This document shows, in pieces, positions 1 through 32,631 of a stretch of DNA of 32,631 nucleotides. Location: NCBI GenBank assembly GCA_947305705.1, contig CAMZEB010000010.1:1-32631 (forward strand), given 5' to 3'. Every line of letters begins with the position of its first letter. The first letter of the stretch is position 1. The stretch comes from an uncultured Candidatus Saccharibacteria bacterium (GTDB lineage Bacteria; Patescibacteriota; Saccharimonadia; Saccharimonadales; Saccharimonadaceae). Under the pieces are notes generated by a model. The model did not search any database, was not told the DNA's origin, and saw nothing but the letters and a program-made list of their open reading frames with translations. The position numbers were made by a program, and so were the translations under genes.

Positions 1-32
1 TACCTCACTCTCCATGCCTTCATTCTACAACA

Positions 33-64
33 AAAATCCCCACGAATTAAAGCGTAGGGATTTT
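33..64 (-). terminator. Rho-independent terminator of the xseA-xseB-membrane protein run
   Basis: Read on the minus strand, this is a 12-bp stem (AAAATCCCTACG pairing with CGTGGGGATTTT, one G-U pair) around an 8-nt loop, followed by a T-rich tail. It lies 13 nt after the stop codon of the gene at 78-887 and fits the end of that leftward transcription unit. Confidence 0.85.
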
Positions 65-77
65 GCGAAATCGTATT

Positions 78-887
78 TTACGAATTACGACGTAATTTCG
101 TCAGTAGTGTCTCGAAATCTTGCGCATATACCTGAGAATCAGTTTGGAAAATAGCCGTTTTATCGTTTACCTTTACAAGAACAGAAATTCCATCCATATT
201 ATCGCCCACCATTCCCACATATTTCGTTCCGGTAATCTTGCTATTATCAGCATTAAAAACGCTAGAAGTAAGTGTGCCGGCAGTTACATTACTGTCATAT
301 GCGCGCTGAACGCTAGAAATCTGCTCATTCAAAATTATAAAACGTAGCGCATAACGCGAACTTTCGTCATCTATCGGATCTACCTGGCCAGGACGAAAAT
401 ATGCCACAAAATCACTATTATTCGTGCCATCGCTCTCAACATAAACGCTCCAAGTCTTCGGATACTCAAAACTAAGCGAACCGTAGTCACTTGGGCCAGT
501 AAACTTGCTAAATGGCTGCTTCTCCTCCTCGGCAAACTTGGCGTTATCTTCCTCTTGTTGCTTCGCAACAGCATCAGCAACCGCAACACTCTTCTGCGAT
601 TCAAAATCGTTCTTCAAATCATTGTACTGCATAAAGAAATACACTGCAAATACAATCGCAGCCGCTGCAATCAGACATACGACAATCAAAACAATCGTCT
701 CGGCAAGCCCTGAAGATTTCTTTTGCTGGATACCAGCTGTCGCCATAGGCGGAACCGGAATATTCGGCTGTACATTGTTTACTGGTGGCATTGCCCCAGC
801 CGTCGAAGCTCCAGTTGGCATCGTAGCTGCAGCGTTATCTGGCGCAGGCACCGATGCATAACCACCCATATTAGAACCTTGATCCAT
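78..887 (-). CDS. Single-pass membrane protein with PsbP-like extracytoplasmic domain, function unknown
   Basis: A 269-aa protein. Residues 1-55 are a Pro/Ala/Met/Gly-rich, probably disordered cytoplasmic tail. One strong membrane segment follows at about residues 63-86 (AETIVLIVVCLIAAAAIVFA). A short charged stretch (QQEEDNAKFAEEEKQ) leads into a C-terminal domain of about 135 residues that opens with LSFEYPKTWSVYVE. That opening resembles PsbP/lipoprotein-like domains often found behind one membrane helix in Patescibacteria; this is my impression of the pattern, not a search result. There is no signal-peptidase site, lipobox or catalytic motif. A TATAAT box sits exactly 6 nt before the ATG, so the mRNA may be leaderless. 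It is last in the run after xseA and xseB, separated from xseB by 38 nt. The specific role is unknown. Confidence 0.85.
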   Translation of the reverse strand: MDQGSNMGGYASVPAPDNAAATMPTGASTAGAMPPVNNVQPNIPVPPMATAGIQQKKSSGLAETIVLIVVCLIAAAAIVFAVYFFMQYNDLKNDFESQKSVAVADAVAKQQEEDNAKFAEEEKQPFSKFTGPSDYGSLSFEYPKTWSVYVESDGTNNSDFVAYFRPGQVDPIDDESSRYALRFIILNEQISSVQRAYDSNVTAGTLTSSVFNADNSKITGTKYVGMVGDNMDGISVLVKVNDKTAIFQTDSQVYAQDFETLLTKLRRNS

Positions 888-893
888 AAGACA

Positions 894-899
894 ATTATA
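894..899 (-). promoter_or_regulatory. -10 box TATAAT, 6 nt before ATG (probable leaderless promoter)
   Basis: On the minus strand TATAAT is followed by TGTCTT and then the ATG of the membrane-protein gene. There is no Shine-Dalgarno sequence. This spacing would put transcription start on or next to the A of ATG. It is one of several such sites in the window. Confidence 0.6.
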
Positions 900-925
900 T
901 TTTAGCTTATGCTTTTTCGCAACAA

Positions 926-1117
926 TTATTTGCTAAAATCTTCCTCGATGACCTTAATGTCATTCTTTAGATTATCTAAATCCTGTTGTATTTCTTTTGC
1001 CAAGCTAGTCAAAGTTTCGAATTTTTCCGCTGCTTTACTTAAATCGAAATCGTCAGAATAAAACCAATCCACGCCAGTCTTCAAATCATTGATTTTTTCG
1101 TTGATAGTCTTTGTCAT
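926..1117 (-). CDS. xseB: Exodeoxyribonuclease VII small subunit
   Basis: A 63-aa acidic, fully helical protein with the XseB pattern: a short helix, a DFDLSKAAEKFE segment matching the family's L-x-x-A-x-x-x-[FY]E core, and a second long helix (AKEIQQDLDNLKNDIK). XseB subunits assemble around XseA to form the exonuclease that degrades single-stranded DNA to oligonucleotides during repair. The identification rests partly on position: its ATG overlaps the xseA stop by 4 bp (ATGA), the classic translationally coupled xseA-xseB arrangement. The length is typical of the family (60-80 aa). On sequence alone it is too short and low in complexity to be certain. Confidence 0.9.
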   Translation of the reverse strand: MTKTINEKINDLKTGVDWFYSDDFDLSKAAEKFETLTSLAKEIQQDLDNLKNDIKVIEEDFSK

Positions 1118-2208
1118 TTTCGCTCCTTTATGTTCGTTACATTTGCTTCAATTTCTTGCTTTTTAGTCATAATTTCAATTTGCGCGCCAACCGCAACATC
1201 GCCACGTATTATCGCATAGCCGCGCTCCAATACTTTTTCCGGATTTAATTGCTCTAATATTTTCCAATTATTGGATACTTCATTATAAATTACTGCAATT
1301 TTACCAAAATACCCGTCCACAAGACGCGTAATTTCCGACCGTATTACAGCTGTTAATTCGATGATTTTTACATTGAGCAAATTATTTATTCGTTCTACGT
1401 CAGCTGTTATATTCGACTTAATTTCGCGTCGATCACGGGTCAGCATTTGCGCCGCATTTGACGGCGTCGAAGCCACCACGTCCGCCGCCAAGTCACACAA
1501 ACTTTCATCAACTTCGTGCCCAATTCCCGTTATAACAGGAATCCTACTAGCCGCTATTGCTCGCACTAGTGCCTCGTCATTAAACACCGCCAAATCATCT
1601 GCCGAGCCACCGCCGCGAATCACGGCAATTACATCCACCTCACCCCGCTCGTTAAAGTATTTCAAGGCCCGAATAATTTGGTCAGCCGCCGTCATCCCCT
1701 GCACCTGCGTATGCGCAGTCAGCACCTCTAGGCCACCCCACCTTTCATTCAAGATTTTACAAAAATCCGCATAGCCGGCCGCCTGCGTGCTAGAAATCAC
1801 GCCAATCTTCGTAATGTTGTCTGGGAGCGGACGTTTCTTCGCTGGATCAAATAAGCCCTCAGCTGTCAGCTTCTTCTTTAGCATCTCAAGACTCTTCTTT
1901 ATGCTACCTTCGCCGACCGGCGCAATCGCCTGAATCGTCAGAGAAAACTTCCCCCAGTTCGTCAGCTTCGGCACTGCCCGCACCCGCACTCGCATCCCAT
2001 CTTCTATCGGAAAGCGCAACGCAAAAGACATCATAAAGCAGCCCACGCTCGATTGCTCATCTTTCAAATCAAAAAAGACATATTTCCCCTGATTAAGCTT
2101 AAAACTCGCTACTTCCCCCTCAACAATCACGCCAGTAAAAGCCGTCTCCATTATCTGGTTGCAGACCGCCTGAAAATCTGAAACCGAATACACCTGCTGC
2201 TCTTCCAT
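1114..2208 (-). CDS. xseA: Exodeoxyribonuclease VII large subunit
   Basis: A 364-aa catalytic subunit of exonuclease VII. Residues 1-100 form the OB-fold DNA-binding domain (VYSVSDF, then GEVASFKLNQGKYVFFDLKD). The catalytic core carries the family signatures RGGGSADDLAVFND and TGIGHEVDESLCDLAADV, followed by STPSNAAQ. The C-terminal helical region is shorter than in E. coli XseA (about 456 aa). I chose the start at 2208 (MEEQQVYSVSDF). The open frame runs 57 codons further upstream, but that stretch would overlap the divergent gene at 2225 and has no family similarity. A TATTAT box lies 6 nt before this ATG and there is no Shine-Dalgarno sequence. It overlaps xseB by 4 bp. Confidence 0.97.
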   Translation of the reverse strand: MEEQQVYSVSDFQAVCNQIMETAFTGVIVEGEVASFKLNQGKYVFFDLKDEQSSVGCFMMSFALRFPIEDGMRVRVRAVPKLTNWGKFSLTIQAIAPVGEGSIKKSLEMLKKKLTAEGLFDPAKKRPLPDNITKIGVISSTQAAGYADFCKILNERWGGLEVLTAHTQVQGMTAADQIIRALKYFNERGEVDVIAVIRGGGSADDLAVFNDEALVRAIAASRIPVITGIGHEVDESLCDLAADVVASTPSNAAQMLTRDRREIKSNITADVERINNLLNVKIIELTAVIRSEITRLVDGYFGKIAVIYNEVSNNWKILEQLNPEKVLERGYAIIRGDVAVGAQIEIMTKKQEIEANVTNIKERK

Positions 2209-2210
2209 GA

Positions 2211-2220
2211 TATAATAATA
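2211..2220. promoter_or_regulatory. Back-to-back extended -10 boxes of xseA and the trm-like gene
   Basis: The 16 bp between two divergent start codons hold a -10 box on each strand. The plus-strand box is TGA-TATAAT (box 2211-2216), 8 nt before the ATG at 2225. The minus-strand box is TGC-TATTAT (box 2215-2220), 6 nt before the xseA ATG. Both have the extended TGn element and neither has a clear -35. The boxes overlap, so the two promoters should exclude each other and both mRNAs would have almost no leader. Confidence 0.6.
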
Positions 2221-2224
2221 GCAT

Positions 2225-3340
2225 ATGCAATATCTTGTCGTCCTAGGTCGCGAAGCTAAGATTTCCCTCACAGAACTCGAGGCGCTTTTTTCATCCAGCA
2301 AAGTAAAGCAAGTCTCCCCAACCCTAGCTATCGTCACCGCCAAATTCGTTGATATCAACCGCCTCGGCGGCGCACTCAAAGTTGCGAAAGTCCTCGATGA
2401 ATCCCCTACCGACTACCTCAGCCAGCTCCCAGAAGGCAAAATCACCCTCGGCGTCAGCGATTACTCCGCCAAAGCCAGCCAAAAATCCGCCTGGGCGCTC
2501 GCACTGAAGTACAAAAATCTCCTCAAGCGCCACGGCCGCAATGTTCGCCTTATCCCGAGCAAGTCCGCCATCATCTCTAGCGCCACCGCTCACCACAATC
2601 AACTTGGCGAAAAACTCAATCATATCGAACTCATCAAATTTGGCGACACCTTTGCGACCTCTGTTGGCACGCAGAATATTACCCAATACGCCAAGCGCGA
2701 CCAAGCTCGCCCCGCCCGCGACGCTTTCGTTGGTATGCTTCCGCCAAAGCTTGCCCAAATTCTCATCAACCTCGCCACCGAAGGCGCCAAAGAAGGCCGC
2801 CTCCTCGACCCATTCTGCGGCACCGGCGTCGTTTTGCAAGAAGCCAGTCTTATGGGCTACTCGATTTATGGGACCGACCTCTCCGACAAGATGATAAATT
2901 ATTCTGAACGCAATCTATCTTGGCTCGCCGGTCGCTATTCCGACATCGTCGCTAAGCCACAACTCGAGGCTGGCGACGCTACCAATCACCAGTGGAAGCC
3001 CGCGCCAGATTTCGTCGCTAGCGAAATCTATCTAGGCCATCCGATGTCGCAACCACCAGCCGAGATCAAATTCCGCACCGAAAAAGAATCCGCCGAAGCC
3101 CTCCTCACTGCTTTTCTCAAAAATCTCGCCCCTCAAATCAAGAGTGGCGCCCGCGTAGCCCTCGCCATTCCAGCTTGGCTCCGCCAAAACGGCAAATATT
3201 CCGGCCTCGATATTCTTGACAGATTAGATAATCTTGGGTATAATCTTATGCAGTATCGATTCGCGTCTTTCGATGACCTCTTGTATTATCGAGAGGGCCA
3301 AATCGTTGCGCGTCAAATAATAGTATTAAGGAAAAAGTAA
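2225..3340 (+). CDS. Trm11/Trm-G10-like RNA (guanine-N2) methyltransferase family protein
   Basis: A 371-aa protein. The N-terminal ~160 residues look like the THUMP-containing RNA-binding half of the Trm11/archaeal TrmG10 family. The linker QYAKRDQARPARD followed by VGMLPPKLAQILINLA is a strong family signature. The SAM-binding motif I is LLDPFCGTGVVLQEA (about residues 193-207), and a motif II acid follows in YGTDLSD. The expected catalytic motif IV, N/D-PP-Y, is missing: the matching segment reads DFVASEIYLGHP. It may therefore be a variant enzyme with altered target chemistry or a non-catalytic RNA binder. If active, it would methylate a guanine in tRNA. rpmA follows after 3 nt, so the two are probably co-transcribed. 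Confidence 0.8.
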   Translation: MQYLVVLGREAKISLTELEALFSSSKVKQVSPTLAIVTAKFVDINRLGGALKVAKVLDESPTDYLSQLPEGKITLGVSDYSAKASQKSAWALALKYKNLLKRHGRNVRLIPSKSAIISSATAHHNQLGEKLNHIELIKFGDTFATSVGTQNITQYAKRDQARPARDAFVGMLPPKLAQILINLATEGAKEGRLLDPFCGTGVVLQEASLMGYSIYGTDLSDKMINYSERNLSWLAGRYSDIVAKPQLEAGDATNHQWKPAPDFVASEIYLGHPMSQPPAEIKFRTEKESAEALLTAFLKNLAPQIKSGARVALAIPAWLRQNGKYSGLDILDRLDNLGYNLMQYRFASFDDLLYYREGQIVARQIIVLRKK

Positions 3341-3343
3341 AGT

Positions 3344-3622
3344 ATGTCACATGTCAAAGCTGGTGGTACCAGTAAAAACATCCACAACAATGCTGGCCAA
3401 CGCCTCGGCGTCAAGCGCTTTGGTGGCCAAACTGTAAAGACTGGTGAAGTTCTCGTTCGCCAAACCGGCGCAACCAAGCTCGCTGGCCCAGGCACCTTCA
3501 TGAGCCGCAATTTCACGATTCATGCTGCCATCGATGGCAAGGTTGTCTTCGTTAAGACCAAGAAGAGCCACTTCTCCGGCAAGAGCGTCCGCCGCACCCG
3601 CGTCGAAGTCCACGCTGCTTAA
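3344..3622 (+). CDS. rpmA: 50S ribosomal protein L27
   Basis: A 92-aa L27. It begins MSHVKAGGTSKN, has the hallmark block GQRLGVKRFGGQ, then VLVRQTGATKLAGPG and the IDGKVVFVKT strand. L27 lies near the peptidyl-transferase centre, with its N-terminus reaching the tRNA acceptor ends. It lacks the cleavable N-terminal extension of Firmicutes L27, so no Prp processing is expected. AAGGA precedes the start, inside the end of the methyltransferase gene. In most bacteria rpmA follows rplU directly; here rplU lies alone about 8.5 kb away on the other strand. A strong hairpin terminator follows. Confidence 0.97.
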   Translation: MSHVKAGGTSKNIHNNAGQRLGVKRFGGQTVKTGEVLVRQTGATKLAGPGTFMSRNFTIHAAIDGKVVFVKTKKSHFSGKSVRRTRVEVHAA

Positions 3623-3634
3623 GTTAAAAGCATC

Positions 3635-3665
3635 AAAAAAATCTCCTCAAGTGAGGAGGTTTTTT
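3635..3665. terminator. Bidirectional terminator between rpmA and the EEP gene
   Basis: AAAAAATCTCCTC, an AAGT loop, then GAGGAGGTTTTTT: a 13-bp stem with A and T tracts on its two sides, so it can act on both strands. It sits between the converging ends of rpmA (plus) and the phosphatase-like gene (minus). Confidence 0.9.
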
Positions 3666-4410
3666 CTATATCTCTATACTCACACTTACTGCCGCATGAT
3701 CGGAAACCAATTCCTTATGAACCTCAAAATTCGACCACTTTATACCATCACTAATTAAAATATGATCGCAAGCCACATCCTTCACAAACTTCAGATCCAT
3801 CAAGGTTTGTTTCGTACCAGTCTCGCGCGTCAAATCAGTCAAAAAGTCTAACTCGCGCATCGCCGGCGATTCGTAAACCACATTCAAATCGCCGCACATC
3901 AATACCGCCCCTTCTTCGTTACGAATCATATTCGCCGCTTCGCGCATGCAGCGCACCGTCTCCTCGTCACCTAATGGATCAGGCAACCAATATCCCATGA
4001 TAGGTCATTACCGTCAAACCATTTTCAAGCTTCACCTTTAAAGCATAGCAGCCCTGATCATCGCCAGCACCATTCTTATTAGAAAAATCCGAATCTGGAT
4101 CATATTTACCACAAATTAACTTTTGCTCAGTTTCAATAATCGGATAACGGCTCAAAATCACGTTCCCCTGTTCCATCGTAGCATTACCACCAAGCAAGTC
4201 AATTCCCCAGTTTGACACACGTGCATCATACTGCAAACCAGAAGCTTCCTTAAGGTCTTCTACCGTATCGACAAAATGGCCCAAAAAGTCATCTGCTTCA
4301 CTCCAAACCGCTTCCTGAAGGCAAATAATATCATATTCATTCTCGCGCAAAAAACGCGTTAGAGCGCCCTTCATACGCCCAGTCCAAACATTCAACTGCA
4401 ATATTCTCAT
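3666..4410 (-). pseudogene. Endonuclease/exonuclease/phosphatase (EEP) family gene split by a frameshift
   Basis: Two overlapping frames together make one EEP-fold protein of about 247 aa. The 5' part (3979-4410, 143 codons) carries RILQLNVWTG, the metal-binding glutamate in IICLQEA, and GNVILSRYPI. The 3' part (3666-3998) carries the GDLN motif, then the terminal SDHAAVSVSIEI histidine motif. The family needs both halves for its Mg-dependent phosphodiester hydrolysis. The break is at 3994-3996 (GGG on the coding strand): frame one reads TYHG then ILVA and stops, while the expected continuation GYWLPDP is in the next frame. One base appears to be inserted. All catalytic residues survive, so this is a very recent mutation, a sequencing error or, less likely, a programmed frameshift. 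A TAAAAT box lies 7 nt before the ATG. Confidence 0.85.
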
Positions 4411-4417
4411 GTTTATA

Positions 4418-4423
4418 ATTTTA
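4418..4423 (-). promoter_or_regulatory. Extended -10 box TGA-TAAAAT, 7 nt before ATG
   Basis: On the minus strand TGATAAAAT is followed by TATAAAC and the ATG of the EEP gene. There is no ribosome-binding site. It fits the leaderless pattern seen elsewhere in the window. Confidence 0.5.
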
Positions 4424-4428
4424 TCACG

Positions 4429-5037
4429 CTAAAGGCAACTAATCTTAAGGAGCGCCATCTTTATAATCGTCCACGACTCCAAACCAGTTGTCTTCATATC
4501 GAGATCAGCTCGCGCCAAAATCTTCATTGCCTTCGCCGCCTTCGTATTATTCATCTGTAATTTCTTTGCCGTTTGCGTCACCATTAGACCCATAAACATA
4601 TATGGGTCATTCGTCAGCTCAATTTTTTCGCACATTTTCACCGCACTCGTACCATCACCTCGCATCGCCGTATCTAAAATATCAAAAACGAGATTCTTGT
4701 TCGGATCCTCTGCGACTTTGAACTCTTTAAACTCAACATCCTTACTTAGTGCCTTGTAGGTCGCCGAACGCTTATCGAGTTTGGTTTCCCATATCACAAT
4801 ATTATGGCTGCACTCTCCGACGAAGCCCGGCAACATACCCCAACACTCTTTGTTCTCCGATAAATCCTTGATAAGAATGTTCCGCGTATCGCCAAACAGA
4901 GACGTACCAAGAAAAACTGAAGCCATATCGCTCGCCTGCAGACTCTCCGCCTCTATCACCTCGTAATCCGCCCCGAGCTGCTTATCTATCATCTTGCGCG
5001 CCGTCACGCGGTCATCACCATAAAAAACTCTAATCAT
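4429..5037 (-). CDS. holA: DNA polymerase III delta subunit-like clamp-loader protein (short form)
   Basis: A 202-aa protein opening IRVFYGDDRVTARKMID, which matches the start of HolA (delta) where the degenerate AAA+ P-loop lies. LFGDTRNILIKDLS and NIVIWETKLDKRSATYKALS match the family's core strands (the E..LDKR segment is typical). Delta opens the beta sliding clamp within the clamp loader. Usual HolA is about 330-340 aa; this one stops after the lid-like helical domain and appears to lack much of the C-terminal collar domain. Its ATG overlaps the mutM stop by 4 bp (ATGA), so translation is probably coupled. I rejected a longer start (MQGVPAM) because the family match begins at MIRVFYGDD. 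Confidence 0.82.
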   Translation of the reverse strand: MIRVFYGDDRVTARKMIDKQLGADYEVIEAESLQASDMASVFLGTSLFGDTRNILIKDLSENKECWGMLPGFVGECSHNIVIWETKLDKRSATYKALSKDVEFKEFKVAEDPNKNLVFDILDTAMRGDGTSAVKMCEKIELTNDPYMFMGLMVTQTAKKLQMNNTKAAKAMKILARADLDMKTTGLESWTIIKMALLKISCL

Positions 5038-5882
5038 CGCTGGCACCCCTTGCAATAATGCGTTCCGCGCCCCGCCGTGCGCGTCTTTTGTATCTCGCTA
5101 CCACAGCGCGGACATTCGCAACCCTCGCGACGAAAAACCTGCGCGAATTTCTCGAGATAATTTCCCCGCGTGCCATCTGCACGCACATAATCCTTCATCG
5201 TTGAGCCGCCACTATCAATCGACGCTTGCATTACTTTCCGTAAGCCTTCCAAGAGCTTGTCCGACTCCTCGCGCGTCAAATCGCCGCACTTCCGCCAAGG
5301 CAAAACCTCAGCATAGAAACACCCTTCATCAGCATAAATATTCCCCACCCCTGCGATATTATGTTGATCGAGAATTGCCGCTTTTACCGGCGACGACTTG
5401 TGCTGCTGGAGCATTTGCCAAAAAGCCTCCTCTCCCATATCCCAGGGTTCTGCACCCAGGCTAGTCAGAAACTTATCTGTCGCCAAACTCAACTCGTCCA
5501 TCACCGCCCAGAAGCCAAACTTGCGCAAATCATTAAAATATAGATGAGTACCGTCGTTCAAATCCGCAAAAATCCGCGTAAAGCGCCCCGGCATCTTCTC
5601 ATGGAAGCTCTCGTCAGGATGCCCTGCCGCAAAACGCTCCAGACCATCATGAATCATCTGACCCGTCATTCGCAAATGAACCATAATCGTCAGCTTGTTC
5701 CCCAACCGAATCAATAGCGCTTTCCCGCGCCTATCGATACTAACAATCTCTTGCCCCTCTACTAACTCCGGCTTGCCACGAAAACTTTTTTCGCACAAAA
5801 TATGAATCTTCGTGATTTTCTTTCCGACAATACACTTCTCTAGCCCACGTTTAATCGTCTCGACTTCTGGCAACTCCGGCAT
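5034..5882 (-). CDS. mutM: Formamidopyrimidine-DNA glycosylase (Fpg)
   Basis: A 282-aa base-excision repair enzyme that removes 8-oxoguanine and formamidopyrimidines and nicks the abasic site. It begins MPELPEVETIKRGL, with the catalytic Pro at position 2 after Met removal and Glu at position 3. It has the RRGKALLIRL lysine loop, HLRMTGQM, the helix-two-turn-helix region around AAILDQHNIAGVGNIYADEG, and a C-terminal C4 zinc finger (CPRCGSEIQKT...YCKGC). Length is normal. The start at 5882 is fixed by MPELPE and by a TATAAT box 6 nt upstream. It overlaps holA by 4 bp. The two may be one unit linking oxidative repair with replication genes. Confidence 0.98.
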   Translation of the reverse strand: MPELPEVETIKRGLEKCIVGKKITKIHILCEKSFRGKPELVEGQEIVSIDRRGKALLIRLGNKLTIMVHLRMTGQMIHDGLERFAAGHPDESFHEKMPGRFTRIFADLNDGTHLYFNDLRKFGFWAVMDELSLATDKFLTSLGAEPWDMGEEAFWQMLQQHKSSPVKAAILDQHNIAGVGNIYADEGCFYAEVLPWRKCGDLTREESDKLLEGLRKVMQASIDSGGSTMKDYVRADGTRGNYLEKFAQVFRREGCECPRCGSEIQKTRTAGRGTHYCKGCQR

Positions 5883-5888
5883 ACTTCT

Positions 5889-5894
5889 ATTATA
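5889..5894 (-). promoter_or_regulatory. -10 box TATAAT, 6 nt before mutM ATG
   Basis: On the minus strand TATAAT-AGAAGT-ATG lies in the 14-nt gap after the CPBP gene. No Shine-Dalgarno sequence is present. It is a likely leaderless promoter and independently supports the MPELPE start. Confidence 0.6.
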
Positions 5895-5896
5895 AG

Positions 5897-6709
5897 CTAT
5901 GCTACAAACAAGAAATAGAACGCAATGCCGTTTTTTATCATATGGAGCAACACACCAGACCAAATCGTACCCGTCAGCTCGCGCATCACACACATCCCCA
6001 AACTCATCGCAAACACCGTCACGCCAACATTTAGCTGACCGTGCATTATGCCGAATAACAGAGATGTAATAATAATCGCTGGCACCGCCGACATTCGGAA
6101 GCGCAATTTACCGTATAGCCAACCGCGAAATATAATCTCCTCGCAAATCGGCGCCAACACTACTAAGCATATAAACGCCAAGAAGAAATCGCCCGCTCTG
6201 TACAGATTATTATAACCCACTTCTTGCGCTTGTTCCCAATCTACGCCAGGCAGTATTGCCATCATAATCGCCATAAGGATACCAGCCGCTATCATCACGA
6301 CAATGAAACCTATCGGTGCAAGGAAAATATCTGTCCAAGTCGGCAAACCACGCAACCCGAGCTCATTGCGCGATGTCCGATAATGCAAGACCGCCCAAGG
6401 CACAAAGATAATCGCCGCCATACTGAGTGCGTACACTAGCACCTGATAAACCGAGCTCACAACGTTCGAAGTCAAATCCTCTCTCGGCAATATCTTTACG
6501 AATAGAAATGCGACTACAAATTGCGCCACAAATAGCACCGCCCCCACCCAAACTGCTAGGCCGACCCCAAACAGCGTCAACCACGCAGTGCGTTTCCAAC
6601 CTTTGCTCTTTTCAAAGCTCTCGCGAATCCTCGCAAATCGCCCCCTCGGCTTCGCCGGCGCGACCTTTTTTGTCGTTTTTGCAGTCTTCTTCTCTTTAAC
6701 TGTCGCCAT
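5897..6709 (-). CDS. CPBP family intramembrane metalloprotease
   Basis: A 270-aa polytopic membrane protein. A Lys/Arg-rich cytoplasmic tail (residues 1-40) is followed by about seven hydrophobic segments. The Abi/CPBP (Rce1-like) motifs are all present: EE at 190-191 with R195 (CEEIIFRGWLYG), H223 in LLFGIMHG, and H256 with N260 in LLHMIKNG. These residues bind the metal and catalyse cleavage within the membrane. The family includes CAAX prenyl proteases and bacteriocin-immunity proteins; the substrate here is unknown. Its ATG overlaps the rseP stop by one base (TAATG), so two intramembrane proteases are translationally coupled. They may act in sequence on membrane proteins, but that is inference from position. 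Confidence 0.93.
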   Translation of the reverse strand: MATVKEKKTAKTTKKVAPAKPRGRFARIRESFEKSKGWKRTAWLTLFGVGLAVWVGAVLFVAQFVVAFLFVKILPREDLTSNVVSSVYQVLVYALSMAAIIFVPWAVLHYRTSRNELGLRGLPTWTDIFLAPIGFIVVMIAAGILMAIMMAILPGVDWEQAQEVGYNNLYRAGDFFLAFICLVVLAPICEEIIFRGWLYGKLRFRMSAVPAIIITSLLFGIMHGQLNVGVTVFAMSLGMCVMRELTGTIWSGVLLHMIKNGIAFYFLFVA

Positions 6710-7953
6710 TACTTAAACAACCTTATTATATCTATCACTGTAACCACTGCTACGATTCCAAGTAGCACCATAAATGCCCTGCTAACAATCTTTTCTTCCG
6801 TCTCTTTCGTTAATTTTTTCTTGCGCAATTTAAAGATCGCAATTAGTAGCCATCGCCCACCATCAAGCGCAGGTATCGGCAATACATTCATACACGCCAA
6901 TGAGATAGAAATGAGCGCGGTAAAGAACAGCAAGTTGCCTATGCCGCTAGATAGCACGCTCGGGAACAATACGCCAATAATCCCGACTGGGCCACTGACT
7001 GAATCGCCCGCCGTTTTTACTGCCGCGGCGCCACTCTCGCGCGAACCCTGGTCAAAGACATTTAATTGTCGCACTAAGCCAGAGAGAAGATTCCAAACCA
7101 GCTCGCCGATGCCCTTAAAAGTCTCACCCGTAATCTGTAGCATCGTGCCAAAACCGACAATTGGCGCACTCCAGCTACTCCGATAAAACGCGCTACTCGA
7201 AATACTAGCACCTAGAATATATTTCTCGTCCTTACTATTGAGCGTCAATTCTGCCGTCCCAATATTCTCGCCACGCTGATAGGTCATATATACCGTCTGA
7301 CCTGCGTATTTCGCGTCAAAATCAAGCAAATCTTGCGAGACGCTTATCATTGCTAGTTCACCATCAGGAACGTCACAGGAGCCGTCCTCGCAGCCCAGAG
7401 AGCGCATTTGTAGCACGACATCACCCGACTCTAGGCGCGCTTTCGCTGCAGGGCTATCGTCTACCACTTCGCCTATCGTTACCGGGTCAGTCACTACGAC
7501 TTGCGTATCCGAATCAATCTGAAATTGGTTATCCAAGAAATGCGGCATCCCAACCCACGCTAGTATTGTCAAAACGATAAACGCCATCAGCCAGTTCATC
7601 GCCACGCCAGCGAATAAAATCTTCGTCTTCGCCCAGAATGATGCAGCACCAAAACTTCCTTTTGCTTTGTCTGCATCGCTCTCACCTTTCATCTGACAAA
7701 AGCCGCCAATTGGCAACCAGTTAAGCGAGAAAACTAGCCCCTCTCCCGGCGGGTTCTTCCACTCTGATCTCTTGAGACGGCGCCACTTACCATCAACTTT
7801 TCGCCAGGCGATTGCTCTTGGCGGGAAACATATCCCGAATTCTTCGACAGTCACGCCGTTTCTGCGTGCCGCCAAAAAATGCCCAAACTCGTGTCCCGTA
7901 ACGAGGAGCATTAATATAAATAAACCAACAATAATACCAAATACCACACTCAT
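6709..7953 (-). CDS. rseP: Site-2 membrane zinc protease (RseP/MucP family)
   Basis: A 414-aa protein with the S2P architecture. The zinc motif HEFGH is at residues 21-25 in the first transmembrane helix. A long segment follows with a PDZ-like domain (IGEVVDDSPAAKARLESGDVVLQM). The second active-site motif, NVLPIPALDGGR, lies near residues 355-366 and supplies the third zinc ligand. The family cleaves transmembrane segments of anti-sigma factors, signal peptides or regulators inside the membrane. No sigma/anti-sigma pair is visible nearby. It heads the leftward run rseP-CPBP-mutM-holA. A TGC-TATTAT box lies 9 nt before the ATG, leaving almost no leader. Confidence 0.96.
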   Translation of the reverse strand: MSVVFGIIVGLFILMLLVTGHEFGHFLAARRNGVTVEEFGICFPPRAIAWRKVDGKWRRLKRSEWKNPPGEGLVFSLNWLPIGGFCQMKGESDADKAKGSFGAASFWAKTKILFAGVAMNWLMAFIVLTILAWVGMPHFLDNQFQIDSDTQVVVTDPVTIGEVVDDSPAAKARLESGDVVLQMRSLGCEDGSCDVPDGELAMISVSQDLLDFDAKYAGQTVYMTYQRGENIGTAELTLNSKDEKYILGASISSSAFYRSSWSAPIVGFGTMLQITGETFKGIGELVWNLLSGLVRQLNVFDQGSRESGAAAVKTAGDSVSGPVGIIGVLFPSVLSSGIGNLLFFTALISISLACMNVLPIPALDGGRWLLIAIFKLRKKKLTKETEEKIVSRAFMVLLGIVAVVTVIDIIRLFK

Positions 7954-7962
7954 ACTTATTTA

Positions 7963-7968
7963 ATAATA
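7963..7968 (-). promoter_or_regulatory. Extended -10 box TGC-TATTAT upstream of rseP
   Basis: TGCTATTAT followed by 9 nt and the rseP ATG on the minus strand. No Shine-Dalgarno sequence fits in this space, so the mRNA would be leaderless or carry a leader of 2-3 nt. Confidence 0.5.
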
Positions 7969-7982
7969 GCACAAGCACAAAA

Positions 7983-8007
7983 AAATATCTCCACACGGGA
8001 GATATTT
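7983..8007 (-). terminator. Terminator of the BspA-like gene
   Basis: On the minus strand AAATATCTCC, a 5-nt loop, GGAGATATTT and a T tract form a 10-bp hairpin, 3 nt past the stop codon of the giant repeat protein. Confidence 0.9.
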
Positions 8008-8010
8008 AAA

Positions 8011-11000
8011 TTAATTCCCTAGCACGCCCGGCCAAAGCGAACGGGCAGTAGTATCTGCAGCATAGAGAGTTGCGGAAGTGCTAATATCCCTAAATATCTG
8101 AGTAGTGTTCGTAGAACTGCCAATTACGAACGTATTAGGAAGTGTCAAAGAAGTCAATGAAGTCATATACATAAACATATTGCCCATATTCGTCACCTTT
8201 GAAGTATCGAATGTACTAGGCAAAACCAGTGTAGTCATCTTCGTTTGAATAAACATCTGGAACATATTAGTTACATTTGAAGTATTAAAGTTGGATGGGA
8301 AAGTAATAGACGTTAAATTGGTCATATACGAGAACATGCTTTCCATATTAGTGACATTTGAGGTGTCAAATGTATCCGGCAGAACAAGATTAGCTACTTT
8401 GACATGACTAAACATCCAGCCCATATCCGTAACATTCGAAGTATCAAAACCACTAGAGAACGTAAGCGAAGTCAAAGACGACATATTACAGAACAAACTA
8501 TTCATATTAGTTACATTTGAAGTGTTAAAGTCGCTAGGGAGTGTAAGCGTGGTAAGAGACGACGTACCGCCAAACATCGAGCCCATATTTGTTACATTCG
8601 AAGTATCAAAACTATCCGAAAATGTGAGCGAAGTCAAAGACGACATATTACCAAACATATTGCCCATATTCGTCACCTTTGAAGTATCAAAGCCGTTCGG
8701 CAATGTAAGCGAAGTAAGAGAAGTCGCGCCCCAAAACATAGTATTCATATCTGTAACATTTGCGGTATTAAAACCACTCGAGAACGTAAGCGAGCTCAGA
8801 GATCCCATGTTATAGAACATGCCATTCATATCCGTAACATTTGAAGTATTGAAGTTAATCGGAAGCGTAAGTGATGTCAGAGACGACATACTTCCGAACA
8901 TTGAGCTCATATCCGTAACATTCGAAGTATTGAAACTGCTCGGAAGCGTAAGCGAAGATAATGAAGACACTCCATAAAACATCCTCTTCATGCTTGTCAC
9001 ACTAGAAGTATTAAAACTGCTTGGAAGCGTAAGTGAAGTCAATGAAGACATTTCATTAAACATTTCAGTCATGCTCGTCACCTTCGAAGTATCGAATGCA
9101 TCTGGAAGCGTAAGCGAAGTTAATGAAGATAGCCTGCTGAACATACTTGGCATCCACGTCACATTCGAAGTGTCAAATGTCGAAGGAAGAGACAGTGAGG
9201 TTAGATTATTTAATCCACCAAACATACTGCCCATATCTACGACATTCGAAGTATCAAAACTTTCCGGAAGAGTTAGTGATGTCAACGAAGAAGATACGCC
9301 CGAATATATATAGAACATAGCACCCATACTTGTCACCTTCGAAGTATTAAAACTAGACGACAAAGTTAGCGAAGACAATGAATACATTTCACAGAACATC
9401 CAATCCATATTAGTCGCCAAAGACGTGTCTACTATAGTTGGGATATTTAGTGAAGTAAGTGCCGTCATATCCGTAAACATTTCCCCGGAATAGTCATTGG
9501 TATACATCTTTTCCGCCTCGGTATAGACATAATAATCATCACTAGTGGCTTTATAGGCATAAATAGGCACATATTTGTTAGTAGAAATATTAATCTTCGG
9601 TGCAGTTTCAACATCTATCGTATTCGGCAAAACATCGACGAATTGCAAATTTTTTATCGCATAATCCTTCGTATAGTATTCCACACTAGCATCATCAGCT
9701 AGATTATTCGCTAAGCGCTTTAGAGACGTATTAAAGTTATACCCCTCAACCATCATTGGGCCATACAAGCTTGGCCATAATGAATGAGCCGTCGCATCGG
9801 CAGCACGGAACAAAACCGCTGCGTAATAAATATTTTCAAACAACGAATTAACATTCGTAGAAGGATTAATCGAAAAAGTATTTGGCAAAAATAGTGCCTT
9901 TATTGAATAAAGCGAATAGAACATTGAGCTCATGTCCTCGACGTTCGAAACAACAAAGCTCGTCGGCAGATCAAGCACGTCTAGAACAGGAAGATTATAG
10001 AACATCTTGCTCATATCAGTCACACTTGAGGTATCGAAATCTTCAGAAAACTCTATCGTGTTTAACGCATACAAAGTGTTAAACATACCCTGCATATTTG
10101 TCACATTTGAAGTATCAAAAGAAGACAGATTAAGCGACTTCAGAGAATATAATTCGCTAAACATGTAGCTCATATTCTCAACTTTTTCAGTATTTAAATT
10201 AGTCAAATTAAGCGACTGGAGAGAATACACTTTTTCGAACATATAGCTCATATTCTCCGCATTTTGCGTATCCATATCTTCAAGGCCGTTTAGCGCCGAT
10301 AGGTCATACAGGCCACTAAACATATGGCTCATATTTATTACATTTGAAGTATCGAAACCATTCGGCAAAGTAAGAGTGTTCATCTGATAAATATTCTTGA
10401 ACATATTACTCATATCCGTCGCGCTTGAAGTATCAAACTCGTCTGAAAATGTTATAGATTTAGTGTTATATAGTTCACTGAACATACCGCTCATATTCTC
10501 AACGCTAGAAGTGTCGAAGTTGCTCGGTAATACAAGTGATTGCATTCCATATAAGTTACTAAACAAATAGCTCATATCCGTCACATTTGACGTATCGAAG
10601 TAGGCTAAGAAATCAAGCGAACTTAAGCTATACATCCTATCGATCATATGGCTCATATTCTGCAAATTCGAAGTATCTATATCTTCCGGAATAACCAAAT
10701 TCGCAACGCTATTTATGTCATAGAACATATAGCTCATATCCGTCACATTTGAGGTATCAAAATAATCCGGTATCGTTAACGAACTAACTGGAATACCGCT
10801 GAACAGATACGAAGAATCTGCATTCGCAACTATTGTACTAGCTTCCGTATAAATGGCATAGCCATGCTCTGCGACTTTATAGATATAAATCGGTTCCGAA
10901 TCTTCTTCTGCTAAATTTGCCTTAGGAGTCGTCTCATCAACTTCTTCTGGCAATTCACTCACGAATTCTAATGTTCTTATCTCGCTATCGTGGTAATTAT

Positions 11001-11721
11001 ATGGTCGCTCGTCTTCGTTCGCCAATGTCTTCATCGCAGCGTTTACACTTTTACCTGATCTAAGCGATGCAGTCATCTTTACTTCCCACTGCGCATATAG
11101 CGTCACTTCCCCACCAATCGTGAATGAAGTAGTTTCTCCATCAGTATAGGAAGTACCAGTACCATCAGCCTTCGTGTTCCAGCCATCAAACGAATAGCCA
11201 GTATAAGTAAATGTATTGCTCGCCAATGTAACATTTGTATTCAAGTCGATATTGCCTTGATCGGCAATTGAACCAATACCGCCATTAGCATCGTATTTAA
11301 TACGAACTTTAGAAGCACCAATGATACTACTGAATGAACCGTAGTTATTGATGAACTTATTAACTAGCGAACTATAAGCAAACGTTACCTTGTTATTAGT
11401 CGTGTCTACTTCATAGCTCATTCCACTTATACCCATTGGGTTGTTCATGGTAACAGTATTGTCGCCACCGGTAGCTAGAGTGATATTTTTACAAGTCTCA
11501 GTTTCAAAATCGTCAAAGACTAATTGGGTATCGAAGCCTGTACCGCTCACCGTAGCAACAAAGCTTGAACCGGCATAGCTTGTAGCCGATACACAGATAT
11601 TCCAATTGCCATCAGAAATAGTAGCCGTATTGCCAGAAGTAGCATAGGTATTACTTCCACCCAGTAGGCCTGCAATGATTCCAGAAATTACGGCAAACAC
11701 CGCAAATATCTTCTTTTGCAT
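8011..11721 (-). CDS. Giant secreted BspA-like protein with two DUF285 repeat arrays
   Basis: A 1236-aa surface protein. A signal peptide (MQKKIFAVFAVISGIIAGLLG) comes first, then a beta-rich domain, then one Listeria-Bacteroides (Flg_new/InlB B-type) repeat around YDANGGIGSI and TLYAQW. Two parallel modules follow. Each has a cap of about 90 aa (AMKTLANE... / SLKRLANN..., both with PIYxYK and YTEA), then a run of 27-aa DUF285 repeats of the form FDTSNVTDMSxMFxxxxSLxSLTLP, then a closing AADxTAxSLWP. I count 12 repeats in the first array and 17 in the second. DUF285/BspA repeats form leucine-rich-like solenoids in adhesins that bind host surfaces. There is no LPXTG or C-terminal membrane anchor, so attachment is unclear. 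An upstream TTG start is possible; I prefer ATG at 11721. Confidence 0.92.
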   Translation of the reverse strand: MQKKIFAVFAVISGIIAGLLGGSNTYATSGNTATISDGNWNICVSATSYAGSSFVATVSGTGFDTQLVFDDFETETCKNITLATGGDNTVTMNNPMGISGMSYEVDTTNNKVTFAYSSLVNKFINNYGSFSSIIGASKVRIKYDANGGIGSIADQGNIDLNTNVTLASNTFTYTGYSFDGWNTKADGTGTSYTDGETTSFTIGGEVTLYAQWEVKMTASLRSGKSVNAAMKTLANEDERPYNYHDSEIRTLEFVSELPEEVDETTPKANLAEEDSEPIYIYKVAEHGYAIYTEASTIVANADSSYLFSGIPVSSLTIPDYFDTSNVTDMSYMFYDINSVANLVIPEDIDTSNLQNMSHMIDRMYSLSSLDFLAYFDTSNVTDMSYLFSNLYGMQSLVLPSNFDTSSVENMSGMFSELYNTKSITFSDEFDTSSATDMSNMFKNIYQMNTLTLPNGFDTSNVINMSHMFSGLYDLSALNGLEDMDTQNAENMSYMFEKVYSLQSLNLTNLNTEKVENMSYMFSELYSLKSLNLSSFDTSNVTNMQGMFNTLYALNTIEFSEDFDTSSVTDMSKMFYNLPVLDVLDLPTSFVVSNVEDMSSMFYSLYSIKALFLPNTFSINPSTNVNSLFENIYYAAVLFRAADATAHSLWPSLYGPMMVEGYNFNTSLKRLANNLADDASVEYYTKDYAIKNLQFVDVLPNTIDVETAPKINISTNKYVPIYAYKATSDDYYVYTEAEKMYTNDYSGEMFTDMTALTSLNIPTIVDTSLATNMDWMFCEMYSLSSLTLSSSFNTSKVTSMGAMFYIYSGVSSSLTSLTLPESFDTSNVVDMGSMFGGLNNLTSLSLPSTFDTSNVTWMPSMFSRLSSLTSLTLPDAFDTSKVTSMTEMFNEMSSLTSLTLPSSFNTSSVTSMKRMFYGVSSLSSLTLPSSFNTSNVTDMSSMFGSMSSLTSLTLPINFNTSNVTDMNGMFYNMGSLSSLTFSSGFNTANVTDMNTMFWGATSLTSLTLPNGFDTSKVTNMGNMFGNMSSLTSLTFSDSFDTSNVTNMGSMFGGTSSLTTLTLPSDFNTSNVTNMNSLFCNMSSLTSLTFSSGFDTSNVTDMGWMFSHVKVANLVLPDTFDTSNVTNMESMFSYMTNLTSITFPSNFNTSNVTNMFQMFIQTKMTTLVLPSTFDTSKVTNMGNMFMYMTSLTSLTLPNTFVIGSSTNTTQIFRDISTSATLYAADTTARSLWPGVLGN
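8014..9432 (-). repeat. Second DUF285 array, about 17 units of 81 bp
   Basis: Coding tandem repeats with an 81-bp (27-aa) period. The phase can be followed in GAAGTAT at 8843 and 8924. Units are more alike here than in the first array (SSLTSLTLP recurs in most). One unit carries a 4-residue insertion (YIYSGVSSS) and two units lack one residue. The last unit degenerates into the SLWP closing segment. Confidence 0.9.
9772..10761 (-). repeat. First DUF285 array, about 12 units of 78-81 bp
   Basis: Coding tandem repeats of the same family as the second array but more diverged, with MSYMF or MSHMF cores and Leu/Tyr turns (NLYGMQSL, ELYSLKSL). Two units are 26 aa long. The array ends in LFRAADATAHSLWP, parallel to the end of the second array. 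Confidence 0.88.
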
Positions 11722-11772
11722 TTGTTTCTCTTGTTGCAAATGTGTTTATCTTTATTTCGACTACTTTTTATT

Positions 11773-11793
11773 TTGACCTAGTCTTGTATCTAG
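11773..11793 (-). promoter_or_regulatory. Surface-gene motif CTAG-N9-CTAGGTCAA at the BspA-like promoter
   Basis: On the minus strand CTAGATACAAGACTAGGTCA starts within the -10 box and covers the likely transcription start. Nearly the same sequence lies at the same place in the promoter at 15728-15748, and a third version is at 13687-13705. This suggests an operator or 5' mRNA element shared by the surface genes. Confidence 0.5.
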
Positions 11794-11820
11794 CTTACGC
11801 TTTTTTAAGAAAAAAGTCAA
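11792..11820 (-). promoter_or_regulatory. Promoter of the BspA-like gene
   Basis: TTGACT (11815-11820), a 17-bp spacer and TAAGCT (11792-11797) on the minus strand. The leader is about 65 nt and A-rich, with only a weak AAGAG before the ATG at 11721. Confidence 0.75.
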
Positions 11821-11837
11821 GGACTTAAGCCAACAAA

Positions 11838-11870
11838 AAGACCCGCAGTAAGCAATTTTCCGCGGGTCTT
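11838..11870 (-). terminator. rplU terminator
   Basis: On the minus strand AAGACCCGC and GCGGGTCTT pair around a 15-nt loop, followed by TTTTTG. It lies 12 nt after the rplU stop codon and just upstream of the BspA-like gene promoter. Confidence 0.9.
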
Positions 11871-11882
11871 CTATAAGTGAAC

Positions 11883-12191
11883 TTAAGCGATAGAAACGAT
11901 TTCGATTTCGCTATATTTCTGGCGGTGACCAGTTTCGGTATGGACACGCTTCTTGGAGTGGTAACGGATGACACGAATCTTGTCGCCAGCTACCTTTTCG
12001 TTAACGACCTTCGCCTTTACCTTAACTCCCTTGACGGTTGGCTCACCAACAGTGGTCTTGTCACCGTCAATTACGAGCAAAGCATCGAGAGCGAGATCTT
12101 TGGTTCCTTCCGGGAGGAGGTCCACACGGAGGGTCTCTTTTTCAGCGACAACGTACTGCTTGCCGCCAATCTTTACGACTGCTTTTTTCAT
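11883..12191 (-). CDS. rplU: 50S ribosomal protein L21
   Basis: A 102-aa L21. It starts MKKAVVKIGGKQYVVAE, the conserved opening, then has TVGEPTVKGVKVKAKVV and the C-terminal signature IRVIRYHSKKRVHTETGHRQKYSEIEI. L21 binds 23S rRNA and helps assemble the large subunit. The frame is open for 19 codons upstream, but family similarity, AAAAGGA 6-7 nt before, and the promoter all place the start at 12191. The gene is monocistronic, with its own promoter and terminator, and is separated from its usual partner rpmA. It is the only housekeeping gene inside the surface-protein block. Confidence 0.98.
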   Translation of the reverse strand: MKKAVVKIGGKQYVVAEKETLRVDLLPEGTKDLALDALLVIDGDKTTVGEPTVKGVKVKAKVVNEKVAGDKIRVIRYHSKKRVHTETGHRQKYSEIEIVSIA

Positions 12192-12215
12192 AAAATTCCT
12201 TTTATTACTCCGCAT

Positions 12216-12244
12216 ATTATAGCAAAAATCCGCCCCTTTTACAA
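12216..12244 (-). promoter_or_regulatory. rplU promoter
   Basis: TTGTAA (12239-12244), a 17-bp spacer and TATAAT (12216-12221) on the minus strand. The leader is about 18 nt and carries AAAAGGA. It is one of the clearer two-box promoters in the window. Confidence 0.8.
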
Positions 12245-12258
12245 GCATAAAAAGAAGC

Positions 12259-12284
12259 AGCGCCGGGATACCCTAGCCGGCGCT
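12259..12284 (-). terminator. Terminator of the LPKTG protein gene
   Basis: On the minus strand AGCGCCGG and CCGGCGCT pair around a 10-nt loop, then GCTTCTTTTT. It is GC-rich and lies about 23 nt past the stop codon. Confidence 0.88.
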
Positions 12285-12307
12285 ACTTACAAAGGAGTTA
12301 TATATGC

Positions 12308-13666
12308 TTATTTTTTCGTCTTATCAAGACTTTTTTCGATCTTCATAAGATCTTTTTGACTGCGGTACCAGTAGACACCGCCAGTTGCGATACAAACTAC
12401 GGCAACAATTGCGAGTGCGATTTCGCCTGGACCAGTCTTTGGAAGTTCTGGTTCATTTGGCGTTTCTGGTTCTTCAGGAGTACAAATCGGATTATTTGGA
12501 CTCTCCTTACAGATGCAATCCTTGTCGTTCTCGTCACAGCCTTTATCTGGCTCGTCCGTACATTCGTTTGTAGAAACGTAAATCGTAGAGCTATCGTTAA
12601 TCTCACCAGCATCGTGGTCTACATAGATAGTGTTTTTGAACGCTTTCTTCGTGCCACATTTGATGCCATCGACAACATTATTATTCAACTTAACTTGATA
12701 AGTAATCGTTGCAGTAGTTCCCTTACCGTAAAGACCAGTATTGAAACCATTCGCGCCGATGATATCTTTCATCGTTAAGCCATTTGGATTGGCCGCATTT
12801 ACAAGCTTCGTAGTGCCAGCGACTAGCGCCACACCTTCTGGTAGCTTATCGTGAAAGGTGACATTCGTTAAATCAGTCGTACCAGTGTTGGTAAATACTA
12901 CTTTGTAGGTAAGCGTATCACCAGGCTTAGCATCAACCGACTCAGAGAAGTTGGCACCATCTTTCGAAACCGTCTTCTCGACTTTCGCGCCAACTTGCTC
13001 AGCACGAATGTTATAGACGATATGGCCAGAATATTCCTCACAACCAGGTAGAATACCAGAGAGCTTATTATAGCCAATTGCGACACCATTTTCCATAAGA
13101 TTAGATGGTAAAGTTGTGCCGTTTAGCGCACCCTGATTGTAAATCTTCGCTGAACCTTGAACGTATTTCAAGATGACATCCGCAGAAGAATCAGTCGTAA
13201 AATACGCATTATCCCATACCTCGAGTGGATCCGCATTCGAAGACGAAATAACACCAGTAACCTTAGAAGATTTAGATGAATTAATCGTCCAAGTAGAAAG
13301 GCCGGATTTAACATACACATCGCGCGCATAACCAGAAGCATCAGCATTCATACTAGTCTTTGCGTTATTGTGATAAAAAATCCACACTTGGTATTCCTTA
13401 CCAGGAACAACCTTTACGGAATCGCTAAGAGCGTTTCCAGAGCCAACCTCGCCTACGCGGACAAAGTTGCGTTCATCACCAACAACATTGTTGTCAGTGA
13501 TAGAGTTGAAAGTAACCTTGTCGGCTGGGTTGTTCATCGTGTAAGTCGTACGTTCCGGACCCCAGGCAGAGGCCGAAGCGACTGGCACGATCACTGATAC
13601 CGCCGCAGCGACGAGACCAGCTACCGTCAATCTCCGTTTAAATTTGATATTTGTTTGTTTTAGCAT
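12308..13666 (-). CDS. LPKTG-anchored cell-wall surface protein with DUF11 domain
   Basis: A 452-aa secreted protein. An Arg/Lys-rich start and hydrophobic stretch end at ASASA before WGPERTT, a signal-peptidase I site near residue 34. Residues 40-210 form an unrecognised beta-rich domain. Residues 225-350 are a DUF11-like (isopeptide/Ig-like) domain (KPGDTLTYKVVFTNTGTTDL, then VTFHDKLPEGV). A short Cys-rich stalk (five Cys in the 28 residues beginning ECTDEP) and a Pro/Glu linker lead to the sortase signal LPKTG at 408-412, a hydrophobic helix (IALAIVAVVCIATGGVYW) and a basic tail. A sortase would link it to the cell wall; none is encoded here. AAGGAG precedes the ATG. It starts 35 nt after the gene at 13702-15696, probably in one operon with it. 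Confidence 0.9.
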   Translation of the reverse strand: MLKQTNIKFKRRLTVAGLVAAAVSVIVPVASASAWGPERTTYTMNNPADKVTFNSITDNNVVGDERNFVRVGEVGSGNALSDSVKVVPGKEYQVWIFYHNNAKTSMNADASGYARDVYVKSGLSTWTINSSKSSKVTGVISSSNADPLEVWDNAYFTTDSSADVILKYVQGSAKIYNQGALNGTTLPSNLMENGVAIGYNKLSGILPGCEEYSGHIVYNIRAEQVGAKVEKTVSKDGANFSESVDAKPGDTLTYKVVFTNTGTTDLTNVTFHDKLPEGVALVAGTTKLVNAANPNGLTMKDIIGANGFNTGLYGKGTTATITYQVKLNNNVVDGIKCGTKKAFKNTIYVDHDAGEINDSSTIYVSTNECTDEPDKGCDENDKDCICKESPNNPICTPEEPETPNEPELPKTGPGEIALAIVAVVCIATGGVYWYRSQKDLMKIEKSLDKTKK

Positions 13667-13686
13667 TTTTATTACTCCTTTTTTAC

Positions 13687-13705
13687 TAACCTAAATTTGT
13701 CCTAG
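13687..13705 (-). promoter_or_regulatory. Third copy of the surface-gene motif, before the LPKTG gene
   Basis: On the minus strand CTAGGACAAATTTAGGTTA closely matches the copy at 15728-15748. It spans the stop codon of the upstream gene and lies about 20 nt before the LPKTG start codon. No strong two-box promoter is seen here (only TGATAAT a little upstream), so it could act in RNA or as an operator for a weak internal promoter. Confidence 0.45.
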
Positions 13706-15696
13706 ATGTCGCCATTATCAAACATATTGTTTAATTCTTGGTTGGACTTTTCGCCATTATCATTTCTCATTTGTATCGAACCATCCTCCATCTTGACGGC
13801 CCTTTCGCCATTTTCTTCAGCTATTTTGTTATAGTTATCTTTTGCTTTTTGTTCGGCCGCAGCCTCAGATTCTTGACGTTTCTGGTCTTCTTCCATACGG
13901 TTGGTCTGTTTAGACGTATTCACTTCCTTGTTTTTTTCGTCGATGCCGCCCTTCGCCTCAGCCTGCTCGGAAACTTCTTTTACAGTTCTACCACTGCCGT
14001 CATTGCTTAACTCGTTAGTATCTTGTGCACCTACCTGAACATTAGAGTCTGGCGCGACAACCGGAGCAGTAGCAGTCTCAGCCACAGTTTCCTTCACGGC
14101 CGCCGTCGTTTCAGGCGCCGCCGCTTCGGTGCTGCCTGGGAATGGCGCCATCGTTGGCTTCACTTCCTCAACCGCATCAGTCTGCGGCTGAACGTCGACC
14201 GTTAGACCGTCAAGACCTTCTTCGACGATTTCCTGGACAAATGGAGCCTTCGTCTCCGGTTCTGGAGCTGGAGCAGTTGGAGTCGGTGCCTCTGGAGCTG
14301 GAGCAGTCGGAGTCGGTGCCTCTGGAGCTGGAGCAGTTGGAGTCGGTGCCTCTGGAGCTGGAGCTGGATTCTCTGGCTGTTCCGGCGTACCCTCATTAAT
14401 TGGCGTGCCTTCTGGCACCATCGGCTGGCAGCAATAGCGCCATTCACTACCATCAGCATTGTGTAGAATAACAACAAATCCTTCCTTCGTATTGCTAATC
14501 TCAATATCATCAAGATTAATCTTCGCCAAGAACGAACCGCCATTCTCGAAGGTGATCTTTAGAGCCTTCATATTATTTTCGTTCGTCTTCGTGTAGCAAG
14601 CGCCAGCGTCATCCATATTTTCGATATGGCTGTTATTGCTCTTATCGAAAATATAGTTGTTTTCGTATACGCCATTAAGGATAACTTCCTCAAACTTGGC
14701 GCCCTTTAGATTTTCAACCCACTCAGCAATAACCTTCTGCTGATCTTCCTCGGACATCTTTTCGCAAGCCTCTTCGCCAGCGCGAATCTTTCCTTCGCTA
14801 ATCCAGTCACTAAATAGACCAGCCTCTGCATTCGCATAAGCCATATACGTACCAGCCTGTTCGCGGTTCTCTGCGAACGCACTAGCTAGAAGCACGCGAT
14901 ATGCATCATCTTTGTTTGCAAGCTCATACTTGCCGTCTTTTTCGACGACTTCAACCTTGCCCTTGTTTATCAAATCGGCCATATAATCGCCAGCATTCAT
15001 CCAAGCATTGTGCGAAGATTTTCTTTCGATATTATTCCAATAATCATAGTTGTCTTGGAATCCGAGCTTTTCAAGATTCTCCTCATCTTCGGCCGTCGTT
15101 TCTTCTTCTGTTGAAGCTTCCGTTTCCGCTTCGGTTTCATCTTCGTTGTCCATCGACATTTCGGTAGAAACCATCGGCTCATTCGACTTATTATTCGAAC
15201 CGCTATTTGACATAAATGTAATCGCTGCTAAAGTCCCAGCTGCTAGTAGCAAGCCAGCACCAAATTTACGCAAACGCCTAAATCTGCGCTCTTTCTCAGC
15301 ATTTGCCGCAATGCCCGCCTCGCCAGTGTTCGTGTCGCTGCTGCCAGCCTCACCGCCAGCAACTGCGCCAGCTGCCGCGCCTACCGCAGCACCAGCCACA
15401 ACACCCGCAGCCGCACTATCGTCATCTTCAGGTTCATCCTCAGTCTTCGTTAATTCTTTTATGCGATTCGCCAAGTTTATCTTATCCTCGTCACTCCAGT
15501 CATAAACATCAAAAACATTCGTGATTGGCTTACCCATCGAATCCGCCGCATCAAAAACATTCGTGAAAGTACTACTATCTATTACTTCTAAAGCTTCTTT
15601 TACTTCGTTATTCTCTCCGCTCTCAGCACTCGGATCCATATCATTCCAAGCGCCGCTCTCGCTGCCGTTTGGCTTATTTGGAATATTCTCTGGCAT
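13702..15696 (-). CDS. Large single-pass membrane protein with proline-rich repeats, function unknown
   Basis: A 664-aa protein I do not recognise. Residues 1-95 are acidic, with a duplicated TNVFD phrase (residues 45-49 and 59-63). Residues 95-118 are a Gly/Ala zipper (AAAGVVAGAAVGAAAGAVAG). A basic patch (RRFRRLRK) precedes one membrane helix at about 145-162, giving N-inside, C-outside topology. Outside there is an acidic Glu/Thr stretch, a globular region of about 230 residues with four Cys (including YCCQP), three copies of APAPEAPTPT, and a long disordered Glu/Ala/Lys-rich tail. There is no catalytic motif, lipobox or sorting signal. It has a strong promoter with the shared CTAG motif. 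It may span or organise the envelope beside the LPKTG protein; this is inference from layout only. Confidence 0.85.
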   Translation of the reverse strand: MPENIPNKPNGSESGAWNDMDPSAESGENNEVKEALEVIDSSTFTNVFDAADSMGKPITNVFDVYDWSDEDKINLANRIKELTKTEDEPEDDDSAAAGVVAGAAVGAAAGAVAGGEAGSSDTNTGEAGIAANAEKERRFRRLRKFGAGLLLAAGTLAAITFMSNSGSNNKSNEPMVSTEMSMDNEDETEAETEASTEEETTAEDEENLEKLGFQDNYDYWNNIERKSSHNAWMNAGDYMADLINKGKVEVVEKDGKYELANKDDAYRVLLASAFAENREQAGTYMAYANAEAGLFSDWISEGKIRAGEEACEKMSEEDQQKVIAEWVENLKGAKFEEVILNGVYENNYIFDKSNNSHIENMDDAGACYTKTNENNMKALKITFENGGSFLAKINLDDIEISNTKEGFVVILHNADGSEWRYCCQPMVPEGTPINEGTPEQPENPAPAPEAPTPTAPAPEAPTPTAPAPEAPTPTAPAPEPETKAPFVQEIVEEGLDGLTVDVQPQTDAVEEVKPTMAPFPGSTEAAAPETTAAVKETVAETATAPVVAPDSNVQVGAQDTNELSNDGSGRTVKEVSEQAEAKGGIDEKNKEVNTSKQTNRMEEDQKRQESEAAAEQKAKDNYNKIAEENGERAVKMEDGSIQMRNDNGEKSNQELNNMFDNGDI
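14261..14364 (-). repeat. 30-bp in-frame tandem repeat, about 3.5 copies
   Basis: Units at 14261-14290, 14291-14320 and 14321-14350 plus a partial fourth encode APAPEAPTPT-type repeats. Units one and three are identical and unit two differs by one base (gcagtcgg against gcagttgg). This near-identity points to recent slippage or recombination, so copy number may vary between strains. Confidence 0.95.
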
Positions 15697-15727
15697 ACTC
15701 TTGTTTTTCCTGTTTATTTTTATATTC

Positions 15728-15748
15728 TTGACCTAATTTTGCTCCTAG
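15728..15748 (-). promoter_or_regulatory. Surface-gene motif CTAG-N9-TTAGGTCAA
   Basis: On the minus strand CTAGGAGCAAAATTAGGTCA begins at the last bases of the -10 box, exactly as in the BspA-like promoter. It is about 50% AT-rich spacer between two TAG half-sites. It could be a repressor or activator site. Confidence 0.5.
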
Positions 15749-15776
15749 TTTACCACAAGCATTTTCAAAAAGTCAA
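15747..15776 (-). promoter_or_regulatory. Promoter of the 664-aa membrane protein gene
   Basis: TTGACT (15771-15776), an 18-bp spacer and TAAACT (15747-15752) on the minus strand. The -35 context, CTTGACTTTTT, is the same as in the BspA-like promoter. Confidence 0.75.
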
Positions 15777-15793
15777 GTACTATTACAACATCA

Positions 15794-15832
15794 AAAAAGG
15801 ACCACCTTGCATTTTGCAAACCAGTCCTTTTT
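15794..15832 (-). terminator. Terminator downstream of the 90-aa protein gene
   Basis: On the minus strand AAAAAGGAC pairs with GTCCTTTTT, with an inner TTGCA/TGCAA stem. It lies about 115 nt after the stop at 15948. The gap 15833-15947 is AT-rich 3' UTR with purine-rich patches but no supportable gene. Confidence 0.85.
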
Positions 15833-15947
15833 GCTGCTACCTGAGTATTATTTTACATTCCTCTGTATCCTTATTTTAAAGTTAATGAACAATTTTTTAT
15901 CTTATAGGCTTCTCCTTTTTGTTTTTATTGTTTATCCGTCTCTATTA

Positions 15948-16220
15948 TTAGGCAGACAAATTACGAATGAAGTTCAAGATACCGCTACCGCGTTTCTGAT
16001 CGGCTTTCTCGCGCTCCTTACGCATTTTCTCGATCATTTCTTCCGTTTCTTTCGATACTTCTACCTTGCTGCTATCGTACTCGTCAGGCTCGATGCCACT
16101 TTCGTATTCAATTGCGCCATACATTTCCTGTTTTTCCTCTAATTCAGCTTCGCTATAATGCTCTTTTGCTGCTTCCGGTATCGCGAATTCGCTACTTCCC
16201 ATTTCGTATTTGTTTGCCAT
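15948..16220 (-). CDS. Small highly charged protein, function unknown
   Basis: A 90-aa protein (from MANKYEMGSSEF). The middle is acidic and Tyr-rich (YESGIEPDEYDSSK), followed by a probable coiled coil (SKETEEMIEKMRKEREKADQ) and a short amphipathic tail (GILNFIRNLSA). It has no signal peptide or membrane segment, so it is probably cytoplasmic. I chose this start because AAAGGA lies about 10 nt upstream. The frame stays open for 42 more codons that are very Lys-rich, but the only earlier ATG codons overlap or precede the -10 box (TAGGATG). The A-rich 95-nt leader is therefore more likely untranslated. It sits at the head of the surface block, in its own transcription unit. Confidence 0.7.
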   Translation of the reverse strand: MANKYEMGSSEFAIPEAAKEHYSEAELEEKQEMYGAIEYESGIEPDEYDSSKVEVSKETEEMIEKMRKEREKADQKRGSGILNFIRNLSA

Positions 16221-16317
16221 TTTTTGTTTTCCTTTCTTTTTTTGGCTAGTCTCCTTCCGATACCCTGGGAATTTGATTTTCTTTTTTGTGTTGGCTTTGT
16301 TTTGCTCAACTGTCTTC

Positions 16318-16346
16318 ATCCTATCACACTTATGCTTATTTGTCAA
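16318..16346 (-). promoter_or_regulatory. Promoter of the 90-aa protein gene
   Basis: Consensus TTGACA (16341-16346), a 17-bp spacer and TAGGAT (16318-16323) on the minus strand. This is the best -35 match in the window. It lacks the CTAG motif of the other surface-block promoters. Confidence 0.78.
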
Positions 16347-16418
16347 TAGTGTTTATGCTATATTTTTGAAAAATGTCAAAAATAACAGAGGTAGATTTGC
16401 CCTTGCAAAATCAAAAAA

Positions 16419-16452
16419 ATATTTCCACCGCCCTTCCAAGTCGTGGAAATAT
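16419..16452 (-). terminator. ileS terminator
   Basis: On the minus strand ATATTTCCAC and GTGGAAATAT pair around a 14-nt loop, followed by TTTTTTG. It begins about 20 nt after the ileS stop codon. Confidence 0.88.
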
Positions 16453-16472
16453 ATATCACAGTTAGACTAAAA

Positions 16473-19355
16473 TTAGGCTTTTTCCAAGCTAATCGTCACA
16501 TTCTGACCGTCGACTTTTACGATTTCATCGTACGCATAGTTGTCAGTCGTTAGTTCTACCGCCAACACTTCGTTTTTCAATGTCTCGACATAAGCCTCCG
16601 GCACTTCGCAAGATACGCTAAGTTTGATGCGATCATCAACATTTAGTTCAGCCTTCTTGCGTGCCGACTGAACAAAGCGAATCAACTCACGTACAAAGCC
16701 TTCCTCACGCAACTCCTCGGTCAATTTCTTATCAAGAGCAAGCGCCTTTCCGTGCTCAACCTTCTTCACGTTCACCTCTTCGGCAATAATCTGCTCGTAA
16801 AACTCGTCGAGCTTCTCGCCGCCATAAGTCAAACTTGCAAGCGGCTGACGCACCTTGATCTGACCAAACTCATCATTGCGGTCCATACGAATCGCAAGGC
16901 CATCAGTAATAATCGCGCGACAATCCGCCATCTTGTTAATAGCATCCTTATCAATTTTGCCCGCTGCCGGCCAATCCTGAAGATGAACACTCTCGCCGCC
17001 CATCATATTCTGCCAGAGTTCCTCTGCGAGGAATGGCGTAAATGGCGCCATAATTAGCGCGAGATAACTGAGCACATAGTGCAGAGTTTCATAAGCTTCC
17101 GCCTTATCACTGCCAGACTCAGACTTCCAGAAGCGGCGGCGACTGCGACGCACGAACCAGTTCGACAAATCATCTACAAACGGCAAAATACCACCGGTCG
17201 CGAGCGGAAGATTATACTTCTCCATACCATCCGTAATCTCATCGCGTAGCTGATAAAGGCGCGCTACAATCCAAGCGTCGAGCGGATTCTCGAGCTTCGT
17301 TGGCGCAACCAACTTGTCGCCCTTGAATTCCCAACCATCCACCTCGGCATACATCGTAAAGAAGTCATAGACGTTCCAAATCATCGTCAACTTACGCGCC
17401 GTATCAGAAACATCCTTGTCAATCAGCGCGAAATCCTCGCCAGCAAGCACTGGGCTCGAAAGCATCACGAAGCGAAGCGCATCTGCCGAATACTGATCCA
17501 TCAAAACATTCGGGTCAGTATAGTTGCCAAGAGACTTGCTCATCTTACGACCGTCATTACCAGCGAGCGTACCGGTCGTAATTACATTCTTGTAAGCACA
17601 TTCGCCAAAGAGCGCCGTATTTACCGCGTGAACATAGTAGAACCACGCACGCACCTGACCGACATATTCCACGATAAAGTCTGCTGGATAATTCGCCTCA
17701 AACTTCTCCTTGTTCTCGAATGGGTAATGAAGCTGCGCAAACGGCATCGAGCCAGATTCAAACCAACAGTCGAGCACCTTATCGACGCGCGTAAAATGCT
17801 CACCATCGATATCAAACTCAATCTCATCAACCCACGGACGGTGATAATCTTCAAGGCGCTTACCAGATAGCTCATAAAGTTCATCATAAGAACCGACCAC
17901 CTTGAGTGTGCCCTTATCGCCACGCCAAACCGGCATCGCCGTCGCCCAGAAGCGATCACGAGAGAGGTTCCAATCTGGCGCCTGCTCAATATTCTTTGCA
18001 AAGCGACCGTGCTTGAGGTGTTCTGGGAACCAGTTAATATCCTCATTTTTCTCGAGCATTAAAGGCTTGCTGCCTTCAATATCAAAGAACCAGCTTGGAA
18101 TCGCGCGATACATAATACGCTGTTTACTGCGCGGGTTAAACGGATATTCGTGCTTAATATACTCAATCTTCCAGATAACACCCTTTTCCTCTAGACATTT
18201 CGCAATGAACTTGTTTGCCGCCCAGACCTCGAGGCCATTCTCATCTGTATCGCGCACACCAATCTCGTGAAGCTTCTCTGCCCACTCTGGGAAATAGTAG
18301 CCGTTATCATCAATCGTATGGCGAGTTGGAATTTTATTCTTGCGCCCCAACGCAAAATCATCCTCACCATAAGCTGGCGCAATATGAACAATGCCCGTAC
18401 CATCTTCGGCGCTAACGAAATCAGCCGCCCAGACTTTATGCGCATTCTCGTCCTTCGCAATCTCATCGTCCATTACAAAGAGCGGCTCGTATTTCTTGCC
18501 AACCAGCTCCTTGCCTTTTACTGTGCTTTCTGGCGCCTTGTAAGCGTCGCCGAGCGCCTTCTCAGCCAATTTAGTACAAAGATATACCTTCTTGCCATCG
18601 AGATCATAGAGGCCGTATTCGAGCTTCTCTGACACGGCAAGCGCCATATTCGCAGGCAAGGTCCAAGGCGTCGTCGTCCAAGCCATAATATATTCATCAG
18701 AATCAGCAAGTTTAAAGAGAGTGAACGCACTCGGATCAGTCACGGTCTGATATGCATCATTATCCATCGTCACCTCTGCCTTAGAAACAGGGGTCGCAAA
18801 CTTCGTATCATACATCAAGACCTTTTCGCCTTCATAAATCTTACCCTTTTCATAAAGGGTCTTAAATGCCCACCAAACCGACTCCATGAAGTCCTTATTC
18901 ATAGTGCGATAGCAGTTGTCGAAGTCTACCCAGCGGCCAATGCGATCAATCGTACCACGCCAAGTCTCGGAGTTCGCCACCATCGACTCGCGCGCTTTAA
19001 TAATATAATCCTCGAGAGAAATCTTCGTGCCGATATCGCGGCGGTCAGTAATACCAAGCTGCTTCTCGACAAAATTCTCTGCTGGCAACCCGTGGCAATC
19101 CCAACCCCAACGGCGCTCAACGCGCTTACCGTTCATCGTCCAAAAACGTGGCACAGCATCCTTCACAACGGACGAAAGGAGAGTTCCGTGGTGCGGCATA
19201 CCCGTAATAAATGGAGGGCCGTCATAAAAAACGTACGAGTTCTTCGCATCACGATTATCGACCGACTTTTCAAAGGTTTTGTTTTTCTTCCAAAAATCGA
19301 CGAGTGCTTTTTCGTACTCACTCGCGCGACGTCGTTCACCATATTTATATTTCAT
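16473..19355 (-). CDS. ileS: Isoleucyl-tRNA synthetase
   Basis: A 960-aa class I synthetase that charges tRNA-Ile and edits misactivated valine. The HIGH-type motif is MPHHGT (residues 53-58) after GPPFITG. The editing domain includes AWTTTPWTLPAN (about 225-236). KMSKS is at 604-608 (DGRKMSKSLGNY). The HHG form, WGWDCHGLP and overall length resemble the eukaryotic-like type 2 IleS, a type often associated with natural mupirocin resistance. The site usually reading YPFCWR is YPFNPR here, and there is no C-terminal zinc finger. The start at 19355 follows AGGAG by 8 nt; the frame is open upstream but that sequence is the T-box leader. Expression should respond to uncharged tRNA-Ile. Confidence 0.98.
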   Translation of the reverse strand: MKYKYGERRRASEYEKALVDFWKKNKTFEKSVDNRDAKNSYVFYDGPPFITGMPHHGTLLSSVVKDAVPRFWTMNGKRVERRWGWDCHGLPAENFVEKQLGITDRRDIGTKISLEDYIIKARESMVANSETWRGTIDRIGRWVDFDNCYRTMNKDFMESVWWAFKTLYEKGKIYEGEKVLMYDTKFATPVSKAEVTMDNDAYQTVTDPSAFTLFKLADSDEYIMAWTTTPWTLPANMALAVSEKLEYGLYDLDGKKVYLCTKLAEKALGDAYKAPESTVKGKELVGKKYEPLFVMDDEIAKDENAHKVWAADFVSAEDGTGIVHIAPAYGEDDFALGRKNKIPTRHTIDDNGYYFPEWAEKLHEIGVRDTDENGLEVWAANKFIAKCLEEKGVIWKIEYIKHEYPFNPRSKQRIMYRAIPSWFFDIEGSKPLMLEKNEDINWFPEHLKHGRFAKNIEQAPDWNLSRDRFWATAMPVWRGDKGTLKVVGSYDELYELSGKRLEDYHRPWVDEIEFDIDGEHFTRVDKVLDCWFESGSMPFAQLHYPFENKEKFEANYPADFIVEYVGQVRAWFYYVHAVNTALFGECAYKNVITTGTLAGNDGRKMSKSLGNYTDPNVLMDQYSADALRFVMLSSPVLAGEDFALIDKDVSDTARKLTMIWNVYDFFTMYAEVDGWEFKGDKLVAPTKLENPLDAWIVARLYQLRDEITDGMEKYNLPLATGGILPFVDDLSNWFVRRSRRRFWKSESGSDKAEAYETLHYVLSYLALIMAPFTPFLAEELWQNMMGGESVHLQDWPAAGKIDKDAINKMADCRAIITDGLAIRMDRNDEFGQIKVRQPLASLTYGGEKLDEFYEQIIAEEVNVKKVEHGKALALDKKLTEELREEGFVRELIRFVQSARKKAELNVDDRIKLSVSCEVPEAYVETLKNEVLAVELTTDNYAYDEIVKVDGQNVTISLEKA

Positions 19356-19380
19356 TGCCCACATCTCCTTTCTATTGAAC

Positions 19381-19569
19381 AAAAAAATTCCAATTTTCAT
19401 TGGAACTCCTCGGAGCGGTACCATCCAATTTCTGAACTAACCTAGCTCAGCTCTCATTTCTTCCCTCACGCGGACTCACGAATGGTTCTACTCGACTCGT
19501 CTACTCGCAGTTATAAAGACGCGTCTTTCTTCCATTAGCTCGCAGCTGATGACTGCTCAAACGCTTTAT
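19381..19569 (-). promoter_or_regulatory. T-box leader riboswitch of ileS
   Basis: The T-box sequence TGGATGGTACCGC lies at 19415-19427 (minus strand). Its UGGU bulge is complementary to the ACCA end of tRNA-Ile. The terminator TTCCAAT-GAAA-ATTGGAA plus seven T is at 19381-19405. The upstream ATTGGA (19424-19429) can instead pair with TCCAAT, the 5' arm of the terminator, giving a mutually exclusive antiterminator. The upstream ~110 nt can fold into a stem I. An ATC triplet in the segment GCAGTCATCAGCTGC is one candidate specifier, not proven. Uncharged tRNA-Ile should favour read-through. Confidence 0.9.
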
Positions 19570-19575
19570 GCAAAA

Positions 19576-19605
19576 ATTATACCACATTTATTCAAAGCGC
19601 AACAA
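19576..19605 (-). promoter_or_regulatory. Promoter of the ileS T-box leader
   Basis: TTGTTG (19600-19605), an 18-bp spacer and TATAAT (19576-19581) on the minus strand. It starts just past the stop of the thioredoxin-fold gene and gives a leader of about 215 nt before the ileS ATG. Confidence 0.78.
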
Positions 19606-19621
19606 GCATTATCTTTTTTTA

Positions 19622-19894
19622 TTACTGATTCATCAAATAGTAGTTCACGTCATCGATTCGTGGCAGGCTCGGGTTCATCCCCCGCCATTCTTGGAGCAAT
19701 TTTCCTTCATCGTCGAATGCTAAAATTGTCGGGTATTCTACTACGTCATAAGTCCGGCATATACTCTCACCGTCTGGCGAATCCGGGCTAAAGCTTTCCG
19801 GCGCCTTGCCAGTCCTGTGCTCAAAATCTCTCAGCCACTCAATGACTGTTCGTGCGTAATCCGATTCTTCACGCCAAATAATTACCACCCGCAT
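19622..19894 (-). CDS. Thioredoxin-fold protein lacking the CXXC motif
   Basis: A 90-aa protein. VVIIWREESDYARTVIEWLRDF matches strand one and helix one of a thioredoxin fold, and VVEYPTILAFDDEGKLLQEW matches the cis-Pro loop and the following beta hairpin. At the place where CXXC should be, it reads WREESDY. Only one Cys (in SICRTYDV) is present, so it cannot be a normal dithiol oxidoreductase. It may be a structural or binding variant, or use the single Cys in mixed disulfides. It follows nrdR with 5 nt between and its AAGGAG lies inside the end of nrdR, so the two are co-translated. A link to ribonucleotide reductase redox supply is tempting but unproven. Confidence 0.75.
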   Translation of the reverse strand: MRVVIIWREESDYARTVIEWLRDFEHRTGKAPESFSPDSPDGESICRTYDVVEYPTILAFDDEGKLLQEWRGMNPSLPRIDDVNYYLMNQ

Positions 19895-19899
19895 ATTTT

Positions 19900-20373
19900 T
19901 TACTCCTTTTTTGCTGCTTTCTTTTTCATTCGCTCTCGCTGTTCAGCGATACTGCGTTCCAAATCATCAAGTGATTTAAATTCCTTAAAGACACTCGCGA
20001 AGCGTACATACGCCATCTCATTCGTATCGGCAAGCACCTCTAGTATCGTCTCACCAATCAGGCTCGAAGGAACCTCATCCTTGCCCGCATCATAAATACG
20101 CTCCTCGACAGAGTCCACCACATATTGCACATCAAGGTCGCTATTAAAATACTTCCCGACCGAGTTGCGCACCGCCTTCATCAGCTTATCTCTATCAAAA
20201 GCCTCGCGCGCACCAGATCGCTTGCGCACCATCATTCCTGGGCGCTCAATCCGTTCGTAAGTAGTGAAACGATGCTTACCATCAAGAGACACTCGTCTCC
20301 TTCGTATCATCGTGCCGTCTTGCGACTCACGACTCTCAATAACTTTGCTTTCGCCAATTTTGAGATGGCTCAT
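19900..20373 (-). CDS. nrdR: NrdR-like transcriptional regulator without its zinc ribbon cysteines
   Basis: A 157-aa protein, normal NrdR length. NrdR represses ribonucleotide reductase genes when its ATP-cone senses dATP/ATP. Seen here: SKVIESR, IRRRRVSLDGKHRFTTYERIE (the DNA-binding ribbon region), the ATP-cone VRKRSGAREAFDRDKLMKAV, and VPSSLIGETILEVLADTNEMAYVRFASV. Normal NrdR starts with CPxC and has a second CxxC after RRRR. Here the start reads MSHLKIGES and the second pair reads S-L-D-G. The whole protein has no cysteine. AAGGAGG 6 nt before the ATG fixes the start, so no zinc ribbon is hidden upstream. DNA binding must be zinc-independent, rely on other ligands, or be lost. It lies 11 nt after ftsZ. 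Confidence 0.92.
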   Translation of the reverse strand: MSHLKIGESKVIESRESQDGTMIRRRRVSLDGKHRFTTYERIERPGMMVRKRSGAREAFDRDKLMKAVRNSVGKYFNSDLDVQYVVDSVEERIYDAGKDEVPSSLIGETILEVLADTNEMAYVRFASVFKEFKSLDDLERSIAEQRERMKKKAAKKE

Positions 20374-20384
20374 CCCGCCCCTCC

Positions 20385-21620
20385 TTAATCTTTATTCTTT
20401 TTGCGGCGCCTCAAGATAGCTGGAATATCACTGTCATCATCTTCGTCATCGTTACGAATCTGATCCCACATATTAACATTGCTGTCGTTTGTAAACGAAG
20501 CAGAAGCTGACGTTTCTGGCTGAATCGGAGCATTATCGACTGGCGCCATATTCTGAACAGGGTCAGCCGCCGCCTGAGTTGGCGCAGCTGCAGTATCATT
20601 CGTTGAAGAATAGCTACTCGTGAAGCTGTCCTGATTTGCGCGTGGGTCATCACCATAGTATTGCGAATCAAATCCAGTTGCCACGACAGTAATGATAATC
20701 TCGTCTTCAAGCTCTGGGCGAATCGATGCACCCCAAATAATGTTTGCATCTGGAGCAACACTTGCTGTAATCAAATCAGCTGCTTCCTGAATCTCTGCCA
20801 TCGTGACATCATAACCACCGACAACCGAAATAAGTACGCCGCGTGCGCCATCAATCGACACCTCAATAAGTGGAGATTCGATCGCCTGTTGCGCTGCAAT
20901 CGTTGCACGGTTTTCACCAGAAGCCGTACCGATACCCATCAATGCTGAACCAGCATCTTTCATAATCGTCTTAACATCAGCAAAGTCCAAGTTGATCAAA
21001 GCATTCTCGTCTGTGATGAGCTCAGAAATACCCTGAACACCCTGACGAAGCACATCATCAGCAATGCGGAAAGTCTCGTTTAGTGGAGTACGAGCATCAA
21101 TCGTCTGGAGAAGGCGATCGTTAGGAATTGTAATAAGTGCATCGACATTGCGTGCAAAATGCTCAATTGCCCAATCAGCATTCGCTTTGCGCTTGACGCC
21201 TTCAAACGAGAACGGTTTCGTAACGACACCGACCGTCAAAATGTCTTGCTTGCGTGCCTCTTCGGCAACAATATAACTTGCACCAGAACCAGTACCACCA
21301 CCAGCACCGAAGGTCACAAAGCACATATCGGCACCCGCCAAAGCGTTGCGAATATCTTCACGACTCTCCTCGGCAGCACGTTCGCCAACCGTCGGATCAG
21401 CACCCGCACCGAGACCATTGGTTGTCTCGTGGCCAAGATGGACCTTTACGTCCGCCTTTGAATTGTGCAAAGCTTGCGCATCGGTGTTCATCGCGATAAA
21501 TTCGACGCCAGTCAAACCAGCCTCGCGCATACGGTTAACAGCAGAACCGCCGGCGCCGCCGACACCAATAACTTTGATACTAGCTGTACTCTCCACCTCG
21601 CTCGGTTTTAATTCGGGCAT
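20385..21620 (-). CDS. ftsZ: Cell division protein FtsZ
   Basis: A 411-aa tubulin-like GTPase that polymerises into the division ring. It shows [17 protein letters not shown], the tubulin signature in [12 protein letters not shown], the T7 loop region [22 protein letters not shown], and the S7-S9 strands. A Thr/Ala/Gln-rich linker of about 70 residues leads to the conserved C-terminal peptide [14 protein letters not shown] that binds FtsA. The start is ATG at 21620, behind GGAGG; the frame also opens at a GTG four codons earlier, inside the Shine-Dalgarno region. It has its own promoter in the 74-nt gap after ftsA. The order ftsA-ftsZ is the normal bacterial one. Confidence 0.99.
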
Positions 21621-21653
21621 ATGCTCCTCCACTTTTCAAAAATACTTACCTAG

Positions 21654-21682
21654 ATAATAACACCCAAACAAATATTTGCCAA
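21654..21682 (-). promoter_or_regulatory. ftsZ promoter
   Basis: TTGGCA (21677-21682), a 17-bp spacer and TATTAT (21654-21659) on the minus strand, in the ftsA-ftsZ gap. The leader is about 28 nt with GGAGG. It allows ftsZ to be expressed above ftsA. Confidence 0.75.
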
Positions 21683-21694
21683 GTTTCGTATAAA

Positions 21695-22930
21695 TTATTT
21701 GAACAATTTGAAAATTCTAGAGAAGAAGTTGCCTTCTTTTTGCTTCTTTTGCTTCTTCGGCGCCTTCTTGTTGCCGCTAAATCCGTCGATATTTGAGCGC
21801 TCATTGTCGCCAAGCATCAAGCCAATCGCCGCCGCGTACTCAGGTTTTAGAATATCTTCACTCACGCCAATAATGCCGCTCGGCTTTGCGATACGCACTG
21901 CGAGCTCAACGTGCTTACGTACGAACAAATCAATATTGCGCAACTTCGCACCGCCGCCACAAAGCACCAAGCCTTCTGGCAAGCGACGATCATAACCTGC
22001 TCTCTTGAGCATATTGCGCACACCGTCAAAGATTTCTTCGAGACGAGCCTCTACAACCTCTTCGACATCTTTGCGCTTAAAGCGGAATTCCTCACGCCCT
22101 CGCTTAACTACAATATCTCTGTCGCTATCTTCTTTCGTGGCCGAAGCAAAGCGCATCTTGATTTCCTCTGCCACATCAGGGATCGTCGCAAGCACCGTCG
22201 CGAGATCTTTCGTCACGTCATTGCTGCCAATTGGCACCACGCCGACAAACTGAAGTTCGCCTTCGTCAAAAATCGCAATACTCGTCGTCGCGCCGCCCAT
22301 ATCAACAACACCAACGCCGTTTTCGCGTTGCGCGCTATTCGTTACTGCTCTTGCCGCAGCAACTGCAGTCGGCTCGAACGGGCCGTGTGGCTCAATCGCC
22401 GCACTTTCACAAACCTTACGCAAATTCTCGCAGTCTGGCGTCAAAGCCGAAACAACATTCGCACGAAGCTCCAAACGAGCACCGTGCATACCGAGTGGCT
22501 CGTGAATTCCGCCCTGACCATCAAGAATATATTCATACGGCACCAACGCCAAAGTCTCACGGTTCGCTGGAATCTTGCCCGCAATCGCCGTATCAGCAAT
22601 ACGAACAATATCATCTTCGTTAATCTCGTGATCAGCAACACCAACCGCAATCATACCGTCAATCTTAACGCTGCCAATATGTGTACCGTTAATACCGACG
22701 TTTGCACGGTCAACTTTAATACCGCTCATCCCCTCAACTTTTGCAAGACACTCATCGATAGCCTTTGCTGGCGGGATTAACTCTTTTACAACACCGCGGC
22801 GCATTCCTTCCATCGGAACTTCACCGTAGCCAATAACTGATACTTCCTCCCCCTTTACAGTACCTAAAACTGTTCGCACAAAATTCGTGCCAACATCAAT
22901 CCCCACCGCAAAACGCGCTTTTTCTTCCAT
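21695..22930 (-). CDS. ftsA: Cell division protein FtsA
   Basis: A 411-aa actin-like protein that tethers FtsZ to the membrane and recruits later division proteins. It shows the phosphate-1 motif VGIDVGTNFVRTV, the 1C (SHS2) region with VDRANVGINGTHIGSV, the phosphate-2 motif VVDMGGATTSIAIF, and the adenosine motif GLVLCGGGAKLRNI. A basic linker precedes the C-terminal amphipathic membrane helix NFFSRIFKLFK. Two in-frame ATGs exist. I prefer the second (22930) because a TACAAT box ends 6 nt before it and the first ATG is flush with that box. No Shine-Dalgarno sequence is present. Confidence 0.97.
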   Translation of the reverse strand: MEEKARFAVGIDVGTNFVRTVLGTVKGEEVSVIGYGEVPMEGMRRGVVKELIPPAKAIDECLAKVEGMSGIKVDRANVGINGTHIGSVKIDGMIAVGVADHEINEDDIVRIADTAIAGKIPANRETLALVPYEYILDGQGGIHEPLGMHGARLELRANVVSALTPDCENLRKVCESAAIEPHGPFEPTAVAAARAVTNSAQRENGVGVVDMGGATTSIAIFDEGELQFVGVVPIGSNDVTKDLATVLATIPDVAEEIKMRFASATKEDSDRDIVVKRGREEFRFKRKDVEEVVEARLEEIFDGVRNMLKRAGYDRRLPEGLVLCGGGAKLRNIDLFVRKHVELAVRIAKPSGIIGVSEDILKPEYAAAIGLMLGDNERSNIDGFSGNKKAPKKQKKQKEGNFFSRIFKLFK

Positions 22931-22936
22931 AAGCAT

Positions 22937-22942
22937 ATTGTA
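22937..22942 (-). promoter_or_regulatory. Extended -10 box TGT-TACAAT, 6 nt before ftsA ATG
   Basis: On the minus strand TGTTACAAT-ATGCTT-ATG. It lies in the 22-nt gap after map. It is a probable leaderless promoter and decides between two candidate ATGs. Confidence 0.55.
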
Positions 22943-22952
22943 ACATATCGCT

Positions 22953-23696
22953 TTATGCTTGTGTTAAAATTTCGTAACCATCATCAGTCACGAGAATCGT
23001 GTGCTCAAAATGCGCACCGAGCGAACCATCGCGCAGACAAACCGTCCAGCCGTCATTATCTTCAACGACCACCGTATCCGGCTTGCCAAGACTCGACATT
23101 GGCTCAATACAAATCGTATCGCCAGTATGGATCGTCAAACCTTGCCCCTTTTTGCCATAGTTCGGCACCTCTGGTGGCATATGCATACTCGAACCAATCC
23201 CGTGCCCGACGTAATTGCGAATCACGCCCAGCTTACCTTTTTCTAGCACTTTCTGCACGGCCGCACCGATGTCGCCTAGTTTCGCCCCGTCGCGAACCTG
23301 TTCGATGCCCTCATAAAGCGAAGATTCCGTAAAGCTCAAGAGATGTTTCTGCGCTGCCGTTGGCTTGCCAAGAATCATCGTAAAGGCTGAATCAACATAA
23401 AAGCCGTGGTATTTTATTACGAGATCATAGCTAACTTTGTCGCCTTCCTCGAGCGGAATATCTTTTGGAATGCCGTGAATCAACTCATCATTTACCGAGA
23501 TACAGATAGAACCCGGGAAATCCACCTCTGGTTCGTAATATGCCACCCCCGCGCCAGCACTCAAGATTTGCTTCTCGACCCATTTGTCGATTTCTTTGCC
23601 AGTCATACCGACTTGCGTATAATCACGTAGCTCTGCAAAAAGCTGCGCCATAATCTTGCCGCCAGCTCGCATTGCAGAAACTTTTTTATCATCCAT
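22953..23696 (-). CDS. map: Methionine aminopeptidase, type I
   Basis: A 247-aa enzyme that removes the initiator methionine after deformylation. The five metal ligands are visible: Asp in VSYDLVIKY, Asp in FYVDSAFT, His in YVGHGIGSSMHMPPEVPNY, Glu in ICIEPMS and Glu in AHFEHTILV. It lacks the N-terminal zinc finger or SH3 extension of the longer classes, so it is type Ia like E. coli. It starts 3 nt after the adk stop and has its own TATAAT box 7 nt before the ATG, inside the end of adk. The neighbouring genes adk and rpsU recall the adk-map-infA order of ribosomal operons in other bacteria. Confidence 0.98.
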   Translation of the reverse strand: MDDKKVSAMRAGGKIMAQLFAELRDYTQVGMTGKEIDKWVEKQILSAGAGVAYYEPEVDFPGSICISVNDELIHGIPKDIPLEEGDKVSYDLVIKYHGFYVDSAFTMILGKPTAAQKHLLSFTESSLYEGIEQVRDGAKLGDIGAAVQKVLEKGKLGVIRNYVGHGIGSSMHMPPEVPNYGKKGQGLTIHTGDTICIEPMSSLGKPDTVVVEDNDGWTVCLRDGSLGAHFEHTILVTDDGYEILTQA

Positions 23697-23699
23697 GAA

Positions 23700-24242
23700 T
23701 TATATTATACCCCATTCACGAAGCACCTCCTCAATCCTCTCCGTGATTTGTTCAATCGGGCCAACTCCGTCTATCTCTTTAATTTTTAAGCCTTCTTTTC
23801 CGAGGATGTCACACATCGCAGAAATTGTTTGCTCAAACACTTCCCAACGACGCTCAATTGCTTCTTTTTTGTCATCAACCCGGCCACGTTCTTCAAGCCG
23901 CTTCCAGAGTTCCTCTTTTGGCACGTTCAAAATAATTGCACCATCGATGCCAGCCAAGTCGCCATTAGCGACAATCCATTCTGCCTGCCATACGTCGCGC
24001 GGATAACCATCCAAAATTGCATTCTGGCCTGCCGCCACGACTGCTTCTTTTGCTTCGTGCATCATCTTTACGACGAAATTATCGTCAACCAAGCCACCCT
24101 CTTTCATCGTTGCATCAAGTTCCGGGTTTTTCTGATCACGCAACAACTGCCCAACCGACAACCAGCGCCAACCATATTTTTCTGCCAATAACTGACCTTG
24201 TAGGCTCTTACCGCTCCCTGCTGGTCCGAATAATATAAACAT
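23700..24242 (-). CDS. adk: Adenylate kinase (short, LID-less form)
   Basis: A 180-aa P-loop nucleotide kinase interconverting ATP + AMP and 2 ADP. Seen: LFGPAGSGKSLQGQLLAEKYG (P-loop GPAGSGKS, residues 6-13, Ser where Thr is common), LSVGQLLRD, the AMP-site motif LDGYPRDVWQAEW, then RGRVDDKKEAIERRW. The large zinc LID domain of typical 215-aa Adk is replaced by a short loop, as in short adenylate kinases. A related NMP kinase specificity cannot be excluded. AGGAGG lies 3 nt before the ATG. It starts 24 nt after the rpsU terminator, and no clear promoter is seen between them, so it may depend on read-through. Confidence 0.92.
   Translation of the reverse strand: MFILFGPAGSGKSLQGQLLAEKYGWRWLSVGQLLRDQKNPELDATMKEGGLVDDNFVVKMMHEAKEAVVAAGQNAILDGYPRDVWQAEWIVANGDLAGIDGAIILNVPKEELWKRLEERGRVDDKKEAIERRWEVFEQTISAMCDILGKEGLKIKEIDGVGPIEQITERIEEVLREWGII
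23704..23709 (-). promoter_or_regulatory. -10 box TATAAT, 7 nt before map ATG
   Basis: On the minus strand TATAAT-ATAATTC-ATG, placed inside the last codons of adk. It is a probable leaderless promoter for map. Confidence 0.55.
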
Positions 24243-24266
24243 CTTCCTCCTTTTTATTTTTACGTT

Positions 24267-24297
24267 AAAAATACCCCCAATTAAGAGGGGTATTTTT
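24267..24297 (-). terminator. rpsU terminator
   Basis: AAAAATACCCC and GGGGTATTTTT form an 11-bp stem around a 9-nt loop, with a T tail on the minus strand. It touches the rpsU stop codon. It is nearly symmetrical and could stop transcription on the plus strand as well. Confidence 0.85.
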
Positions 24298-24515
24298 TAT
24301 TTAAGGCCTAACTTCATACGTTCGGTTTTTTCGGCTTTGCGCTTGTCACGAAGAATCGCCTTCTGGCGACGCTCACGCTTGGAGATAGGCTTCGAGAAAC
24401 GAAGACTCTCCTTCGCAGTAGCCATCACGCCACTCTGAAGAACCTTACGATTGAAGCGACGAATAATGTTTTCGTTTGCTTCGTTCTGGTCTTTTCTAGT
24501 TACTTTGATTGCCAT
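24297..24515 (-). CDS. rpsU: 30S ribosomal protein S21
   Basis: A 72-aa, very basic protein. ENIIRRFNRKVLQSGVMATAKESLRFSKPISKRERRQKAILRDKR follows the S21 pattern (one helix with RRFKR, then the KP.ER.R block and a basic tail). S21 sits near the 3' end of 16S rRNA and helps initiation. The start is preceded only by a weak AGGCGA and a -10-like TAAAAT 10 nt upstream, so the leader is very short. It lies 16 nt after recJ. Confidence 0.93.
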   Translation of the reverse strand: MAIKVTRKDQNEANENIIRRFNRKVLQSGVMATAKESLRFSKPISKRERRQKAILRDKRKAEKTERMKLGLK

Positions 24516-24523
24516 ACTGTCGC

Positions 24524-24537
24524 CTATTTTATCATAT
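24524..24537 (-). promoter_or_regulatory. rpsU -10 region, identical to that of infB
   Basis: On the minus strand ATATGATAAAATAG, holding both TATGAT and TAAAAT. The same 14 bases occur before infB at 32299-32312. It overlaps the recJ stop. Confidence 0.55.
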
Positions 24538-26145
24538 CTGACCGATTACTTCAAGAGAAATTATCATCCCCTCGATCTTCACATTTCCGCCCCACTCATT
24601 TTTCGATAATGTAAATTGCGTTTTTACAATATCGCCATTTTTTACCTCAAAATATTCGCTAGGGCTGTAAAAACTCTTTATACAAAATTCATTCTCCCCG
24701 TCACTCACCGTCAAAACTATATGCTTTTCCTTTAACTCGCGCTTAGAGATAACCCTTCCCGAAAACTCAAAAATCGGCTCCTCATTTCCCGTGCCAAACG
24801 GCTCCAGCTGACATATTTCTTCGTATAACTTCAGAGATAGCTCGCTCAAATCCTCAACAATCACATCACTCTTAAACCGCAAAAACCGTTCTTGGTTCTT
24901 TAGTCCGAGCGACAAATAATAATCTATTATCTGCTTCTTGAACTCATCCATCTTATCTGCCGCAAAACTCACGCCGCAAGCTGCCGCGTGGCCACCACCA
25001 GACAAGAGCAGCCCATCTGGGCAATTTTCCAAAGCTTTCGCTAGCGAAAAATCACCAAAGCTCCGCCCGCTCCCCTTTAGCACTCCACTGTCAAGCTCCG
25101 TCAAAGCAAACGCTGGCTTTTTGTATAACTCCGATAAACACCCCGCCACAATCCCCAGAATCCCTTCGTGCCACTTTCCGTGCGCAATAATTACCGGTTC
25201 GTCACCGAAACTGCCATCCACCTCTTTCACCGCTGCATCCTGCGCTACCCGTCGCTCTTTGTTTAGCTCATCCAATTCTTCCGCTAGTCGCACCGCCTCC
25301 GCTCGACTATCCGCCATCGCAAGCGCTAACGCCAAATCCGCCGACTTCATCCTGCCTGCCGCATTGATACGCGGCCCCAGCTGAAAGCCAATTGCACGCG
25401 TCGTAATCTGTTCGAGCTTACATTTTGCAACCTTCGCCAACTCCTGAATGCCACGCCGACGCGTCTTCGCAAGCACAATCATCCCATAATAGACCATTAT
25501 ACGGTTCTCATCTCGTAGAACCATCGAATCACAAACCGTACCAATCGCCACCAGATCAAGCAACCACTTTTCCTGTCCGTCACATTTGCCACCATTTTTT
25601 CGCATATTCAACGCTCGCGCTAGCGTAAAAGATACGCCAACGCCAGCCATATTTAAGCCGCACTTCTCGCCTCGTCGCTTCGGATTTATTACCGCCACTG
25701 CCGATTTCGGTATCTTCGGAATCTCGTGATGATCTGTCACTATCGTCTCTACACCCTGCTCGCGTAGCATTTTTATCGTGTCTTCCGAGCCACTCCCGCA
25801 ATCTACCGTTATAACGAGCTTGGCGCCTCGCTTGATAATCTCTGGCACCGCCGTTTCATTTAGCCCATAGCCATCGATAAAACGATTCGGCAGCATTATA
25901 TCTATATCTCCACAACCAAAAGACCTCAGCGCATTCTCGCACACTACACTAGATGTCACGCCATCCGCATCATAATCACCATAAATAATAATCTTCTCGC
26001 CACACTCCCGCGCCTGTTCTATCCGTGCAACCGCCGCCTCTACCCCTTGCATCAAAAACGGATCAAACAGATCGCCATATTTTGGCGACAAAAAACTCTT
26101 ATCTAGCCCACGATCGGCCAGCAACTGTTCAAAAATTCGCGTCAT
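24532..26145 (-). CDS. recJ: Single-stranded-DNA-specific exonuclease RecJ
   Basis: A 537-aa DHH-family 5'-3' exonuclease acting in recombination and mismatch repair. The metal motifs are DYDADG at 57-62, VDCGSGS, TDHHE and GVGVSFTLA. The DHHA1 domain carries GSGRSFGDFSLAKAL and GGGHAAACGVSF. A C-terminal OB-like domain (FSGRVISKRELKEKHIVLTV) completes the usual architecture. Length is normal to slightly short. Its ATG overlaps the stop of the winged-helix gene by 4 bp (ATGA), so translation is coupled. Confidence 0.97.
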   Translation of the reverse strand: MTRIFEQLLADRGLDKSFLSPKYGDLFDPFLMQGVEAAVARIEQARECGEKIIIYGDYDADGVTSSVVCENALRSFGCGDIDIMLPNRFIDGYGLNETAVPEIIKRGAKLVITVDCGSGSEDTIKMLREQGVETIVTDHHEIPKIPKSAVAVINPKRRGEKCGLNMAGVGVSFTLARALNMRKNGGKCDGQEKWLLDLVAIGTVCDSMVLRDENRIMVYYGMIVLAKTRRRGIQELAKVAKCKLEQITTRAIGFQLGPRINAAGRMKSADLALALAMADSRAEAVRLAEELDELNKERRVAQDAAVKEVDGSFGDEPVIIAHGKWHEGILGIVAGCLSELYKKPAFALTELDSGVLKGSGRSFGDFSLAKALENCPDGLLLSGGGHAAACGVSFAADKMDEFKKQIIDYYLSLGLKNQERFLRFKSDVIVEDLSELSLKLYEEICQLEPFGTGNEEPIFEFSGRVISKRELKEKHIVLTVSDGENEFCIKSFYSPSEYFEVKNGDIVKTQFTLSKNEWGGNVKIEGMIISLEVIGQI

Positions 26146-26444
26146 CCAATAATCTTACTTGGGGTCTTTTTGGCGTCTTCCGCCTGCTGACTTTTTATCA
26201 CTATACTCTGTAGCTCTTTCAAGATTGGGAACTGCTTGTTCGTCTGATAAATGCTAGTATTGCCCTTCTTCGTCGCCACCAAGAAACCACCCTTCGTCAT
26301 CCTGCGCAATTCGCGCTGAATATTTCCTGGGTCTTCCTTTATTAATTTCGACAATCCACGGACATGCGTCTTGAAATCTGGATATTTTGCAAAAACCACA
26401 ATAATCTTCCGCCGCACCCGACTCGTCACGAAAACGTCTAACAT
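26142..26444 (-). CDS. Winged-helix (ArsR-like) DNA-binding protein
   Basis: A 100-aa protein. VRRKIIVVFAKYPDFKTHVRGLSKLIKEDPGNIQRELRRMTKGGFLVATKKGNTSIYQTNK matches a winged helix-turn-helix: helix one, the HVRGLSKLI-DPGNIQRELRRM helix-turn-helix, then the KKGNTSIY wing. It has no metal-binding cysteines. It is the first gene of the pair with recJ and has the strongest Shine-Dalgarno sequence here (AAAGGAGGTAA). It faces priA across a 99-bp gap, so it could regulate recJ or priA; this is inference from position. Confidence 0.82.
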   Translation of the reverse strand: MLDVFVTSRVRRKIIVVFAKYPDFKTHVRGLSKLIKEDPGNIQRELRRMTKGGFLVATKKGNTSIYQTNKQFPILKELQSIVIKSQQAEDAKKTPSKIIG

Positions 26445-26531
26445 TTACCTCCTTTGTCTAACTCTATTTTAAATAACGGTTGTAAAAAACACAACATTGA
26501 CATTCGTAATTTTTATACCGCAATTTTCCGC

Positions 26532-26537
26532 TATAAT
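26532..26537 (+). promoter_or_regulatory. -10 box TATAAT, 6 nt before priA ATG
   Basis: TATAAT-ATCTCT-ATG on the plus strand, with no Shine-Dalgarno sequence. A TTGACA at 26497-26502 is 29 bp upstream, too far to pair with it. It fixes the priA start and supports a leaderless mRNA. Confidence 0.6.
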
Positions 26538-26543
26538 ATCTCT

Positions 26544-28484
26544 ATGAACTACTATCTGGTCGCGCCCGCCAAATCCTTCCATCAGAGCGAAAATCTTCTT
26601 ACCTATGAGTCGGAAACGCCTCTAAAAATCGGCCAGATTGTCGAAATACCCCTTGGCAAAACCACCGCTATCGGCATTGTTACAAAAAAAGTATCTCAAC
26701 CAGACTTTGCCACCAAATCTATTATTCACCCACTTTATGACACCCCACTTCCGAAGCATATCCTAGACGCTCTCTTTTGGCTCGCCGATTATTATCGCTG
26801 TCCGCTCTCTAGCGTCGTCAGCACCATTCTCCCACGCGGCATTACAAAAAAACGCCGCGCCACTACTGATACTTCTATAAATTCTCTCTATAATCCCGCC
26901 AGCATCAATCCGCTCAGCCCCGCTCAAAACAGTGCCATCGAAGAGATTGAGGCTAACCCGGCCAACACAATTCTCCTCCACGGCATCACAGGCTCCGGCA
27001 AAACAAATATCTATATAGAACTCACAAAGCACCAACTCGCCGCCGGCAAATCCGTTATTGTACTCGTCCCAGAAATCGCCCTCACTTCTCAGCTTGTCCA
27101 AAATTTCCAGCAATTTTTCCCTGACGTTATCTTGCTCCACTCCGAACAGACCGAATCCGTCCGCCATCAGCTCTGGCAAAAATCGCTCGAATCTGGCACG
27201 CCGCAAGTTATTATTGGCCCTCGTAGCGCCCTTTTCGCCCCTGTAAAAAACCTCGGGCTTATTATCATCGACGAAGCTCACGAACCCGCCTATCATCAAG
27301 ATCAGAATCCAAAATATTCCGCCCTCCGCCTCGCAAGCCAGATGTGCCGCACCCTACTCGGTAGCGCAACTCCTCTGATTTCCGATTATTATATCTGCAA
27401 ATCCCATAACGCCGTCATTGAACTAAACGAACTCGCAATTAAAAGCGACAAAACCACCACAACCTCTATTATTGATTTTAAAGACCGTGCCAATTTTTCT
27501 CGCAGCCACATTATCAGTAATGCGCTCGCCGAATCAATCCAGCAATCTCTTAATAGCAAGCAACAATCACTCATCTTTCATAATCGCCGCGGCACTGCTC
27601 CGCTCACTATCTGCGACCAATGCGGCTGGCAAGCCCTCTGCGAAAACTGCCTCCTTCCTCTAGTGCTCCACGCCGACAAATTCCAACTCCGTTGTCACAC
27701 TTGCGGACGCAATTATCCTGTCCCGACTGCCTGCCCAGATTGTGGTAACGCCAGCATTCATCACAAAGGCTTCGGCACTAAGCTTATCGAAGAAGAACTC
27801 ACCAAACTCTTCCCGCAAGCAAAAATCGGCCGCTTCGACACCGATACTGCCACCGATGAACAATTAAATAAAGTCTATACCGAAGTAAAATCTGGCGCTT
27901 ACGACATTCTTATCGGCACCCAAATGCTCGCCAAGGGCTTCGATTTCCCGAAGCTCAGCACTCTTGGCGTCATCCAAGCCGACGCCGGCCTCAACCTCCC
28001 AGATTTCTCTTCTGAAGAGCGCACCTATCAACTCCTCACTCAGGTTATCGGTCGCGCAAATCGTGGCCATCAAAATAGCCGAATTTTTATTCAAAGTTTC
28101 CAGCCAAATCACGAAATTATTCGTTTTGCTACCTCTGGAAAATACCAAGATTTTTACAATTATTTGCTCAATAAGCGCCAACTCGCAAAATTACCGCCAT
28201 ACACATTTTTGCTTAAATTATCACTGAACTACAAAACTGAACAAGCCGCCATCGCCAATGCGCAAAAATTGTTCAGGCAAATTCATCAAATTATCAAAGA
28301 CCAAAAACTGAATCAAATTTTTGTTTCTCCCCCTATGCCAGCCTTTCACGAGCGCAACCGCGCCGGTTATACTTGGCAAATCACTATCAAGGCAAAATCT
28401 CGCAAAAATCTCATCACGATTTTTGACCAAATCGCCAAAAATCCCTACCTTCACTACGATTTCGATCCTTGCACATTGCTCTAA
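26544..28484 (+). CDS. priA: Primosomal protein N' (replication restart helicase PriA)
   Basis: A 646-aa superfamily 2 helicase that reloads the replisome at stalled forks. Seen: the N-terminal 3' DNA-binding domain (MNYYLVAPAKS... QIVEIPLGKTTAIGIV), Walker A GITGSGKT at 147-154, IIDEAHEPAYHQDQNPKY, GSATPL, an eight-cysteine double zinc-binding segment (CDQCGWQALCENC ... CHTCGR ... CPDCGN), then GTQMLAKGFDFPKL and QVIGRANRG. It is about 90 residues shorter than E. coli PriA. The frame is open for 30 codons upstream, but family similarity and the TATAAT box place the start at 26544. priA-def-fmt is a widely conserved gene order. Confidence 0.98.
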   Translation: MNYYLVAPAKSFHQSENLLTYESETPLKIGQIVEIPLGKTTAIGIVTKKVSQPDFATKSIIHPLYDTPLPKHILDALFWLADYYRCPLSSVVSTILPRGITKKRRATTDTSINSLYNPASINPLSPAQNSAIEEIEANPANTILLHGITGSGKTNIYIELTKHQLAAGKSVIVLVPEIALTSQLVQNFQQFFPDVILLHSEQTESVRHQLWQKSLESGTPQVIIGPRSALFAPVKNLGLIIIDEAHEPAYHQDQNPKYSALRLASQMCRTLLGSATPLISDYYICKSHNAVIELNELAIKSDKTTTTSIIDFKDRANFSRSHIISNALAESIQQSLNSKQQSLIFHNRRGTAPLTICDQCGWQALCENCLLPLVLHADKFQLRCHTCGRNYPVPTACPDCGNASIHHKGFGTKLIEEELTKLFPQAKIGRFDTDTATDEQLNKVYTEVKSGAYDILIGTQMLAKGFDFPKLSTLGVIQADAGLNLPDFSSEERTYQLLTQVIGRANRGHQNSRIFIQSFQPNHEIIRFATSGKYQDFYNYLLNKRQLAKLPPYTFLLKLSLNYKTEQAAIANAQKLFRQIHQIIKDQKLNQIFVSPPMPAFHERNRAGYTWQITIKAKSRKNLITIFDQIAKNPYLHYDFDPCTLL

Positions 28485-28533
28485 CGCTTATGCTCGCATT
28501 TTGCTTTAGATTATGTTAAGATAACAGATAATT

Positions 28534-29112
28534 ATGAAGATTGTTACTACCCCAGATCCACGCCTTCGCACGAAGTGCAAAAAGGTTAATCATATCGACG
28601 ACGAAATTCGCCAAATTGTTGATGATATGATAAAAAACAGCTTAGAATGGGAGAAAAAACACGAATTCGAAGTTAGTGCCGCCCTTGCTGCACCGCAGCT
28701 CGGCTACGACCGCCGCATTATTATTGTCCGCGACGATATGGATAACAAAGAAAACGCTAACTTCGTTCCTCTTCTCAACCCAGAGGTCATCAAAACCGAA
28801 GGCAAAACTCTCTACGATTTTGAAGGCTGCCTCTCTGTTCCAAATTATTACGGCAAAGTCCCTCGCCCAGCCAAAGCCCGCATCAAAGCCCAGACTATCG
28901 ACGGTCAAGAGGTACGCATCAAAGCTGACGGTTTCCTTGCCCGCACTCTTCTCCACGAGATCGACCACCTCAACGGCATCCTCTTTATCGACCATATCAA
29001 AGGGGTCAAAAATGCCTTCTTCCGCCTAAACGACAAAGGTGACCTCGTACCTGTTGATTACGACAAAGAAATCGCCAACAACAAGGATCTCTATCCAGAT
29101 GACGAAGACTAA
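28534..29112 (+). CDS. def: Peptide deformylase
   Basis: A 192-aa metalloenzyme that removes the formyl group from new proteins. Motif 2, EGCLSVP, supplies the metal Cys (C99). Motif 3, LHEIDHLNGILF, supplies H141 and H145 with the catalytic E142. Motif 1, normally G-x-G-LAAPQ, reads SAALAAPQ (48-55): both glycines are replaced by Ser and Ala while the key Gln remains. The long acidic C-terminal tail (KEIANNKDLYPDDED) is a usual add-on. No Shine-Dalgarno sequence is seen before the ATG; a TAAGAT box 11 nt upstream suggests a very short leader. It overlaps fmt by 14 bp. Confidence 0.97.
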   Translation: MKIVTTPDPRLRTKCKKVNHIDDEIRQIVDDMIKNSLEWEKKHEFEVSAALAAPQLGYDRRIIIVRDDMDNKENANFVPLLNPEVIKTEGKTLYDFEGCLSVPNYYGKVPRPAKARIKAQTIDGQEVRIKADGFLARTLLHEIDHLNGILFIDHIKGVKNAFFRLNDKGDLVPVDYDKEIANNKDLYPDDED

Positions 29113-29983
29113 AATTATCTTCTTTGGCAACGAGCAGCTCGCTCAAGGCATCAAGCCAAAAACTATTCTCTTTGACGCACTTCGCCAATCTGACGATTTT
29201 GAGATTTGCGCGCTTATCTTAACTAACCCAAATCACCGCAAGCCCTACGCTATCGAAAAAGCCGCCAAGGCCGCCAATATTCCAGTCTATTTCAGCAGAA
29301 ATAACGACGAAATTCTCGAGATAATCTCTCGCTATGACACCCCTGTCGCGGTTCTTGCCAGCTTCGGCAAAATCATCCCTGAACGCATTATCAATGCCTT
29401 CCCTTATGGAATTATCAATATTCATCCGTCACTTCTGCCGAAATACCGCGGCACCACCCCTATCGAAACCGCCCTTCTAAACGGCGACGACGAGACGGGC
29501 GTATCTGTTATGCGCCTTGCCAAAGCGATGGATGCCGGCCCACTTTTCGCTCAAGAAACCGTCAAAATTGACGCTTCCGACACCAAGCAATCGCTCTACG
29601 AAAAGCTCGCCACCGCCGGCGCAGAGCAACTTTTGCGTGTTTTACCTGGTATTATCGCCAAAAATGCCCCTGAGACCGCACAGGATGAAGCACAAGCGTC
29701 TTTCACGGCTCAACTGACAAAAGACCTATCTCTTCTAAAACCTGCCACCAAAGGCGCTCAGACGCTCTACAACGAGGTTCGCGCTTATGCTGGATTCCCA
29801 AAATCTAAGCTCGAATTACTCGGTGTTCCGTGCACTATCACCGCCGCCCACGTCGCCGACGCTACCGTCACAGAAATCGACCAGAAGTGCTCCGATGGCA
29901 AATACCTCGTCATCGACCGCCTTATCCCCGAGAATTCCAAAGAGATGGACGCCAAGAGCTTCCTCAACGGTCACAAAAAATAA
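29099..29983 (+). CDS. fmt: Methionyl-tRNA formyltransferase
   Basis: A 294-aa enzyme that formylates initiator Met-tRNA using 10-formyl-tetrahydrofolate. Seen: the Rossmann start KIIFFGNEQLAQG, the catalytic block INIHPSLLPKYRGTTPIETALLNGD (Asn 107, His 109), then TGVSVMRLAKAMDAGPLFAQ with the catalytic Asp 145, and a C-terminal OB-fold (AYAGFPKSKLELLGVPCTI). Length is slightly under the usual 310. The start at 29099 lies inside the end of def, with AGGAT about 10 nt before. It pairs functionally with def: one adds, the other removes the formyl group. Confidence 0.96.
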   Translation: MTKTKIIFFGNEQLAQGIKPKTILFDALRQSDDFEICALILTNPNHRKPYAIEKAAKAANIPVYFSRNNDEILEIISRYDTPVAVLASFGKIIPERIINAFPYGIINIHPSLLPKYRGTTPIETALLNGDDETGVSVMRLAKAMDAGPLFAQETVKIDASDTKQSLYEKLATAGAEQLLRVLPGIIAKNAPETAQDEAQASFTAQLTKDLSLLKPATKGAQTLYNEVRAYAGFPKSKLELLGVPCTITAAHVADATVTEIDQKCSDGKYLVIDRLIPENSKEMDAKSFLNGHKK

Positions 29984-30004
29984 GCCCCTGTTACAGGGCT
30001 TATT
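29979..30004. terminator. Bidirectional terminator between fmt and the DUF5663-like gene
   Basis: AATAAGCCCCTG-TTA-CAGGGCTTATT, one bulged C. The fmt stop codon is part of the stem. There is a strong T6 tail on the minus strand and a weaker T-rich tail on the plus strand. It separates two converging genes. Confidence 0.88.
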
Positions 30005-30011
30005 ATTTATC

Positions 30012-30425
30012 TTATTGCATACTTGCTAGAAGCGCATCTTTGTTTGCGGTAATTTCGCTACGCAAACCAGCCAACGAATCGTCGATAATCTGTTGGTATT
30101 GTGGGCAATTTTGATTTAGCCATTTCGCCATCACGTAATCGCTCAAAACCTCGTCGCCTTCACCAAGACTCTCTGTTAATTTCTGGTAAATAGCGTCATT
30201 TTTGTAGTCGCCCGCACCGGCAATCCATTTATCCATAGTTGCCTTGTCGTTATCTATAATTTTCTCAAACTCGTCTAACTGCGCGTCAGATAAACCCTCG
30301 CTCATCTTTTCGCCAATTCTAACCTCGAGCTGATCCTGAGCATACTGCAAAAATGCCTGCTTTTGCTCCGCTGGAATCCCACCAAGGCCCACGCTCTCGA
30401 GAAAACTGTCGTCAAACTTATACAT
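30012..30425 (-). CDS. DUF5663-like small helical protein
   Basis: A 137-aa acidic, all-helical protein. The opening (SFLESVGLGGIPAEQKQAFLQYAQDQLEVRIGEKMSEGLSDAQLDEFEKI) resembles the DUF5663 family common in Patescibacteria; the assignment is from memory of the pattern. The second half (MAKWLNQNCPQYQQIIDDSLAGLRSEI) repeats part of the theme (W-x-x-x-NCP-x-Y). It has no signal peptide or catalytic motif and its function is unknown. It has its own TACAAT box and a TAGGAG site before the ATG, and it stands downstream of infB. Confidence 0.82.
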   Translation of the reverse strand: MYKFDDSFLESVGLGGIPAEQKQAFLQYAQDQLEVRIGEKMSEGLSDAQLDEFEKIIDNDKATMDKWIAGAGDYKNDAIYQKLTESLGEGDEVLSDYVMAKWLNQNCPQYQQIIDDSLAGLRSEITANKDALLASMQ

Positions 30426-30445
30426 AACTTTCTCCTATTTCCCCC

Positions 30446-30451
30446 ATTGTA
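30446..30451 (-). promoter_or_regulatory. -10 box TACAAT before the DUF5663-like gene
   Basis: TGT-TACAAT on the minus strand, in the 43-nt gap after infB. The leader is about 14-18 nt and carries TAGGAGAAAG before the ATG, so this promoter is not leaderless, unlike ftsA with the same box. Confidence 0.5.
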
Positions 30452-30468
30452 ACACAAAAAGCCTATGC

Positions 30469-32241
30469 TTAAGCAATTTTCTTTTTCTTGTATTCGCGGA
30501 CAAAGAACTTAATCGTATCGCCAATCTCGAGCTGAATCTTTTTCTGAGTCTTTAGCGACATACCGCCAATTTCGCCTTCAGCGAGCGACGGAACATCAAC
30601 TTTACCCTCCTGGACGTTCTTTACCTCAACTTCACCAAGAAGCTCTTTTTTGCGATAAGCACGGCCAAGCATACCTGGCGCAATTCTACCGCTCTTCACC
30701 TGACCGCCAGTGATAATCTCGGTCTTTTCGGTACGGAAAACGCCCTTTACTTCGAGCTCGCCCGTCTCTGTTTCTATCATCTCAGCATCAAGCAAATTCT
30801 CCATCTCGTGCTTCGCATCATCAAGAAGCTCGTAAATCACGCGATAGACGCGAACCGGTACGCCATTACGCTCGGCAATCTTCGCAATCGCATTCGGCAC
30901 CGTCACGTTGAAGCCGTAAATAATCGTCTTGTCGCCAGAGGCCATATAGACATCGTTTTCCGAAATCGCACCTACACCAGTCGAAACGATATTTAGGGTG
31001 ATTTCGCCCTGCGTATCAATCATACGCAAAGAATCCACCACCGAGGTAACTGACCCCTGAACATCGCCTTTAACAATGACGTTCAGCGTCTTCGTATTGT
31101 CGGCTGTGTTCATCATACGGAGCAAATCCGTAGAGGTAACGTTTGCGTTTGCCGTCTCATTCGCCTCCGCCTGAGCATTTAGCAATGCCATACGGCGCGC
31201 AGTCTTCTCGTCTGCAACTTCCTCAAATTTGTCACCGAAGTTCGGCAATTCCTTGAAACCAGTCACTACAACAGGGGTCGAAGGCGTCGCTTTGCCCTTC
31301 GGCTTGTTCTTCCAGTCAAGCATCGTGCGAACCTTGGCATAAGTTTTGCCCGCAACAATGAATTCGCCGACTTTTAGTTCGCCGCCGGTCACCAAGAGGT
31401 TCACGACCGAACCCTTGCCAACTTCCATGTGGCTCTCGATAACGAGACCTTCGGCCGGGATGTTTTCATCTGCCTTTAGCTCATCAATGTCCGCAGTGAG
31501 CAAAATCATATCTAGGAGTTGCTCGAGATTCTGACCAGTTTTCGCAGAGATAGGAACCATAATCGTATCGCCACCCCATTCTTCTGGGTTAAGATTGAAG
31601 TCGGTTGCGAGCTGCGCCTTCGTGCGGTCGATGTTCGCGCCTTCCTTATCTATCTTGTTGATGGCAACGATAATCTTTGCGTTTGCCGCCTCGGCAAACT
31701 TAATCGCCTCTGCCGTTTGTGGTTTTACACCATCATCTGCTGCTACGACGATTACGACAATATCGGTAAGCATCGCACCGTGCTGGCGAATTGCCGCAAA
31801 CGCCTCGTGACCTGGCGTATCAAGGAAGGTAATCTTGCGATCCTTATATTCCATCTGATAGGCCGAGATGTGCTGTGTGATGCCACCCGCCTCGCCTTCG
31901 ACTGTCTTCTTCTTGAGAAGAGTGTCAAGTAAGGTGGTCTTACCGTGATCGACGTGGCCCATCACTGCCACTACTGGTGGGCGAAGCTTCGCATCTTTGC
32001 TTAGCTCGCGCTTCGTACCAGGGAGTTTCGCCGAGTTTTCCTTGCGCTCAAAGCGCACATTCGTGAAGCCAAGCTCCTCGGTCATAATTTGCGCCGTCTC
32101 AACATCTAGGCGCTGGTTGATGGTTGCCATAATGCCGTTTTTGAATAGTTCGCCAATAAGATGAGTCACCGACACTCCTAAAGCATTCGCTAGCTCGTCA
32201 ACCGTTATCGAGCCAGAAACCTGTATTATTTTTTCTTCCAT
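30469..32241 (-). CDS. infB: Translation initiation factor IF-2
   Basis: A 590-aa GTPase that brings fMet-tRNA to the 30S subunit and joins the subunits. The short N-terminal IF2_N domain ([26 protein letters not shown]) comes first. The G domain has G1 GHVDHGKT (95-102), G3 DTPGHE (142-147), G4 NKID (196-199) and G5 SAK. Domains II to IV follow, ending in the fMet-binding region ([11 protein letters not shown]). The large disordered N-terminal part of E. coli IF-2 (890 aa) is absent, as in other small genomes. AAGGAG and AGAAGG precede the ATG. The leader of about 55 nt may hold a six-codon ORF. Confidence 0.99.
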
Positions 32242-32266
32242 CCTTCTAGCTCCTTTCGCTTAAAAG

Positions 32267-32287
32267 TTAATAAAAAATCCGCCCCAT
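32267..32287 (-). CDS. Possible leader mini-ORF upstream of infB (MGRIFY)
   Basis: Six codons plus TAA lie between the infB promoter and start. AAGGAG is placed 5 nt before its ATG, an ideal ribosome-binding arrangement. It ends about 25 nt before the infB ATG. It could tune infB translation or be a chance occurrence. Confidence 0.3.
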   Translation of the reverse strand: MGRIFY

Positions 32288-32298
32288 AAAAACTCCTT

Positions 32299-32312
32299 CT
32301 ATTTTATCATAT
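32299..32312 (-). promoter_or_regulatory. infB -10 region ATATGATAAAATAG
   Basis: Identical over 14 bases to the rpsU -10 region at 24524-24537. It contains both TATGAT and TAAAAT. No clear -35 box is present. Confidence 0.6.
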
Positions 32313-32330
32313 AATTCCGTTTTTGTTAAT

Positions 32331-32395
32331 TCCTCCCCTCTCAAACGGCGCGGCGCCCCGCCACCCACACGCCCAGCCAGCCTCCCCCTCCTCCA
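32331..32395 (-). other. G-rich, GC-skewed non-coding tract, possible G-quadruplex
   Basis: The minus strand carries runs GGGGG, GGG, GGG and GGGG plus many GG pairs within about 45 nt, and a GGCGCC palindrome. Composition is unlike any other intergenic sequence here, all of which are AT-rich. It lies between the S1 gene terminator and the infB promoter. I see no credible gene in it. Confidence 0.5.
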
Positions 32396-32407
32396 TAACA
32401 CCAACAA

Positions 32408-32432
32408 AAAATCAGGCCAGAAGCCTGATTTT
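32408..32432 (-). terminator. Terminator of the ribosomal protein S1 gene
   Basis: AAAATCAGGC and GCCTGATTTT pair around a 5-nt loop, with a T6 tail on the minus strand, 17 nt after the stop codon at 32450. Confidence 0.9.
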
Positions 32433-32449
32433 CTGCGTAAAGAATCGCC

Positions 32450-32631
32450 TTATTTTTTCTTCTCAGAGAAGCTGAGAGAAATCTTGCGGCCTTCTTTATC
32501 GATGTCGAGAACCTTGAATTCCTTGCGCTCGTTAAGAGTGAAGATCTTCTCTGGGTCAACATCGCTGCCTTCGCCGAGTTCAGAAACGTGAACTAGAGCT
32601 TCGACAGCTGGCGAAATCTGAACGAATGCGC
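32450..32631 (-). CDS. rpsA: 30S ribosomal protein S1, C-terminal end (partial, runs off the window)
   Basis: The last 59 codons and the stop of a gene whose start lies beyond the right edge. The translation (AFVQISPAVEALVHVSEL, then NERKEFKVLDIDKEGRKISLSFSEKKK) is most of one S1 RNA-binding domain: the FV.ISP strand, the LVHVSEL motif and the closing D.E.RKISLS strand. A short Lys tail ends the protein. Multi-domain S1 is the best candidate because the next gene is infB and the domain is C-terminal. Polynucleotide phosphorylase or another S1-domain protein cannot be excluded from this fragment. Confidence 0.8.
   Translation of the reverse strand, partial: AFVQISPAVEALVHVSELGEGSDVDPEKIFTLNERKEFKVLDIDKEGRKISLSFSEKKK

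Follow-up and report, generated by a model that had tools for sequence, protein, structure and literature searches.

Can an NrdR that has lost its whole zinc ribbon still recognize DNA? Published accounts describe NrdR as a zinc-ribbon protein, with CPxC and CxxC motifs in all bacteria aligned (PMC4898720), and regard zinc as belonging to the apparatus with which it binds DNA. The window analyzed here, a stretch of 32,631 nucleotides from an uncultured Candidatus Saccharibacteria bacterium, encodes an NrdR without any of the four zinc ligands (0/4 Cys), although the ribbon is one of the features by which described NrdR are defined. An earlier note, made from the letters alone, proposed a new DNA-binding mode, a pure nucleotide sensor or a decaying regulator. 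We consider it quite likely that the protein belongs to a Saccharibacteria clade whose NrdR, orthologous and functional, binds its boxes as other NrdR do, on a zinc-ribbon fold that has ceased to depend on metal. The novelty would apparently lie in a fold that no longer needs zinc, not in how DNA is read.

The nrdR gene and its neighborhood

The gene occupies positions 19900..20373 and encodes 157 amino acids, and its assignment rests on the open reading frame, family matches, tree and synteny. The coordinates in the earlier note were exact, but the gene lies on the minus strand, and an ORF check of the plus strand at 19900-20373 found no gene. The protein begins MSHLKIGESKVIESRESQDGTMIRRRRVSLDGKHRFTTYERIERPG and its translation contains no cysteine anywhere, so that the reported loss of all four ribbon cysteines was correct, as the alignment confirms. 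The description of a full-length NrdR was equally accurate: the RRRR and RFTTYE blocks are present (R26-29 in 47 of 47 aligned clade members), and an ATP-cone domain (PF03477, 1.7e-15) covers residues 47-133 (19975..20235, minus). The N-terminal domain, residues 1-44 (20242..20373, minus), matches Zn_ribbon_NrdR in Pfam at 2.1e-11, from profile position 10 onward and thus without the first CPxC. Against the NCBIfam equivalog TIGR00244 the protein scores 121.1 bits, below the cut-off of 124.65, with only positions 9-145 matched and the first 8 missing.

The start codon lies 11 bases past the stop codon of ftsZ (20385..21632, minus), behind a Shine-Dalgarno sequence, AAGGAGG (20380..20386, minus), which overlaps that stop codon and is kept in relatives. 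Read upstream in frame from the start, a stop is reached after only 6 codons, so that no ribbon can be hidden there, as the earlier note had concluded from the Shine-Dalgarno site; with ftsZ ending at this site, a frameshift is likewise ruled out. An ftsA-like gene, named by inspection of its translation, lies upstream of ftsZ (21695..22936, minus). Downstream of nrdR, a 90-amino acid ORF (19622-19894, minus) looks thioredoxin-like by eye and has no Pfam or NCBIfam match. Elsewhere in the window, inspection suggests a BspA/DUF285-like surface protein of 1242 amino acids with many FDTSNVTDMSYMF-type repeats (8011-11739, minus), and a protein (12308-13666, minus) that has a DUF11-like region and carries an LPKTG-like sorting motif and a membrane anchor at its C-terminus.

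The source genome (885 kb, 99.5% complete) has a single NrdR, and no second copy, normal or otherwise, was found in it. Fpg and PriA, both encoded in the window, and the C-terminus of NrdD in the same genome keep their Cys4 sites. A general loss of zinc proteins is thereby ruled out, and the loss is specific to NrdR rather than a sign of general zinc economy. Judged by its sequence, the window protein is best called a zinc-free, orthologous variant rather than NrdR in the standard sense, because it lacks the zinc ribbon, one of the features that define described NrdR.

Distribution and origin of the cysteine loss

NrdR matches were obtained in 43 of the 45 genomes of the genus, every one starting at profile position 7-10, and the ORF is intact in 43/45. 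All genus members that were read are cysteine-free and carry a near-invariant IGESKVIESRESQDGTMIRRRRVSLDGKHRFTTYERIERP. Sequencing error is excluded because the same N-terminus recurs in all of them, across many independent assemblies. The nrdR gene was not found in genus member G040 (96% complete; possibly an assembly gap), though boxes are present there.

At the family level, representatives of 56 genera were read, and 38 of these genera have a cysteine-free NrdR, whereas 18 keep CPxC/CxxC (Cys4), as do the outgroup proteins. The loss is thus common to the genus and to 38 genera, which refutes the error in a lone copy that the earlier note had wished to see checked against relatives. PF22811 scores are bimodal in a sample of 380 genomes of the phylum, with low scores confined to the family except for one genome (G522), whose NrdR has all four cysteines on reading. 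A cysteine-free NrdR elsewhere in the phylum was sought and rejected, since the weakest matches outside the family, G522 included, still carry the cysteines. The contig titles read Candidatus Saccharibacteria, mainly from ruminant and other animal guts.

In a tree of 87 NrdR sequences, the cysteine-free members all fall on one side of a branch (support 100/100), and the same split is recovered from the ATP-cone alone, with the N-terminal domain left out (98/94). The gene directly upstream is ftsZ in 76 of the 77 cysteine-free loci with enough flank, and also in most Cys4 loci of the family; since this synteny is common to both groups, they are orthologues. A phage origin was considered and rejected, as phage NrdR among the matches listed share less than 43% identity. 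By these trees, the cysteine loss is one old event common to the 38 genera.

A second, divergent NrdR-like protein (NrdR2) was also observed, for example at L266:1171-1626 and L279:1189-1626 (both minus) and in L273 and L267-L271. It has Cys4, WRRR and a weak or undetectable ATP-cone, and occurs in sampled relatives at the order and class level and in six genomes with a cysteine-free NrdR, but is absent from the source genome. In two of its loci that were checked (L266 and L279 are among its loci), the gene is convergent with a conserved large ORF.

Replacement of the zinc site and constraint on the DNA-facing domain

What took the place of the zinc site was read from an alignment of 47 cysteine-free clade members and 40 Cys4 members, in Streptomyces coelicolor numbering. 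The ribbon cysteines C3, C6, C31 and C34 are present in 40/40 Cys4 rows and all substituted in the 47 clade rows. C3 is replaced by variable residues and C6 mostly by Y, L, F or I, followed by I8 (45/47) and G9 (43/47); the first knuckle, before the first strand, is two residues shorter than in Cys4 NrdR. C31 has become T, S or A, and C34 is glycine in 45/47, following an aspartate (D33) in 47/47, while the residue at position 36 is dropped in half of the clade, giving a short S/T-P-D-G-x hairpin. Where Cys4 NrdR have CPxC, the clade has a hydrophobic segment of reduced length, x-[YLFI]-x-I-G, and where they have CxxC it has an S/T-x-D-G turn. In the window protein these are residues 1-7 (MSHLKIG; 20353..20373, minus) and residues 29-34 (SLDGKH; 20272..20289, minus). 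The pattern would fit the replacement of knuckles by turns, with a hydrophobic plug.

Alternatively, a metal might still be held by other ligands or between two subunits. The invariant Asp33 and Glu15 and the histidines at some positions within the genus could be taken in favor of this. However, no conserved set of Cys/His was found in the N-terminal domain across the 47 rows, no Cys or His position of the ribbon is conserved over the clade, the histidines at residues 3 and 34 of the window protein are variable, and position 15 is already a DNA contact in the S. coelicolor complex. We therefore regard a displaced metal site as very improbable.

In that complex, DNA is contacted by R12, D15, R17, R26-29 and R37 (PMC9110341). 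The equivalents of R17, R26-29 and R37 are present in 47/47 members of the cysteine-free clade; position 15 is glutamate in 47/47, as in all Cys4 members of the family, and position 12 is R or K. The nucleotide-contact residues are also retained, with the ATP-cone residues K50 and K62 in 47/47. S. coelicolor Y128, a residue that flips over when the nucleotide state changes, corresponds to F129 in the window protein, and Phe occurs in about half of the clade.

Within the genus, constraint on NrdR is strongest in the N-terminal domain: its pN/pS (residues 6-44) is 0.026, compared with 0.175 for the ATP-cone, although synonymous sites are near saturation (0.75-0.79) and only the contrast between the two parts is usable. 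Of its 39 codons 38 vary, but only 4 residues do. A gene decaying toward loss would be consistent with the lack of detectable NrdR in some family genomes, G099 among them, but hardly with this constraint, an intact ORF in nearly all genus genomes and a single old loss spread over 38 genera, and we consider decay extremely unlikely. A pure nucleotide sensor, in which DNA binding has been lost and the protein acts via its ATP-cone only, for example on another protein, could explain why all four ligands are gone, given that known NrdR build the DNA-binding domain with them (PMC12176259). Yet no residues of the protein are better conserved than those facing DNA, and boxes persist at the promoters of the ribonucleotide reductase (RNR) genes in a genome without another NrdR, which makes such a sensor highly improbable. 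Both of these suggestions of the earlier note are thus contradicted by the constraint on the N-terminal domain, the 47/47 contact residues and the retained boxes.

The fold predicted by AF2, which the earlier note had proposed to obtain, agrees with a retained DNA reader. A three-stranded sheet was predicted both from an alignment of all NrdR (mean pLDDT 86.5) and from cysteine-free rows only (mean pLDDT 81.3), with strands at residues 9-16, 22-29 and 35-41 of the window protein; over the first 10 residues pLDDT reaches only 65-69. The best structural matches of the predicted model are solved NrdR (7p37, 9fxk and 9fvr). Whole-chain rmsd by VIA-align and Foldseek is large (6-10 Å), probably from domain orientation, and no residue-level claim is drawn from it. 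AF2 tends to repeat family folds, and hence the prediction is weak evidence for metal independence.

NrdR boxes and comparison with known systems

NrdR boxes were sought upstream of RNR genes, as the earlier note had also suggested. The source genome has one RNR, class III nrdDG, and a profile search found no PF02867 RNR in it. For 55 RNR genes, the 330 bp ahead of each were scored against the published 16-bp NrdR-box consensus, with dinucleotide shuffles as the null. Three boxes lie in the nrdD promoter of the source genome: ACGCTATATCTAGCGT at -168, ACACTATATATAGCGT at -92 and, 33 bp downstream of the latter, ACACCAAATGTAGAGT at -59. A genome-wide scan placed every site with no more than one mismatch in the nrdD promoter. 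Other box-regulated genes in this genome were considered and rejected, since two-mismatch sites are no commoner than in a backward-pattern control. A third box before nrdD was recorded at G000:C1:86623-86638, and several relatives have a second upstream pair; some nrdD promoters with extra boxes may be bound by two NrdR tetramers.

A box pair at shuffle p<=0.01 is present in 47 of 49 RNR promoters of the cysteine-free clade, a set with 17/49 promoters outside the genus and including G040, a genome in which no nrdR gene was detected. The pair is weak in some class I promoters (p of 0.09 and 0.015 in two), and there is none at the nrdD of G099, in which NrdR was not detected. In two deep-branching genus members (G026 and G006; loci L280 and L281), class II nrdJ replaces class III nrdD and a box pair lies upstream of nrdJ. 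Known NrdR boxes are palindromic and paired, with conserved G-C pairs (PMC9110341, PMC12051234). The usual spacing in the clade, 33 bp, corresponds to a 17-bp spacer, within the 14-17 bp that bind experimentally (PMC12051234), and is also found in 13/15 Cys4 Patescibacteria. A new DNA-binding mode is therefore not favored, as contacts, boxes and spacing are those of Cys4 relatives.

A partner protein, for instance the Cys4 paralogue NrdR2, might have taken over box recognition, with the cysteine-free protein as an accessory subunit. NrdR2 is indeed found beside it in six genomes, but the source genome lacks it and none was seen in the genus, where boxes are nevertheless kept, and the cysteine-free NrdR retains its own DNA contacts. 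We judge such a division of labor very unlikely.

Taken together, we favor a metal-independent NrdR in whose N-terminal domain a tight turn and a hydrophobic core, instead of Zn2+, would hold the three-stranded sheet. The protein would form a nucleotide-controlled tetramer which, with both ATP and dATP, would occupy both boxes before nrdDG, at a distance of three helical turns from each other, and thereby repress the only RNR of the genome. As counterpoints, added zinc improves DNA binding by E. coli NrdR, and in Streptomyces the zinc region was reported to be crucial (PMC4898720). An unlikely but conceivable variant is that the zinc-less domain is only marginally stable alone and folds when two copies pair, either on the box or within the tetramer that nucleotides assemble; nucleotide state would then govern whether the DNA reader folds, besides where it is placed.

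In the literature searched, we found no mention of NrdR together with Saccharibacteria, Patescibacteria or the Candidate Phyla Radiation, and nothing on zinc-independent ribbons. Having dropped the metal ligands in one event and kept the boxes, the 38 genera form a natural set that makes the role of zinc in NrdR, be it fold stability or redox/zinc sensing, directly testable, and the clade would illustrate how a zinc ribbon can become metal-free. Annotation pipelines that demand the equivalog score should be used with caution.

The window protein shares with canonical NrdR (S. coelicolor 7p37/7p3f/7p3q; E. coli 9fxk/9fvr/9gex) the domain order, the RRRR and RFTTYE blocks, the DNA contacts, the ATP-cone and box pairs before RNR genes, and these are its best structural match. 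It differs in having neither CPxC/CxxC nor any cysteine, in a first knuckle two residues shorter and a D-G turn as the second, and in a score just below the NCBIfam equivalog cut-off. The Cys4 NrdR of sister Saccharibacteria genera (e.g., L034 in G092 and L048 in G047) belong to the same family and mostly occupy the same ftsZ-nrdR locus, with about 50% identity, but have the zinc ligands. A further parallel is provided by C-minus paralogues of zinc-ribbon ribosomal proteins, which keep fold and job after cysteine loss; these are usually induced to spare zinc, next to a C-plus copy. By contrast, the cysteine-free NrdR is the sole copy, in a genome where other zinc proteins keep their Cys4 sites.
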